NCBI GenBank assembly: GCA_009785115.1
Contig: WQWY01000015.1
Span: forward strand, 1-64,000
Source of the DNA: Micrococcales bacterium
GTDB lineage: Bacteria > Actinomycetota > Actinomycetes > Actinomycetales > Cellulomonadaceae
Reading direction: 5' to 3'
Length of the DNA: 64,000 bases
The notes beneath the pieces were generated by a model, which had not been told where the DNA came from, did not search any database, and saw nothing but the letters and a program-made list of their open reading frames with translations. Position 1 is the stretch's first letter; each line of letters starts with the position of its first letter. Of the stretch, positions 1-64,000 are shown in pieces. The position numbers and the translations under genes were made by a program.

Positions 1-58
1 CCGACCGGGCCAGGTCCACAGCCCGACGGCGGAACTCCGGCGGCTTGGCAGCAGGCAT
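1..58 (-). CDS. IS3-like transposase OrfA, N-terminal fragment (runs off window)
   Basis: Reading leftward from an ATG at 58, the minus strand encodes MPAAKPPEFRRRAVDLARS before the window edge. This N-terminus matches the usual opening of IS3-family OrfA proteins (short Ala/Pro/Lys lead, then PEFRRRAV(D/E)LAR, the start of the helix-turn-helix that binds the element ends). Only 19 residues are visible, so the family call rests on that motif. The remaining orfA and orfB would lie left of the window. A different transposase with a similar HTH start is possible. Confidence 0.6.
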   Translation of the reverse strand, partial: MPAAKPPEFRRRAVDLARS

Positions 59-97
59 CCAGGACTCCTCTCCGAGACGATCATCGCCTCAGACCAG

Positions 98-117
<20 letters not shown>
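1..117 (-). mobile_element. Left end of an IS3-like insertion sequence
   Basis: This stretch holds the transposase start (ATG at 58) plus about 59 bp of upstream sequence. Read on the minus strand, the outer end begins TGACCCGTTTCTCCGGACAC at 117. It starts with TG and carries the GGACAC motif often seen at IS3-family ends. To its right the sequence becomes serine-recombinase coding sequence at once, so 117/118 is the probable insertion junction. The other terminus is outside the window, so the repeat cannot be confirmed. Confidence 0.45.
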
Positions 118-1426
<1,309 letters not shown>

Positions 1427-1454
1427 TGGTGCCGGGCGACCGGCACGGAGAGAC

Positions 1455-1482
1455 ACTCTACCGTGTCTGGAGAGGTGCTGAC
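1455..1482 (-). promoter_or_regulatory. Possible tRNA-Pro promoter
   Basis: On the minus strand a TAGAGT -10-like hexamer (1460-1455) sits about 29 bp upstream of the tRNA 5' end. A weak GTCAGC -35-like element lies 16 bp further upstream. The -10 is plausible and the -35 is poor. Confidence 0.35.
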
Positions 1483-1498
1483 GACGCCTGAGCGTCGT
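1481..1498 (-). terminator. Short hairpin after the rhodanese gene
   Basis: A 7-bp stem ACGACGC/GCGTCGT with a CTGA loop lies 10 bp past the rhodanese stop. There is no U-tract, as is common for actinobacterial terminators. It overlaps the region that would hold the tRNA-Pro -35. Confidence 0.4.
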
Positions 1499-1507
1499 GG
1501 TGTCGGC

Positions 1508-1984
1508 TCAGCCGGTGGTGACCGGCTTGCCCGCCTGGTTCCAGGCGGTGATGCCGCCGGAGAGGTCCACGACGTCGGTGAAGCCGGCGTCGATCATGAT
1601 CTGCATGGCGTTGCCGGAGCGGACGGCCCTCCTGCAGTACAGGGCGTAGCTCGCCTCAGGGTCCAGGTGGGCGATCCCTGCCGCGTAGTCGTCGTAGTAG
1701 TCGATGTTGGTGGCGCCTTCCAGGCGAGCCTCGGCGTACTCCTCCGGGGTGCGCACGTCGATCAGGTGCACCCCGTCCTGGGCGATCAGAGCCTCGAAGT
1801 CGCTGACGCTCAGGCTCGTGCCCGAGGGCGGCCGCGCGTCCGCCGCAGCACCTACGTCCGCCGCACCGCCTGCGTCCGTGCTCGTGCTCGCGTCTTCTGA
1901 GCCGTCCGAGGAGCACCCTGCCAGCAGACCAGCACCCAGAGCACCGACCACCAGCACCGCACCGAGACGTCGCACCATGTTCAT
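1508..1984 (-). CDS. Rhodanese-like lipoprotein
   Basis: The 158-residue protein has a signal peptide with lipobox LLAGC (Cys24 the predicted lipidation site), a Ser/Asp/Ala-rich linker, and a single rhodanese domain from about residue 57. The domain has LIDVRTPEEY and an active-site loop starting at Cys117 (CRRAVRSG). Rhodaneses transfer sulfane sulfur through a Cys persulfide. This one should act outside the membrane. Its loop is longer than the usual six-residue loop and lacks the CxxGxR pattern, so specificity may differ. A CsoR/CstR-type palindrome lies 14 bp upstream of the ATG, pointing to control by persulfide or copper. A second in-frame ATG at 1978 is possible. Confidence 0.88.
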   Translation of the reverse strand: MNMVRRLGAVLVVGALGAGLLAGCSSDGSEDASTSTDAGGAADVGAAADARPPSGTSLSVSDFEALIAQDGVHLIDVRTPEEYAEARLEGATNIDYYDDYAAGIAHLDPEASYALYCRRAVRSGNAMQIMIDAGFTDVVDLSGGITAWNQAGKPVTTG

Positions 1985-1997
1985 GGCGCCACCATAT

Positions 1998-2017
1998 CGA
2001 TACCCCGAGGGGTATCG
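1998..2017. promoter_or_regulatory. CsoR/CstR-like operator before the rhodanese gene
   Basis: A perfect 20-bp palindrome, CGATACCCCGAGGGGTATCG, fills the gap between der and the rhodanese start. The ATACCCC...GGGGTAT pattern matches operators of CsoR-family repressors, notably the persulfide sensor CstR that controls rhodanese genes. No CsoR-family gene is present in this window, so the regulator would be encoded elsewhere. Confidence 0.6.
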
Positions 2018-2030
2018 CCAGGGGTGTCGG

Positions 2031-3494
2031 TCACCGTCGACGCTTCTCCTTCACCCTCACGCCCAGACGGATCGGGGTGCCCTCGAACCCGAACGTCTCC
2101 CGCAGGCGACGCTCGACGAACCTGCGGTAGCCCGGGTCGAGGAAGCCGTTGGTGAACAGCACGATCCGAGGGGGCCTCGTCGCAGCCTGGGTGGCGAACA
2201 GGATCCGAGGCTGCTTGCCCCCACGGACGGGGTGCGGGTGGGCGGCGACCAGCTGGCCCAGGAAGGCGTTGAGCCGCCCTGTCGGCACTCGGGTGTCCCA
2301 CCCCGCCAGGGCCCTGCTGAGCGCGGGTGCCAGCCTGTCGGCATGCCAGCCCGTGCGGGCCGAGATGTTCACCCGCGGCGCCCACTGCACCTGGACGAGG
2401 TCCTGCTCGATCTCTCGCTCCAGCAGGGCGCGACGGTCCGCGTCGGTGAGGTCCCACTTGTTGAACGCCAGCACCAAGGCCCGCCCGGCATCGACCGTCT
2501 GGCCGATCACCCGGACGTCCTGCGACGTCAACGGGGCCGAGGCGTCCAGCAGCAGCACCGCGACCTCCGCCTTCTCGATGGCCGCCTGGGTGCGCAGCGA
2601 GGCGTAGTAGTCCGCGCCGCTGGTCTGATGCACCCGACGGCGGATGCCCGCGGTGTCCACCAGCACCCACGGCTCGTCCCCGAGCATCACCAGCTCGTCC
2701 ACCGGGTCACGGGTGGTGCCGGCGACGTCGTCGACCACCACACGCTCCGACCCGACCAGCTGGTTCAGCAGCGACGACTTCCCGACGTTCGGACGTCCCA
2801 CCAGAGCCACACGTCGCGGCCCGTCCGGCCGCAGCTCGCCTCGTGCTGAGGTCTCCGGCAGCACCGCCAGGGCGGCGTCGAGCAGGTCCCCCACCCCACG
2901 CCCGTGCAGGGCCGAGATCCCGTACGGCTCCCCCAGCCCCAGCCCCCACAGCGCCGAGGCGTCCGCCTCTTGCGCCGGGCCGTCCACCTTGTTCGCAGCC
3001 AGCACCACCGGCCGCCCAGAACGGCGCAGCATCCGGACCACCTGCTCGTCGGTGTCCGTCGTGCCGACGGTCGCGTCGACCACGAGGATCACCGCGTCAG
3101 CCAGCTCGACGGCCACCTCGGCCTGCTGGGCGACGCGCGCGTCGATCCCGGCGACGTCGACCTCCCAGCCACCGGTGTCCACGACCGTGAACTCCCGGCC
3201 CACCCACTCCGCCGGGTAGCTCACCCTGTCCCGGGTGACGCCAGGGGTGTCCTGCACCACGGCCTCACGCCTGCCCAGGATGCGGTTCACCAACGTCGAC
3301 TTGCCGACGTTCGGGCGACCGATCACCGCCAGCACCGGGTTCGCCAGCGACGGACCGGCCTCCGGCGTCACCTCGGTCTGGTCGAGCAACGAGAGATCGT
3401 CCTCAGCCAGCTCGTACTCGTCCAGGCCGGCGCGCAGCGCAGAGGCCCAGGCCTCGTCGTCAGCGGGCGGGGCGATCTCAGGAGTGTCGGTCAC
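2031..3494 (-). CDS. der: Ribosome-assembly GTPase Der (EngA)
   Basis: The 487-residue protein has two tandem GTPase domains. The first P-loop GRPNVGKS is at residues 59-66 with DTGGWE as its G3. The second GRPNVGKSS is near residue 230, followed by DTAGIRR and NKWDLTD. A C-terminal KH-like domain contacts the 50S subunit. Der acts in late 50S maturation. The GTG start gives [10 protein letters not shown] and a roughly 50-residue acidic N-terminal extension that is common in actinobacterial Der. It is the distal gene of the cmk-plsC-der cluster, separated from plsC by 92 bp. Confidence 0.97.
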
Positions 3495-3586
3495 GGGCCC
3501 ATTCTGCCGTGCCTCTGCCCGTACCTAGCGTCAGGCTGCGCGCTCGGCCGTCTTCCGCGAGCGTGCTCGACCGAGCGAAGGCACGG

Positions 3587-4249
3587 TCACTGTTCGGTGC
3601 CTAGCGTCAGACCGGTGCGTTCGGAGGTCTGGGCGACCAGGGTGGCCATGGCGGCACGGATGGTCTCGGTGGCCTCGGTCACGACCTGGCGGCGTGGCAC
3701 GTCGTCGTGGGTGACGTCGATGGGGTCGCCGAACTCGATGACGAAACGGCGGCGCAGCGGCGGGAGAGCGTTCTTGCCCTGGTCGGGGCGGCGGGTGCCC
3801 AGGATCGCCACCGGCACCACCTGTGCCTGTCCGTTCACCGCCAGCCAGGCGGCCCCGGCCCGCGCGCTCCGCACGGAGCCCGCGCCGCGCTCACCCTCGG
3901 GGAAGATGCCGACCGCTCCCCCGCGTCGCAGCACCGCCAGGCCCTGGTTCAGCGCCGAGCGGCCGCTAGAACGGTCGGTCTCGATCTGGCCGGCCGCGCG
4001 CAGCACCAGACCCATCACGCCCTGGAACATCTCTTTCTTCACCAGGATGTGCAGGGGACGCGGCGCCATGCCGATGAGCATCGGCCCGTCCAGCATGTGC
4101 ACGTGGTTGGCCGCCAGCACCACCGGGCCGGTGCGCGGCACCCGGTCCTTGCCGACCACCTCGGCGCTCCACAGCACGCGGAACATGAACCGACCCACCC
4201 AGCGGGCCCAGGCCGGGCCCCACCGGCTGGGAGCCGCCGGCGTGCTCAT
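3587..4249 (-). CDS. 1-acylglycerol-3-phosphate acyltransferase (PlsC family)
   Basis: The 220-residue protein carries acyltransferase block I NHVHMLD (His49 and Asp54 of HX4D) and block III FPEGERG (116-122). These are the catalytic and phosphate-binding motifs of PlsC-type enzymes that acylate lysophosphatidate at the membrane. The start ATG overlaps the cmk stop as ATGA, so translation is probably coupled. The exact acyl acceptor cannot be read from sequence. A specialised lyso-lipid acyltransferase is the alternative. Confidence 0.9.
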   Translation of the reverse strand: MSTPAAPSRWGPAWARWVGRFMFRVLWSAEVVGKDRVPRTGPVVLAANHVHMLDGPMLIGMAPRPLHILVKKEMFQGVMGLVLRAAGQIETDRSSGRSALNQGLAVLRRGGAVGIFPEGERGAGSVRSARAGAAWLAVNGQAQVVPVAILGTRRPDQGKNALPPLRRRFVIEFGDPIDVTHDDVPRRQVVTEATETIRAAMATLVAQTSERTGLTLGTEQ

Positions 4250-4968
4250 GCCTGCGGTCCGGTCGCTCGCCGTCCGGTGCCCTGGGTCACCAGGTCCAGC
4301 ACCGCGCCGATCGTCTGGGGCAGGTCCAGGTCTGTGGAGTCCACCGTGACCACTCCGGGGGCGGCCTGATGGAACTCGACCACCGTGGAGTCGTCGGAGT
4401 CGCGGCGCAGCACCTGGTCGTGGGTCGCGGCCATCGCCTCGGTGGAGTCGTCGCCGTGCACCTCCTTCGCCCGGCGAGCCACCCGCGTGGCCGCGGACGC
4501 GGTGAGCAGCAGCCGCACGTCGGCCTCGGGCGCGACGACGGTCGTGATGTCCCGACCCTCCGCCACGACGCCACGACCAGTGGAGAAGCCACCCCGGCGC
4601 TCAGCGTCCACGAGTGCCTGCTGGCGCGCGACCAGATCGGCGCGCACGTCGAGGTTGGTGGCGATCTTGCTCACCGCCGCCGAGATCTCCGGGCGCCGGA
4701 TCGCCTCGCCGACGTCCACACCAGACACCCGTACCGTCGGGGCGGTCGGGTCCAGGCCGAGCACCAGGTCCATCTGAGCCACGGCGCGCGTCACCGCAGG
4801 ACCGTCGTCCAGGTCGAGGCCGCGATCGCGGCACCACCAGGTGGCCGCCCGGTACATCGCCCCGGTGTCCAGGTAGGCGAGCCCCAGGGCACGGGCCACC
4901 CCGCGGGCCACCGAGGACTTGCCCGACCCCGACGGGCCGTCGATCGCGATCACCAGAACATCGCTCAT
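4246..4968 (-). CDS. cmk: Cytidylate kinase
   Basis: Phosphorylates CMP and dCMP for nucleotide recycling. P-loop GPSGSGKSS sits at residues 11-19, followed by YLDTGAMYRA, the CMP-binding region GRDITTVV, and a lid with RRAKE. The ATG at 4968 is chosen because GGTGAGGATGG precedes it at normal spacing. An in-frame ATG at 5007 would add 13 residues, overlap tyrA and have its purine run directly against the start codon. Downstream, plsC overlaps by 4 bp. Confidence 0.95.
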   Translation of the reverse strand: MSDVLVIAIDGPSGSGKSSVARGVARALGLAYLDTGAMYRAATWWCRDRGLDLDDGPAVTRAVAQMDLVLGLDPTAPTVRVSGVDVGEAIRRPEISAAVSKIATNLDVRADLVARQQALVDAERRGGFSTGRGVVAEGRDITTVVAPEADVRLLLTASAATRVARRAKEVHGDDSTEAMAATHDQVLRRDSDDSTVVEFHQAAPGVVTVDSTDLDLPQTIGAVLDLVTQGTGRRATGPQA

Positions 4969-4988
4969 CAGGATTCCATCCTCACCGC

Positions 4989-6116
4989 TCACTGCACCAC
5001 CGTCCATCCTCGAGCACCCAGCTCGGCCGTCAGACGGCCGGCAGCCTCCGGCAGCACCGACACGTTCGCGATCCCTACCGGCCGTCCAGCCGCGTGCTCG
5101 ATCACCAGGTCTTCCAGGTTCACCCCGACCTCACCGACCTGGGTGAGCAGCGCGGCCAGCGAACCCGGGGTGTCCGGTACCAGCACGCAGACCTCCGCGT
5201 AGCGGCGCTGACGCCCACCGTGCTTGCCCGGGACGCGCTCCACCCCGTCGTTGCCCGCGACCAGCGTCGAGGCGAGGTCGGACAACGCACCTGTCGCGAT
5301 CGTCTCCGGACCGGTCACCGCGTCGGCAGCGGCCAGCGCGGTCAGCACCACGTCCAGGTCGTCGCGCAGCGCCACCAGCACCGTCCGCACCGCCGCGGAG
5401 TTCGCGGCCAAGATCGACGTCCACAGGCTCGGGTCAGACGCGGCCAGCCTGGTCACGTCACGCAGGCCCTGACCGGCCAGCTCCAGGGCCTCCGGTGCCG
5501 CGTCCCGCAGCCGGGCAGCCACCAGGGTCGCGGCCAGCTGTGGCACGTGAGAGACCAGCGCGACGGCCTGGTCGTGAGCGTCGGCGTCCATGGAGACCGG
5601 CACCGCCCCCAGGTCGACGGCGAGGTTCCGCACCGCGAGCACAGCAGCCGGGTCGGCGTCGCCCGGGTCGACGATCACCCAGGGGCGTCCCAAGAACAGG
5701 TCGGGCAGGGCTGCCGCCGGGCCGGTGCGCTCCCGGCCGGCCATCGGGTGCGAGCCCACGTAACGACGCAGGTCAGCCCCCGAGGCGCGCAGCCTGGCCA
5801 GCACGTCCCCCTTGATGGAGGCCACGTCGGTGACCACGGCGGTCGGGTGCGCGGCCAGCTCGGCCACCACGACCTCCGCCGTGACGTCCGGGGGCGCGGC
5901 CACCACCACCAGCACCGGCTCGGGGTCGTCCGGGCCTGCCGGACGACCGGCACCGACGTCACGGGCCAGCGCCACCGCCGTGCGCGACGGATCCGCGAGC
6001 AGCACCTCGACCCCGCACCTGACCAGCCCCATCCCGACCGACGTGCCCAGCAGCCCGGTACCGACCACCCGCACCGGGCCGGTCGTCGCCACCGGGCCGA
6101 CGCCAGCCTGGTTCAC
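4989..6116 (-). CDS. tyrA: Prephenate dehydrogenase with C-terminal ACT-like domain
   Basis: Oxidative decarboxylation of prephenate to 4-hydroxyphenylpyruvate in tyrosine synthesis. An N-terminal Rossmann fold with GTGLLGTSVG (residues 19-28) binds NAD(P). The catalytic region contains GSHPMAGRE. The last 75 or so residues (VCVLVPDTPGSLAALL) form an ACT-type domain, suggesting allosteric control by tyrosine. The GTG start overlaps the rluB stop (GTGA). Arogenate dehydrogenase activity cannot be excluded. Confidence 0.93.
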   Translation of the reverse strand: MNQAGVGPVATTGPVRVVGTGLLGTSVGMGLVRCGVEVLLADPSRTAVALARDVGAGRPAGPDDPEPVLVVVAAPPDVTAEVVVAELAAHPTAVVTDVASIKGDVLARLRASGADLRRYVGSHPMAGRERTGPAAALPDLFLGRPWVIVDPGDADPAAVLAVRNLAVDLGAVPVSMDADAHDQAVALVSHVPQLAATLVAARLRDAAPEALELAGQGLRDVTRLAASDPSLWTSILAANSAAVRTVLVALRDDLDVVLTALAAADAVTGPETIATGALSDLASTLVAGNDGVERVPGKHGGRQRRYAEVCVLVPDTPGSLAALLTQVGEVGVNLEDLVIEHAAGRPVGIANVSVLPEAAGRLTAELGARGWTVVQ

Positions 6117-6856
6117 AGGCCGACCGCTGACATCAACGACCCGACCTCCGTCGTGGACAGCACCCGGGTGCGCCCCGGGCGCAGCTCACCGAGCCGGATC
6201 GGGCCGAACCGGGTGCGCACCAGCTTGACGACCGGGTGACCGACCTCCTCCAGCATCCGCCGCACGACCCGGTTGCGCCCCGAGTGCAGGTCCACCTCGA
6301 CCAGCGTGGAGTGGTAGCCCACCTGGACGATGGTGCAGCGGTCCGCCTGCACCGGCCCGTCCTCGAGCTCGACACCCTCACGCAGCCGCTTCGCCACCTG
6401 CGGCTTGACCCGACCCTCGACCTCGGCCAGGTAGGTCTTCACCACCTCGAAGGAGGGGTGCGTCAGCCGGTGGGCCAGGTCGCCGTCGTTGGTGAGCAGC
6501 AGCAGACCCTCGGTCTCCTCGTCCAGACGCCCGACGTGGAAGAGCCTCTCGGTGCGTGTCGCGACGTACTGGGCCAGGTCGGGGCGGCCCTGCTCGTCGT
6601 GCATGGACGAGACCACCCCGGGCGGCTTGTTCAGCGCCAGCGTGACCAGGCCGGTGTCCAGCACCACCCGTTGCCCGTCCACGTGGAGCACCGCGTGCAC
6701 CGGGTCCACACGCACCCCCAGCTCGCGGACCACCTGGCCGTCGACCTTCACCCGACCGGCGGCGATCAGCTGCTCGCACACACGTCGAGAACCCACCCCG
6801 GCCCCGGCGAGCACCTTCTGCAGGCGCTGGCCTTCCGGGTCGTGAACGTCTCTCAT
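6113..6856 (-). CDS. rluB: Pseudouridine synthase, RluB/RsuA family
   Basis: An N-terminal S4 RNA-binding domain (RLQKVLAGAGVGSRRV) is followed by a RsuA-type catalytic domain with GRLDEETEGLLLLTNDG, whose Asp is the catalytic nucleophile, and the C-terminal RNRVVRRML motif. The 247-residue length fits RluB, which modifies 23S rRNA helix 89. Its place directly after scpA-scpB is a widely conserved arrangement in Gram-positive bacteria. It starts with ATGA overlapping scpB. Confidence 0.93.
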   Translation of the reverse strand: MRDVHDPEGQRLQKVLAGAGVGSRRVCEQLIAAGRVKVDGQVVRELGVRVDPVHAVLHVDGQRVVLDTGLVTLALNKPPGVVSSMHDEQGRPDLAQYVATRTERLFHVGRLDEETEGLLLLTNDGDLAHRLTHPSFEVVKTYLAEVEGRVKPQVAKRLREGVELEDGPVQADRCTIVQVGYHSTLVEVDLHSGRNRVVRRMLEEVGHPVVKLVRTRFGPIRLGELRPGRTRVLSTTEVGSLMSAVGL

Positions 6857-7542
6857 GCCTCGCTCCGGGTCCCTTCGTCCACGTCGCCCAGGTCGTCCAG
6901 CCCCGGCAGGTGCGGGGCCAGCGGCGGAAGGTCCTCCAACGAGGTCATGCCCATCCGCTCCAAGAAGTATCCCGTGGTCTCGAACAAGACGGCGCCGGTA
7001 GCCGGATCCTGGCCAGCCTCAGCGACCAGACCCCGGCTGACCAGGGTACGCATCACACCGTCCACGTTCACCCCGCGCACCGACGAGACCTGCCCACGGG
7101 TGACCGGCTGACGGTAGGCGACCACAGCCAGCGTCTCCAACGCCGCCTGGGTGAGCCTGGCCGTCTGCCCGTCGACCACGAACCGGGAGACCACGTCGAC
7201 GTAGGCCGGGCCTGAGTAGACGCGCCAGCCGTCACCGACGCAGCGCAGCTCGAACCCTCGCGGACGCCCGCCCCGCTCCCCCCGGTACTCGGCGGCCAGG
7301 TCGTGCAAGATCGTCGTCACCTGCTCGGTCGGCATCGCCAGCACCGTAGCCAGACGCACCGCGGAGACCGGCTCGTCAGCCACCATGAGCACCGCCTCTA
7401 GCGCGGCGGCGGCCCCACCGGGCAGGTCGTCGACGTCGAAGGCCAGCTCGTCGAGACCAGCCTCGACGTGGGTCTGGTCGTGCTCGGCCGCCTCGTCGCG
7501 CTCGGCCGTGTCGCCATGCTCGGCGGTGTCCTGCTCGGTCAT
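6853..7542 (-). CDS. scpB: Segregation and condensation protein B
   Basis: The 229-residue winged-helix kleisin partner of SMC-ScpA. Characteristic segments are ALEAVLMVADEPVSAVRLA, YRQPVTRGQVSSVRGVNVDGV and LFETTGYFLERMG. Charged extensions occur at both ends (a Glu/His/Asp-rich first 30 residues). It overlaps both scpA and rluB by 4 bp. It acts on the nucleoid in chromosome compaction and segregation. Confidence 0.96.
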   Translation of the reverse strand: MTEQDTAEHGDTAERDEAAEHDQTHVEAGLDELAFDVDDLPGGAAAALEAVLMVADEPVSAVRLATVLAMPTEQVTTILHDLAAEYRGERGGRPRGFELRCVGDGWRVYSGPAYVDVVSRFVVDGQTARLTQAALETLAVVAYRQPVTRGQVSSVRGVNVDGVMRTLVSRGLVAEAGQDPATGAVLFETTGYFLERMGMTSLEDLPPLAPHLPGLDDLGDVDEGTRSEA

Positions 7543-8402
7543 ACCCTCTCCTCGTCCACCGGGTCGTCATCGTCGTAGTCGGTGCTCAGCTCCACCTCGC
7601 CGGAGCCGCTGCCCGTCCAGCGCACCGCCAGCTCGCCCAGGGGCACCACCTGGTCGAAGGCCACCGCCCCCTCCCGGTACAGCTCGAGCAGAGCCAGGAA
7701 GCGCGCCACGACCACCAGGGTCGAGCCCGCGTCGGCCACCAGCGCCCGGAACGACACCGACGTGTGGCGACGCAGCCGGTCGGTGAGCAGCGCGGCCTCC
7801 TCCCGCACGCTGACCATCGGCACGTGCAGGTGCGACAGGTCCACACCGGGCGGAAGGGGCTTGGGGGCCAGTGCCCGAGCGGCCAGCACCGCGAAGGCCT
7901 CGGGGCCCAGCGTCCACACCAGCTCGGGCAGCAGGGCCGCCATCTGCGGCTCCAGGGGCACCGAGCGGGGGAAGGCGAGCGCACTGGCCTCCCAGCGCTG
8001 ACGCAGCGTGGCAGCGATCTGCTTGTAGGCGCGGTACTGCAGCAAGCGGGCGAACAGCAGGTCGCGAGCCTCGAGCAGCTCCAGGTCCTCGGCGTCCTCC
8101 ACGTCGCCGGTCGGCAGCAGGCGGGCCGCCTTGAGGTCGAGCAGCGTGGCGGCGACCACCACGAACTCGCTGGCCTGCGACAGGTCCCACCCTCCGTGCT
8201 CGGCCGAGCGCAGATGGCTCAGGAACTCGTCGGTGACCTGCGCCAGGGCGACCTCGGTGATGTCGAGCCGATGCTTGGCGATCAGCCCGAGCAGCAGGTC
8301 GAAAGGTCCGGAGAAGACATCCAGGTGGACCTCGAACCCCTGTACCCCCTCGAACCCCTGTGCCCCCGCAGGCTGGTCGAGCGCCTCAGGCGGCGTCGCC
8401 AC
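7539..8402 (-). CDS. scpA: Segregation and condensation protein A (kleisin)
   Basis: The kleisin subunit bridges SMC heads. FEVHLDVFSGPFDLLLGLIAKHRLDITEVALAQVTDEFL is the family N-terminal signature. A winged-helix C-terminus follows. The GTG start at 8402 overlaps parA by 17 bp. The first 20 residues contain a short duplicated GFE(G/V)VQGFE stretch encoded by an imperfect 18-bp tandem repeat, so a slightly later start is possible. It lies in the same operon as scpB. Confidence 0.95.
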   Translation of the reverse strand: MATPPEALDQPAGAQGFEGVQGFEVHLDVFSGPFDLLLGLIAKHRLDITEVALAQVTDEFLSHLRSAEHGGWDLSQASEFVVVAATLLDLKAARLLPTGDVEDAEDLELLEARDLLFARLLQYRAYKQIAATLRQRWEASALAFPRSVPLEPQMAALLPELVWTLGPEAFAVLAARALAPKPLPPGVDLSHLHVPMVSVREEAALLTDRLRRHTSVSFRALVADAGSTLVVVARFLALLELYREGAVAFDQVVPLGELAVRWTGSGSGEVELSTDYDDDDPVDEERV

Positions 8403-9252
8403 GAGCGACGAGCTCGCGGGCGAGCTGTCGGTAGGCCTCCGCGCCAGCGTGCGTCGGGGCGTAGGTGGTGATCGGCTCGGCGGCGACCGTGGCGTCCGGG
8501 AACTTGATGGTCCGGGTGATGACGGTCTGCAGCAGCGTGTCGCCGAAGGCCTCGTAGACCCGGGCGACCACCTCGCGGGAGTGCAGGGTGCGCGGGTCGA
8601 ACATCGTGGCCAGGATGCCGTCGATCTGCAGGCGCGGGTTGAGCCGGTCGGAGACCTTGTCGATCGTCTCCTTCAGCAGGGCCACCCCGCGCAGCGCGAA
8701 GAACTCGCACTCCAGCGGGATCACCACGCCGTGCGAGGCCGTCAGCGCGTTCACCGTGAGCAGGCCCAACGACGGCTGGCAGTCGATGAGCATGATGTCG
8801 TAGTCGTTCATCACCGGACGCAGCGCCCGGGACAGCGCCTGCTCGCGGGCGACCTCGTTGACCAGCTGCACCTCAGCCGCGGACAGGTCGATGTTGGCTG
8901 GCAGCACGTCCAGACCGGGCGTGCTCGTCTTCTTGATGACCGCTCTCGGGTCGGGGTCGCGGGCCATGAGCAGGTCGTAGACCGAGTGCTCGATGTCGTA
9001 GGGGCTGATCCCCAGACCCACCGACGCCGCGCCCTGCGGGTCGAAGTCCACGACGAGCACCCGGCGCCCGTACTCGGCGAGCGCGGCAGCCAGGTTGATC
9101 GCGGTGGTGGTCTTGCCGACCCCGCCCTTCTGGTTGCACAGCGAGATGACGCGGGCAGGGCCGTGCTGGGCCAACGGCGCTGGCTCGGGGAACTCGAGCA
9201 GCACGCGACCCACGACGTCGATCTGACCAGTTGTGGTCTCGATGCTCACCAC
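8386..9252 (-). CDS. ParA/Soj-family ATPase
   Basis: A deviant Walker A KGGVGKTT is at residues 42-49. FDPQGAASVGLG and the MLIDCQPSLGLLT Walker B region follow. The length of 288 residues fits chromosomal Soj-like ATPases. This copy lies with xerD and scpAB and without a parB, so it is the second ParA homolog usually found at this locus rather than the origin-proximal ParA. Its exact cargo is unknown. Confidence 0.9.
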   Translation of the reverse strand: MVSIETTTGQIDVVGRVLLEFPEPAPLAQHGPARVISLCNQKGGVGKTTTAINLAAALAEYGRRVLVVDFDPQGAASVGLGISPYDIEHSVYDLLMARDPDPRAVIKKTSTPGLDVLPANIDLSAAEVQLVNEVAREQALSRALRPVMNDYDIMLIDCQPSLGLLTVNALTASHGVVIPLECEFFALRGVALLKETIDKVSDRLNPRLQIDGILATMFDPRTLHSREVVARVYEAFGDTLLQTVITRTIKFPDATVAAEPITTYAPTHAGAEAYRQLARELVARGDAA

Positions 9253-9325
9253 GGCAACAACCTACCCGAACTATCGGCCCCCGGGGTACTCCGCCTCGCC
9301 AGCGCGCGGCTCTTCGCGCGCACGC

Positions 9326-9344
9326 TGCGACAACACCTGTCGCA
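9326..9344. promoter_or_regulatory. Perfect palindrome upstream of parA
   Basis: TGCGACA and TGTCGCA flank a 5-nt spacer (ACACC) in the 153-bp gap between xerD and parA, about 75 bp before the parA start. It resembles a dimeric repressor site but matches no operator I recognise. A short RNA hairpin is the alternative. Confidence 0.4.
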
Positions 9345-9405
9345 CCGGGGTTTTTCCCACGTACCAGGAGCCCACCGTGCCGCCCGCGACGCCCTGAGCT
9401 GACCG

Positions 9406-10365
9406 TCAGCCAGCCGTCACCGCGCGCGGGTGCGCCGTCAGGTAGACCTCGCGCAGGTGCTGCACGGTCACCAGCGTGTACAGCTGGGTGGTGCTCACCG
9501 ACGCGTGCCCCAACAGCTCTTGGACCACGCGGACGTCCGCCCCACCGGCGAGCAGGTGCGTGGCGAAGGAGTGCCGCAGCGTGTGCGGGGAGATCCGCTC
9601 AGCCTCCGGCAGACCGGCGCGCTGCGCCGCGCCTCGCAGCACCTGCCAGGCGCTCTGGCGTGACAGCCGACCACCACGGGCGTTGAGGAACAGCGCCGGG
9701 GTGCCTCGGCCCGCCGAGGCGAGAGCGGGGCGCGCCCGCACCAGGTAGGCCTCCAGCGCGGTCACCGCATAGCTGCCGACCGGGACCACCCGCTCCTTGT
9801 CCCCCTTGCCGAGCAGACGCACCGACGCCCGCCCCTCATCAAGGTTCACGTCGTCGACGTCCAGGCCGACCGCCTCGGAGATCCTCGCCCCTGTCGAGTA
9901 CAGCAGCTCGAGCAGCGCCCGGTCTCGCATCGGCGCCGGGCCGCCCCCCGCCCCGGCGACGTCCAGCAGCCTGGCCACCTGGTCGACACCGATGGCCTTC
10001 GGGAGCCGCTTGGGCTGCGCCGGCGGGTGCACCGCGGACGCCGGGTCGTCAGCGGTGACGCCCTCCGCGGCGAGGAACCGGTGCCACCCGCGCACCGCGA
10101 CCACCGCCCGTGCGCTCGAGCCCGCGCTCAGCGGTGCCCCACCGTCCGTGCCCGTGCGGGCCGCGACGACGTAGTCCTCGATGTGACGTTCCGCGACACC
10201 CCCGGGTTCGCTCACCCCACGCGTCAGCAGATAGGCGACATAACGAGCGAGGTCTCGCCGGTACGCGGCCAGGGTGTTGGCCGACAGACCTCGCTCGACC
10301 ACCAGGTGGTCCAGGTAGGTCTGCAACGCCTCCGTCAGCGGGCCGGAGGACGGGGCGGTCGTCAC
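9406..10365 (-). CDS. xerD: Site-specific tyrosine recombinase XerD
   Basis: Resolves chromosome dimers with XerC at dif. An N-terminal SAM-like domain ([19 protein letters not shown]) precedes the catalytic domain with STGARISEA (catalytic Arg), [12 protein letters not shown] (His-x-x-Arg), [14 protein letters not shown] (His and nucleophile Tyr). The GTG at 10365 ([10 protein letters not shown]) gives 319 residues, normal for XerD. The frame stays open 354 bp further upstream, but that extension shows no family similarity. No strong ribosome binding site is seen, so a short-leader or leaderless start is possible. Confidence 0.94.
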
Positions 10366-10615
10366 ACGTCGAAGGTTAGAGCGCGCGCCCCCGTTCCTGG
10401 GTGTGGACGAGAAGACACGCCCAAGGGCTCCGTCCTCGGGCCTGAAGCGCGGCTCTACGTCGTGCCGCGCGCGTGGTGCCGTCCGTCCGGCGGACGATGG
10501 ACAGCGGCTCCCCCGATGCACCGTTAGGGTCGCCGCGAAGAACGACTGACAGCCTGGGCGACCGCCCGGTGCGCAGAGGTGGACGCCGATCGACGGCGGG
10601 AAGGTGGTCTGTGGG
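10366..10615. other. Divergent intergenic region between xerD and tkt
   Basis: These 250 bp separate divergent transcription units and must hold both promoters. I see no convincing -35/-10 pair or palindrome. GGGAAGGTGG at 10598-10607 is the ribosome binding site for tkt. Confidence 0.5.
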
Positions 10616-12742
10616 GTGAGGGCGCCGGTCGCCACGCACGTGGGATGGACAGATCTGGACGTGCGGGCGGTGAACACCTGCCGGGTGCTCGCCGCCGACG
10701 CGGTAGAGAAGGTGGGCAACGGTCACCCCGGTACCGCGATCAGCCTCGCCCCGGCCGCGTACCTGCTCTATCAACAGGTGCTGCGTCACGACCCGGCCGA
10801 CCCGGCCTGGCTCGGCCGGGACAGGTTCGTGCTCTCTGCCGGGCACTCGTCGTTGACCCAGTACGTCCAGCTCTTCCTCGGCGGCTTCGGGCTGGAGCTG
10901 GCCGACCTGGAGGCGCTGCGCACCTGGGGCTCCAAGACCCCCGGGCACCCCGAGCACGGGCACACCGCCGGGGTCGAGATCACCACGGGCCCCCTCGGCC
11001 AGGGGCTGGCCTCAGCGGTGGGCATGGCCATGGCGGCCCGGCGCGAGCGAGGCCTGCTCGACCCGGACGCGGCACCAGGCACCTCTCCGTTCGACCATCA
11101 CGTCGTCGTCATCGCCTCCGACGGCGACATCCAGGAGGGCGTCACCGCCGAGGCCAGCTCGCTGGCGGGAACCCTGGAGCTCGGCAACCTGCTGGTGATC
11201 TGGGACGACAACGAGATCTCCATCGAGGGCGACACGCGGATCGCCCTCGGCGGTGAGGACACGGTGGCCCGATACGCCGCGTACGGCTGGCACACCCAGA
11301 CGGTCGACTGGACCGCGGGTGAGGAGTACACCGAGGACGTCGACGCGCTGGCCGCCGCGATCGAGGCTGCCAAGGCCGAGACCGGGCGCCCGTCGTTCAT
11401 CGCGCTGCGCACCCACATCAGCTGGCCCACACCTGGCAAGACGGGCGACCCCGCCGCCCACGGCTCCAAGCTCGGTACCGAGGCGGTGCGGGGCCTGAAG
11501 CAGACGCTCGGCTTCGACCCCGACGCCACGTTCGTCGTGGCCGACGACGTGCTGGCCCACACCCGTGCCCTGCGCGAGCGTGGCACCGCGACGCGTGAGC
11601 GGTGGCAGGAGTCGTTCGACACCTGGGCCGTGGCGAACCCGCAGCGCGCCGCGCTGTTGGACCGGTTGGTCGAGCGCCGTCTGCCTGACGGCTGGGCCGA
11701 CGCGCTGCCCACCTTCGAGGCCGGCCGCTCGGTGGCCACCCGGTCGGCCTCCGGCGCGGTGCTCACCGCACTGGCACCGGTGCTGCCCGAGCTGTGGGGA
11801 GGCTCGGCCGACCTGGCTGGGTCGAACAACACCACCATGGCCGGCGAGACGTCCTTCCTGCCCCCCGAGCGCTCGTCGGTCCAGTTCGCGGGCGAGCTCT
11901 ACGGGCGCACGCTGCACTTCGGCATCCGCGAGCACGCCATGGGGGCGATCCTCTCCGGGATCTGGCTGCACGGCCTGACCCGCCCCTACGGCGGCACCTT
12001 CTTCCAGTTCGCCGACTACATGCGCGGGGCGGTGCGGCTGGCCGCGCTGATGGACGTGGGCGCGGTCTACGTGTGGACCCACGACTCGATCGGGCTGGGC
12101 GAGGACGGGCCGACCCACCAGCCGGTCGAGCACCTGGCCGCCTACCGGGCCATCCCGGGGCTGTCGGTGGTGCGCCCGGCCGACGCCAACGAGACGGTCG
12201 CGGCCTGGGCCGCCGTCCTGGAGCGCACCAGCGGTCCGTGCGCGCTGGTGCTCACCCGTCAGGACGTGCCGACGTTCCCGCGCGGCACCGACGGCTACGC
12301 GGGCACGCGGGACGTCTCTCGCGGCGCCTACACGCTGCTGGGCACCGACGGCGACCCGGACGTGCTGCTGCTGGCCACCGGGTCGGAGGTCGCCATCGCG
12401 GTCGAGGCCCGCGAGCTGCTCGCCGCGACGGGTGTGGCCGCCCGGGTGGTGTCGATGCCGTGCCTCGAGTGGTTCGCCGAGCAGGACCAGGCTTACCGTG
12501 ATGAGGTGCTCCCCCCTCAGGTCACCGCCCGGGTGTCGGTCGAAGCAGGGATCGCGATGCCCTGGCACGCCCTGCTCGGCACGCACGGGCGTGCGGTCAG
12601 CCTCGAGCACTTCGGGGCGTCCGCGGCCTACGAGCGGCTCTACGCGGAGTTCGGGCTCACCGCGCAGGCTGTCGCCGCTGCCGCCCAAGAGTCCATCGCC
12701 GCGGCGCGCGGCGGACACCCAGGGCACGGGTCGCGGCCATGA
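10616..12742 (+). CDS. tkt: Transketolase
   Basis: ThDP-dependent transfer of two-carbon units in the non-oxidative pentose phosphate pathway. The N-terminus has [12 protein letters not shown], and the ThDP motif runs from [13 protein letters not shown] to [14 protein letters not shown] and [16 protein letters not shown] are central, and VSMPCLEWF closes the C-terminal domain. The GTG at 10616 is chosen because GGGAAGGTGG lies 8 bp upstream. A GTG at 10604 would overlap that site. The last 4 bp overlap zwf (ATGA). A transaldolase gene normally follows tkt in actinobacteria and is missing here. Confidence 0.96.
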
Positions 12743-14280
12743 CCTCGGCGAAGGTCGCGGCCGGGATCAACCCGCTGCGGGACCCCCGTGACCTTCGCCT
12801 GCCACGCGTGGCCGGGCCGTGCGGCCTGGTCATCTTCGGGGTGACCGGAGACCTGGCCCGCAAGAAGCTGATGCCGGCCGTGTACGACCTGACCAACCGA
12901 GGCCTGCTGCCTCCGGGCTTCGCGCTCACCGGGTTCGCCCGGCGCGACTGGGCGACGCAGGACTTCTCGCAGGTGGTGCACGACGCGATCAAGGAGCACG
13001 CCCGCACCCCGTTCCGGGAGGCCACCTGGCGCCAGCTCGCCGAGGGGCTGCGCTTCGTGCCGGGCACCTTCGACGACGACAAGGCGTTCGAGACGCTGCG
13101 GACCACCGTCGAAGATCTCGACGTGCGACGCGGCACCGGGGGCAACCACGCCTTCTACCTGTCGGTGCCGCCGTCCGCGTTCGAGACGGTCTGCACCCAG
13201 CTGGCCCGTTCGGGTCTGTCTCGCCCTCACGAGGGCTGCTGGCGGCGGGTGGTCGTGGAGAAGCCGTTCGGCCACGACCTGGCCTCGGCGCGCGACCTCA
13301 ACCAGATCGTGTCGCAGGCCTTCCATCCGGACGACATCTTCCGGATCGACCACTACCTGGGCAAGGAGACGGTCCAGAACCTGCTGGCGCTGCGCTTCGC
13401 CAACCAGCTGTTCGAGCCGATCTGGAACGCCAACTACGTCGACCACGTCCAGATCACCATGGCCGAGGACATCGGCCTGGGCGGGCGCGCTGGGTATTAC
13501 GACGGGATCGGCGCCGCCCGCGACGTCATCCAGAACCACCTGCTCCAGCTGTTCGCGCTGACCGCGATGGAGGAGCCGGTCTCCTTCGACGCCGCCGACC
13601 TGCGCGCGGAGAAGACCAAGGTGCTCTCGGCCGTGCGGCTGCCCCACGACCTGGCCCGCCACACCGCACGCGGCCAGTACACCGCGGGCTGGCAAGGTGG
13701 GGAGAAGGTCGTCGGGTACCTGGAGGAAGAGGGCTTCAGCGCCACCTCGACCACCGAGACCTACGCCGCGATCCGCCTCGACGTGGACACCCGACGCTGG
13801 GCAGGGGTCCCGTTCTACCTGCGCACCGGCAAGCGCCTGGGCCGGCGGGTCACCGAGATCGCGGTGGTCTTCAAGCGCGCCCCGCACCTGCCGTTCACCT
13901 CCACGTCCACCGAGGAGCTCGGGCAGAACGCCCTGGTGGTGCGCATCCAGCCCGACGAGGGCGTGACGCTGCGCTTCGGTGCCAAGGTGCCCGTCACCGC
14001 CATGGAGGTGCGTGACGTGACCATGGACTTCGGCTACGGCCACGCCTTCACCGAGTCGTCCCCGGAGGCGTACGAGCGTCTGATCCTCGACGTGCTGCTC
14101 GGCGACCCGCCGCTGTTCCCGCACCACGAGGAGGTCGAGCTGTCCTGGACGATCCTCGACCCGGTCATCGACCACTGGGCCGAGCGCGGCAGCCCCGACC
14201 CCTACCGGGCAGGCACCTGGGGCCCCGCGTCGGCCGACGCGATGATGGCTCGTGACGGGCGCGCCTGGAGGCGGCCATGA
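12739..14280 (+). CDS. zwf: Glucose-6-phosphate dehydrogenase
   Basis: First step of the oxidative pentose phosphate pathway. GVTGDLARKK (residues 34-43) is the NADP-binding loop, and RIDHYLGKE near residue 201 holds the catalytic His and the substrate-binding lysine. The 513-residue length is standard. It is translationally coupled to tkt and opcA by 4-bp overlaps. In actinobacteria the enzyme works with OpcA, encoded next. Confidence 0.97.
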   Translation: MTSAKVAAGINPLRDPRDLRLPRVAGPCGLVIFGVTGDLARKKLMPAVYDLTNRGLLPPGFALTGFARRDWATQDFSQVVHDAIKEHARTPFREATWRQLAEGLRFVPGTFDDDKAFETLRTTVEDLDVRRGTGGNHAFYLSVPPSAFETVCTQLARSGLSRPHEGCWRRVVVEKPFGHDLASARDLNQIVSQAFHPDDIFRIDHYLGKETVQNLLALRFANQLFEPIWNANYVDHVQITMAEDIGLGGRAGYYDGIGAARDVIQNHLLQLFALTAMEEPVSFDAADLRAEKTKVLSAVRLPHDLARHTARGQYTAGWQGGEKVVGYLEEEGFSATSTTETYAAIRLDVDTRRWAGVPFYLRTGKRLGRRVTEIAVVFKRAPHLPFTSTSTEELGQNALVVRIQPDEGVTLRFGAKVPVTAMEVRDVTMDFGYGHAFTESSPEAYERLILDVLLGDPPLFPHHEEVELSWTILDPVIDHWAERGSPDPYRAGTWGPASADAMMARDGRAWRRP

Positions 14281-15197
14281 TCATCACCCTGCCCGGGACG
14301 ACGACCCGCGACGTCGACCGCCGCCTGGTCCAGGCACGCGACGAGGGCGGGGCCGTCGCGCTCGGCCGGGTGCTGACGCTCATCATCGACGCCGGCGAGC
14401 ACGACCCGGAAGAGGCCATCGACGCGGCCAACGCCGCGAGCCACGAGCACCCGTGCCGCATCCTCGTCCTCGTCTCTCACGTGCGCAGCGACGAGGCACG
14501 CCTGGACGCCGAGATCAGGGTCGGCGGCGACGCGGGGGCGTCGGAGGTCGTGGTGCTGCGCCCGTCCGGCCCGGTGGAGCAAGAGCTCGACACGCTGTTG
14601 ATGCCGCTGCTGCTGCCCGACGCCCCGATCGTCGCCTGGTGGCCGTTCGACGCGCCCGACGCCCCGTCGACGCACCCTCTGGGGCGCATGGTGCAGCGGC
14701 GGATCACCGACTCCACCCGGTCGCGGGCTCCGTTGCACATGCTGCGACGGCTGGCCGAGACCTACACCGCCGGTGACACCGACCTGGCCTGGACCCGGGC
14801 GACGCTGTGGCGGGGCCTGATCGCCGCCACGCTCGACCAGCCGCCCTACGAACCCGCCACCCACGTCACGGTGTCCGGCGAGGGGACGCACCCGTCGGTA
14901 CACCTCCTGGCCGCCTGGCTCGCCGAGGCGCTGCGCTGCCCGGTCACGGTCGAGCGCCTGGCCGGTGCCCCAGCGATCACCCAGGTCCGTCTGGACCGCG
15001 CGGACGGCCCGATCGTGCTGGACCGCCCCGACGGCAAGACGGCCGTGCTGCGCCAGCCCGGCCAGCCCGAGCACCGGATCGCCCTGCCCCTGCGGACGCT
15101 GCGCGAGTGCCTGGTCGAAGAGCTGCGCCGCCTCGGCCCGGACGAGGTGTACGGCGAGGTCCTCACCCGGGGCCTGCCTCTGCTGGACGCCCCGTGA
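14277..15197 (+). CDS. opcA: Glucose-6-phosphate dehydrogenase assembly protein OpcA
   Basis: A 306-residue actinobacterial protein recognised by its segments VLTLIIDAGEHDPEEAIDAA, PCRILVLV, and LLLPDAPIVAWWPF, and by its fixed place between zwf and pgl. OpcA supports assembly or redox control of glucose-6-phosphate dehydrogenase. It lacks catalytic motifs of its own. The ATG overlaps the zwf stop, and the stop overlaps the pgl GTG. Confidence 0.95.
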   Translation: MIITLPGTTTRDVDRRLVQARDEGGAVALGRVLTLIIDAGEHDPEEAIDAANAASHEHPCRILVLVSHVRSDEARLDAEIRVGGDAGASEVVVLRPSGPVEQELDTLLMPLLLPDAPIVAWWPFDAPDAPSTHPLGRMVQRRITDSTRSRAPLHMLRRLAETYTAGDTDLAWTRATLWRGLIAATLDQPPYEPATHVTVSGEGTHPSVHLLAAWLAEALRCPVTVERLAGAPAITQVRLDRADGPIVLDRPDGKTAVLRQPGQPEHRIALPLRTLRECLVEELRRLGPDEVYGEVLTRGLPLLDAP

Positions 15198-15937
15198 GCC
15201 GGCGCGTCGTCGTCCTGCCGGACGCCGCGGCGGTCGCTCGGGTGACGGCCAGCCGCCTGCTGCTCACGATCATCGACGCCCAGGGCGACCAGTCCTCGGT
15301 GCACGTCGCGCTCACCGGCGGAGGCGTGGGCACGGCCTCTCTGGCCGCCATGGCCGACGACCCGCTGTGCGACCTGGTCGACTGGCGGTCGGTGCACCTG
15401 TGGTGGTCCGACGAGCGCTTCTTGCCCGCCGGAGACCCGGAGCGCAACGAGACCGGCGCCCGCGCCGCCCTGATCGACCGTCTCGGCACCCGCCTGCCCG
15501 CCGCGAACGTCCACCCCGTGCCTGGCCCGTCTCCCGAGGTGCCGGACGCCGAGACCGCTGCCCGTGCCTATGCCGCGGAGCTCGCGGCGCACGCGTCCTC
15601 AGGCGACATGGTGCCTGCGTTCGACGTGCTGCTGCTCGGTGTCGGCCCCGACGGTCACGTCGCCTCGCTGTTCCCGGGCCTGCCTGCCACCGAAGAACAA
15701 GACCGGCCGGTGGTCGCGGTCCACGGCTCCCCCAAACCCCCGCCCGATCGGGTCTCGTTCACCTTCCCCACGCTGCGTGCCGCGACCCAGGTCTGGTTGC
15801 TCGCGGCTGGTGCCGCCAAGGCCACCGCAGTCACCGCGGCGTTCGCGGGTTCGCTGCCCAGGCAGGTTCCTGCTGCTGGTGCTGTCGGGCGACGCCGCAC
15901 CCTGTGGATGATCGACGCCGCGGCGTCATCTGGCTGA
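15194..15937 (+). CDS. pgl: 6-phosphogluconolactonase
   Basis: Hydrolyses 6-phosphogluconolactone made by Zwf. The protein (247 residues) shows VALTGGGVGTASL, the VHLWWSDERFLPAGDPERN signature, and LLLGVGPDGHVASLFPG, which are diagnostic of the NagB/DevB-fold lactonase. The GTG start overlaps the opcA TGA. It is the last gene of the tkt-zwf-opcA-pgl operon and is convergent with rbpA. Confidence 0.96.
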   Translation: MSRRVVVLPDAAAVARVTASRLLLTIIDAQGDQSSVHVALTGGGVGTASLAAMADDPLCDLVDWRSVHLWWSDERFLPAGDPERNETGARAALIDRLGTRLPAANVHPVPGPSPEVPDAETAARAYAAELAAHASSGDMVPAFDVLLLGVGPDGHVASLFPGLPATEEQDRPVVAVHGSPKPPPDRVSFTFPTLRAATQVWLLAAGAAKATAVTAAFAGSLPRQVPAAGAVGRRRTLWMIDAAASSG

Positions 15938-15986
15938 GAGATCATGGTGCCGAGCACAGGTCGTGCCGTGTCTCAGCACAGCACGA

Positions 15987-16002
15987 CGGGCTCGAGCGCC
16001 CG
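15987..16002. terminator. Small hairpin between convergent pgl and rbpA
   Basis: A 5-bp stem CGGGC/GCCCG with a 6-nt loop lies in the 68-bp gap between the two stop codons. It is weak and without a U-tract, but it is the only foldable element there. Confidence 0.3.
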
Positions 16003-16005
16003 GGT

Positions 16006-16353
16006 TCAGCGGCCGCGGCGGGCTCGGAGGGCGGCCAGGGCCTCGTCGAGGAGGACGGCGCCCTCTTCCTCAGAACGGCGCTCCTTCACGTACGCGAGGT
16101 GGGTCTTGTACGGCTCGTTGCGTGACGGAGACGGAGGATTGTCCTTGTCTTGACCTGCCGGGAAGCCACAGCGGGGGCAGTCCCACGTCACCGGGGCCTC
16201 CTCGACAGCCTCCTCCGCGAAGCTCGGCCGGGTCTCGTGGCCGTTGCCGCACCAGTAGGAGATCCAGATGCGGGGTGCCGTCTGACCACGCTCGGACTCA
16301 CCCATCGGGCCGGCGCCGACACGCGAACCCCTGATCGCACTTCCACCAGCCAT
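16006..16353 (-). CDS. rbpA: RNA polymerase-binding protein RbpA
   Basis: A 115-residue actinobacterial transcription factor that binds the beta' subunit and group-1 sigma factors and stabilises the open complex. GSRVGAGPMGESERG at the N-terminus is the basic linker and sigma-interacting region. The core WCGNGHETRPSF and WDCPRCGFPAGQD carry the paired cysteines of the RbpA core domain. KTHLAYVKERRSEEE is the helical C-terminal part. It lies 10 bp after secG. Confidence 0.96.
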   Translation of the reverse strand: MAGGSAIRGSRVGAGPMGESERGQTAPRIWISYWCGNGHETRPSFAEEAVEEAPVTWDCPRCGFPAGQDKDNPPSPSRNEPYKTHLAYVKERRSEEEGAVLLDEALAALRARRGR

Positions 16354-16363
16354 GACCGTTCCC

Positions 16364-16603
16364 TCAGACCTTCTCGATCAGACCCAGGGCGACGATGATG
16401 AGCGTCCACAGAACCGCGGTGCCGATGGTGATGCGGTTCAGGTTGCGCTCCGCCACACCCGAGCTGCCCGCGCTCGAGGTGATCCCACCACCGAACATGT
16501 CTGAGACGCCGCCGCCACGACCCTTGTGCAGCAGGACCAGGAGCACCAGCACCAGGCTGGTCAGCACCAGCAGCACCTGGAGCGCGATCTTCAGTGCATC
16601 CAC
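16364..16603 (-). CDS. secG: Preprotein translocase subunit SecG
   Basis: The 79-residue protein has two transmembrane helices (residues 5-27 and 58-76) linked by the Gly-rich cytoplasmic loop HKGRGGGVSDMFGGG typical of SecG. It is part of SecYEG in the inner membrane. Its place after tpiA is conserved in actinobacteria. Confidence 0.96.
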   Translation of the reverse strand: MDALKIALQVLLVLTSLVLVLLVLLHKGRGGGVSDMFGGGITSSAGSSGVAERNLNRITIGTAVLWTLIIVALGLIEKV

Positions 16604-16680
16604 GTCGGTGTACTTCCTTCAGGAGAGAGGGACCGAGGGTGCTCGGTCAGGGTTCCAGGGTAAGCGACGCCATGGCCTGC

Positions 16681-16719
16681 CCGTGCCGGGACCCGGGCGA
16701 ATCGCCGGTCCCGGCACGG
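16681..16719 (-). terminator. Terminator after tpiA
   Basis: A perfect 13-bp stem (CCGTGCCGGGACC/GGTCCCGGCACGG) with a 13-nt loop lies 23 bp past the tpiA stop. It probably ends the gap-pgk-tpiA transcript. The rest of this 139-bp gap must hold the secG promoter. Confidence 0.7.
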
Positions 16720-16742
16720 TGAGGTCACGACGGCACGTGCGA

Positions 16743-17537
16743 TCAGACCACGTGGTCCCGGTAGCGAGCGATCTTCGAGAACTCCTCGGGGTCCAGGCAG
16801 GCTCCGCCGACCAGCGCCCCGTCCACGTCGGGCTTCGCCATGATCGCCGCGACGTTGGACGACTTGACCGAGCCGCCGTAGAGGATCCGCACGGCGGCGG
16901 CGGTGTCCTGGTCGTACAGCTGCGCGACCCGAGCACGGATCGCCTCGGCCATCTCCTGGGCGTCCTCAGGCGTGGCCGTCTTCCCGGTGCCGATCGCCCA
17001 GACCGGCTCGTAGGCGACCACCAGGCCGGCCACCTGCTCGGCGGACAGGTCGACGAGGGCACCGTCGAGCTGGGCCAGGGTGTGTGCGACCTGCTCCCCT
17101 GCCTCACGGACGGGCAGCTCTTCTCCGACGCACAGGATCGGGACGAGGCCCTCGCCCAGCGCGGACCTCACCTTCGCGTTGACGAGAGGCTCGTCCTCGC
17201 CGTGGTACTGGCGCCGCTCGGAGTGCCCGATCACGGCATAGGTGCACCCCAGCTTGGCGAGGAACCGCGGAGAGATCTCACCGGTGTAGGCACCCGAGGA
17301 GTGCGCGGACACGTCCTGCGCACCGTAGGTGATCGACAGGGCGTCGGCGTCCACGAGGGTCTGCACCGAGCGCAGGTCGGTGAACGGTGGCAGCACCGTC
17401 ACCTCGACCTGGCTGAAGTCGTGCTTCCCGTCACGCAGGGCCCAGGCGAGCTTCTGCACGGTCGCGATCGCCTGGTGGTGGTCCAGGTTCATCTTCCAGT
17501 TGCCCGCCATCAGCGGGGTGCGCGCGCCCACGGTCAC
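16743..17537 (-). CDS. tpiA: Triosephosphate isomerase
   Basis: Interconverts dihydroxyacetone phosphate and glyceraldehyde-3-phosphate. MAGNWKMN carries the N-terminal Lys, VIGHSERR the catalytic His, and [11 protein letters not shown] the catalytic Glu, followed by [10 protein letters not shown]. The GTG at 17537 overlaps the pgk stop (GTGA) and gives 264 residues. The open frame continues upstream inside pgk but without family similarity. Confidence 0.97.
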
Positions 17538-18733
17538 GACTCCAGCACAGCGATGCCGGGCAGGGACTTGCCCTCGAGCAGCTCCAGGCTCGCCCCACCA
17601 CCGGTGGAGATGTGCCCGAACCTGGCCTCGTCGAAGCCGAGCCGGCGCACCGCGGCCGCGGAGTCGCCGCCGCCGACGATCGTGAACGCACCGTTGCCAC
17701 CGGCGTCCACCAGGGCCTGCGCCACCGCACGGGTGCCCTGCGAGAACTGCTCGAACTCGAACACCCCCGCCGGGCCGTTCCACACGACGGTCTTCGCGTC
17801 GACGATCTTCGACGCGAACAGCTCGCGGGTCTTCGGGCCGACGTCCAGGCCCATCTGGTCGTCGGGGATCGCGGAGGACTCCACGACGGTCGCCGGTGCG
17901 TCAGCGGCGAAGGCGGGCGCGACCACGGTGTCGACGGGCAGGACGATCTCCACACCCTTCGCCGTGGCCTGCTCCAGGTAGCCCTTGACGGTCTCCACCT
18001 GGTCGGCCTCGAGCAGCGACGTGCCGACAGAGTGCCCCTGGGCGACCAGGAACGTGTAGGCCATGCCGCCGCCGATGATGAGCCTGTCGGCCTTGCCCAG
18101 CAGGTTGGCGATCACGCCGAGCTTGTCAGAGACCTTGGCGCCGCCGAGCACCACCACGTAGGGGCGGGCCGGGTTCTCGATCGCCTTGTTCAGCGACTCG
18201 ACCTCGCCCCGAACCAGCAGCCCGGCCGCGTGCGGCAGCCTCAGGGCCACGTCGTAGACGGACGCCTGCTTGCGGTGCACCACACCGAACCCGTCGGAGA
18301 CGAACGCGTCAGCCAGCGCCGCGAGCTCGTCGGCCAGGGCACCGCGCTCGGCGTCGTCCTTGCTGGTCTCGCGAGCGTCGAAACGCACGTTCTCCAGCAG
18401 CGCGACCTGCCCGTCACCCAGGCCCGCGACGACCTGCTGCGCCGAGGGGCCGACGAGGTCAGCGGCCAGCGCGACCGGCTGGCCGAGCAGCTCGCCGAGC
18501 CGGGTCGCCACCGGGGCGAGGGAGTACTTCGGGTCCGGGGCGCCCTTGGGGCGACCCAGGTGGGCGGTGACGATCACGCGCGCACCCTGCTCGATCAGCA
18601 GCCGCAGGGTGGGCAGGGCGGCCTTGATGCGGCCGTCGTCGGTGATGGTCGTGCCGTCGAGCGGCACGTTGAAGTCGGAACGGACCAGCACGCGCTTGCC
18701 GCGCAGCCCGCCGAGGTCAGCGATGGTCTTCAT
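17534..18733 (-). CDS. pgk: Phosphoglycerate kinase
   Basis: Glycolytic ATP-forming step. The 399 residues include [12 protein letters not shown] at the N-terminus, [19 protein letters not shown], and [11 protein letters not shown] before the nucleotide loop [11 protein letters not shown]. It is translationally coupled to tpiA and preceded by a strong hairpin that separates it from gap. Confidence 0.98.
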
Positions 18734-18772
18734 CTCTCCTCAGAATCTCTTGATGGTCCAGACACACGGACA

Positions 18773-18809
18773 CGCCGAGCGTCCGCGCACAGGACGCGGA
18801 CGCTCGGCG
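18773..18809 (-). terminator. Strong hairpin between gap and pgk
   Basis: A perfect 15-bp stem (CGCCGAGCGTCCGCG and its complement) closes on a 7-nt loop, 23 bp past the gap stop and 39 bp before the pgk start. With no U-tract it may be a partial terminator or a processing and stabilising element that sets gap expression above pgk-tpiA. Confidence 0.65.
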
Positions 18810-18832
18810 ATCACGGCAGGCAGCTCTAGAGG

Positions 18833-19876
<1,044 letters not shown>

Positions 19877-19963
19877 TCAGTGTCACGTCCGCACTCCGAC
19901 GTACGGACCCCGGCTCGCCCGCGCGACCCGCGCACGCGGGCGACGATGGAGCCGGACCCCTCG

Positions 19964-19969
19964 ACTCTA
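19964..19969 (-). promoter_or_regulatory. Possible -10 element for gap
   Basis: TAGAGT, preceded by GATA, stands out as an AT-rich patch in the 201-bp gap between whiA and gap, 127 bp before the gap start. No good -35 is seen at the right distance. Confidence 0.3.
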
Positions 19970-20020
19970 TATCGAAAACCTCTCCCCCGCCATGCCGGTC
20001 AGACACCCGCCGCGCAGGTC

Positions 20021-20039
20021 AGAGGCCCTCAGAGCCTCT
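20021..20039 (-). terminator. Short hairpin at the whiA stop codon
   Basis: A 6-bp stem AGAGGC/GCCTCT with a 7-nt loop sits at the end of whiA. It is weak and may contribute to terminating the uvrC-rapZ-yvcK-whiA transcript. Confidence 0.3.
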
Positions 20040-21028
20040 CAGGGGTCGAGGAGGTCGAGGCTCAGCGCGGCCTCGGTGTCAGGGATGCCGAGCTCGTTGG
20101 CGCGCTTGTCGGCGGTGGCGAGCAGCCGACGGATGCGCCCGGCGACGGCATCCTTGGTCAGCGGCGGGTCAGACATCTTCCCGAGCTCTTCCAGAGACGC
20201 CTGCTTGTTGGCCAGGCGCAGCTCTCCCGCCTCGCGCAGGTGCTCGGGCACGTCCTCGCCGAGGATCTCGAAGGCACGCTCCACCCGAGCACCCGCGGCG
20301 ACAGCGGCACGCACCGAGCGGCGCAGGTTCGCGTCGTCGAAGTTCGCCATCCGGTTCGCGGTGCCGCGCACCTCCCGGCGCACCCGCAGCTCTTCCCAGA
20401 CCAACGTCGCGTCGTGTGCACCGAGGCGGGTCAGCATGGCCGAGATCGCGTCGCCGTCACGGATCACCACCCGGTCGACCCCGCGCACCTCTCGCGCCTT
20501 CGCCCCGATGCCTAGCCGACGGGCGGCACCGACCAGCGCGAGCGCGGCCTCCGGGCCGGGGCAGGTCACCTCGAGCGAGGACGAGCGCCCGGGCGTGGTC
20601 AGCGAGCCGTGCGCCAGGAACGCCCCGCGCCATGCCGCCTCGGCCTCGCCCACCCCGGCCGAGACCAGCTGCGACGGCAGCCCGCGCACCGGACGGCCCC
20701 GGTTGTCGAGCAGGCCCGTCTGCCGGGCCAGAGACTCCCCGTCCTTGATGATCCGAAGCACATACCGGTTGCCCCGGCGCAGGCCGGCGCCAGAGACCAC
20801 GATGATCTCGCCCTGGTGGCCGTAGAGGTCCAAGATCGCCTGCCGCAGACGCCTCGCGGCGATCGACGTGTCGAGCTCGGCCTCGATGACGATGCGCCCG
20901 GAGATGATGTGCAGGCCGCCGGCGAACCGCAGCATCGCGGACACCTCAGCCTTGCGGCAGGACGTCTTGTCGATCTTGAGCCGGGCAAGCTCGTCCTTTA
21001 CCTGGGCCGTCAGAGACATGGCGAACAT
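20039..21028 (-). CDS. whiA: Sporulation-type regulator WhiA
   Basis: The N-terminal LAGLIDADG-like domain ([18 protein letters not shown]) and C-terminal helix-turn-helix ([14 protein letters not shown]) are those of WhiA, a DNA-binding regulator of cell division genes in actinobacteria. It closes the conserved uvrC-rapZ-yvcK-whiA cluster. The usual family start [11 protein letters not shown] corresponds to an ATG at 21019. The ATG at 21028 has a better purine stretch upstream and adds only MFA. Confidence 0.96.
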
Positions 21029-21078
21029 CGTGCCATCTCAGCGGAGAGTATGACGACGTTCCAAGGTCCGGACGTCCC

Positions 21079-22077
21079 TCAGACCCCTGGGCGCTCCCTG
21101 CCGACGTCGCCCAGGGCTCCCTCGGTGATGTCGCGCAGCGCGGCCGCCAGCCTCAGCGGGTCGTGCCGGGCCGAGCCGTCTCCGCGGCGCACCTGACGCA
21201 CCAGGAGGCGACCCCCCATCGCCTGGCACAGCTCGTCGAGGCGGTCCAGGTCGTCCACCGAGCCCGGGTCCACCAGCACAGCCTCGACCCGCAGGTCAGG
21301 GGCGTGACACTGGAGCACCGCCAGGTGCTCGTGGCTGCGCATCCCGGCCGTCTCGCCAGACTCCTCGGGCTCGATGTTGAGGACCACCACGATCCGCGCG
21401 GCCGTGGTGACCAGCGCGTCCCGCAGCGCGGGGACCAGCAGGTGAGGCAGCACCGAGGTGTACCAAGAACCTGGCCCCAGGACGACCCAGTCGGCGCCAC
21501 GCACCGCCGCCAGGGCCTGCGGGCAGGCTGTCGGGTCGGCCGGCACCAACCGGACCTGCTCGATCGTGTCCGCTGTCCGTGCGACGGCGCTCTGCCCGCT
21601 GACCACCCGTGGCCACCCGTTCGCCCCGACGACGTCCGCCTCGATCTGGAGCGGCTCCAGCGCCATCGGCAGCACCCTGCCCCGGGCCCCGAGCAGGCGC
21701 CCCACCAGGTCCAGCCCCGCCACCGGGTCGTCCAACAGCTCCCACACCCCCGCGATGAGCAGGTTGCCGACGGCGTGCTGGCCGAGCGGCCCGAGGGAGG
21801 AGAAACGGTGCTGGAGCACGTCACGCCAGGTGCGCCCCCAGTCGGTGCTGTCGCACAGCGCCGCCAGCGCCATCCGCAGGTCACCGGGCGGGAGCACCTG
21901 GAGCTCGTCGCGGAGCCGGCCCGACGAGCCGCCGTCGTCGGCGACCGTGACCACAGCCGTGATCGTGTCGGTGAGGTGGCGCAACGCCGCCAGGGCGGCC
22001 GACAGTCCGTGACCGCCCCCCAGCGCCACGACGTCTGGGCCATGGCCTGGACGTCGTGGCGCGTCTCGCTCGCTCAT
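21079..22077 (-). CDS. yvcK: YvcK/CofD-like uridylyltransferase-fold protein
   Basis: The 332-residue protein has the CofD-like signature VVALGGGHGLSAAL and VTVADDGGSSGRLR, then PPGDLRMALAAL, and SWYTSVLPHLL. YvcK family proteins (gluconeogenesis factor) bind UDP-sugars and influence carbon flux and cell shape. It lies 22 bp after rapZ. Confidence 0.95.
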   Translation of the reverse strand: MSERDAPRRPGHGPDVVALGGGHGLSAALAALRHLTDTITAVVTVADDGGSSGRLRDELQVLPPGDLRMALAALCDSTDWGRTWRDVLQHRFSSLGPLGQHAVGNLLIAGVWELLDDPVAGLDLVGRLLGARGRVLPMALEPLQIEADVVGANGWPRVVSGQSAVARTADTIEQVRLVPADPTACPQALAAVRGADWVVLGPGSWYTSVLPHLLVPALRDALVTTAARIVVVLNIEPEESGETAGMRSHEHLAVLQCHAPDLRVEAVLVDPGSVDDLDRLDELCQAMGGRLLVRQVRRGDGSARHDPLRLAAALRDITEGALGDVGRERPGV

Positions 22078-22099
22078 CAGATCAGCCCTCGCCTGGCTC

Positions 22100-23038
22100 T
22101 CATTCCTTGCCCAGGTCTCTGGCCTGCACCGTCACCCGGTGCCCCTGGGCGCGCAGCTGGGCGGCGATCTGCTCGGAGACCGCCACCGACCGGTGCTTGC
22201 CACCGGTGCAGCCCACCGCGATGGTCACGTAGTACTTGCCCTCGTGCCGGTACCCGTCGAACACCGGCTCGAGCGCCTGGACGTACCGGTCGATGAAGGT
22301 CATGGCACCCGGGCGGCTGAGCACGTAGTCGCGCACCGGGGCGTCGCGCCCGGTGAGGTGACGCAGCTCGGAGATCCAGTACGGGTTGGCGAGGAAGCGC
22401 ATGTCCACGACCTGGTCGGCGTCCAGCGGCAGGCCGTACTTGAACCCGAAGGCCAGGACGGAGATCTGCACCACGTCCTCGCCGGGCCCTGCCAGCACCT
22501 GCCGCACCTGCCGGGCCAGGTCGTGCACCGTGGTGTCGGAGGTGTCGATCATCCAGTCGGCGCGCTGGCGCACCTCGGTGAGCAGGGTCCGCTCCTGGGT
22601 GATCGCCTCCAGCACGGTGCGGTCGCCCTGCAACGGGTGGGGCCTGCGCACCGACTCGAAACGACGCACCAGCACCTCGTCGCTGGCGTCGAGGAAGAGG
22701 ATGTGCACCTCCACGCCCTTCCGGCCGAGCTCGTCCAGCACACCGGCCAGCTCGGTGAAGTCTCGGCCACGGGCGTCGATCACCGCCCCGAGGCGCTGCA
22801 CACCCTCGGTCGAGGCGGTCATCATGCCGACGAGCGGCGCGAGCATCTGGGCCGGCAGGTTGTCGACCACGTACCAGCCGAGGTCTTCCAGCACCGCCGC
22901 GGCACGGGAGCGCCCGGCACCAGACATCCCGGTGATGAGCACCACCCGAGGGTGGACGGGTCGAGGCGGGGGGGTCGAGGCCTCCAGGGCAGGGATGCCA
23001 GAGGGGACCGTGGTCGGCGACGGCTCGTCGGGGCTCAT
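22100..23038 (-). CDS. rapZ: RNase adapter/nucleotide-binding protein RapZ
   Basis: Walker [10 protein letters not shown] near residue 36 is followed by [15 protein letters not shown] and a C-terminal domain with [14 protein letters not shown], the RapZ/YvcJ signature. The phosphate-binding lysine of the Walker A is replaced by Arg. The start ATG overlaps the uvrC stop (ATGA). In enterobacteria RapZ controls GlmS via small RNAs. Its actinobacterial role is less clear. Confidence 0.95.
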
Positions 23039-25077
23039 AGCCCGATCTTTCCAGCCTCGGCAGACGGCGGCTCGTCGCCACGCGCAGACGCCCCCTCCCG
23101 CAGCGCGACGACCACAGCCCGCGCGGTCCGGAGCCCGATGGACGGGACGGCGGCGATCTGCTCGGCGTCGGCCTCACGCAGCCGCCGCACCGAGCCGAAC
23201 GCGTCCAGCAGCGCCTGGCGACGGGCCGGCCCCAGCCCGGGCACGGCGTCGAGCGCCGAGCTGGTCATCCCTCTGCTGCGCCGCTTGCGGTGGGCGGTGA
23301 TCGCGAAGCGGTGCGCCTCGTCGCGCACCCGCTGCAGCAGGTACAGGCCCTGGGACGAGCGAGGCAGGATCACGGGGAAGTCGTCGTCGGGCAGCCAGAC
23401 CTCTTCCAGCCGCTTCGCCAGACCGATGAGGGCCACGTCGTTCACCCCTGCCTCGTCCATCGCGGCAGCGGCGGCGGCGACCTGAGGCGGGCCGCCGTCC
23501 ACGACCACCAGGTTCGGCGGGTACGCGAAACGCCGAGGTCGCCCGGTCTGCTCGTCGATCGGCCCTGAGACCGTCTCGCCCGGCGTGGGCTCTCGTCCGG
23601 TGCGGTGTTCCTCGCCGCGCTCGCCGACACCCTCGGTCGGGTCGGACGAACGAGCGAGCTCGTCCGCCTCTCCCCTCGATCGGGTGTAGTGCCGGAAACG
23701 ACGGGCGATCACCTCGCGCATCGCGGCGGTGTCGTCCGCCGCCCCGTCGCCGTCCGGGCCGCGCACGGTGAACGAGCGGTACTCCCCCTTGCGCGCCAGC
23801 CCGTCCTCGAACACCACCATCGAGGCCACCTGGTAGGTGCCCTGGGTGTGGGAGACGTCGTAGCACTCGATGCGCAGCGGTGCGGTGTCCAGGTCGAGCG
23901 CCTCTTGCAGCTCGCGCAGCGCCTGGCTGCGCGTGGTCAGGTCGCCGGCCCGCCGGGTGCGGTGCAACGTCAGCGCGTGCTCGGCGTTGGCGTGCACCCG
24001 TGCCGCCAGCTCGCGCTTGTCACCACGCCGGGGCACACGGACGGAGACCTTGGAGCCACGCAGCTGGCTCAACCACGCCTGGACCTGCTCGACGTCGGTG
24101 GGCAGCACCGGCACCAGCACCTCGCGCGGCACAGAGGCGGCCCCGTCGCCGTAGACCTGGCTGAGCAGACGCTCGACGAGCGCGGCGTCGTCCACCTCCT
24201 CGATCTTCTCGACCACCCAGCCGCGCTCGCCCCGGATGCGCCCGTCGCGCACGTGGAACACCTGCACGGCGGCCTCGAGATCGTCGCCGACCAGGGCGAA
24301 CACGTCGGCATCGGTACCGTCGGGCAGCACCACCGCGTTGCGCTCGGTCACCTTCTCCAAGGTGGCGATGTGGTCGCGCAGCCGGGCCGCCCGCTCGTAG
24401 TCCAGCTCGGTGGCAGCGGCCCTCATCTCGGCGGTGAGCCTGCGGGTGAACTTGGCGGTGTTGCCGCCCATGAAGTCGCAGAAGTCCTCGGCCAGGCGTC
24501 GGTGCTCGTCCAGGGAGACGCGCCCGACGCACGGGGCGGTGCACTTGTCGATGTACCCCAGCAGGCAGGGCCGCCCCTCGCGGACCGCGCGCCGGTAGAC
24601 CCCGGCCGAGCAGCTGCGCACCGGGAACACCTGGAGCAGCAGGTCCACGGTCTCCCGGATCGCCCAGGCGTGGGCGTAGGGCCCGAAGTAGCGGGTGTCC
24701 TTGCGCTTGGCCCCACGCATCACCTGGACCCGGGGCACCTCCTCGCCCATGGTCACCGCGAGGTAGGGGTACGACTTGTCGTCGCGGTACTTGATGTTGA
24801 ACCGGGGGTCGTACTCCTTGATCCAGGAGTACTCCAGCGCCAGCGCCTCGACCTCGGTCCCCACCACGGTCCACTGCACGCTCGCCGCGGTGGTCACCAT
24901 CTGCTGCGTGCGCGGGTGCAGCCCGGCAAGGTCCCCGAAGTAGCTGTTCAGCCTGCTGCGCAGCGACTTCGCCTTGCCGACGTAGATCACCCGCCCGTGC
25001 GCGTCGGCGAACCGATACACCCCCGGCTCGTCAGGGATCTCCCCCGACGGGGGCCGGTAGGTCGAGGGATCAGCCAC
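23035..25077 (-). CDS. uvrC: Excinuclease ABC subunit C
   Basis: The 680-residue protein has an N-terminal GIY-YIG nuclease domain ([22 protein letters not shown]), a UVR segment, an RNase-H-like domain ([19 protein letters not shown]) and C-terminal HhH motifs ([13 protein letters not shown]). It makes the dual incisions in nucleotide excision repair with UvrA and UvrB, both also in this window. An insertion of about 60 residues rich in Glu, Arg and Pro (near residues 475-535) interrupts the RNase-H-like domain. No SOS box is seen upstream. Confidence 0.97.
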
Positions 25078-25203
25078 ACCCAGAGCCTAGTTCGCCCCAC
25101 CAGCACCCCCCAGCGAGACCCTTCGGCTCGTCGGCTCACACCTGGCGCACCGTGACGAAGACCTGCCGCACACCCGCGCGAGCGATGCGGGTAGCGTGAG
25201 GGC

Positions 25204-25698
25204 ATGCCTCCTCTGCACACCTTTGACGTCGATCTGGCCTGGTCGGGTGCCCGCGGGGTGGGGACCACCAGCTACACCTCCTACGGGCGTGACCACGAGC
25301 TGCGGGCACCCGGGCGGCCGCCGCTGCCGGGCACGTCCGACCCGGCGTTCCGGGGCGACCCGACGCGGTGGTGCCCCGAAGACCTGATGGTCGGTGCGGT
25401 GTCTCAGTGCCACATGCTGTGGTTCTTGCACCTGGCCGCCGAGGCGGGGGTGACCGTCGTCGACTACACCGACAGGGCGACCGGCACCGTGCGCATCGAG
25501 GCGGCTGGCCACGGGCAGTTCCGCGACGTGGTGCTGCGCCCGCAGGTCACGGTCGCGGCCGGCACCACCGCCTCGGGCGTCGAGATCACCGACGACCTGC
25601 TGGACAGGCTGCACGAGCGCTCCTCCGAGCACTGCTTCATCGTCCGCTCGGTGAGCTACCCGGTGCACGTACGGCCTGGGCCGTTCATCGTGGCCTGA
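25204..25698 (+). CDS. OsmC family protein
   Basis: The 164-residue protein has the OsmC/Ohr fold with two cysteines, Cys69 in the [14 protein letters not shown] motif and Cys144 in SSEHCF, which form the peroxidatic pair reducing organic hydroperoxides. It is divergent from uvrC and lies just upstream of uvrA. A TAGCGT hexamer at 25192-25197 could serve as a -10 for a very short leader. The substrate is unknown. Confidence 0.9.
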
Positions 25699-25711
25699 GC
25701 CGACGGCACGC

Positions 25712-25725
25712 CGAACTGGTGTTCG
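25712..25725. promoter_or_regulatory. LexA (SOS) box of uvrA
   Basis: CGAACTGGTGTTCG is a perfect actinobacterial/Gram-positive SOS operator (CGAAC-N4-GTTCG). It overlaps the expected -35 position of the uvrA promoter and ends 28 bp before the uvrA start. Confidence 0.88.
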
Positions 25726-25739
25726 AGGCAGGGGCCACG

Positions 25740-25745
25740 TAGACT
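25740..25745 (+). promoter_or_regulatory. uvrA -10 element, leaderless start likely
   Basis: TAGACT ends 8 bp before the uvrA GTG, so transcription would start at or next to the GTG. No ribosome binding site lies between them, supporting a leaderless mRNA. Confidence 0.6.
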
Positions 25746-25753
25746 CACCGTCC

Positions 25754-28615
25754 GTGGACGACCGCCTCGTGGTGCGTGGAGCACGTGAGCACAACCTGCG
25801 TGATGTCGATCTCGACATCCCTCGAGGCCGGCTGGTCGCGTTCACGGGGCTGTCGGGGTCGGGCAAGTCGTCGCTGGCGTTCGACACGATCTTCGCCGAG
25901 GGGCAGCGGCGCTACGTCGAGTCCCTGTCGGCCTACGCGCGGCAGTTCCTCGGGCAGATGGACAAGCCCGACGTCGACTTCATCGAGGGCCTCTCCCCCG
26001 CGGTCTCGATCGACCAGAAGTCGACCAACCGCAACCCGCGCTCCACGGTCGGCACGATCACCGAGGTCTACGACTACCTACGCCTGCTGTTCTCCCGGGC
26101 CGGCACCCAGCACTGTCCCGTGTGCGGGGAGAAGGTCACGGCGCAGACGCCGCAGCAGATCGTGGACCGGCTGCTCGAGCTGCCCGAGGGCACCCGCTAC
26201 CAGGTGCTCGCCCCGGTGGTGCGTGGGCGCAAGGGAGAGTACGCGGACCTGTTCACCGAGCTGCAGACCAAGGGCTTCGCGAGGGTCCGGGTCGACGGCG
26301 AGGTGCACCAGCTGACCGACCCGCCGACGCTGGAGAAGAAGCTCAAGCACGACATCGAGGTCGTCATCGACCGTCTGGTCTCCCGCGAGGGGGTGCAGCG
26401 CCGTCTGACCGACTCGGTGGAGACCGCGCTGGGTCTCGCCGGTGGCCTGCTGGTGATCGAGCTGGTCGACGCCGACGCGGACGACCCCGACCGGTTGCGT
26501 CGCTACTCCGAGCACCGGGCCTGCCCCAACGACCACCCGCTCACCCTGGACGAGATCGAGCCGCGCACGTTCTCCTTCAACGCCCCGTACGGCGCCTGCC
26601 CGGAGTGCACCGGGATCGGCACCCGGCTGGAGGTCGACCCCGAGCTGGTGATCCCTGACGACGAGCTCAGCCTCGCCGACGGTGCCATCGCGCCATGGGC
26701 GGCGACCTCGTCGGAGTACTTCGAGCGCGTCCTCACCTCGCTCTCCGAAGACCTCGGCTTCTCCATGGACACCCCGTGGCGGGCGCTGCCCAGCCGGGCC
26801 AAGGAGGCCGTGCTGCACGGGCGCGACTACAAGGTCAAGGTCAGCTACCGCAACCGGTGGGGCCGGGACAGGCAGTACACGACAGGATTCGAGGGCGTCA
26901 TCTCCTTCCTCCAGCGTCGGCACGCGGAGACCGAGTCGGACTGGGCCAAGGAGAAGTACGAGGCCTACATGCGTGAGGTCCCGTGCCCGGTGTGCCAGGG
27001 CACCCGCCTGAAGCCTGAGGTGCTGGCCGTGAAGGTCGCGGGACGATCGATCGCTCAGGTGTGCGACCTGCCGATAGGTGAGGCCCGGGACTTCCTCGAC
27101 CAGCTGGAGCTGGGCCACCGGGAACGGGTGATCGCCGGTCAGGTGCTCAAGGAGATCCAGGCCCGGCTCGGGTTCCTGCTCGACGTCGGCCTGGACTACC
27201 TGACCCTGTCGCGGGCAGCGGCGACCCTGTCGGGCGGGGAGGCGCAGCGAATCCGGCTGGCGACGCAGATCGGCTCGGGCCTGGTCGGTGTGCTGTACGT
27301 GCTGGACGAGCCGTCGATCGGCCTGCACCAGCGTGACAACCGGCGCCTCATCGACACCTTGACCCGGCTGCGAGACCTCGGGAACACGCTCATCGTGGTC
27401 GAGCACGACGAGGACACGATCCGCACCGCGGACTGGATCGTGGACATCGGTCCGGGTGCGGGCGAGCACGGCGGGCAGGTGGTGCACTCGGGCGACCTGG
27501 CGGGCCTGCTGGACAACCCCGACTCGGTCACCGGTGCCTACCTGGCGGGTCGGCGCGTCATCCCGACACCGACGGCGCGCCGGCCGGTGGACCGGTCACG
27601 GATGCTCACGGTGGTCGGGGCTCGCGAGCACAACCTGCGCGACCTGGACGCGTCTTTCCCTGTCGGGGTGTTCACCGCGGTCACCGGGGTGTCCGGGTCG
27701 GGCAAGTCCACGCTCGTGAACTCGATCCTGTACACGGTGCTGGCCAACGAGCTCAACGGGGCGCGCCAGGTGGCCGGGCGCCACCGCCGGGTGACCGGGC
27801 TGGAGCACGTCGACAAGGTCGTGCACGTGGACCAGGGGCCCATCGGCCGCACCCCCCGCTCGAACCCCGCCACCTACACCGGGGTCTGGGACCACGTGCG
27901 CCGCCTGTTCGCCGAGACCACCGAGGCGAAGGTGCGCGGTTACACCCCCGGACGCTTCTCGTTCAACGTCAAGGGCGGGCGCTGCGACAACTGCTCGGGT
28001 GACGGGACGATCAAGATCGAGATGAACTTCCTGCCCGACGTCTACGTCCAGTGCGAGGTGTGCCACGGCGCCCGGTACAACCGGGAGACGCTCGAGGTCC
28101 ACTTCAAGGGCAAGACGGTGGCCGACGTGCTGGCCATGCCCATCGAGGAGGCCGCGGAGTTCTTCGCCGCCGTCCCGGCGATCTCCCGGCACCTGAAGAC
28201 CCTGGTCGACGTGGGGCTGGGTTACGTCCGCCTCGGACAGCCCGCCCCGACGCTGTCCGGCGGGGAGGCCCAGCGGGTCAAGCTGGCGTCGGAGCTGCAG
28301 CGCCGCTCGACGGGCAAGACGGTCTACGTGCTGGACGAGCCCACCACCGGCCTGCATTTCGAGGACGTCCGCAAGCTGCTCGGGGTGCTCCAGTCGCTGG
28401 CTGAGAAGGGCAACACGGTCATCGTGATCGAGCACAACCTCGACGTCATCAAGAACGCCGACTGGGTGGTCGACATGGGGCCCGAGGGGGGTTCTGGCGG
28501 CGGCCTGGTGATCGCCGAGGGCACCCCCGAGCACGTCGCGACCGTCGAGGCCAGCCACACCGGCCGCTTCCTCGCCGAGGTGCTCCCGACGGCCCGCGAC
28601 CGGGTGAGCGCCTGA
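25754..28615 (+). CDS. uvrA: Excinuclease ABC subunit A
   Basis: The 953-residue protein has two ABC modules. The first has Walker [10 protein letters not shown] and signature [12 protein letters not shown]. The second has [13 protein letters not shown] and [13 protein letters not shown]. Zinc-finger cysteines are visible ([31 protein letters not shown]). It recognises DNA damage and loads UvrB. The GTG start gives [15 protein letters not shown], the family N-terminus. It is under a LexA box. Confidence 0.98.
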
Positions 28616-28670
28616 GAACAGCCGGCGCCACCTCAGGCACCCGTGGCCAGGTGCAGGTCGGCACGCCATC

Positions 28671-29339
28671 ATGACGGGCATGGCTGACGACGAGGTGGAA
28701 CAGCTCGGGACGATCCAGCTGCGCCGCACCGTCGTCGGCCCGCTGGCTACCAACGTGTACCTGCTCACCGACCCGACGGCTCGCCGCCAGGTCCTCATCG
28801 ACCCCGGTGACGAGCCTGACACGGTGCTGGCCCTGGTCGGTTCTGGTCTGCCGCGCGCGACGCTCGACACCGTCGTGGTCACCCACCGCCACCTCGACCA
28901 CATCGAGGCGCTGGCCGGTGTCGTCGAGGTGACCCGTGCGCGTGTCGCCACCGGGTACGACGACGCCGACGCGGTCACCAGCACCACGGGTGTGCACGTG
29001 CACCGCGCCCTGCGCCACGGAGACAAGGTGCTGATCGGCTCGGTCGAGGCCGAGGTGATCGCACTGCGCGGGCACACGCCGGGCTCGATCGCCCTTGCCG
29101 TCCCGGAGCACCGCGACGGCAAGGTGCGCTGGCACCTGTTCGTCGGTGACGCGTTGTTCCCCGGTGGTCTCGGGAAGACGGCGACGCCCGACCTCTTCGC
29201 CCAGCTCTACACCGACCTCGTGGTCCGCGTCTTCGACCGCTACGACGACGAGACCACGGTGCGCCCAGGTCACGGGCTCATGACGACCCTCGGCGACGAG
29301 CGCCCCCACCTGAGGAAGTGGCGCGAACGAGGGTGGTGA
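28671..29339 (+). CDS. Metallo-beta-lactamase fold hydrolase
   Basis: Metal ligands HRHLDH (residues 72-77) are followed by RGHTPGSIAL, VGDALFPGG and RPGHG, the glyoxalase-II-like MBL pattern. The 222-residue length and TNVYLLTD start fit small MBL hydrolases commonly found after uvrA in actinobacteria. The substrate is unknown. A second ATG at 28680 is equally possible. Confidence 0.9.
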   Translation: MTGMADDEVEQLGTIQLRRTVVGPLATNVYLLTDPTARRQVLIDPGDEPDTVLALVGSGLPRATLDTVVVTHRHLDHIEALAGVVEVTRARVATGYDDADAVTSTTGVHVHRALRHGDKVLIGSVEAEVIALRGHTPGSIALAVPEHRDGKVRWHLFVGDALFPGGLGKTATPDLFAQLYTDLVVRVFDRYDDETTVRPGHGLMTTLGDERPHLRKWRERGW

Positions 29340-29420
29340 CCGTCTGGCGCACCAGGCGTCAGCGCACCTCGGAGGCACGAGCCGGACGGCCTGACGACTC
29401 AGACGTCAGCGTGGAGTGCC

Positions 29421-31127
29421 TCAGAGCTTGCGCTCGGGGTGGGGCTGGTCGTCGTCGTCGCGGCGCAGGACGTTCTCGCGGACGACGCGGCGCAGCACCT
29501 TGCCGACCTGCGAGCGCGGCAGCTCGGTCAGCACCACCAGCTTCTTGGGCAGGGCGTAGCGGGCCAGCCGCTGCTCGCCCCACTCGCGCACCGCGGCGAG
29601 GTCGACGGTGTGCCCCACCTTCAGCACGATCGCCGCGACCACAGACTCCCCGCGCTCACCGGCCGGGACCCCGACGACGGCCACGTCAGCGATGGCCTCC
29701 ATGTCGCGCAGATGGTCTTCCACCTGAGAGGGGTACACCTTGAAGCCACCGGTGACGATGACCTCCTTGATCCTGTCGACCAGGTACACATACCCGTCGT
29801 CGTCCATCCGGACCAGGTCACCGGTGCGCAGCCAGCCGTCAGGCAGCAGCTGGTGAGCCGTCTCTTCCGACTCGTTCCAGTACCCGGAGAACACCTGCGG
29901 CCCGGCGATCAGCAGCTCGCCGCGCTCCCCCGGCGCCACGTCGCTCAAGGTGTCCGGGTCCACGATGCGGATCCGGGTGGAGGGGAAGGGGATGCCCAGC
30001 GCACCCGGACGTCGGTCGTCGGTCAACGGGCTGCCCAGGGCGACCGGGGAGGTCTCCGTCATGCCGTAGCCCTCGACGGCCAGACCGTCGGTGGCCCGCT
30101 CCCAACGCTTCGCGGTCTCGGCCGACATGGCCATGGCGCCGCACAGGGCGTAGCGGAACGAGGTGAGCGACGTCTTGGTGCGCTCGGAGGCGTCGACCAG
30201 ACGGTCCAGCATCGGCGGCACCGCGGGCATGAAGGTACCGGGCCGGCGGCGCTGCGCCGCCATCACCTGGTCAGGGTCGAACGACGGGAAGACGACCACG
30301 GTCCCGGCGACCTGCGCCGGGTAGACCAGGCACAGCATGAGCCCGAAGGCGTGGAAGAAGGGGAGGATCCCGTAGATCACGTCCTGTCCCGGCATCGAGC
30401 CGGTCCAGGCCTGGCCCTGCACGGCGTTCGCGACCAGGTTGCGGTGCGTGATCATCGCACCCTTGGGGGTGCCGGTGGTGCCGCCGGTGTACTGGAGCAG
30501 CGCGAGGTCGGTGGGCACCGGCCGGGGCACGTCCTCCCCGATCGGCTCGGCGGTCGCGACCAGCCTGTGCCAGTGCGGCACGTGGGCAGGCACCGGGCCA
30601 CGCATCTTGGCGGCGACGGCGCGAGCCTTGGGCAGCGGCAGCCGCAGGGCGAGACGGCTCGTGGTGGGAAGGTCTTGTGAGAGGTCGACCGCGACCACCC
30701 GACGAACCTCCGTCTGAGGCTTGGCCTCCAGCACGGCGGGCACGGCCTTCTCCCAGGCCAGCACGACGGTGGCGCCGCTGTTCGCCAGCTGGTGAGCCAA
30801 CGCCTCGGTGCCGTACAGGGGGTTGTGCTCGACCACCACGGCGCCCAGCCGCAGCGCCGCCCAGAACGCGACGACGTGGCTGGTGCAGTTCGGCATCACG
30901 AGCGCCACCCGGTCGCCAGCCCGCACGCCGAGCCTGTGCAGCGCACCGGCGGCCTGCGCGATCTGGGCGGCCAGCTCGGCATAGGTCGTCTTCGCGCCCA
31001 TGAAGTCGATGGCCAGGTTGCCGGGGTGTTCTCGCACCGCGCGCTCGAGGACGGCTGTCAGCGGCTCGTCGGGCACGACGATCTCCGCTGGGGCTCGGTG
31101 ATGAACGACGAGGGTCTCCGCGGTCAC
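29421..31127 (-). CDS. fadD: Long-chain-fatty-acid-CoA ligase
   Basis: An AMP-binding enzyme of 568 residues. The P-loop-like YTGGTTGTPKGAMITH is near residue 218, GYGMTETSPV is the A5 motif, and GWLRTGDLVRMDDDGYVYLVDRIKE is the hinge. The C-terminal catalytic Lys lies near PRSQVGKVLRR. It activates fatty acids with ATP and CoA. A perfect palindromic operator starts 10 bp upstream of the ATG, so a TetR-type regulator sensing acyl-CoA is likely. Chain-length preference cannot be read. Confidence 0.9.
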   Translation of the reverse strand: MTAETLVVHHRAPAEIVVPDEPLTAVLERAVREHPGNLAIDFMGAKTTYAELAAQIAQAAGALHRLGVRAGDRVALVMPNCTSHVVAFWAALRLGAVVVEHNPLYGTEALAHQLANSGATVVLAWEKAVPAVLEAKPQTEVRRVVAVDLSQDLPTTSRLALRLPLPKARAVAAKMRGPVPAHVPHWHRLVATAEPIGEDVPRPVPTDLALLQYTGGTTGTPKGAMITHRNLVANAVQGQAWTGSMPGQDVIYGILPFFHAFGLMLCLVYPAQVAGTVVVFPSFDPDQVMAAQRRRPGTFMPAVPPMLDRLVDASERTKTSLTSFRYALCGAMAMSAETAKRWERATDGLAVEGYGMTETSPVALGSPLTDDRRPGALGIPFPSTRIRIVDPDTLSDVAPGERGELLIAGPQVFSGYWNESEETAHQLLPDGWLRTGDLVRMDDDGYVYLVDRIKEVIVTGGFKVYPSQVEDHLRDMEAIADVAVVGVPAGERGESVVAAIVLKVGHTVDLAAVREWGEQRLARYALPKKLVVLTELPRSQVGKVLRRVVRENVLRRDDDDQPHPERKL

Positions 31128-31136
31128 GTCGCCAGA

Positions 31137-31160
31137 GTAACCTACGGCCCCGTAGGTTAC
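31137..31160. promoter_or_regulatory. 24-bp palindromic operator before the acyl-CoA ligase
   Basis: Perfect 11-bp arms GTAACCTACGG and CCGTAGGTTAC flank a CC centre. An extra half-site CCGTAGGTT follows at 31165-31173, about 16 bp (1.5 turns) from the first, suggesting cooperative binding of two dimers. The CCTACGG/CCGTAGG core resembles TetR-family operators of fatty-acid genes. No TetR gene is nearby. Confidence 0.65.
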
Positions 31161-31264
31161 GGGCCCGTAGGTTCAGTTCACCCCGCCGAAGCCCAGATTC
31201 CCTCTCCTGGGTGACCCGGTCGGGCCCATCGTCCTAGGGCGTCGACAGAGCCGGCCTTCCTCGC

Positions 31265-32266
31265 TCAGGGCTCCGGGGTCCCGCTCGCGGTGCTGCGCGC
31301 CGTACGACGGTCGTGCCACAACGACGCCGCGACGGTCACACCCAGGATGGTCACGATCACCGTCAGGCTCAGCCAGGACGGCAGGTCGGGGGCCCAGGCC
31401 ACCGGGTGGCCACCGTTGATGAACGGCAGCTCGTTCTCCTTCAGGGCGTGGAAGAACAGCTTCATGCCGATGAACCCGAGCAGCACGCCGAGGCCGGCGT
31501 TGAGGTACACGAGGCGGTTCAGCAGGTCGCCGAGCAGGAAGTACAGCTGACGCAGACCCATGAGCGCGAAGGCGTTGGCCATCAGCACCAGGTAGGGCTC
31601 TTGGGTGATACCGAAGATCGCCGGCACCGAGTCGACCGCGAACATCACGTCGGTGAGGCCGATGGCGATGAGCACCACCAGCATCGGCGTCGCCAGCCAG
31701 CGCCCTCCCTCCTTGGCGATCAGCCTCGTCCCGTGATAGCGATCGGTCGAGGGCATGACCCGATGCACCATCTTCACCACGCGAGGTCGGTGGTATTCCT
31801 CGCCCTCCTCGTGCTTCTGCCTCCCGACCTTCCACGCCGTCCACAGCAAGAAGGCACCGAACAGGTAGAACACCCAGGAGAACGCGTTGATCGCCGCGGC
31901 GCCGACGAGGATGAACCCGGTCCGCAGCACCAGGGCCAAGACGATCCCTACCAGCAGCGCCGACTGCTGGTACTGCCGAGGCACCCCGAACCTGGCCATG
32001 ATGAGCAGGAACACGAAGAGGTTGTCCACCGACAGCGACTTCTCGGTCAGCCACCCGCTGAAGAACTGGATGGCGTACTGGTTCTCGTAGGCGATCGCGA
32101 TCCAGACGCCGAAGAGGCCTGCCGCACCGGAGTAGATCGCCAGCGCCAACCAGTTCTCCTTGGCGCTCGGCACGTGAGGATGTCTCACGATGCGCTGGAG
32201 GTCGAAGGCGAGCACGGCGACGACGGCGATCATCGAGATCACCCAGGTCGTGGTGTTCACGTACAC
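31265..32266 (-). CDS. TerC family integral membrane protein
   Basis: The 333-residue protein has about nine transmembrane segments and the TerC signatures SLSVDNLFVFLLIM and ATPMLVVLIAIGLTDVMFAVDSVPAIFGITQ, whose Asp residues line the ion path. Members are implicated in Mn export or metalation of exported proteins, while the name comes from tellurite resistance. The GTG start is 10 bp past the uvrB stop, so it is probably co-transcribed with uvrB. No manganese riboswitch leader can fit. Confidence 0.92.
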   Translation of the reverse strand: MYVNTTTWVISMIAVVAVLAFDLQRIVRHPHVPSAKENWLALAIYSGAAGLFGVWIAIAYENQYAIQFFSGWLTEKSLSVDNLFVFLLIMARFGVPRQYQQSALLVGIVLALVLRTGFILVGAAAINAFSWVFYLFGAFLLWTAWKVGRQKHEEGEEYHRPRVVKMVHRVMPSTDRYHGTRLIAKEGGRWLATPMLVVLIAIGLTDVMFAVDSVPAIFGITQEPYLVLMANAFALMGLRQLYFLLGDLLNRLVYLNAGLGVLLGFIGMKLFFHALKENELPFINGGHPVAWAPDLPSWLSLTVIVTILGVTVAASLWHDRRTARSTASGTPEP

Positions 32267-32276
32267 GGTCGAGACT

Positions 32277-34364
32277 CTAGTCCGTGGCGGCCTGGAGCTG
32301 GCGCAGCTCGCGCTTGAGGTCAGCGATCTCGTCGCGCAGCCGTGCCGCCAGCTCGAACTGCAGGTCAGCGGCGGCGGCGTGCATCTGGTCGGTCAGGTCA
32401 TGGATCAGCGAGGCTAGGTCGCCCGCGGCCGCACCGACCAGCCGGGTCCGTTCGTCGGTCGGCACCGCGGTGCGAGACTTGCCCCGGCTGGCCTGACGGC
32501 CGGTGGTCCCGATCAGCTCGGCCGTGTCGGCGTCCTCACGGGCGAGCAGGTCGGTGATGTCGCCGATCTTCTTGCGCAACGGTGTCGGGTCGATGCCGTG
32601 CTCGGTGTTGTACGCGATCTGCTTGGCCCGGCGCCGGTTGGTCTCGTCGATCGCCTTGGCCATGCCGGCGGTCACCCGGTCGGCATACATGTGGACCTCG
32701 CCAGAGACGTTGCGGGCAGCCCGCCCGATGGTCTGGATCAGCGAGGTGCCCGAGCGCAAGAACCCTTCCTTGTCGGCGTCGAGGATCGACACGAGCGACA
32801 CCTCGGGCAGGTCCAGACCCTCGCGCAGCAGGTTGATCCCGACGAGCACGTCGTACTCCCCCATGCGCAGCTCGCGCAGCAGCTCGACGCGGCGCAGGGT
32901 GTCGACCTCCGAGTGCAGGTAGCGCACCCTGATCTGCTTGTCGAGCAGGTAGTCGGTGAGGTCTTCGGACATCTTCTTGGTCAGGGTGGTGACCAGCACC
33001 CGCTCGTCACGCTCGGCGCGCGCCCTGATCTGCTCGATCAGGTCGTCGATCTGACCCTTCGTCGGTTTCACCACCACCAGCGGGTCTACCAGGCCCGTCG
33101 GGCGGATGATCTGCTCGACCACGCCGTCAGACATCGACATCTCGTAGGCGCCGGGCGTGGCCGAGAGGTAGATCGTCTGCCCGATCCGGTCCACGAACTC
33201 CTCCCAGCGCAACGGTCGGTTGTCAGCGGCCGAGGGCAGACGGAACCCGTGCTCGATCAGCGACCGCTTGCGCGCCATGTCGCCCTCGTACATCGCACCG
33301 ATCTGCGGCACGGTCACGTGCGACTCGTCGATCACCAGCAGGAAGTCTTCGGGGAAGAAGTCCATCAGCGTGTTCGGGGCGCTGCCGGGCGCGCGCCCGT
33401 CGATGTGCCGAGAATAGTTCTCGATGCCAGCGCACGAGCCGATCTGGCGCATCATCTCGATGTCATACGTCGTGCGCATCTGAAGCCTCTGGGCCTCGAG
33501 CAGCTTGTTCTGCCGGTTCAGCTCGTCCAGGCGGTCGGCCAGCTCTACCTCGATGTCACCGATCGCCCGTTCCATGCGCTCCGGGCCGGCGACGTAGTGG
33601 CTCGCCGGGAAGATGTGCACCTGCCGCTCGGCACGCACCACGTCTCCGGTGAGCGGGTGCAGGGTCGCGATGGCCTCGATCTCGTCGCCGAAGAGCTCGA
33701 TGCGCACCGCGAGCTCCTCGTACATCGGGATGATCTCGACGGTGTCGCCCCGCACCCGGAACGTGCCCCGGGTGAACGCGGTGTCGTTGCGGTTGTACTG
33801 CATGGTCACGAACTGACGCAGCAGCTGGTCGCGGTCGATCTGGTCACCGACGCTCAGGGTGACCATCCGGTCCACATACTCCTGCGGGGTGCCCAGACCG
33901 TAGATGCAGCTGACCGTCGCGACCACCACCACATCGCGACGGGTGAGCAGCGAGCTGGTCGCGGAGTGGCGCAGCCGCTCGACCTCCTCGTTGATCGAGG
34001 AGTCCTTCTCGATGTAGGTGTCCGTCTGCGCGATGTACGCCTCAGGCTGGTAGTAGTCGTAGTAGGAGACGAAGTACTCGACCGCGTTGTTCGGCAGCAT
34101 CTCCCGCAGCTCGGTCGCCATCTGCGCCGCCAGCGTCTTGTTCGGCTCCATCACCAGCGTCGGCCGCTGCACCTGCTCGATCAGCCACGCCGTCGTCGCC
34201 GACTTCCCGGTACCCGTGGCCCCCAGCAGCACCACGTCCTTCTCCCCGCCGTTCACCCTCCGGGTCAGCTCGGCGATGGCCGCCGGCTGGTCCCCCGACG
34301 GCGTCAGCTCAGAGACCACCTCGAAGGGCGCGACAGTACGCTGCAGATCGGTGACAGGCCGCAT
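32277..34364 (-). CDS. uvrB: Excinuclease ABC subunit B
   Basis: The 695-residue protein has Walker [11 protein letters not shown], the damage-probing beta-hairpin region [11 protein letters not shown], helicase motifs including VIDESHVT and IGRAARN, and a C-terminal UVR domain that binds UvrC. The start at 34364 ([10 protein letters not shown]) matches the family. An in-frame ATG at 34391 adds nine residues. No LexA box is visible upstream, unlike uvrA. Confidence 0.97.
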
Positions 34365-34426
34365 AGGACCACCGTACGTCCAACCACCCACGGCGGGCTG
34401 ACACCAGGTTCGGTGGTCGCCTGCCG

Positions 34427-37400
34427 CTACCGCTCCTCGTCCGGGAGCTCATGACGCTGGGTCTGCTGTCCAGACTCCGAGACCTGCAGCGCTCGTCTGT
34501 ACATCTCCTCGGCCCGGTCTGTGTCGCCACGTGTGCGGGCCAAGAAGCGAGCGTAGAACCTCAGGGTGTCTGCGTTCTGCGGGTCGACCTCCAGCGCCTG
34601 CTCGTACAGGTGCTCGGCTCGCTCGGGGTCGCTCGTCGCCAGGAAGTCCGCGTACCGCCACAAGATGTCGGCGTTCCGGGAGTCGATTCCCAGAGCCCGT
34701 TCGTAGACCTCTTCAGCCCGGGGACGGTCGGCCTTCTCCAAGAAGACAGCATAGTTCCCCAGGGTGCTGAGGTTCTTCGGGTCGACCTCCAGCGCTTTCC
34801 TGAACATCTCGTCCGCACGAGAGGTGTTCCCACGGGGGCCGGCAAGGAATCTCGCATAGTAGCGCAGGACGTCCACGTTTCTTGTGTCGATCTCGAGCGC
34901 CCGCTCGTACATCTGCTCGGCGCGATCCGGATCGACCTTCTCCAGGAAGTCCGCGTACCGCCACAAGACGTCGGCGTTCCGAGGGTCGATGCTCAAGGCC
35001 CGTTCGTACATCTCCCCCGCACGCTCGGGAGCCACCTTCTCCAGCAGCACCGCGTAGTTCCCCAGCGTGTTCAGGTTGTAGGGCTCGACCTCTAAGGCCC
35101 GCTTGAACATGTCCTCCGCGCGGCGCAGGTTCCCTCGGCGACGGATCAAGAAGCCCGCATAGTTGCGCAGGGCGGCCGTGTTCCGAGGGTCGAGGCCCAG
35201 CGCCTGCTCGTACAGCTGTTCGGCGCGGTCGGCGTCGACGTTCTCCATGAAGTCGGCGTATCTCCAGAGCGTGTTCACGTTGCGAGGATCGAACTCCATC
35301 GCCTTCTCGTACATCTCCCCCGCGCGGCCAGGGTCGACCCGCTCCAGCAGCACAGCGTAGTTAGCGAGGTTCTCCGCGTTGTCGCTGCCGGCGCCCAACG
35401 TCCTCGCATACAGCTCGTCCGCGCGGTGCGCCTCCCCACGCACCCTGAGCAGGAAGGTGGCGTAGTTCCTGAGCGTCGCCTCGTTCTGGGGGTCGAGCTC
35501 CAGCGCCCTCTCGTACAGCTGTTCCGAACGGTCGGGATCGACCTTCTCCAGGAAGTCTGCATATCTCCAGAGGATGTCGATGCTCCTCGGGTCGACACCC
35601 AGGGCACGCTCATACATCTCTCCGGAGCGCGCAGGGTTCGTCCGCTCCAAGAACACCGCGTAGTTTCCGAGGTTGTCCACGTGCTCGGGATCGAGCTCCA
35701 GCGCTCTCTCGAACATCTCTTCCGCGCGCTTCTCGTCACCACGGATCCGCCGCAAGAAGGCTGCGTAGTTTCCTAGGTTGTTCACATGCTTGGGATCGAC
35801 ACGCAGCGCCTGAGCGTACATATCCTCGGCACGGTTCTGATCACGACGCACCGTCGTCAGGAAGGTCGCGTAGTCTCCCACGGTGTTCGCGTGCGTCGGG
35901 TCAGCTCTCACCGCCCGTGCGAACACCTGGTCAGCGAGCTCGGGATCGATTCCGCTCAGGAGGGAGGCGTAGTTCCGCAGGTTTCGCGCGTGCCCGGGGT
36001 CGACAGCCAACGCCCTCTCGTACATCTCTCTCGCACGATCGACCTCACCGCGCTCTCTCGCGAGGAACAGCGCATAGTTGCCGAGGGTGTCCGCGTCTCC
36101 CTGGCCGCTCAGGCCGTCTTCCGCTCCGGTGAGGTGCTCGGAGGTCACCGCGATCGTCAGCTCCAGATATCGGAGCAGCACGTCTGCCGACACCGGGCTC
36201 TCCCGCCCGATCCTCTCCGCGTGCCAGCGCAGCGCCTGCGCGTCGGCCAAGAACTCCTTCGCACGCCGCTCAGCCCCTGAGAGCTGCGACGCCGGACGGT
36301 CAGCGGCTGCCGGCTCGCCGTCGTGGTGAGCAGCGTCTCGGTCGTCGAAGATCGAGTGCAAGAGGTTCTTTCGCTCGTTTCCCTTGGCCTCACGGAGCAG
36401 GCGGTAGTCCTTCGGGTAGAGGATCTGGATCAGTGTGATGATCGCTGTGATCCTCGGGTCGTACTGTCCGTCCAGGTGACGATCGTCCAGGAACTCTGTC
36501 ACCTTGCCCCTGGCGAGGAAGTGGTTGGTGTTCAGCGAGTTCACGACACGGATGGTCTGCCGCAGCGTCGCGTTGCACTCGATGAGCGCCTCGGCGAGCA
36601 GCCCTGGGGCGTACTCGGACGCTCCGTCGGGGCACACACCGTTCCTGACCTCGCTGGCTGCCACCGTCTTTCCCAGCACATGTCTGGTGAACTCCAGGTA
36701 TGCCGCCGCGGAGATCGGAGGGAGGTAGATCGCGTACTGGACCATCTTCTCCAGGTAGAGGTCGGCGAGCTTGTCCTCCCGCTCCTTCTCGTCCTGATCG
36801 TCCCCTCCGTCGTCGACCAGGTGCGGCAGGCTCTTCTTGACGACGCGTCTGACGGCGTTCTCGTCGGCCCCGAGCACGAAGACGCACTGTCTCTGCCCGA
36901 GGAACAGCCGGATCTTCTCCAGAAGGTCGACAGCCACCTCTGGGTGACACCGGTCGAGGTCGTCGATGAAGAAGACGACCCTGCGCGGTTCGCTCTCCCC
37001 GTCCTGTTCTCGCCTCTTCTTCTTCGCGTTCCCGATCTCGTGCACCCACGGGTCGCCCTCCACCCACGGGAGCCATCGGAACCACCGGCGACGCCTCTCG
37101 GCACGACGACGCGCCTTGTACCTCCGTGCGCTCTTCGGCCCGGTCTCGACGTTGACCAGGTCGTCGATGATCTTGTCGAAGGTCATCTTCAGCCGGGTCT
37201 GCTGGTCCTGGACGGCGAACCTGGCTTCCTTCTCCTGGTGCACCCTCTCGACCAGAGTCCCGGTCGTCGTGCCCGCGAACGTCAGCCCGCCCGCGCTCCC
37301 CGCTGCTCTCCCGACCTCCAGCGTCGTGTCGACCATCGTCGTCAGCACACCCTTGAACCAGTCGCTCATCTGGTTCCGCCACGCCACCAGGGCCTTGCCT

Positions 37401-37795
37401 CGCCACCCGCTCGCGCTCAGCCTGCGCCCGAGCTCCTCCCGGGCCGCGTCGAGCATGGCGATCACCGGGTTGACGTCGTTCTGGTGCTCCCACAGGTTGA
37501 AGTACACGGTGATGAACTGCCCGCCGCGCACCGCAGGCACGTCCGGGATTCCTTCACGCACCTCGTCGGGCAGCGTCTTGCGGACCTCAGGATCGATGCA
37601 CGCGCGGACCCGCTCCATGAAGGAGGACTTCCCCGAGCCCCACTCGCCGTAGATCGCCACCGTCAGAGGCAACGGCCTCCCAGAGGCGATGGCTTCAGCC
37701 ACCACCCGGACCAGCCGTCCACGATCCAGCTGGTCGTCAGCGGTCGGGTTGTCGACGAGGACGTGGACCTCGCGGGTACCGGGACCGTCGGGCAT
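34427..37795 (-). CDS. KAP-family P-loop NTPase with 16 TPR repeats
   Basis: The 1122-residue protein has an N-terminal KAP NTPase domain. Walker [10 protein letters not shown] is at residues 50-58, and Walker [12 protein letters not shown] at 273-283 has the DDLDRC signature. A large basic insert (residues 220-265) lies before Walker B. From about residue 569 to 1110 there are 16 TPR-like repeats of 33-35 residues (pattern LxNYAxFLxx...RAExMYERALxxDP). The last 12 form four copies of a 101-residue triple. No long hydrophobic helix pair typical of membrane KAP proteins is evident. It lies outside the DGR direct repeats but in the same accessory interval between uvrB and coaE. Inference: a conflict or defence NTPase with a repeat-based sensor. 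Its function is not established. Confidence 0.85.
34466..35677. repeat. Four tandem 303-bp units in the TPR array
   Basis: The same TPR position recurs at 34641, 34944, 35247 and 35550, exactly 303 bp apart. The first two copies of the stretch starting AGGAAGTCCGCGTACCGCCA agree over nearly 40 bp. Each unit encodes three TPRs of different subtype ([15 protein letters not shown]-containing). This points to amplification by unequal recombination. Confidence 0.85.
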
Positions 37796-37906
37796 GAGAG
37801 TCTCCGCAGGTGAGAGCAGCGCTGTTCACACGATCGTGCCACACGTGTCTCACGAGCCCCACCGGAGGATGCCGGCATTACCCTGGTGAACTTGTCACCC
37901 GGGTGC
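37796..37906. other. Gap between the KAP gene start and the coaE 3' fragment
   Basis: These 111 bp should contain the KAP gene promoter on the minus strand. I see no clear hexamer pair. Base composition is slightly less GC-rich than in the flanks. Confidence 0.4.
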
Positions 37907-38010
37907 TCAAGCCGGGTCAGCCTCGGCGGCGCGTTCGGCGAGCAGGCGGGTCCACAGGTCGTCGACCTGGGCGATCAGGTCGTGGTCGGAGCCGGTGCCG
38001 TCGAGGATGA
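37907..38010 (-). repeat. Detached coaE 3' end, left direct repeat of the DGR island
   Basis: These 104 bp match coaE positions 45676-45779 with only 4 mismatches, stop codon included, and encode the same last 34 residues of CoaE. The mismatches are synonymous. Homology ends abruptly at 38010, 14 bp from the reverse transcriptase stop. It is read as one attachment-type end of an inserted element. Confidence 0.9.
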
Positions 38011-38024
38011 GGAGCTCTCCCGTG

Positions 38025-39083
38025 TCATCTGCCCCTGGACCATGACGCCTCCGAGAGGATGGCCTGACGCATCGCGAAGGTGGCACCATGATCGAGGTGC
38101 GCGACGTAGCTGTGAATCGACTGACGCACGTCTGCCGCTGAGACCTCGCCCGCCGCGAACTGCTCCGTCAGCATCTTGACGCGGCGACGCATACGTAGGC
38201 TGGTCTGATGGGACACTCGGCGCACCACCGAACCGGTCGGGGTCAGCCGCGAGTGGAACCCGAGATATGAGACGCCTTCGGTCAGCGGGAAGATCTGCGT
38301 CTTGGCGTTGAGGGACAGGCCGATCTCGGCCAGGTGATCGATCATCTGCTCCAGGCAGCGGCGCAGGTGCTCCTTGCTCGGGTGGATGAGGACGGCGTCG
38401 TCCATGTAGCGGGTGTAGTACCGCACGCTCAACCGTTCTTTGATGAGCCGGTCGAGGCTGTCGAGGTACACCAGGGCCAACCACTGGCTCGTCTGGTTCC
38501 CGAGGGGCAAGCCGACACCAGGGGACTCCTCATAGCTGGTCACGATCCGTTCGAGCATCACCATGATGCGTTCGTCACCGAAGACGCGGGCGAGCAGGCC
38601 CAGCGCCTCGTCGTGGCGGATCGACGCGAAGTAGTGGCGGACGTCGCAGCGCAGCACATACCCACCGTGCCCGTGGCGCCGAAAGTGCTCACGCATGAAC
38701 CCGGCCAGACGGTCGAGGGCGAAGTGCGTCCCCTTTCCCTGACGGCACGCGGCGTTGTCGTAGACGAGACGCGGATCGAGGGCAGGGCGCAGCACCGTGT
38801 CGCAGAGCGCGTGCTGCACCACACGGTCCCGGTAGGGCGGTGCGAACACCTGACGTACCTTGGGCTCTCGCACGACGAAGTGGGCGTACGGGCCGGGCTT
38901 GTACGCCCCGGCCGTCAGTTCTTCGTGCAGCTGCCACAGGTTGGCCGCTAGGTCCATCTGGAACTCCATCACCGCACGGGTCTTCCGTTTGCCCTTCCGA
39001 GCCGCCGCATGGGCGTAGAGCAGCGTGTCGAAGTCGGCCATGTGCTCGAACGTGCCGAGCGACGGCAGCAGGTGGTCTGCCAT
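38025..39083 (-). CDS. DGR-type reverse transcriptase
   Basis: The 352-residue protein holds reverse transcriptase motifs in order: motif A LRCDVRHYFASI (Asp147), the SQ motif LPLGNQTSQ (192-200) characteristic of DGR enzymes, and catalytic YMDD (226-229). There is no retron- or intron-type extra domain. It would reverse-transcribe the TR RNA with adenine-specific errors. The ATG at 39083 follows AGGAAGGAG at 8 bp. The longer upstream frame lacks similarity. It lies directly after the TR, as in the Bordetella phage order target-avd-TR-RT. Confidence 0.95.
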   Translation of the reverse strand: MADHLLPSLGTFEHMADFDTLLYAHAAARKGKRKTRAVMEFQMDLAANLWQLHEELTAGAYKPGPYAHFVVREPKVRQVFAPPYRDRVVQHALCDTVLRPALDPRLVYDNAACRQGKGTHFALDRLAGFMREHFRRHGHGGYVLRCDVRHYFASIRHDEALGLLARVFGDERIMVMLERIVTSYEESPGVGLPLGNQTSQWLALVYLDSLDRLIKERLSVRYYTRYMDDAVLIHPSKEHLRRCLEQMIDHLAEIGLSLNAKTQIFPLTEGVSYLGFHSRLTPTGSVVRRVSHQTSLRMRRRVKMLTEQFAAGEVSAADVRQSIHSYVAHLDHGATFAMRQAILSEASWSRGR

Positions 39084-39423
39084 GGCCGTGCTCCTTCCTC
39101 TCGTCTCGTTCGTGCTCACAGTCCGGAGGGTGGCGACGCTGCGGCGCCGCCACCCTCCAACACTGCTTGCCGCAGGCTCACAGCCAGATGCCGCAGGCCC
39201 ACCGTCCGAAAAGCTGGCGGTGCGGTACTCCCCGCACAGCACAGCCGTCCAGACGCGCGCCAAGCCTCTTCGGCGTCACGGCCGGCGTCGACAGAACCCA
39301 GCACCGGAGCCCTGCCCCGTGCCGACCTCCGCGCCCACCAGGCCGCTCGACCAGGAACCTGAGTCCTTTCCCTCATGCACGGACGGCCCCACCTGGGTCA
39401 CCGTTTCTGGCATCGAGGGGAAT
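39084..39423 (-). ncRNA. TR-RT spacer, part of the DGR template RNA
   Basis: The 340 bp between TR and the reverse transcriptase hold no gene-like frame with family similarity. In studied DGRs the RNA downstream of TR is needed for cDNA priming, so this is probably transcribed as part of the template RNA. An 11-bp hairpin lies near its RT-proximal end. Confidence 0.55.
39125..39158 (-). repeat. Hairpin in the TR-RT spacer
   Basis: A perfect 11-bp stem GGAGGGTGGCG/CGCCACCCTCC with a 12-nt loop lies 41 bp before the reverse transcriptase ATG. It may structure the template RNA or limit translation of the enzyme. Confidence 0.6.
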
Positions 39424-39556
39424 CGGGGCGCACACCGCCGACCGCCGCGACGCCGACACTGTTGTTGTTGCCGTTGTCGTTCAGGTTGCCATCGGTGTTC
39501 ACGTTGGCAACGTTCGCCGGCGCGTTGCCGGGCGAGCGCAGCCACCACCAGGCGCT
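39424..39556 (-). repeat. DGR template repeat (TR)
   Basis: This 133-bp non-coding repeat is identical to the VR at 40255-40387 except at 18 positions. On the coding (minus) strand every difference is an A in TR. TR is rich in AAC codons in the VR frame (eleven AAC, plus GAT, GAC and AGT at changed or changeable sites). AAC mutagenesis allows many residues without creating stops, the classical DGR design. It begins 4 bp past the avd stop. Confidence 0.97.
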
Positions 39557-39560
39557 CCAC

Positions 39561-40157
39561 TCAGGCCCCTTGCACACCCCCTCCCTCCTTCACGGCACCA
39601 CCCGGCCCAGCAGCGAGACGCCCCGGGGTGTCGTGCCGTGAAGGAGCCAGAGCCGCCGCAGCGGCCCCGTCTGCGGGCGGGGCGTGACGAGGCCCCTGGG
39701 CTTCGTCACGCCGTTCCCCGCTGGGAGGAGGCACACGTCTCTGGTCGCTCGCGATCCAGCGACCCGTCAGGCGCTGCACACCCGTCGTCAGGCGGCCGAT
39801 CTCGGCGAAATGCTTCGGCAGGACGCAGTCTTGCTGCATCGCCATCTCAGCCACGTAAGCGAGCAGCCTCGCCCGTGTGATCGCACGCTGCTGAAGCGCT
39901 CGACGCTCCTCGACGTCTTCCGCCCGGGCACCTGGGCCAACATAGATCCCGTTAGCTGTGAACAGATACTCTAAGATGTCCAACGCGAACCCTTGCATCC
40001 GCGTCACGAACGTGAATCGAAATTTCTTCGGCGATCGGTCGGTCACCTCCATGACGAGGCTGCACAGATCCTTGGCGACCTCGACGACGACAAGGTCGTC
40101 TCCCCCGCCCTCCGGACCACTCTTGCGACCGCGTCTCGAATATTGTTTCGCTGTCAC
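39561..40157 (-). CDS. avd: DGR accessory variability determinant (Avd-like)
   Basis: Residues about 25-140 match the Avd four-helix bundle pattern: VAKDLCSLVMEVTDRSPKKFRFTFVTRMQGFALDI, a turn, RRALQQRAITRARLLAYVAEMA, and LTGRWIASDQRR. Avd forms a basic pentamer that binds the reverse transcriptase and template RNA. The GTG at 40157 is favoured (purine-rich AAAGAAAGAGCGG upstream). The frame is open to a TTG at 40220 inside a hairpin. The last 50 residues are low-complexity Pro/Ala/Gly and coincide with a 14-bp RNA hairpin, so this tail may exist for RNA structure rather than protein. Confidence 0.85.
   Translation of the reverse strand: MTAKQYSRRGRKSGPEGGGDDLVVVEVAKDLCSLVMEVTDRSPKKFRFTFVTRMQGFALDILEYLFTANGIYVGPGARAEDVEERRALQQRAITRARLLAYVAEMAMQQDCVLPKHFAEIGRLTTGVQRLTGRWIASDQRRVPPPSGERRDEAQGPRHAPPADGAAAAALAPSRHDTPGRLAAGPGGAVKEGGGVQGA
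39585..39646 (-). repeat. Hairpin just upstream of TR, within avd 3' end
   Basis: Perfect 14-bp arms CTCCTTCACGGCAC and GTGCCGTGAAGGAG enclose a 34-nt loop. The structure ends 28 bp before TR on the transcribed strand. Its perfect pairing inside coding sequence suggests an RNA element of the DGR template transcript. Confidence 0.65.
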
Positions 40158-40208
40158 CTCACCGCTCTTTCTTTGAGAGGCTTTCGCTATATCTGACAGT
40201 CTCGCGTC

Positions 40209-40230
40209 GAGACGGCGCAAGCGCCGTCTC
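40209..40230 (-). repeat. Inverted repeat after VR, overlapping the target stop codon
   Basis: GAGACGGCGC and GCGCCGTCTC are separated by 2 nt, which would fold as an 8-9 bp stem with a small loop. It begins in the TGA of the target gene and lies 24 bp past the end of VR. DGRs in phage and bacteria carry such hairpin/cruciform elements downstream of the VR, where they stimulate retrohoming. A terminator is the alternative. Confidence 0.7.
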
Positions 40231-43200
40231 AGGATTCAAGATTCAGCCATAAAGCGGGGCGCACACCGCCGACCGCCGCGACGCCGACACCGTCGTAGCC
40301 GCCGTAGCCGCCCAGGGCGCCACCGGTGTCCACGCGGGCAACGAACGCCGGCGCGTAGCCGGGCGAGCGCAGCCACCACCAGGCGCTAACATCTTCGCCT
40401 TCAAATTTCGCTTGCCCATGATCGTACACCTGAGGTTTGTTCACAGGCATGTTATTGAAATAGTTCAACACCTCTTCCCTGTTCAACAAGAACACTCTGT
40501 CTTCATTCGATTTTTCAGTTCTCTGAAACACTATGTCTTCACCAGAACCACTCTCGTCCCAACCTTCGGTGACGACCGGACGAAGAAGCACGTAGCGATA
40601 TGCCTCGTCGCCGACGAGACGCCTGACCGCCTGTTCGTCGTTCAGGGTTCGTCGCAGCCAGCAGCGATCCCAGTCGACAGTGCCGTCCGCGTCGTGGAAA
40701 GGTGCCAGCGCCACCACGTCCTCACTCAGCAGTAGCGCCCGCAGGCTCAGGCCACCGCCGGGGCGACGCTCTCCTCTGACGGTCAGAACCCGCCAGGAGC
40801 GCTGCCCCAGGTCGACGGTCGTCTTGCTCTCTGCCGGGTCGTAACCATATTCCGCGTACGCCCCGGCCTCGTGATCGACCTGACTTTCGTAGTCGAGAGG
40901 CAAGGTGTCCACGATCTCCCGGCAAGCAGCCCGGTACTCACCCTCGACACCGTCGAGGGCAGGTCGACACCATACGATGCCGGGCCAGCGACTGAGCGTG
41001 CCGTCAGCCTCGGCCTCCGCCAGGCGACGGAATACCTCGTCCCAGTTCTTGTAGAGCCAGTGCCAACCGTTTCCGACCCGACCAGCGCCATCGAGGCCGA
41101 CGGTGCTCAGCATCTGTGCTGCCATAACCTCCCACTCGGCCTTGGCCACACTCCACCCTTGCTCCACACCGACGCACCTTGCGAGGTACTCCCAGACCCA
41201 GAAGGTTCGCGTGCTCGCGTCGCTGCTGGCGTCGTCCCCGTACAGACCGGTAGCGCGCAAGCGCGGGAGAATGCCTTCTGCACGGATCTTTGCCTTGCGC
41301 CAACCCATGTATGCCTCACGCCACAGGGCCAAGCGCTGGTTCTCCAACACCTCGGCTTCGTCGACAAAGGGTCGATCGGCAGCATCCGTGGCCCAGACAG
41401 CATCACCCTCCAACTCACGCCATGCCACATAGCGGTCGGCCGCGTGCACCGCCGCTGCCCACTGTCCCAGCCGGGACCGAAGCTCCTGTTCCTTTTTCCA
41501 GGGTTCCAAGCGTCCGGTTTCAGCAGCCTGACGTAACCATCCGGTCGCACGAAGGCCGAGAGAACGGGTGATGTCGGGCACTGGTGCATCCCACACGCCC
41601 CATGTTCCACGGCTCATGAGCCACAGCGCGGCGTCACCCACAGAACGGCTGGCTTCGACATACATCTGAGCCTGGTGCACCTGAAGGTCAGGGAACAGGC
41701 TCAAGACCTCGATCAGTTCGGCGTAGTCTTCGGCGACTCCCACATAGCAGGAGGCGTAGCTCTCGGGGGTGCCCTTCTTCTTCTCGGCGTCTTTCTTGCG
41801 TTCTCGTGCTCTGCGCAAGAGGGCTCCGGCCAAGTTGTCGCCTGCTTCAGCGTAGCCCGCCTCGATCTCGTCGGAGGTCTCCGTCGACCGGCGAGCGCTC
41901 CACCAGGCGAACAAGCACCGCGCCAGGGCCACAGGAAGGTCCCTGAGCCAGGGAACCTCTACGACCTGACGGAATGCCTCAGTCGCCTCGACGGCTGCTT
42001 CTGCGTCAGCCAGCCACAGCCCACCCGCGTCGCACGCCTTCGTGCAGCCTTTCGCCAACCATTCGTCCCACGCCCTCTCCAGCTCGGCCCGTCGAGCGAA
42101 GACACCTTTCTCTCGGACCTGTTTCGCCGAGTCGAACGTGCGTTGCAGCACCCCCACCACCGACAAGGCACGATCAAGAGGCAGGTCGGCGATCAGCTCG
42201 GCAACAAGGTCTTCACTGAGCAGCGACCCCTCGCTCAACTCCTTCCACACGATGTGCTCCAGCAGCGGTGTGGGCTGGATCGTGGAGATGCTGCTGACCT
42301 TCGGGCCTCGGTAGCGTCCCGGATAGAGCCAGGTCAGCACCTCAGCGGTCGCCGCACACGAGACACCCAAGATCCCCCGAGCGGCGGTGACCCTCTCCAC
42401 CACCACTTCTTGCCACTTCTCAGGAAGGTCTTCCAGCACCCCGCCTTGTTCTTCGTCCCAGAACAGCAAGGCCCGCACCACCAGCACGTCCCTGAGGAAG
42501 TTGATCCCGTTCTTCCTGACCGTGAAATACAGGTCGTCTGACGCAGCGTCGAGCTGCCCCGCGTCGCACCACACAGACTCTTGCATCATCGACTCGGCAT
42601 GGCGCCACCAGTAGTGCTCCTCATGCTTGGCAAGGCGTTCGAGCACCTTCGGTAAGGTGTCGAGCTCTGCCGTGCTCGTCCTCAGAGCCTCCGCCAGGGC
42701 GAAGAAGTTTCTCGCCAAGGGAGTGGGCGCCTCGGTGATCGAGGGCAGGGCCGCCGTGTCCACCCCAGATTGTTGAGGGCTACGCAGTGCCTCTCTGTAG
42801 GCTTCGACCGACTCCATGAACGCCTTGAGGAACGCCTGCTCGCCCTGTTTCCGAGAACTCCCGATCCGCCAGTGCCAGTCATCGCCCAGGGTGAGCCCGC
42901 CAGCCTGAAGGTCACGCTTGAGGTCAGCGCGCCGAGCAGCGAGGAGAACCTTGATCCTCCCACCGTTGCGGGCGTGCCGGGCTGCGGCCTTCACCTCTGG
43001 CAGGATCAGCGACGTCCCGTCCGAATCTTTGAACGTCGACGCGTCGGCGTGGTCGATAAAGACGAGCGTCGGGTGCCGGCCCGCTGCGCGTGCGATGCGA
43101 TCGACCAGCGGCTCGTCCCCTCCCAGGTCGTCTGCTACCACGCTCCCCAACCGCCTGGCCTGCGGGCGGTAGTGGTAGAACCTCTTCTTGGCTGCGGCAG

Positions 43201-44089
43201 CTTTGTCCACAGCCTCGACGAGCAGCCGGGTCTTGCCCCATCCGCCAGGCCCCGTCACCAGGCGTACGCAGTCTTCTCCGCCGCGCTCTACCCACTCGAT
43301 CACGTCCGCCGGGTCGATGCCCGACCACGACACCTGATACGGCGCGACGTCGTGATCGGGGGTCAGCATGCGAGCAGGCGAATCCTCTCTGGGGTCGTAG
43401 CGGCCCGGGAGCGACCGTGCCGCCTTGCCCAGCTCGGAGTGCTTCGCCGTGAGCATCGACGAAGCTATGGCAAAGAAGGTCCCTGCGACCAGAAAGGCCG
43501 CCCAGCCTGCGGCAGGCCCCCAACCGTCCGGCGTCGACTGCTGGAACAGGGCCTTCCCCACGGCAGCGAGCCACGGGCCGCTCAGCACCGCTGCGCACAC
43601 CAGCTCTGCCAACGTGCACACGATCACCCCGGTTATGCGGAGAAACACCGCCTTCTTCGCATCGAAGTGCTCTGTCTCTGTGGCCAGACGGCCGGCGAAC
43701 GTCACCCAACGGGCAGCCAGCACCCCGGCAACCGCCACCAGCACCCAGCTCCAGCGTGGCCCTGTCGTGGTGGCGAACCACGCTGCGGCCCACACCGCGA
43801 CGACCAGCAGCACCCGTGCGACTCGCTCCACCCAGATGCCCTGGAAGTTGTTCAGCCCGCGCACCCGAACCCGTGACGCCCGCGTGACCATCTCGCGGCG
43901 ATGAGCCGCCTCCGCACCCACCGTCGCCACCACCAGTGCGACTGCCCCGCCGAGGGGCCACCCCCAGGCCGACGGCACGAACGGTATGACACGAGCTCCG
44001 AGGACCACCCCGACGCCTACCAGCAGACCGAAGATGACAGGCCATGCCTCACGTACGGTGACTTGTGATCTACCCCTCCACGCGGCCAT
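40229..44089 (-). CDS. Membrane-anchored P-loop NTPase with DGR-diversified C-terminal domain
   Basis: The 1286-residue protein has about six hydrophobic segments in its first 213 residues (16-39, 43-60, 90-108, 113-131, 150-178, 194-213). A P-loop NTPase follows, with Walker A GPGGWGKT (280-287) and Walker B TLVFIDHAD (341-349), then a long helical region with STAND-like character, and from about residue 1090 a DUF6273-like ligand-binding domain ending in WWWLRSPG...GVRPALWLNLES. VR covers residues 1235-1279, where 13 residues differ from those TR would encode. Most architecture statements are inferred from motifs. This is the DGR target and probably a sensor whose binding face can be rediversified. 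It is not a phage tail protein, since no phage genes surround it. Confidence 0.9.
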   Translation of the reverse strand: MAAWRGRSQVTVREAWPVIFGLLVGVGVVLGARVIPFVPSAWGWPLGGAVALVVATVGAEAAHRREMVTRASRVRVRGLNNFQGIWVERVARVLLVVAVWAAAWFATTTGPRWSWVLVAVAGVLAARWVTFAGRLATETEHFDAKKAVFLRITGVIVCTLAELVCAAVLSGPWLAAVGKALFQQSTPDGWGPAAGWAAFLVAGTFFAIASSMLTAKHSELGKAARSLPGRYDPREDSPARMLTPDHDVAPYQVSWSGIDPADVIEWVERGGEDCVRLVTGPGGWGKTRLLVEAVDKAAAAKKRFYHYRPQARRLGSVVADDLGGDEPLVDRIARAAGRHPTLVFIDHADASTFKDSDGTSLILPEVKAAARHARNGGRIKVLLAARRADLKRDLQAGGLTLGDDWHWRIGSSRKQGEQAFLKAFMESVEAYREALRSPQQSGVDTAALPSITEAPTPLARNFFALAEALRTSTAELDTLPKVLERLAKHEEHYWWRHAESMMQESVWCDAGQLDAASDDLYFTVRKNGINFLRDVLVVRALLFWDEEQGGVLEDLPEKWQEVVVERVTAARGILGVSCAATAEVLTWLYPGRYRGPKVSSISTIQPTPLLEHIVWKELSEGSLLSEDLVAELIADLPLDRALSVVGVLQRTFDSAKQVREKGVFARRAELERAWDEWLAKGCTKACDAGGLWLADAEAAVEATEAFRQVVEVPWLRDLPVALARCLFAWWSARRSTETSDEIEAGYAEAGDNLAGALLRRARERKKDAEKKKGTPESYASCYVGVAEDYAELIEVLSLFPDLQVHQAQMYVEASRSVGDAALWLMSRGTWGVWDAPVPDITRSLGLRATGWLRQAAETGRLEPWKKEQELRSRLGQWAAAVHAADRYVAWRELEGDAVWATDAADRPFVDEAEVLENQRLALWREAYMGWRKAKIRAEGILPRLRATGLYGDDASSDASTRTFWVWEYLARCVGVEQGWSVAKAEWEVMAAQMLSTVGLDGAGRVGNGWHWLYKNWDEVFRRLAEAEADGTLSRWPGIVWCRPALDGVEGEYRAACREIVDTLPLDYESQVDHEAGAYAEYGYDPAESKTTVDLGQRSWRVLTVRGERRPGGGLSLRALLLSEDVVALAPFHDADGTVDWDRCWLRRTLNDEQAVRRLVGDEAYRYVLLRPVVTEGWDESGSGEDIVFQRTEKSNEDRVFLLNREEVLNYFNNMPVNKPQVYDHGQAKFEGEDVSAWWWLRSPGYAPAFVARVDTGGALGGYGGYDGVGVAAVGGVRPALWLNLES
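40255..40387 (-). repeat. DGR variable repeat (VR)
   Basis: The 133-bp 3' end of the NTPase gene, aligned without gaps to TR at 39424-39556. There are 115 identities and 18 substitutions, all opposite TR adenines (A to T, G or C). Substitutions are confined to 40291-40359. The last 36 bp (40255-40290) are GC-rich and identical to TR, as expected for the initiation-of-mutagenic-homing segment. Confidence 0.97.
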
Positions 44090-44150
44090 ATCCTGATCCC
44101 ACCATGAAGAGGCGACCAGCGACAGGGCTAGCAGTCGGGTGAATGCGTTC

Positions 44151-44552
44151 TCATCCGGTGGTAGGACCGTCGACGAGGGTGAGAGCTGGGCGGTCGCGGT
44201 CTCTCGCCACCTGGGCCAAGCGGGTGTCGAACGTGGCGAGGGTGGCGTCTTCGTGGTCAGCGACGTCGAGCACGCAACAATCAGGCAGTCGTAGAGACGT
44301 GGAAGCCCGGAGACGCCCGAGGCGCCACGGGTGCTCGGGGTCTGGTGACCAGACCATCACTCCGACCCGTTCCATCAGATCACGCAGCGCCGGCTCTTGC
44401 CCTTGCCTTGCTGCGCCTACCACGCACTCAGCGAGGGTCAACGGATGGATGAGCAGCTCTTCCTCGGTGTCCAGGATGTCCAACGCCTGGGCGGCGTGGA
44501 CGTGTCCGTGCTCAGCGAACGCGATGATGACGTTGGCGTCGAGGACGATCAC
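44151..44552 (-). CDS. vapC: PIN-domain toxin (VapC-like)
   Basis: The 133-residue PIN ribonuclease has acidic residues Asp5 (MIVLDAN), Glu42 (LTLAECVV), Asp91 (LPDCCVLD) and Asp109 (TFDTRL). The GTG start overlaps the antitoxin stop (GTGA). VapC toxins cleave tRNA or rRNA when freed from the antitoxin. It is the gene immediately upstream of the DGR target and would help retain the island. Confidence 0.88.
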   Translation of the reverse strand: MIVLDANVIIAFAEHGHVHAAQALDILDTEEELLIHPLTLAECVVGAARQGQEPALRDLMERVGVMVWSPDPEHPWRLGRLRASTSLRLPDCCVLDVADHEDATLATFDTRLAQVARDRDRPALTLVDGPTTG

Positions 44553-44812
44553 TCTGGCCAGTCCTCACGCAGACCCTCGAGGTAGTCCGGCGGGTAGACC
44601 CCGTGCAACGACCCCATGACGGCCTGGAGATCGTCACGCCGCCCTCGGCGGGCCTCGGCTCGCTGCGACTCCAACGCTGAGGCGCCCAGCAGGGCGAGGT
44701 TCGCCACCAGCTGACTACGAGCCTCGTGCGGCCATGCGGCCGAGGCGGCATCCAGCGCATGGTCGAGCTCAGGCGTCACCGAGACCTGAATCCGCCGCAT
44801 CACCGTAGGCAC
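44549..44812 (-). CDS. vapB: Ribbon-helix-helix antitoxin (VapB-like)
   Basis: MRRIQVSVTPELDHALDAAS is a ribbon-helix-helix N-terminus. The C-terminal GVYPPDYLEGLREDWPE likely wraps the PIN toxin. The GTG at 44812 lies 6 bp after a TACACT -10-like hexamer, so a leaderless start is plausible. The ATG at 44800 (MRRIQV) is the alternative. A perfect inverted repeat immediately upstream is probably its autoregulatory operator. Confidence 0.82.
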   Translation of the reverse strand: MPTVMRRIQVSVTPELDHALDAASAAWPHEARSQLVANLALLGASALESQRAEARRGRRDDLQAVMGSLHGVYPPDYLEGLREDWPE

Positions 44813-44819
44813 TCGCTAA

Positions 44820-44848
44820 GTGTACCACCAATGTTCTCAGTGGTACAC
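44820..44848. promoter_or_regulatory. Operator of the first toxin-antitoxin module
   Basis: Perfect 9-bp arms GTGTACCAC and GTGGTACAC with an 11-nt spacer overlap the -10-like TACACT, 7 bp upstream of the antitoxin start. This fits autorepression by the antitoxin-toxin complex. Confidence 0.7.
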
Positions 44849-44898
44849 CCTCGGTGCGGGCGCCTTCGGCGGCTAGGAGGGTCGGGGCTGGTGCCGGG

Positions 44899-45324
44899 TC
44901 AGACGGTGTCGGCGAGAACCTCCACCTCGACCTTGATGGCTTCGTAGGTCCCCAGGGCGCGGGCATCTCTGGTCACCAGGACGGCGTCGTGCTCCTTGGC
45001 AGCCAGAGCGACGAGGGCGTCGTAGACGGCACCGCCTGCGACCCCGACGCCGGCCAGCTGACGATGGACGTTCGTGGCGAGAGCCTCAGAAAGCGTCAGC
45101 ACCTCAGGAAACCAGGCGTCGATCAGCGCGACAGCCTCGGACGGCTCCACCTGGGCGTCCCCCGCCAAGCGGGTCAGCACGGAGTAGGCCTCCGCGAGAG
45201 AGTGCGCTGTCGCGCACAGGTCTCGACCTGACAGCGTCTCGACGATCAGGTCGTGCTGCGGGTGGCTACGCATGAGCAGCGGCACCGACACGGACGTGTC
45301 GCAGGCGAACCGAGGACGACTCAC
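44899..45324 (-). CDS. vapC: PIN-domain toxin (VapC-like), second module
   Basis: The 141-residue PIN protein has Asp9 (FACDTSV), Glu45 (HSLAEAYSVL), Asp102 (VYDALVALAA) and Asp120 (LVTRDARAL), the four acidic active-site residues. The GTG overlaps the stop of the AbrB-type antitoxin gene. It is unrelated in sequence detail to the first PIN protein except for the active site. Confidence 0.88.
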   Translation of the reverse strand: MSRPRFACDTSVSVPLLMRSHPQHDLIVETLSGRDLCATAHSLAEAYSVLTRLAGDAQVEPSEAVALIDAWFPEVLTLSEALATNVHRQLAGVGVAGGAVYDALVALAAKEHDAVLVTRDARALGTYEAIKVEVEVLADTV

Positions 45325-45560
45325 CTACGACCCGCGTCCCGCAGCGCCTCGATCATCTCGTCGGTGACGACGGTGTCAGAGTCGGCGACCAGCCGTCCCT
45401 GCTCGTCACGGACGATCCGCGCACGACGCCGCTCAGGGACGAGGGCGAGCCCCGCGCCGTAAGGAGTGATCTCGACCTTGGTACCAGACTCCAGGCGCAG
45501 CGCCTCTCGGTACGGCTTCGGGAGCATGATCCGGCCAGCGGAATCGACGGTGGCTAGCAT
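45321..45560 (-). CDS. AbrB/SpoVT-type antitoxin
   Basis: The 79-residue protein opens with a swapped-hairpin AbrB domain (VDSAGRIMLPKPYREALRLESGTKVEIT). The remainder should bind the PIN toxin. On the minus strand a TAAGAT hexamer sits 8 bp before the ATG, suggesting a short leader. Two direct TGGTAAG copies, 12 bp apart, precede it and may be binding sites. Confidence 0.85.
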   Translation of the reverse strand: MLATVDSAGRIMLPKPYREALRLESGTKVEITPYGAGLALVPERRRARIVRDEQGRLVADSDTVVTDEMIEALRDAGRR

Positions 45561-45675
45561 GGGAAAATCTTACCAGGCCACTTACCACGACGGGTACCCT
45601 GGTGTGAGAGGCCGAGCCGGGTGGCCAGGATGTGGAAGCGCGAGACTCTCCAGCGTGGAGGAAGACCGAACGGCG

Positions 45676-45779
45676 TCAGGCTGGGTCGGCCTCGGCGGCG
45701 CGTTCGGCGAGCAGACGGGTCCACAGGTCGTCGACCTGGGCGATCAGGTCGTGGTCGGAGCCGGTGCCGTCGAGGATGA
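45676..45779 (-). repeat. Right direct repeat of the DGR island (coaE 3' end)
   Basis: The last 104 bp of intact coaE, paired with the copy at 37907-38010. The longest uninterrupted identity, about 62 bp, is at the coaE-internal side (45718-45779) and is the likely crossover region. Confidence 0.88.
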
Positions 45780-46299
45780 CGTCGGCGGCGGCCAGGCGTT
45801 CGTCGTCGCTGGCCTGGATGGCGACACGGGTCTGTGCCTGTTCCTGGCTCATGCCGCGCAGGCGCACCAATCGTTCGACGCGCAGGTCTGCCGGGGCGTT
45901 CACCAGCACCAGCAGCTCGAAACGATCGGCCTGCCCGGTCTCGACCAGCAGCGGGACGGAGTGCACCACCACGGCCTGCGGGTCACGCACCGCAGCGGCC
46001 GCCTCACGCTCGGCACCGATCCGTCGAACCTCAGGATGGACGATCGCCTCCAGGCGAGCCCTCGCCGCGTCGTCGGAGAAGACGACCTGCCCGAGCGCCT
46101 CACGATCCAGGGTCCCGTCAGCGGCGAGCACGTCAGGGCCGAACTCCTCGAGCACCGCGTCGTACCCGACGGTGCCCGGCGCCACAGCGGCCCGTGCGAG
46201 CTCGTCGGCGTCGATCACCACCGCGCCCAGCTCTGCCAACCGTCTCGACGCGACCGACTTGCCCGCCGCGATGCCACCTGTGAGCCCGATGCGTTGCAT
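45676..46299 (-). CDS. coaE: Dephospho-CoA kinase
   Basis: Final step of CoA synthesis. P-loop GLTGGIAAGKS is at residues 5-15, followed by VIDADELARA, VVHSVPLLVE, and VNAPADLRVERLVRLRGMS. The 207 residues are complete. In many actinobacteria uvrB follows rpsA-coaE closely. Here 11 kb of accessory DNA intervenes. Its 3' end is duplicated at the far side of the DGR island. Confidence 0.96.
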   Translation of the reverse strand: MQRIGLTGGIAAGKSVASRRLAELGAVVIDADELARAAVAPGTVGYDAVLEEFGPDVLAADGTLDREALGQVVFSDDAARARLEAIVHPEVRRIGAEREAAAAVRDPQAVVVHSVPLLVETGQADRFELLVLVNAPADLRVERLVRLRGMSQEQAQTRVAIQASDDERLAAADVILDGTGSDHDLIAQVDDLWTRLLAERAAEADPA

Positions 46300-46525
46300 C
46301 TTTCCATCCTGCCTGACGAGGGCGGGTCACCCAACCGCTCAGGCCAGGCGTCAACCACCTGGGCTCAGCACCAGAGGCTCCGAGGCTGTGTCGACCAGGC
46401 CGCCAGGCCCTTCTGTCCCACGTGCACCAGGTGTCTCGCTGACGCCAGGCCCCGAGAGACCTCGAGCGCCGTCGCGTCGACGCACGACCTCACCCGTCCC
46501 GTGCACGGTGCTCCCCTGACACGCC

Positions 46526-46563
46526 GACGGCCGGCCACCCCGTCGCGGGGGCGGCCGGCCGTC
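46526..46563 (-). terminator. rpsA terminator
   Basis: An 11-bp perfect stem GACGGCCGGCC/GGCCGGCCGTC with a 16-nt loop ends 13 bp past the rpsA stop. The remaining 226 bp before coaE (46300-46525) show no gene and presumably contain the coaE promoter. Confidence 0.8.
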
Positions 46564-46576
46564 AGGACCCTAGAGG

Positions 46577-48055
46577 TCAGCTGCCGGTGAGCTTCTCGCG
46601 CAGCGCGGCGAGGGCCTCGTCGGAAGCCAGCGTGCCGGTCGCCTCGTCGGTGGACGAGGAGTAGGAGGACGACGAGGAAGAAGCCGCCTCCTGGCCGTCA
46701 GCCTCGGGCGTCGCCTCGCTCTCAGCCTTGGCGGCAGCGGTGACCTGCTGCCGGTGGGCCTCCCAGCGCTCGTGAGCGGCCGCGTACTGCGCCTCCCACT
46801 CCTCGCGCTGCTTCTCGAAGCCCTCGAGCCACTCGTTGGTCTCGGAGTCGAAGCCCTCGGGGTACTTGTAGTTGCCCTGCTCGTCGTACTCCGCGGCCAT
46901 CCCGTACAGCGCCGGGTCGAAGTCCTCGGACTCGGGGTCGAATCCCTCGTTGGCCTGCTTCAGCGACAGCGAGATGCGGCGACGCTCCAGGTCGATGTCG
47001 ATGACCTTGACGAACACGTCGGAACCGACCTGGACGACCTGCTCGGGGATCTCCACGTGGCGCACCGCCAGCTCGGAGATGTGCACGAGGCCCTCGATGC
47101 CGTCCTCGACGCGCACGAACGCACCGAAGGGCACCAGCTTGGTGACCTTGCCGGGCACGACCTGCCCGATCGCGTGCGTGCGGGCGAAGGTCTGCCACGG
47201 GTCTTCCTGCGTCGCCTTCAGCGACAGGGAGACACGCTCGCGGTCGAAGTCCACGTCGAGCACCTCGACGGTGACCTCCTGGCCGACCTCGACGACCTCG
47301 CCGGGGTGGTCGATGTGCTTCCAGGAGAGCTCGGAGACGTGCACCAGGCCGTCGACCCCGCCGAGGTCGACGAACGCGCCGAAGTTGACGATGGACGAGA
47401 CCACACCGGGGCGCACCTGGCCCTTCTGCAGGGTCTGCAGGAAGGTGGACCGCACCTCCGACTGGGTCTGCTCCAGCCAGGCACGCCGCGACAGCACGAC
47501 GTTGTTGCGGTTCTTGTCCAGCTCGATGATCTTCGCCTCGATCTCCTTGCCCACGTAGGGAGCGAGGTCACGCACGCGACGCATCTCCACCAGGGAGGCC
47601 GGGAGGAAGCCGCGCAGGCCGATGTCGAGGATCAGGCCACCCTTGACCACCTCGATGACGGTGCCGGAGACGACGCCGTCCTCCTCCTTGATCTTCTCGA
47701 TCGTGCCCCAGGCGCGCTCGTACTGGGCGCGCTTCTTGGACAGGATCAGCCGACCCTCCTTGTCCTCCTTCTGGAGCACCAGAGCCTCGACCTCGTCACC
47801 GAGGTGGACGACCTCGGCCGGGTCCACGTCGTGCTTGATGGACAGCTCGCGCGAGGGGATGACGCCTTCGGTCTTATAACCGATGTCGAGGAGAACCTCG
47901 TCGCGGTCCACCTTGACGATGGTGCCGGAGACGATGTCGCCGTCGTTGAAGTACTTGATCGTGGCGTCGATCGCCGCGATGAGGTCCTCGGTCGTGCCGA
48001 TGTCGTTGACAGCGACCTGAGAGGTGGTCGTCGGCGCTGGGGTCGTGATGCTCAT
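46577..48055 (-). CDS. rpsA: 30S ribosomal protein S1
   Basis: The 492-residue protein has four S1/OB-fold RNA-binding domains (around residues 36-105, 123-190, 208-276 and 293-362), typical of actinobacterial S1, and an acidic Ser-rich tail. The ATG at 48055 gives MSITTPAPTTTSQ, the usual start. The frame extends upstream through the leader without similarity. The ribosome binding site is not obvious (ACTCCTTC precedes the ATG), which fits an RNA-structured leader. Confidence 0.97.
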   Translation of the reverse strand: MSITTPAPTTTSQVAVNDIGTTEDLIAAIDATIKYFNDGDIVSGTIVKVDRDEVLLDIGYKTEGVIPSRELSIKHDVDPAEVVHLGDEVEALVLQKEDKEGRLILSKKRAQYERAWGTIEKIKEEDGVVSGTVIEVVKGGLILDIGLRGFLPASLVEMRRVRDLAPYVGKEIEAKIIELDKNRNNVVLSRRAWLEQTQSEVRSTFLQTLQKGQVRPGVVSSIVNFGAFVDLGGVDGLVHVSELSWKHIDHPGEVVEVGQEVTVEVLDVDFDRERVSLSLKATQEDPWQTFARTHAIGQVVPGKVTKLVPFGAFVRVEDGIEGLVHISELAVRHVEIPEQVVQVGSDVFVKVIDIDLERRRISLSLKQANEGFDPESEDFDPALYGMAAEYDEQGNYKYPEGFDSETNEWLEGFEKQREEWEAQYAAAHERWEAHRQQVTAAAKAESEATPEADGQEAASSSSSSYSSSTDEATGTLASDEALAALREKLTGS

Positions 48056-48134
48056 GAAGGAGTGGGCTCCGATGCGGACAGGAGTAGTGCGGACAAGGAC
48101 GAACGAGAAGAACCGGCCGTGAGACCGGTCGCCC

Positions 48135-48225
48135 CGTACCACTCCCGAGGGGTGGTACGAAGAGCACGACCTGCACGTGCCTTGCGAGGCACGACCCTAC
48201 TGGGCGCGGCCTTGCGAGGCACGAC
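48135..48225 (-). promoter_or_regulatory. Structured rpsA leader with 17-bp direct repeats
   Basis: The roughly 195-nt leader contains an 8-bp hairpin (CGTACCAC/GTGGTACG, 48135-48159) and two copies of GCCTTGCGAGGCACGAC 30 bp apart (48179 and 48209). Each copy holds a GCCT/AGGC mini-hairpin. S1 autoregulates its own translation in other bacteria, so this is a candidate control region. The link is inferred. Confidence 0.6.
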
Positions 48226-48256
48226 GAAGCCGACGGCGCACGCGGCACCGCGCGCG

Positions 48257-48285
48257 ATCCTAGGTCACGCACCGATCCGGGTCAA
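48257..48285 (-). promoter_or_regulatory. rpsA promoter
   Basis: On the minus strand TTGACC (48285-48280) and TAGGAT (48262-48257) are separated by exactly 17 bp, a near-consensus housekeeping promoter. Transcription would begin near 48250, giving a leader of about 195 nt. Confidence 0.8.
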
Positions 48286-48301
48286 AGCGAGCACGCCGAC
48301 G

Positions 48302-49327
48302 TCAGGCCAGCGCGTTGGCGACCTCCAGCAGGTCTGGCGGCACGTGCTTGACCTTGCCCGCGATCTCGGCGATGGGCACCAGCTCGACCCGCTCGCCGCG
48401 CAGGGCCGTCATCACGTCGTCTCGGTGCTCGGTGACCGCGTCGATCGCGGCCATGCCGAACCTCGACGCGAGAATCCTGTCGGCGGGCGTGGGGATGCCG
48501 CCGCGCTGCACGTGCCCGAGCACGGTGACGCGCGTGTCGAACCCGGTGCGCGCCGCGATCTCGGCCTTCACCCTCTCCCCTGTGGTCCCGGCGACGATCT
48601 CACCGAACTTGCCGACCTCGGTCGTGTACTGCATCGCCGTACCCTCGGCAGGCACGGCGCCCTCAGCGACCACGACGATCGAGAAGCTCGCGTGCGCACG
48701 GTGCCGGTGCTTGAGGAACTTCTCGACCTTCTCGATGTCGAACGGCTCCTCGGGCGCCAGGACGATCTCGGCACCGCCCGCGATGCCGGAGGTGACCGCG
48801 ATCCAGCCGGCGTGACGGCCCATGACCTCGACGATCATCACCCGGTTGTGGCTCTCCGCGGTGGTGTGGATGCGGTCGACCGCCTCGGTCGCGATGCTCA
48901 CCGCCGTGTCGAAGCCGATCGACGCGTCGGTGCCCCACACGTCGTTGTCGATCGTCTTGGGGATGCCGACCACCGGGATCCCGGCCTCCGCGACCTTGCT
49001 CGCCGCGTGCAGGGTTCCGTCACCGCCGACGACGATCATCGCGTCGATCCGCTCGGCCTCCAGGGTGGCGAGCACGGCCTCCATGCCGCCGTCGTTGCGG
49101 TGCGGGTGCCAGCGGGCCGTGCCCAGCAGCGTCCCCCCGGTGGGCAGGACGTTGCGGATCTCCTGGCGCCCGATGTGGTGCACGTCGCCGTCCGCGACGC
49201 CCTTCCACCCGTTGCGGAACCCGATGATCTGGTGACCGTGCTCCCCCTCGCCGCGTTTCACGACGGCGCGGATCACCGCGTTCAGACCGGGGACGTCGCC
49301 GCCGCCCGTGATGAGCCCGACTCGCAC
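48302..49327 (-). CDS. pfkA: 6-phosphofructokinase
   Basis: The 341-residue PfkA fold has GGDGT at 101-105 and PKTIDND at 123-129, with MGRHAGWIA and GHVQRGG for substrate binding. Gly in GGDGT favours ATP, while Lys in PKTIDND is shared with PPi-type enzymes. This combination occurs in actinobacterial ATP-dependent enzymes. It is the glycolytic committed step. Confidence 0.94.
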   Translation of the reverse strand: MRVGLITGGGDVPGLNAVIRAVVKRGEGEHGHQIIGFRNGWKGVADGDVHHIGRQEIRNVLPTGGTLLGTARWHPHRNDGGMEAVLATLEAERIDAMIVVGGDGTLHAASKVAEAGIPVVGIPKTIDNDVWGTDASIGFDTAVSIATEAVDRIHTTAESHNRVMIVEVMGRHAGWIAVTSGIAGGAEIVLAPEEPFDIEKVEKFLKHRHRAHASFSIVVVAEGAVPAEGTAMQYTTEVGKFGEIVAGTTGERVKAEIAARTGFDTRVTVLGHVQRGGIPTPADRILASRFGMAAIDAVTEHRDDVMTALRGERVELVPIAEIAGKVKHVPPDLLEVANALA

Positions 49328-49425
49328 TGGGTGCTGCCTCTTTCTCTCGGTGGTTCCCGCCTTGTGACAGTAACCGCTCAGGCCGTCGGCGCCATCGGAG
49401 AAGGCCCCGCTCCCTCCTGGTCGGC

Positions 49426-52152
49426 TCAGTGGGCGGCGTCGTGCCAGGAAGAGCCTGTGCCGACCGAGACGTCGAGAGGGACGTCCAAGGGGCCGCCAGG
49501 CAGACGGTCCCCCGCGGCGCCCATCTGGGCACGCACCAGCGCGGTCACCTCGTCCTGCTCGCCCGCGGCGACCTCGAGCACCAGCTCGTCGTGCACCTGG
49601 AGCAGCACGCGCGAGCGCAGGCCTCGGCGGGTCAGCTCGGCGTCGACCCCCAGCATGGACAGCTTGATGAGGTCGGCCGCGCTGCCCTGGATGGGAGCGT
49701 TGAGCGCCATACGCTCAGCCGCCTCACGTCGGACGCGCTGGTCGCTGGTCAGGTCGGGCAGGTACCGACGGCGCCCGAGCACCGTCTCGGTGTACCCGGT
49801 GGCCCGGGCGCGCTCGACCACGCCGGACAGGTAGTCGCGCACGCGTCCGAACCTGGCGAAGTAGTCCTCACGCAACGTGGACGCCTCGTACACGTCGATG
49901 CCCAGCTGCTGAGACAACCCATAAGAGGAGAGCCCGTAGGCCAACCCGTAGCTCATCGCCTTGATCTTCGACCGCATCGCGGGCGTCACCTGGTCGGTGG
50001 CGACCTCGAACACCCGCGCGGCCATGTAACGGTGCAGGTCCTCACCGGCGCGGAACGCCTCGACCAGCCCGGCGTCGCCCGACAGGTGAGCCATGATCCG
50101 CATCTCGATCTGCGAGTAGTCGGCCGTGAGCAACGTGGTGTAGCCGTCGCCGACGACGAAGGCTCGCCGGATGCGGCGGCCCTCGTGGGTGCGGATGGGG
50201 ATGTTCTGCAGGTTCGGATCAGCCGACGACAACCGTCCGGTCGCGGCGATGGTCTGCTGGAACGTGGTGTGGATGCGCCCGTCGGGCTCCACCGCACGAC
50301 GCAGGCCCTCGACGGTCTGGCGCAGCCTGATCGAGTCCCGGTGTGCCAGCAGGTGCGCCAGGAACGGGTGCTCGGTACGCGCGTAGAGGTCGGCCAGCGC
50401 GGCCGCGTCGGTGGTGTAGCCGGTCTTGATCTTCTTGGTGTGCGGCATCCCCAGCTGGTCGAACAGCACCTCCTGAAGCTGCTTGGGCGAGCCGAGGTTC
50501 ACCTCGCGGTCGATGACCGCGTAGGCCTGCTGGGCCGCGTCGCGCACGTGCGTGTCGAACGTCTGCTCCAGATCGCTCAGGTAGGTGTCGTCCACGGCGA
50601 TCCCGGCCCGCTCCATCCGAGCCAGGACGACCTGCAGGGGCAGCTCGACATCGCGCAGCAGGTCACAGGCCTCCCGGTCGGCCAGCGCGGCGTCGAGCAC
50701 GTCGACCAGGTCGACCACCGCCTGAGCCCGCAGCCCGGCTCGACGGGTCTCGTCGTCACCATCCAGCGCCAGGTCCAGCGCGCCCTGGTCGCCCTCCTCG
50801 ACGACGATGAGCTCGCGGTGCAGGTAGGCCACGGCCAGGTCGGCCAGGTCGTAGGCGCGCCGGTCGGGCTGGCACAGGTACGCGGCCAGCTCGGTGTCGA
50901 ACGTCACACCGCTCAGCGCCAGACCGCGCCCGGCCAGCGCGTGCCACGCCTGCTTGGCCGCGTGCACCGCCTTCGGTGACGGGCCGGCCAACCACGCGGC
51001 CAGCGCCCGCTCGTCGGCCGGGTCGATCTCGGCGAGGTCGAGCACCACCGCTGCCCCGGACCGGTCGGCCAGCGCGACCTCCCACGCGTCTCCGGTCCCG
51101 GGGTGCCCGGTGCCTCGCACGTCCACGCCGAGCAGCGCACCGTCACGCTCGGCCAGCCAGCCGGCGAGGGTGCCCGGCTCGAGGTCGACCAGGCGCAGAG
51201 CGGCGGCCGCGACGCTCTCGCTCGGCGCTCCCTCGGGCATCATCTGGAACAGCCTGTCGCGCAGCGACCGGAACTCCAGCTCGTCCAGGATCTCGTGCAA
51301 CGCCTGGCGGTCCCACGGCTGGGCCGCCATCTCCGTCGGCGCCAGGGGCAGGTCCAGGTCGTCCACGAGGCGGTTGAGCTCTCGGTTGAGCGCCACCTGG
51401 TCGAGGTTGTCCCGCAGCGAGCCGCCCGCCTTGCCCCCGATGCTGTCGGCCGCGGCCAGCACGGCCTCGAGGTCACCATGGGTGGTGATCCACTTGGCGG
51501 CGGTCTTCGGCCCGACACCGGGCACCCCAGGCAGGTTGTCGCTGGTCTCCCCCACCAGCGCGGCGAGGTCGGGGTAGCGCTGCGGGGGCACGCCGTACCT
51601 CTCGGCCACCGCCTCGGGCGTCATGCGCCGCAGCTCGGAGACCCCCCGCACCGGGTACAGCACGGTCACCGTGTCGGTGACGAGCTGGAACGTGTCGCGG
51701 TCCCCCGAGCAGATCAGCACCTGCATGCCCGCCTCGGCGGCCCTGGTGCTGAGCGTGGCGAGGATGTCGTCCGCCTCGAAGTCAGGCTTGGTCAGCACCG
51801 GGATCGCCATCGCGTCCAGCACCCGTTCGATGAGCTCGACCTGACCACGGAACGGCTCGGGGGTCTCGGAGCGGGTCGCCTTGTACTCGGGGTACCGGGT
51901 GGTGCGGAACGTGGTGCGGCCGACGTCGAACGCCACGGCGACGTGCGTGGGCTGCTCGTCGCGCAGCAGGTTCGCCAGCATCGACGTGAAGCCGTACACG
52001 GCGTTGGTCGGTTGGCCTGACGAGGTGGCGAAGTTCTCCACCGGCAGGGCGAAGAACGCGCGGTAGGCCATCGAGTGACCGTCGATGAGCAGCAGCCGCT
52101 GCGGGGTCGCGTCGGCTCGCGGGGCGGTCGGGGATGACGGGGACGGGCTCAC
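49426..52152 (-). CDS. polA: DNA polymerase I
   Basis: The 908-residue protein has a 5'-3' exonuclease domain (LLIDGHSMAYRAFFALP, then SGDRDTFQLV and GVGPKTAAKW), a middle domain in which the 3'-5' exonuclease motifs appear degenerate, and a family-A polymerase domain (DYSQIEMRIMAHLSGD, SYGLAYGLSSYGL, QVHDELVLEV). It processes Okazaki fragments and fills repair gaps left by UvrABC. It is divergent from the thioesterase gene, with only 18 bp between starts. Confidence 0.97.
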   Translation of the reverse strand: MSPSPSSPTAPRADATPQRLLLIDGHSMAYRAFFALPVENFATSSGQPTNAVYGFTSMLANLLRDEQPTHVAVAFDVGRTTFRTTRYPEYKATRSETPEPFRGQVELIERVLDAMAIPVLTKPDFEADDILATLSTRAAEAGMQVLICSGDRDTFQLVTDTVTVLYPVRGVSELRRMTPEAVAERYGVPPQRYPDLAALVGETSDNLPGVPGVGPKTAAKWITTHGDLEAVLAAADSIGGKAGGSLRDNLDQVALNRELNRLVDDLDLPLAPTEMAAQPWDRQALHEILDELEFRSLRDRLFQMMPEGAPSESVAAAALRLVDLEPGTLAGWLAERDGALLGVDVRGTGHPGTGDAWEVALADRSGAAVVLDLAEIDPADERALAAWLAGPSPKAVHAAKQAWHALAGRGLALSGVTFDTELAAYLCQPDRRAYDLADLAVAYLHRELIVVEEGDQGALDLALDGDDETRRAGLRAQAVVDLVDVLDAALADREACDLLRDVELPLQVVLARMERAGIAVDDTYLSDLEQTFDTHVRDAAQQAYAVIDREVNLGSPKQLQEVLFDQLGMPHTKKIKTGYTTDAAALADLYARTEHPFLAHLLAHRDSIRLRQTVEGLRRAVEPDGRIHTTFQQTIAATGRLSSADPNLQNIPIRTHEGRRIRRAFVVGDGYTTLLTADYSQIEMRIMAHLSGDAGLVEAFRAGEDLHRYMAARVFEVATDQVTPAMRSKIKAMSYGLAYGLSSYGLSQQLGIDVYEASTLREDYFARFGRVRDYLSGVVERARATGYTETVLGRRRYLPDLTSDQRVRREAAERMALNAPIQGSAADLIKLSMLGVDAELTRRGLRSRVLLQVHDELVLEVAAGEQDEVTALVRAQMGAAGDRLPGGPLDVPLDVSVGTGSSWHDAAH

Positions 52153-52170
52153 GGTGCCAACCTATCCGTC

Positions 52171-52560
52171 ATGACCGACTCTGCCCTCGCCGGGGCGCTC
52201 GCCGGACGGATGGGGATCGAGATCCTCGAGGTCTCCGCGGAGCGCGCCGTCGCCAGCATGCCGGTGGCGGGCAACACCCAGCCCGCGGGTCTGCTGCACG
52301 GTGGCGCCAGCGTGGTGCTGGCCGAGACCCTGGGATCGATGTGCGCTGACCTGCACGCCGGGCCCGGCCGCGCCGCGGTCGGCATCGAGGTGAGCGCCAC
52401 CCACCACCGCGCGGTCCGCACCGGGCACGTCAGCGGCACCGCGACGGCGCTGCACCTGGGCCGGAGCGTGGCGTCCTACGAGATCGTCGTCGAGGACGAC
52501 TTCGGCCGCCGGGTGGCCACAGCACGTCTGACCTGCTTGCTGGTGGACGCCTCCGCCTGA
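52171..52560 (+). CDS. Hotdog-fold thioesterase (PaaI-type)
   Basis: The 129-residue single hotdog domain shows MPVAGNTQPAGLLHGGASVVLAETLGS, the HGG motif and catalytic acidic residue of 4-hydroxybenzoyl-CoA/PaaI-like thioesterases. The substrate is probably an aromatic or menaquinone-pathway acyl-CoA (MenI-like), which the sequence does not resolve. It faces away from polA. Confidence 0.9.
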   Translation: MTDSALAGALAGRMGIEILEVSAERAVASMPVAGNTQPAGLLHGGASVVLAETLGSMCADLHAGPGRAAVGIEVSATHHRAVRTGHVSGTATALHLGRSVASYEIVVEDDFGRRVATARLTCLLVDASA

Positions 52561-52646
52561 GCGAGCGGCTTCTCGGCAGGTAGCGGGCTCTTGGTCCGCT
52601 TCTCCGTGCTCTGCCTCCCGGCGGCGCTCTGCTTCCCTCCGGTGCC

Positions 52647-53252
52647 CTACCTCTCGGCGGTCCACCTCTCGCGGGCGCGACGCCGCAGCGCGATCAGCCG
52701 GCTGATCCTGCTCGGTTCGTCCTGACGGGCCTGCCCGCCACGCGGACGTGTCTCGTCCGCGAGCCGCCGGTGCAGCGCGGTGACCGTGATGACGCGGTAG
52801 CTGGCCGCAGCCTGGAAGCCGACCCTGGCCAGGAAGCGCTCGATGCCCCGCGCCCCTGGCAACGGCGAGGCGAAGACCTCGGCAGCACCAGCCTGCTCGG
52901 CGACGGTGACGAGCCCGCCGAGCAGGGCGTGCCCGATCCCACGACGCCGTGCGCTCGCACGGACGTAGACCGCTTCGAGGTCGACGGCCACCTGGTCGCT
53001 GAACAGGGTGGGGCCGACCGTCCGGCCCAGCAGGAGCCCGTCGATCTCGTCGTCGTGGGTCGCGACCAGCAAGACCGCTCCAGGCAGCCCCGACGCGACG
53101 CCCAGCTGCTCGCGCAGCCGTGCCTCGTCGTCCGTGCACAACGCCGACCCGGTGCCCGCCTCCTCGCGGGCGGACAGGCACAGCTGGACCAGCCCAGGAA
53201 GGTCCTCGCCTGTCGCGGCTCGGATCGTCGTGCGGTGAGACATCGCGGGCAT
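52647..53252 (-). CDS. GNAT family N-acetyltransferase
   Basis: The GNAT fold spans most of the 201 residues. VAVDLEAVYVRASARRRGIGHALL is the acetyl-CoA-binding motif A with RRRGIG. The C-terminal 40 residues are Arg-rich. The ATG at 53252 has GGAGGAGG 3-6 bp upstream. The ATG at 53243 is an alternative. The substrate is unknown. Confidence 0.87.
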   Translation of the reverse strand: MPAMSHRTTIRAATGEDLPGLVQLCLSAREEAGTGSALCTDDEARLREQLGVASGLPGAVLLVATHDDEIDGLLLGRTVGPTLFSDQVAVDLEAVYVRASARRRGIGHALLGGLVTVAEQAGAAEVFASPLPGARGIERFLARVGFQAAASYRVITVTALHRRLADETRPRGGQARQDEPSRISRLIALRRRARERWTAER

Positions 53253-53391
53253 GCACCTCCTCCGAGCCACGCTGCCCGGTCTGGACCTCGCTCGACCTGA
53301 ACCCCGCACCCCGCCCGAGCGCCTCCTGCCAGCGTGCCACGAGAAGCACACGGGTGCGTCAAGACACGGGCAGGCTTCCGCGACGGGAAGG

Positions 53392-54009
53392 TCAGGAGTC
53401 TCCGCCGACCTGGTCGATGACCGCGTCAGCGACCTCCCGCATGGTGAGACGGCGATCCATCGACGTCTTCTGGATCCACCGGAACGACTCGGGCTCGGTC
53501 AGCCCCATCTTCGTCATGAGCAGACCCTTGGCGCGGTCCACGCGCTTGCGGGTCTCGAACCGCTCGGCCAGGTCGGCGACCTCGGACTCCAGCGCGGTGA
53601 TCTGCGCGTACCGGCTGATCGCGATCTCCACGGCGGGCAGCAGGTCGGCCGGGCTGAACGGCTTCACGACGTAACCCATGGCGCCCACCTCGCCAGCCCT
53701 CTCCACCAGGTCGGTCTGCGAGAAGGCGGTGAGCAGGACGACCGGGGCCAGGTGCTCGGCACCGATCCGCTCCGCGGCGGAGATCCCGTCGAGCACCGGC
53801 ATCTTCACATCCATCACCACGATGTCGGGCCGCAGCTCGGAGGCCAGGCGCACCGCCTCCTCCCCGTCGGCCGCCTCACCGACCACGTCGAAGCCCGCGT
53901 CACGCAACGTCTCCACGACGTCCATGCGGATGAGCGCCTCGTCCTCGGCGACCACGGCCCGACGGGCCACGACCTTCGGAGCATCAGGTCCCGGTGCGTC
54001 CTTCGTCAC
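53392..54009 (-). CDS. pdtaR: ANTAR-domain response regulator (PdtaR-like)
   Basis: A receiver domain with phospho-acceptor Asp67 (VVMDVKMP) and Lys in YVVKPFS is followed by a coiled-coil linker and an ANTAR RNA-binding domain (ALESEVADLAERFETRKRVDRAKGLLM through AVIDQV). ANTAR proteins act by antitermination on paired hairpins in RNA. The cognate kinase PdtaS is not in the window. The 205 residues and position near polA and pyk match the mycobacterial PdtaR locus. Confidence 0.94.
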   Translation of the reverse strand: MTKDAPGPDAPKVVARRAVVAEDEALIRMDVVETLRDAGFDVVGEAADGEEAVRLASELRPDIVVMDVKMPVLDGISAAERIGAEHLAPVVLLTAFSQTDLVERAGEVGAMGYVVKPFSPADLLPAVEIAISRYAQITALESEVADLAERFETRKRVDRAKGLLMTKMGLTEPESFRWIQKTSMDRRLTMREVADAVIDQVGGDS

Positions 54010-54185
54010 AGGGACAGCCTAGTCCTCGTCTCCCCCGAGCAGACAGGGCACGTCGGACGACGAACCGGACCACGGCCGGAGAGCCCGAGGTGCTTGCCTC
54101 CCGGCGGGTGCGGGGCCGGGCCCCGCACCACATGACGAGAGCGACGAGGCTTGCGGAACGCAAGCACACGTCGCCCTCGATCTCG

Positions 54186-54259
54186 TGCCCCGAGCGGGAT
54201 TCGAACCCGCACTGGATCGGGTTTGAGCCGAACGCCTCTGCCAGTTGGGCTATCGGGGC
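54186..54259 (-). tRNA. tRNA-Leu (CAA)
   Basis: Acceptor stem GCCCCGA/TCGGGGC, discriminator A, anticodon loop CTCAAAC (anticodon CAA), and T arm GCGGGTTCGAATCCCGC. At 74 nt it has a short variable loop instead of the long arm of class II leucine tRNAs, and the top anticodon-stem pair is T-T. CCA is not encoded. Isotype by anticodon is Leu, but the shape is atypical. Confidence 0.8.
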
Positions 54260-54423
54260 CAGGTGCAGCGAGCAGCCAGTGTAGTGGGTGGAGGGGCGCG
54301 CCGTTCTCTGGCATTCGTCGGTGCTGAGATTCCTCACCCGGTGGGGGTGTTACCTCGGGCAGGTCCGGGCAGAGTTGGGGGTATGCCTGGCCAGAACGTC
54401 TCTCGGCCACGAGGGAGACACCC

Positions 54424-54981
54424 GTGAACGCCGCCGCCGTCCAGCCGGTCGGTGACGCCCGACCACCGGGGGTGCCTGCCGACACCCAGTCCGTCGTCGC
54501 TCGCTACAAGTCCATGGTGTACGGCATCGCGGTGACGCACACCCGGTGTCGCAGCGACGCCGACGACGTGTTCCAGGACGTCTTCTTGACCTACCATCGC
54601 AAGCAGCCCGCCTGCCACGACGAGCAGCACCGCAAGGCGTGGCTCATCACCACCACCCTTACCGTCGCCCGTCGGCAGGCCACCACCTCGTGGCGCACCC
54701 GCGTCGTGCCGCTGCACCCCGACCGCGACGTGCCGACACCAGAGACCTTCACCTTCCGCACCGAGCAGCAGGACGCCATCGCCCGGGCCCTGGCCACCGT
54801 GCCGGAGACCTACCGCACCGTGGTGCACCTGTTCTACTTCGCCGACCTGCCTGTCGCGGAGATCGCCGACCTGCTCGGCGCTACCCCTGCCGCCATCAAG
54901 ATGCGGCTGTCCCGTGGCCGCGCGCTCATGCGCGACCTGCTGAGCCCCGACCAGCCGAACGGAGGGCTGTTCGATGAATGA
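54424..54981 (+). CDS. ECF-type RNA polymerase sigma factor
   Basis: The 185-residue protein has sigma-2 (VVARYKSMVYGIAVTHTRCRSDADDVFQDVFLTYH) and sigma-4 (LATVPETYRTVVHLFYFADLPVAEIADLLGATPAAIKMRLSRGRALM) domains, no sigma-3. The GTG is preceded by GAGGGAG at good spacing. The downstream membrane protein overlaps by 8 bp and occupies the usual anti-sigma position. Confidence 0.93.
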   Translation: MNAAAVQPVGDARPPGVPADTQSVVARYKSMVYGIAVTHTRCRSDADDVFQDVFLTYHRKQPACHDEQHRKAWLITTTLTVARRQATTSWRTRVVPLHPDRDVPTPETFTFRTEQQDAIARALATVPETYRTVVHLFYFADLPVAEIADLLGATPAAIKMRLSRGRALMRDLLSPDQPNGGLFDE

Positions 54982-57100
54982 CCCGATCTTCCGCGACATG
55001 GCGGACCAGATGACCCCTGACGACGCCTTGCTGCACCGCCTCGACCAGCGCCTGGCAGCCGAGAGCACCGCACCCACCACCGAGCGGTCCGCACAGGACG
55101 CTCCGGCACCGACCCGCCGGGGCTGGCGCTCACGCCCCACCACGTGGGTCGCGGCCGCCGCCGTGACGGCCCTCGCGGTGACCGGGGTCGGCATCGAGCT
55201 CGCCCGCCACGACCAGCCGGGGGGCACGCTCTCGGCCACCGAGCTGGGCGTCGTGATGCCTGACAGCTACGACGAGCTCTACGAGGCCGTCGTCGCGGCC
55301 GTCGCCGCCGGGAGCACCACCGCCGGCCCCGACGTCACCACCACGGGTGAAGTCACTGAGGACACCGTGGCGGCTGCTCCCGGCGACAGCAACGCCCCTT
55401 CCAGCGCCAGAGCCCCTGGCACAGGCGACCACACGACCACCAACGTCCAGGTCGCCGGGATCGACGAGGCCGACGTGGTCAAGTCGGACGGGAAGCACCT
55501 CTACGCCGCCATCGGCCCGACGGTGCGCATCGTGCGGCTCGACGGCCCCGACACCCACCAGGTAGCCCGGATCAACCTGCCCGGCATCCATCACCTCACG
55601 GGTGCGAACGAGATGCTCCTGACCGACCGCGGCACGCTCGTCGTCATCGGCCAGACCTCCACCACTTCCTCCGACAACCTTCGACGCTGGTCAGGGGAGT
55701 GCGACCTCCTCGACCTCGGTTCTCCCTATCCGGACTGGTGCTTCACCCCGCACGTCATCACCCAGACCACCGTCTGGCTGTACGACGTGAGCGACCCGTC
55801 ACGCCCGAGCCTGCGCGCGACCGCGTCTCAGTCCGGGACGTACCGCACCGCACGTCTGCTCGACGGCATGGTGTACCTGGTCAGCGAGCACCACATCAGC
55901 CAGGGCGCGATCAACCGGACCGCCCCGGCCACGTTCGTCCCCATGGTCAGCGGGGACGACGGCATGGTTCCCCTCCCCGTGAGCGACGTGGTGGTGCTGC
56001 CAGCACCCGGCGGCGGGGCCCGTTTCGCCGTGGCTACCGCCATCGACACCCGTACCGGTGAGCGCCTCGGCCAGCAGGCTGCCTTCGGCGGAGCCGACAC
56101 GGTGTACATGAGCGAACAGAACCTGTACCTCGGCGGCTACACCTACCACGCGGGGGCGTTCGCACGCGGCGACGTGCTGGGGCGGCCTCTGCCTGCCGTG
56201 GGTGGCGCCTCGACCATGCTCGTCCGTGTCGCCTTGAACGAGGGGGCGCTCACCGTCGCCGCCCACGGCTCCGTCCCCGGCTCCCTGGTCAACCAGCTCG
56301 CCCTGGACGAGCACGACGGCCACCTGCGCGTCGCGACGACCTCGCGCGACTACGAGACCACCTCCGACCTGTACGTCCTGGACAAGAACCTGCGCCTGGT
56401 CGGCTCGATCAGGCTGATGCGCGACGAGTCGGTCAGGTCGGTGCGGTTCACCGGCGAGGTGGGCTACGTGGTCACCTTTCGTGACACCGACCCGCTGTTC
56501 GCCCTGGACCTCTCCGACCCGACAGCACCGCGGATCATGAGCGCCCTGAAGATCCCCGGCTTCAGCTCGTACCTGCACCCGTGGGGCGACGGCTGGCTCG
56601 TCGGCCTGGGCTACATCGGGGACGACTGGGGCCTCACCGGCGGTATCAAGCTGAGCCTGTTCGACATCTCGAACCCCTACGACGTCACCGAGGCTCACGA
56701 GATGCCGGTGCTCGGCACCACAGGCCCAGGCACCCGGGTGATCGCCGACGCTCTGCACGATCACCGTGCCGTCTTCGTGGACGAGGCCCGCGGCGTCATC
56801 GGGTTCGCCGTGGGCACCGTGACACACCCCAGCCATCTCCAGGGCCCCGGCCAAGGCTCGTACCAGCGCTCTGAGGAGGCGTTGCGATTCTTGGTCTACG
56901 GCGTCGGCCCCGACGGCTTCACCCTGCTCCACGACCTCCCCCTGGCCGCCCAGCCCTACAGCTACTACGGCACCTTCTACGACCAGGCAGGAGTGCGGGC
57001 GGTCCGCTCGGACGATCACCTGTACGTCGTCTGGAGCGGTGGCGTGAACGTCTTCCACGCGACCTCCGGAGCTCCGACCGCTCTGGTCACCTTCGGCTGA
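54974..57100 (+). CDS. Membrane-anchored beta-propeller domain protein
   Basis: The 708-residue protein has a cytosolic N-terminal segment of about 55 residues, one transmembrane helix (57-77), a Thr/Ala-rich linker, then a large extracellular domain beginning TTNVQVAGIDEADVVKSDGKHLYA, the signature of the secreted C-terminal beta-propeller family (Beta_propel). Translational coupling to the ECF sigma gene suggests the N-terminal segment is an anti-sigma region and the propeller a sensor. No HxxxCxxC zinc anti-sigma motif is present, so this is inference. Confidence 0.85.
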   Translation: MNDPIFRDMADQMTPDDALLHRLDQRLAAESTAPTTERSAQDAPAPTRRGWRSRPTTWVAAAAVTALAVTGVGIELARHDQPGGTLSATELGVVMPDSYDELYEAVVAAVAAGSTTAGPDVTTTGEVTEDTVAAAPGDSNAPSSARAPGTGDHTTTNVQVAGIDEADVVKSDGKHLYAAIGPTVRIVRLDGPDTHQVARINLPGIHHLTGANEMLLTDRGTLVVIGQTSTTSSDNLRRWSGECDLLDLGSPYPDWCFTPHVITQTTVWLYDVSDPSRPSLRATASQSGTYRTARLLDGMVYLVSEHHISQGAINRTAPATFVPMVSGDDGMVPLPVSDVVVLPAPGGGARFAVATAIDTRTGERLGQQAAFGGADTVYMSEQNLYLGGYTYHAGAFARGDVLGRPLPAVGGASTMLVRVALNEGALTVAAHGSVPGSLVNQLALDEHDGHLRVATTSRDYETTSDLYVLDKNLRLVGSIRLMRDESVRSVRFTGEVGYVVTFRDTDPLFALDLSDPTAPRIMSALKIPGFSSYLHPWGDGWLVGLGYIGDDWGLTGGIKLSLFDISNPYDVTEAHEMPVLGTTGPGTRVIADALHDHRAVFVDEARGVIGFAVGTVTHPSHLQGPGQGSYQRSEEALRFLVYGVGPDGFTLLHDLPLAAQPYSYYGTFYDQAGVRAVRSDDHLYVVWSGGVNVFHATSGAPTALVTFG

Positions 57101-57209
57101 GAGATTCTCTTCGGCACGACCAACGTCGTCCTACCAGGCCGAGAGGAGACGGCACCACACCAGGAACGGCTCGGCTCGCAGAGGGCGAGCCTCGAAGAAA
57201 GGACAGGAC

Positions 57210-57686
57210 ATGACGACGAGGCGATCGTTCACAGCTGCCACCGCTGTGCTCGCCGCTCTCCTGCTCGGCGCGTGCGGGATGCAGTCCGACAGCTTCATGC
57301 CGGACGAGGTGATGCCGGACCCCTACAAGGTGACGGAGCCAGGCGAGCCGGGTATCAGATCTGTCGACATTCCCGCCTGGATCGACGGCGAACAGCTCTT
57401 CATGCTCGTCTGGAGCTCGCACGGTTGCGGTCATGCTGTCGGGGACGTCGCTGTTGATGCCACGGCCGCCAGGGCCACCGTGACGTTCGCGATGCCCTCC
57501 GAGGAAGGGGTTTGCACAACGGCCTACCAACTGAACACCATCGTCGTCACTGCCGAAGGCATCGCGGACGTCACCGAGGTGGTGTACGGCTACGAGGGAA
57601 GCCTCGCCCGCACTGTGGTCTCCCCAGAACCGCTCGACCTCGAGGAGGCCCGAGAGGCCGAGGAACGCAACCCTTCCTGGATGTGA
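57210..57686 (+). CDS. Putative lipoprotein of unknown function
   Basis: The 158-residue protein has a signal peptide with lipobox LLGAC (Cys22). The mature part has two further cysteines (HGCGH and GVCTT) that could form a disulfide. AAAGGACAGGAC precedes the ATG. It lies 109 bp after the beta-propeller gene, on the same strand, and may belong to the sigma regulon. I do not recognise the family. Confidence 0.8.
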   Translation: MTTRRSFTAATAVLAALLLGACGMQSDSFMPDEVMPDPYKVTEPGEPGIRSVDIPAWIDGEQLFMLVWSSHGCGHAVGDVAVDATAARATVTFAMPSEEGVCTTAYQLNTIVVTAEGIADVTEVVYGYEGSLARTVVSPEPLDLEEAREAEERNPSWM

Positions 57687-57729
57687 TCCCTTCCGAACCT
57701 TGTGACCCCTGGGCACTCCCCTCGCCCTG

Positions 57730-57759
57730 AGAGCTCACCCCGTGGTCTGGGTGAGCTCT
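57730..57759 (+). terminator. Terminator after the lipoprotein gene
   Basis: A perfect 11-bp stem AGAGCTCACCC/GGGTGAGCTCT with an 8-nt loop, ending in TCTT, 43 bp past the stop. Confidence 0.8.
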
Positions 57760-57825
57760 TCGGCCAGGGTGCCGATCAGTGAGGTGCCACCACGGACGGA
57801 CGCACGGACACAGGAGGTGACCACG

Positions 57826-58302
57826 GTGAGCCAGACCTGCATCACGGACTGCCCTCTCTCTGACACCCTGATCTCCGAGGTGGCCCGCCTCACCGGCGTG
57901 AACGAGGGCGTGGTCCGCGTCGCCCACGGGCTGCCCGTGCACCACCGTGAGGCACCCCCGCCGCGCCGCGTGATCCTCGAGATCCCCCACGGTGCGGACG
58001 CCGGGTACGAGCGCGCTGCCTTCCTCGACTCGGTGGGGCGTGGCGAGGCACCGATCTCCGCCTCGGCCCTGCACGCGATGCTGGACGAGGACGACGGGAG
58101 CCGCGTCCACGAGGTCTGGGGCGTCTTCGCCGAGGCGACCGTCGTCTACGCCGACCTGGGCGTCACCACCGGGATGCAGGCGGCTGTGGACATGGCGCGC
58201 CTGTCTGGGCGCGAGGTCGAGATCCGCGAGCTCGGCGTCCCCTGGGCCAGCACCAAACCGCGCCAGCACGCACACCTCCCGGCGTCCGCGCTGGGCAGAT
58301 GA
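57826..58302 (+). CDS. Conserved hypothetical protein
   Basis: The 158-residue soluble protein starts at a GTG with AGGAGGTGAC 5-8 bp upstream, the best ribosome binding site in this region. An upstream GTG at 57742 lies inside the preceding terminator and is rejected. Two cysteines open the protein (TCITDCPLSD). The middle, RRVILEIPHGADAGYERAAF to HEVWGVFAEATVV, loosely resembles DUF4406/DUF7768 or nucleoside deoxyribosyltransferase-like folds. The function is unknown. Confidence 0.8.
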   Translation: MSQTCITDCPLSDTLISEVARLTGVNEGVVRVAHGLPVHHREAPPPRRVILEIPHGADAGYERAAFLDSVGRGEAPISASALHAMLDEDDGSRVHEVWGVFAEATVVYADLGVTTGMQAAVDMARLSGREVEIRELGVPWASTKPRQHAHLPASALGR

Positions 58303-58343
58303 ACCACCTGGGCAGATGAACAACCCGGGCAGATGAACCCGAG
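58293..58343. repeat. Three tandem 17-bp copies at the gene end
   Basis: GGGCAGATGAAC starts each of three 17-bp units (58293, 58310, 58327). The first contains the stop codon of the hypothetical gene and the others repeat the same Gly-Arg-stop sense. It fills the gap before pyk. Confidence 0.75.
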
Positions 58344-58392
58344 CATGTGAGCCCCGGGCGGGCAGGGCCCTACCGTCCCGCGCCTGGCCGCC

Positions 58393-59829
58393 TCAGGCGT
58401 GGCGCGCGAGGGGGCTGTCCTCGTCGCCGATCTTGTGCACCAGCACCATGTTCGTCGACCCTGCCTGACCGACCGGGGTGCCGGCCACCACGACCACCAG
58501 GTCACCGATCTCCGCGAGCCCGTTGGCGCGCAGGGTGCGGTCCAGCAGCCGCACCATCTCGTCGGTGTTCGCCACCTCGGGGATCTGGTAGGTCTGAGCG
58601 CCCCACGTCAACGACAAGACGTTGCGGGTGTGCTCGACGGGCGTGAACGCCAGCATCGGGGTCGGCGGGCGCAGCCGTCCCAGCCGACGTGCCGTGGCCC
58701 CAGACTGGGTGAACGTCGCGAGGTACTTTACGCCGAGGTTGGTGCCGATCTGGACGGCTGCCCGGGTGATGGCGTCGCCGCGCTTCGGTGTCATGAGCGT
58801 GAGCGGAGCCATCCGGTGGCTCCCCATCGCCTCCGTGGTCTCGATGATCCGAGCCATGGTCCGCACAGCCTCGATCGGGTAGCGCCCGACGCTGGTCTCC
58901 CCCGACAGCATCACCGCGTCCGCCCCGTCGAGCACGGCGTTGGCACAGTCGGAGGTCTCCGCGCGGGTGGGGCGCGGGTTGGTCATCATCGACTCGAGCA
59001 CCTGGGTCGCGACGATCGCGGGCTTGGCGTGCAGGCGGGCCAGCTCGACGGCGCGCTTCTGCACCAGGGGCACCTGCTCCAGGGGCAGCTCGACCCCGAG
59101 GTCACCACGGGCCATCATGATGCCGTCGAAGGCGTTGACGATCTCGGAGAGGTTCTCCACCGCCTGCGGCTTCTCGATCTTGGCGATGACCGGGATCACC
59201 CGGCCCTCCTCCTCCATCACCGTGCGCACGTCGTCGTAGTCGGCCGCGGAGCGGACGAACGACAGCGCGACCACGTCCGCACCGATGTTCAGCGCCCAGC
59301 GCAGGTCGGTGTCGTCCTTCTCGCTCATGGCGGGCACCGACACCGCCACGCCCGGCAGGTTCAGGCCCTTGCTGTCCGACACCGTGCCCGGTACCTCCAC
59401 CCGGGTCACGACCTCGGTGCCCTCCACCGCGACGACCCGCACCTGGACCTTGCCGTCGTCGATGAGGATCGGGTCTCCGGGGTTCACGTCACCCGGAAGG
59501 CCCACGAAGGTGGTCGACGCCCGCTCCCGGGTGCCGAGGATGTTCTCGGTGGTGATGGTGAACGTGTCACCGGCCGCCAGATCGACCGGGCCGTCAGCGA
59601 ACCTGCCGAGCCTGATCTTCGGCCCCTGGAGGTCCACCAGCACCGCCACCGAGCGACCTGAGGCCTTCGCCGCGGCACGGACGTTGCGATACACCTGCTC
59701 GTGGACCTCGGTAGAACCGTGGCTGCGGTTCAGACGAGCCACGTCCATACCAGCGTCGACCAAGGCCTGGACCTGCTCCGGGCTCTGGGTGGCAGGCCCG
59801 ATGGTGCAGACGATCCGTGCTTTGCGCAT
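58393..59829 (-). CDS. pyk: Pyruvate kinase
   Basis: The 478-residue protein has an N-terminal TIM barrel with RKARIVCTIGPAT, LVDLQGPKIRLG, the inserted B domain, VIAKIEKPQAVEN (catalytic Lys), and MMARGDLGVE, then a C-terminal allosteric domain. It makes ATP and pyruvate from phosphoenolpyruvate. It is transcribed convergently with the hypothetical gene. Confidence 0.97.
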   Translation of the reverse strand: MRKARIVCTIGPATQSPEQVQALVDAGMDVARLNRSHGSTEVHEQVYRNVRAAAKASGRSVAVLVDLQGPKIRLGRFADGPVDLAAGDTFTITTENILGTRERASTTFVGLPGDVNPGDPILIDDGKVQVRVVAVEGTEVVTRVEVPGTVSDSKGLNLPGVAVSVPAMSEKDDTDLRWALNIGADVVALSFVRSAADYDDVRTVMEEEGRVIPVIAKIEKPQAVENLSEIVNAFDGIMMARGDLGVELPLEQVPLVQKRAVELARLHAKPAIVATQVLESMMTNPRPTRAETSDCANAVLDGADAVMLSGETSVGRYPIEAVRTMARIIETTEAMGSHRMAPLTLMTPKRGDAITRAAVQIGTNLGVKYLATFTQSGATARRLGRLRPPTPMLAFTPVEHTRNVLSLTWGAQTYQIPEVANTDEMVRLLDRTLRANGLAEIGDLVVVVAGTPVGQAGSTNMVLVHKIGDEDSPLARHA

Positions 59830-59936
59830 GAGACGAGCCTACGCAGTACGCGACGGCTCAGCCCTTCGGTGCTCACGACGCGAGGACGAACGCTCGGTGA
59901 ACATCTCGCGGGCGCCCCGCACGACGGCCTGCGAGG

Positions 59937-60797
59937 TCAGGCGGGGTCGTCCGCGTGCGGTTCCGGCGTCGGCCTCAGGCGCACGTCTGCCTCACGTTCG
60001 GGGTAGCGACGGCCGAGCAGGACGAACGCGACCAGCGCCCCGATCCCGAGGATCACCGCGGTCCAGACGTTCAGACGCAACCCCAGCACGATCTCGGCCG
60101 GGTCGACCCTCAGCATCTCGATCCACAGCCGGCCCGCGCAGTACAGGAGCACGTACAGGGCGAACACCCGCCCGTGCCCGAGCCTCAGACGTCGGTCGAG
60201 CCAGATCAGCACCCCGGCCGCCGCGAGGTTCCAGAGCATCTCGTACAAGAACGTCGGGTGGAACAGCGTGCCTGGGGCGTAGCCCAGCCTCTCGACCCGT
60301 TGCGGATCGAGGATCAGCCCCCAGGGCAGCGTGGTCGGCCCACCGAACAGCTCTTGGTTGAACCAGTTGCCCAGCCGGCCGATCGCCTGGGCGATCAGGA
60401 TGCCCGGTGCCGCCGCGTCGGCGAAGGAGAGCAGCCGGACCCCCTTCTGCCGAGCCCCGATCCAGGCCCCGACCGCCCCCAGGGCGATGGCCCCCCAGAT
60501 GCCGAGGCCGCCGTCCCAGACGTACAGCGTCTTCACCGGGTCCCCGTACGGCCCGAAGTACGTCTCCGGGGAGGTGATGACGTGGTACAGGCGCCCCCCG
60601 ACGATGCCGAACGGCACCGCCCAGAGCGCGATGTCCAGCACCTGGTTCCTCTCCCCGCCACGGGCCACCCAACGGCGCTCGGTGACGAGGACGGCCACCG
60701 CGATCCCGACGATGATGGCCAGCGCGTACGCACGGACCGGGAAGGGCCCGAGATACCAGACCGACTCCGGCGGGCTCGGGATGGCGAGGACGATCAC
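59937..60797 (-). CDS. lgt: Prolipoprotein diacylglyceryl transferase
   Basis: The 286-residue integral membrane enzyme has about seven helices and the Lgt signature GRLGNWFNQELFGGPT, with HPTFLYE downstream. It attaches diacylglycerol to lipobox cysteines such as those of the two lipoproteins in this window. The start overlaps the trpA stop by 4 bp (ATGA), the usual actinobacterial trp-lgt arrangement. Confidence 0.96.
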   Translation of the reverse strand: MIVLAIPSPPESVWYLGPFPVRAYALAIIVGIAVAVLVTERRWVARGGERNQVLDIALWAVPFGIVGGRLYHVITSPETYFGPYGDPVKTLYVWDGGLGIWGAIALGAVGAWIGARQKGVRLLSFADAAAPGILIAQAIGRLGNWFNQELFGGPTTLPWGLILDPQRVERLGYAPGTLFHPTFLYEMLWNLAAAGVLIWLDRRLRLGHGRVFALYVLLYCAGRLWIEMLRVDPAEIVLGLRLNVWTAVILGIGALVAFVLLGRRYPEREADVRLRPTPEPHADDPA

Positions 60798-61603
60798 GAC
60801 CTGGCCCTCCGCACCCCGTCAGCGAGCTCCGCGGTCACCTGTGCCAGGCGGTCCAGACCGGTGGTGGCGTCCGGGGCGTCCAGGAGCGCACGCACCAGCA
60901 CCGAACCGACGATCACCCCGTCGGCGTAAGCACCGACCTGCGCGGCGTGCTCCCCGGTCGACACCCCCAGCCCGACGCAGACGCGCTCCGCCCCGGCCGC
61001 CCGGGTGTCGGCGACCAGCTGGCGGGCCTGGTGCCCGACGGTCGACCGCACCCCGGTCACCCCCATGGTCGAGGCCGCGTACACGAACCCGCGCGTGGCC
61101 TTCGCCGTCAGCGCCAGCCTCTCCGGGGTCGAGCTGGGCGCCACGAGGAACACCCGGTCCAGGCCGTGGGTCTCGGACGCGGCCATCCACTCCCCTGCCT
61201 CGTCGGGGATCAGGTCGGGGGTGATGAGACCCGCACCACCGGCAGCGGCGAGGTCGCGGGCGTAGGCGTCCACGCCGTAGCGCATCACGACGTTCCAGTA
61301 GGTCATCACCAGCACCGGGGCGCCACGCTCGGCGACCTGCTCGACCACGGCCAGGCTGTCGCGCACCGTGGCACCACGGCGCAGGGCGGTCTCCGCGGCC
61401 CGCTGGATCACCGGGCCGTCCATCACCGGGTCGGAGTACGGGACGCCCAGCTCGACCATGTCAGCGCCCGCGTCGATCAGGGTGCGTGCGGCGTCGACCG
61501 ACCCCGCGACGGTCGGGAACCCCACCGGCAGGTACCCGATCAGCGCGGGGCGCCCGGCAGCGGAGAGCGCGTCCAGGGTCAGCGCCGTCGACGCTACGCT
61601 CAT
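60794..61603 (-). CDS. trpA: Tryptophan synthase alpha chain
   Basis: Cleaves indole-3-glycerol phosphate to indole. [24 protein letters not shown] (catalytic Glu and Asp), and [12 protein letters not shown] are present. The ATG at 61603 overlaps the trpB stop (ATGA) and gives 269 residues. The longer upstream frame is Arg/Pro-rich and dissimilar. Confidence 0.97.
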
Positions 61604-62913
61604 CGGTCCCGCTCCTCTCGGGTCTCGGCGTCTCGGGTGCCAGCGTCTCGGGTGTCGTCGTCCAGCAGGCCGAACCACCGGGCCGCGGTGTCGACGTCCT
61701 TGTCCCCCCGGCCCGAGAGATTCACCAGCAGCACCGGCTCGTCCGTGCCGCCCGCCCAGGCCGTGCGGTCACGACCCAGGCGGAGCGCACCGGCCAGCGC
61801 GTGGGACGACTCGATCGCCGGGATGATGCCCTCGGTGCGGCACAGCAGCCGGAAGGCCCGCATCGCCTCGTCGTCGCTCACCGGCTCGTAGGTGACCCGG
61901 CCCAGGTCGTGCAGCCAGGCGTGCTCCGGGCCCACGCTGGGGTAGTCGAGCCCGGCCGAGACCGAGTGCGAGGGCAGCGTCTGGCCGTCCTCGTCCTGGA
62001 GCAGGTACGACCGCGCGCCGTGCAGCACCCCGGGCACACCCCCCGCGAAGCGGGCCGAGTGGTGCCCCGGCTCCAGGTCGGTGCCACCCGCCTCGTAGCC
62101 GTACAGGCTCACCGACTCCGTGTCGAGGAAGGCGTTGAAGACCCCCATCGCGTTAGAGCCACCGCCGACGCACGCGGCGACCGCGTCTGGCAGCCGCCCG
62201 ATCTCGTCGGCCAGCTGGGCGCGCGCCTCCTCGCCGATCACCGACTGGAAGTCGCGCACCATCTCCGGGAAGGGGTGCGGCCCGGTCACCGTGCCGAGCA
62301 GGTAGTGCGTCGTGGCGACGTTGGCCACCCAGTCGCGCAGCGCCTCGTTGATCGCGTCCTTCAAGGTGCGTGTGCCGGTGGTCACCGGGATCACCCGCGC
62401 ACCGAGCAGACGCATCCGGGCGACGTTGAGCGCCTGGCGCTGGGTGTCCACCTCGCCCATGTACACCGTGCACTCCAGGCCCAGGAGGGCCGCCGCTGTC
62501 GCTGTCGCCACACCGTGCTGCCCGGCCCCGGTCTCCGCGATCAGCCTCGTCTTGCCGATCCGCTTGACCAGCAGGGCCTGGCCCAGCACGTTGTTGATCT
62601 TGTGCGACCCGGTGTGGTTGAGGTCTTCGCGCTTGAGGAACACCCGCACCCCGTCACCGACGTGCGCGGCGAACCGGGGCACCTCGGTCAGCGGGCTGGG
62701 CCGTCCGGTGTAGGTGCGGTGCAGACGTCGCAGCTCGGTGCCGAAGCCGGGGTCGAGGAGAGCCTTGTGGTACGTCGTCTCGAGCTCGTCCAGCGCGGCG
62801 ACCAGGGCCTCGGGCACGTAGCGTCCGCCGTAGGCGCCGAAATAGGGGCCGGCGTGCGTGGCCAGCGGACCGTCCGCGGCACGAGTCTCGACGTCAGGGC
62901 GGCCGGGGGTCAC
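61600..62913 (-). CDS. trpB: Tryptophan synthase beta chain
   Basis: PLP enzyme joining indole and serine. [17 protein letters not shown] opens the fold, [16 protein letters not shown] contains the PLP Lys, [16 protein letters not shown] follows, and [10 protein letters not shown] binds phosphate. The 437 residues are normal. The GTG start overlaps the trpC stop. Confidence 0.98.
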
Positions 62914-63722
62914 CGCCGGACCGCCCGCAGCGCGGGATGAGCACCCGCCGCGACCAGGTCGGCCACGCAGCGTCGTGGGTCACCACCGGTGACCAACGCC
63001 TCACCCACCAGCACGGCGTCAGCACCCGACTTGGCGTACTCCATCACGTCGTGCGGGCCGCGCACACCAGACTCCGCGACCGCGACCACGTTGGTCGGGA
63101 TCGCGGGGGCGACCTTCGCGAACGTCGCGGAGTCGACCTCGAGCGTCTTGAGGTTCCGGGCGTTGACCCCGATCACGCGCGCACCAGCGTCTACCGCGCG
63201 GGCGACCTCCTCGGTGTCGTGCACCTCGACCAGGGCGGTCATGCCCAACGAGTGGACTCGCTCCACCAGCGAGGTGAGCACCGTCTGCTCGAGCGCCGCG
63301 ACGATGAGGAGCACCAGGTCCGCGCCGTGAGCCCGGGCCTCCCACACCTGGTAGGGGGTGACGACGAAGTCCTTGCGCAGCACCGGGACGTCCACACGTG
63401 CCCGCACGGCGTCGAGGTCGGCCAGCGACCCGCCGAAGCGTCGTTGCTCGGTGAGCACCGAGACCGCCGCCGCCCCGCCCGACTCGTAGTCCGCGGCCAG
63501 GGCGGCCGGGTCGTCGATGTCGGCCAGCGCACCTCGGGAGGGGCTCGCCCGCTTCACCTCCGCGATGATCGTCACCGCGTCGGCCGCGCGCAGCCTGACG
63601 ATCGCGTCGAGCGCCGACGGGCGCCTCGCACTGAGCTCTTTCAGGTCGTCCAGCGACGTCGTCGCCTGACGTGCGGCCAGATCCTCACGGACCCCGGCCA
63701 CGATCTCGTCCAGCACCGTCAC
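62910..63722 (-). CDS. trpC: Indole-3-glycerol phosphate synthase
   Basis: The 270-residue TIM barrel has [13 protein letters not shown] (catalytic Lys), [30 protein letters not shown], and [13 protein letters not shown]. It makes the substrate of TrpA. The GTG start has GAGGGAGG about 10 bp upstream. It heads the trpC-trpB-trpA-lgt block visible here. The earlier trp genes lie to the right of the window. Confidence 0.97.
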
Positions 63723-63829
63723 CGTGGCTCGCCTCCCTCGCGGGACAGATCACTCGTCTGACACAACCGGACCCATGGTACGGGCGGGCCGAGGGTGCTC
63801 TGGACGCCGGTCCGTCTGCTGGCCCATCG

Positions 63830-64000
63830 TCAGGGTGGCGCGAGGCCCTCGAACCAGGGCAGGTTGCGTGCGACGCCGAACAGCACGAGGCCCCCCAGCC
63901 CCACCCACCAGACCGCTCGCGGCACCGCAGGCACGGGCCGGCCCTGCCAACGACGCACCAACCACAGACCCCAGGCCAGCACCAGCACCGGCACCATCAC
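63830..64000 (-). CDS. DUF2752 membrane protein, C-terminal part (5' end beyond window)
   Basis: The last 56 residues are visible: a hydrophobic helix (VMVPVLVLAWGLWLV), a short basic loop, a second helix (VWWVGLGGLVLFGV) and the ending ARNLPWFEGLAPP, the usual DUF2752 C-terminus. A DUF2752 gene commonly sits between trpE-associated membrane genes and trpC in Micrococcales. The Cys-rich N-terminal motif is not in view. Confidence 0.75.
   Translation of the reverse strand: MMVPVLVLAWGLWLVRRWQGRPVPAVPRAVWWVGLGGLVLFGVARNLPWFEGLAPP

Follow-up and report, generated by a model that had tools for sequence, protein, structure and literature searches.

A complete diversity-generating retroelement in an actinobacterial island likely varies the DUF6273 tail of a probably membrane-anchored P-loop protein

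A stretch of 64,000 nucleotides from a Micrococcales bacterium of the Cellulomonadaceae (GenBank assembly GCA_009785115.1, contig WQWY01000015.1; hereafter the window) had been described, in a sequence-only reading, as holding a complete diversity-generating retroelement (DGR) that is active or recently active. This raises the question of which protein such an element varies, what that protein might do, and how recently the variation arose. The actinobacterial host is corroborated by the ribosomal protein S1 of the window, whose best match (6e-247, versus 3.6e-136 for the next) is chain 8wi7_b, which we take to be from Mycobacterium smegmatis as 8wif and 8wib are so titled. A literature search on DGRs together with Cellulomonas returned nothing.

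On the minus strand, from 44089 to 38025, the presence of a complete DGR is confirmed: every structural element was found, target, avd, template repeat (TR) and reverse transcriptase (RT) follow each other in the order proposed earlier, and TR and the variable repeat (VR) differ at adenines only (Table 1). The alignment of TR with VR is gap-free over 136 bases, and each of their 19 differences lies at an adenine of TR; the probability that all 19 would fall within the 26 adenines by chance is 8.7e-18 (hypergeometric). The nineteenth difference, an A to C change at window position 40254, lies at the frayed 3' edge, and within the inner 133 bases the 18 ungapped, adenine-only differences counted before were reproduced, with changes at 18 of 25 A sites and at 0 of 108 non-A sites (Fisher, 6e-17). 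All 19 differences occupy codon position 1 or 2. The 25 adenines of the TR core are spread across 15 codons, in none of which a mutation of A creates a stop, and these 15 variable, stop-free codons allow about 10^14.8 protein variants. VR ends 20 bases ahead of the target stop codon.

Table 1. Features of the DGR cassette and of the island that contains it (window positions)
Feature	Position	Strand	Evidence or remark
Island left end, coaE 3' end remnant including stop codon	37907..38010	-	96% identical to 45676-45779
DGR reverse transcriptase, 352 aa, ATG at 39083	38025..39083	-	Pfam RVT_1, PHROG 1423, PDB ranking, tree
Template repeat (TR)	39421..39556	-	133-bp core plus 3 bases
Avd accessory protein, ORF of 219 aa, conserved part about residues 40-170	39561..40220	-	NF033474, PHROG 3206, fold
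Perfect hairpin just past VR	40211..40232	-	9-bp GC-rich stem, 4-nt loop
Target, 1286 aa	40229..44089	-	Pfam DUF6273, hydropathy, motifs
Variable repeat (VR)	40252..40387	-	Target codon 1235 to first base of codon 1280
PIN-domain (VapC-like) toxin	44151..44552	-	Pfam PIN 4e-20
Probable antitoxin, 83 aa, overlaps PIN gene	44549..44800	-	Ribbon-helix-helix-like by eye; no Pfam match
Second PIN-domain toxin	44899..45324	-	Pfam PIN 2.6e-11
MazE/AbrB-like antitoxin	45321..45560	-	Pfam MazE_antitoxin 4.2e-7
Island right end, 104 bp inside intact coaE (45676-46299)	45676..45779	-	Direct repeat

The gene that had been called avd-like encodes a genuine Avd, as indicated by NCBIfam NF033474 (E 2.9e-5, below the cut-off of the model), by PHROG 3206 'Avd protein of DGR' (2.8e-15) and by its fold, since the structure model is four-helix and was matched by Foldseek to 4dwl, the Avd of BPP-1, at rank 9 (TM-score 0.76 by target length, E 6.9e-3), with no PDB match to this model at an E of 0.001 or less. 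PDB sequence searches with the Avd, alone or as a profile, found no Avd chain. The hairpin past VR has the loop CTTG on the sense strand, overlaps the stop codon of the target and gave a shuffle p of 0.010, hairpins having been scored for the 33 of 62 loci that pass a 75% adenine filter. An Rfam search of the window returned two tRNAs and nothing else. Excerpts of PMC3240598 describe the DGR of the Bordetella phage BPP-1 with an RT, an Avd, a TR, a VR at the 3' end of the target, adenine-only changes and a hairpin past VR, and the window DGR has each of these. It differs in that it lies in a chromosomal island, that its RT falls into a clostridial group, that its target is NTPase-like and carries DUF6273 whereas the BPP-1 target is a tail fibre, and that its loop does not fit GRNA, the consensus given in the same excerpts for phage DGR hairpins.

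The cassette and two toxin-antitoxin pairs make up a 7.9-kb island (7873 bases), and the interval 37907-45779, left unexplained by the sequence-only reading, runs exactly from outer edge to outer edge of the 104-bp direct repeat of the coaE 3' end that bounds this island. In a sister genome, G052, the DGR is likewise bounded, here by a 47-bp repeat at the 3' end of a DUF58 gene. Integrative elements can land in gene 3' ends and may then show 3'-end direct repeats and toxin-antitoxin cargo. The island resembles them in its coaE repeat and its cargo, but differs in that no integrase lies in the 7.7 kb that the repeats enclose; no recombinase was found in the island, where called features leave about 630 of 7873 bases uncovered, the longest gap being 337 bases. 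The cassette may travel together with the toxin-antitoxin genes, landing at gene 3' ends. Among the 81 genomes of the genus that were searched, a duplicated coaE end was detected elsewhere in 1 of the 59 with any match. Searching 396 genomes of the order gave two coaE-end matches in G000 and, by match count, in at least nine others. These nine are G267, G322, G408, G422, G442, G449, G459, G486 and G553.

The start codon of the target is uncertain, and the database copy has 1234 aa. Hydropathy analysis indicates six hydrophobic windows of transmembrane type, two of them overlapping, between residues 12 and 215; these are followed by a P-loop (GPGGWGKT) at residue 280 and a Walker-B-like motif (LVFIDH) at residue 342, and the last domain, DUF6273 (residues 1118-1283, Pfam 3.4e-10), carries VR. 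The label STAND is used because of these motifs together with a weak profile match (nSTAND_NTPase5, 1.2e-4, 22.4 bits versus a cut-off of 34 bits), as no Pfam family matched the N-terminal NTPase part above its cut-off. Judged from its sequence, the target is probably a membrane-anchored, STAND-like P-loop protein. No full-length relative was present among the 7991 candidates listed, PADLOC gave no match to the target, and Foldseek against the PDB gave no match to the DUF6273 model at an E of 0.001 or less.

The explanation that we favor, and consider probable, is that the DGR keeps rewriting the DUF6273 sensor of a probably membrane-anchored, STAND-like receptor of immune type, with the target presumably having an immune function. 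By analogy with BPP-1, TR RNA would be copied by the RT together with Avd, adenines would be misread, and the cDNA would replace VR beside the hairpin. A new sensor might then bind a component of an invader, the NTPase part would signal to the N-terminal membrane segment, and the cell would be protected. Anticipatory immunity through NTPase receptors that DGRs diversify has been proposed, mainly for multicellular bacteria.

STAND/NACHT antigen sensors diversified by DGRs in multicellular bacteria are the subject of Dore et al. (2024, PMC10907252), excerpts of which also cover KAP NTPase targets, remote loci as candidate targets and the possibility of action in trans. Those sensors resemble the window target in having a C-terminal variable domain, there of CLec type, on a P-loop NTPase. 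However, the examples in these excerpts use CLec or FGE sensor domains instead of DUF6273, their hosts are multicellular whereas the window DGR comes from another host genus, has clostridial kin and sits in an island with 3'-end repeats, and the same type of tail is found here on effectors of different kinds; neither Actinobacteri nor Firmicutes occurs as a word in the main text of PMC10907252. The target also shares with Avs and bacterial NACHT proteins, in the layout given in those excerpts, an N-terminal effector-like part, a central P-loop and a C-terminal sensor, but its sensor has DGR changes and its predicted NTPase is without a family match above cut-off. If the favored explanation is true, the separate RT lineage and the different sensor domain in the host genus and in clostridia would mean that this arrangement had more than one origin, and DGR-diversified receptors would not be tied to multicellularity.

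It seems to us rather unlikely that the target is instead a surface or cell-cell recognition protein, anchored by its N-terminus and with DUF6273 exposed for binding to ligands or neighbours. In clostridia, many relatives of the cassette do act on proteins that have surface-type domains (LysM, Ig-like, LRR), the matches to the DUF6273 model in a viral library are phage proteins, and in excerpts of PMC10743442 DUF6273 is the C-type-lectin-like, VR-bearing domain of phage tentaclins, which are receptor-binding proteins. In the window target, however, the P-loop and the Walker-B-like motif follow the hydrophobic segments and Pfam detected no surface-type domain, and the sister tails in the genus are carried by KAP NTPases and kinases, ATP-using domains that are expected in the cytosol.

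DUF6273 was detected in 4 of 81 genomes of the genus (E 1e-8). The window genome encodes four more full-length DUF6273-tailed proteins, all of them KAP NTPases and unlinked, and one of these shares its tail with the Hsp70-kinase target of a sister genome. In the window genome and the three with the most similar coaE end, DUF6273 is carried by KAP NTPases, PknG-like kinases and an Hsp70-kinase, and the tails lie mostly apart from any DGR. The PADLOC matches obtained for the KAP and kinase proteins reflect their folds in general and were not counted as defence assignments. It appears that one DGR feeds, or has fed, a dispersed receptor repertoire, in which the DUF6273 tail would be a module. A further possibility, which we put forward tentatively, is a combinatorial receptor system in which the mobile cassette invents tails, recombination swaps them among signalling proteins, and the successful tails are kept frozen and unlinked after the DGR leaves, as a genome-encoded memory of past encounters. 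The signalling proteins in such a system would be a KAP NTPase, a STAND-like NTPase, an Hsp70-kinase and a PknG-like kinase. The dispersed DUF6273 repertoire gives direct access to the question of whether targeted mutation yields receptors that bacteria then store.

When the window TR was compared with its own genome, one extra DNA match (C1, 73%) was obtained; it was rejected as a live trans target, being a 113-aa fragment with differences at 20 of 108 non-A sites and no recent product. Fisher tests gave an adenine bias for the tails C6, C2 (versus the G052 TR) and C13 (versus the G053 TR) of 5.8e-5, 2.5e-5 and 3.9e-5, respectively. Because TR adenines mark variable columns, background tails favor A sites as well, and 77 background tail/TR pairs had a median odds ratio of 4.9 (5-95% range 2.0-11.6, maximum 20.8). 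With all codon positions included, C6 (8.7), C2 (9.3) and C13 (10.4) lie inside this range, and their Fisher bias was rejected as proof of DGR targeting; C4 versus the window TR, at 12.3, slightly exceeds the range and G052_C65 (21.7) is above all background pairs. Using codon positions 1 and 2 only, C6 (30.0), C13 (25.4) and C4 (22.2) exceed the background 95th percentile of 15.1, and C2 (14.4) is under it. Hairpin arms are common to C6, the G052 target and the G052 C65 copy, and C13 shares its arms with the G053 target. For C4 and C2 no strong hairpin was found (a 5-bp stem with a shuffle p of 0.31 and a 6-bp stem with one of 0.075, respectively). C6 and C13 are likely former DGR targets, for which the shared hairpin arms provide the better support.

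With respect to the age of the variation, homing of the window DGR was probably recent because TR and VR differ at 0 of 108 non-A sites, whereas the flanking repeat shows 4 differences between its two copies over 104 sites; at the rate of the flanking repeat 4.2 non-A differences are expected (P about 0.016 for zero, assuming comparable rates and initially identical repeat copies). Of the earlier wording, 'active or recently active', it is the second part that is borne out, and, with one genome per species available, VR may still be undergoing rewriting today. That the element homed once, then stopped and is now drifting is doubtful. Such a dead DGR would be compatible with the single genome, with the second VR of G052 at C65, which already has 2 non-A changes in 114, and with the existence of a decayed locus, L015, where 16 of 29 differences are at A; against it, the RT, Avd, target and hairpin of the window are open and complete, and the non-A differences between TR and VR are zero.

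The RT has the motifs LPLGNQTSQ (residue 192) and YMDD (residue 226), both noted earlier and intact, and matches Pfam RVT_1 (4e-19, on the longer ORF extending to 39263) and PHROG 1423 (9e-118). Its best PDB sequence match is 8ub7_A (5.4e-41), presumably the BPP-1 DGR RT, followed by 6ar1_A (GsI-IIC RT, 6e-18). A phylogeny with DGR RTs, which had been suggested before, places the window RT among them, nested within clostridial DGR RTs and away from the sole group II RT row; 15 rows under 250 aa had been removed, the only non-DGR row (L114) forms a long branch, and the retron-like L115 and the group II L116, without a match to the query, are absent from the tree. The window RT is apart from the sampled cyanobacterial and Chlorobi DGR RTs, and the Anabaena and Prosthecochloris plasmid DGR RTs lie outside the 31-row group that holds it (100/99), in a comparison whose rows did not include one labelled as clade 5 of Dore et al.

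The alternative that the cassette is a DGR of a phage or prophage trapped in the chromosome, with a phage tail protein as its target, is disfavoured and very improbable. Faecalibacterium phage Toutatis has an Avd, a DUF6273 ORF and an RT, nd12 has a related RT, and in the tree these phage RTs are sister to the clostridial rows, but the closest RTs are bacterial (53% in the genus and up to 51%, full-length, in named genomes, versus at most 43% for the 67 relatives found in viral contigs), no phage structural gene was found in the island, and the target is a large P-loop protein. Finally, a group II intron or retron RT with coincidental repeats has a negligible probability and is effectively refuted for group II introns: the best NCBIfam RT model is a group II maturase (2.2e-30, 106 bits versus a cut-off of 300 bits), but the adenine-only differences, the Avd, the position of TR, the PDB ranking and the tree, which contains no retron row, all speak against it.

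Alignment of the template repeat (TR) with the variable repeat (VR) proceeds without gaps, as the sequence-only reading had claimed, and extends across 136 bases with 19 differences, each located at a TR adenine. A new count within the 133-base core again gave 18 differences, which affect 18 of the 25 adenines and none of the 108 other bases (Fisher 6e-17), and the minus-strand coordinates agree with the order target-avd-TR-RT proposed earlier. Among the 15 adenine-bearing codons of the TR, nine are AAC, in none of the 15 can adenine mutation create a stop, and together they could specify about 10^14.8 protein variants.

Coordinates of the retroelement components
Feature	Position	Strand
target	44089-40229	minus
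avd	40220-39561	minus
TR	39556-39421	minus
RT	39083-38025	minus

The reverse transcriptase (RT) keeps both YMDD and LPLGNQTSQ, and its top match among PDB sequences is 8ub7_A (5.4e-41), which we take to be the RT of the BPP-1 diversity-generating retroelement (DGR), with group II intron RT chains following at 6e-18 and weaker. For the accessory protein Avd, PHROG 3206 ('Avd protein of DGR') gives a match at 2.8e-15 and the NCBIfam Avd model one at 2.9e-5, below the cut-off of that model. Its predicted structure is a four-helix bundle; in the Foldseek ranking Avd from a Bordetella phage (4dwl) comes ninth, with E 6.9e-3 and a TM-score of 0.76 (by target length), behind 2gsc and 2rld among others. 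A perfect hairpin with a 9-bp stem and a 4-nt loop adjoins the VR and overlaps the stop codon of the target. Homing of BPP-1 requires a hairpin of such kind, and phage DGR hairpins have GC-rich stems of 7-10 bp and GRNA loops at 4-34 bp from the VR (excerpts of PMC3240598); the hairpin studied here agrees with these in stem and distance, whereas its loop, CTTG, departs from GRNA. Taken at the sequence level, these features identify the element as a DGR. GC content is 57-59% in three of four 400-base windows between 39800 and 40799 and 61-71% in surrounding windows, which may point to a donor of low GC.

RTs of this type were detected in 3 of 81 genomes of the genus (E 1e-20) and 3 of 221 of the family (E 1e-30). 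In named genomes 59 relatives with 28-55% identity were found, all apparently from Bacillota (pattern scan), and 67 loci on viral contigs showed at most 43% identity. In the RT tree, the three RTs of the genus form one group (99/98) that falls within the clostridial RTs and has six clostridial rows as its sister (96/93). A TR/VR pair was called when at least 75% of its differences fell at adenine, and 33 of these 62 loci (59 named, 3 from the genus) passed that filter. Among the 59 named loci, 27 carry an Avd-like gene close to the RT.

Scans covered 19 targets of relatives, drawn from 18 of the 32 further loci that have a TR/VR pair; DUF6273, the domain carrying the VR, is present in 16 and absent from L039, L059 and L060. 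Its partners include a KAP NTPase and Hsp70 plus kinase (in sister genomes G052 and G053, respectively), SIR2 (L014), a YobI-like NTPase (L019), and LRR and surface domains. At locus L015, TIR is joined to DUF6273 and the TR/VR pair is partly decayed (16 of 29 differences at A). Among another 33 long DUF6273 proteins, found via the tail, 15 contain TIR, 3 a kinase and 2 a KAP domain. The NTPase motifs, together with the domains fused to the tail and the defence-type genes nearby, lead us to infer that the DGR diversifies a cytosolic immune-type sensor. Excerpts of earlier work describe STAND, NACHT and KAP sensors diversified by DGRs in multicellular bacteria (PMC10907252) and propose DGR-based immunity (PMC10053308), also within conflict systems (PMC7159879); a search joining 'KAP NTPase' with 'retroelement' found nothing besides PMC10907252. 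As far as the literature searched goes, the lineage and the DUF6273 sensor on these effectors are new, as are the dispersed repertoire with tail swap and the 3'-end islands described below.

DUF6273 occurs in 4 of 81 genomes of the genus, at 4 places in the genome under study (G000), 8 in G052, 10 in G053 and 4 in G054 (E 1e-8, linked targets counted), and these three sisters also have the coaE ends most like that of the window. Beyond the target, G000 has four full-length DUF6273 proteins, each of them a KAP NTPase (contigs C4, C6, C13 and C2), plus a single fragment. Neither RT nor Avd was found near unlinked copies in 21 fetched stretches. Scanning 20 of 26 unlinked ORFs gave 7 KAP, 7 PknG-like kinases and 6 without other Pfam domain; the kinases (L228, L232, L233, L241), with recognised rubredoxin or TPR parts, belong to the sisters. 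The last 257 residues of the C13 protein are 64% identical to the C-terminal residues of the Hsp70-kinase target of G053, and the KAP NTPase lies in the rest of the C13 protein: a sensor tail joined to two different kinds of effector. The hairpin arms of the G052 target are preserved in C6 and those of the G053 target in C13. Searching G000 DNA with both sister TRs gave nothing beyond these tails except a 24-base match on C8, and therefore no TR of either type is seen there. In the unlinked old tails, adenine bias is borderline relative to background. The unlinked KAP receptors C6 and C13 are likely retired DGR products. A second VR of G052, on a separate contig, differs at 6 of 19 A and 2 of 114 non-A positions. 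An orphan DUF6273/VR fragment of 113 aa in G000 (contig C1, L004:9170-9511, minus) differs from the window TR at 17 of 25 A and 20 of 108 non-A positions. In the G052 DGR (L009:8335-8475, 9048-9185) the VR exceeds the TR by 3 bases inside an ACA-repeat, as a one-codon slip of the RT would produce. Just after another G052 DUF6273 gene (L230, 5081-6094) lies an inverted repeat, perfect over 28 bp and with a loop of 4 nt, that is far longer than DGR-type hairpins.

A 104-bp repeat with 4 differences, corresponding to the coaE 3' end including the stop, bounds the island (37907-38010 and 45676-45779). The coaE-uvrB distance is 0.64-3.1 kb in 8 of 9 fetched relatives (the ninth contig ends before) and 11.3 kb in the window, where the island and a KAP-TPR gene lie between. 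In G052 the DGR, at a different location, is edged by a 47-bp, 89% repeat of a DUF58 gene 3' end, and a probable toxin-antitoxin pair adjoins the intact DUF58 gene (by eye; first protein a weak HTH match). No flanking repeat was seen for the G053 DGR, whose contig has about 1 kb left beyond the target. No recombinase genes were found within the window island. The flanking repeats suggest that the island may be mobile. The coaE-uvrB interval, which looks like an insertion hot spot, holds defence-type AAA_21 and RloB in G054 (L101:3555-6688) and, by eye, PIN and Phd-like ORFs in G053 (L099:8501-9667). Just beyond the window island, 35 bp before uvrB, a gene (34427-37795, minus) encodes a KAP NTPase that also carries a long TPR array; its KAP part shows 26-31% identity to those of the four DUF6273-tailed KAP proteins elsewhere in G000, as if the same effector had been fitted with another sensor.
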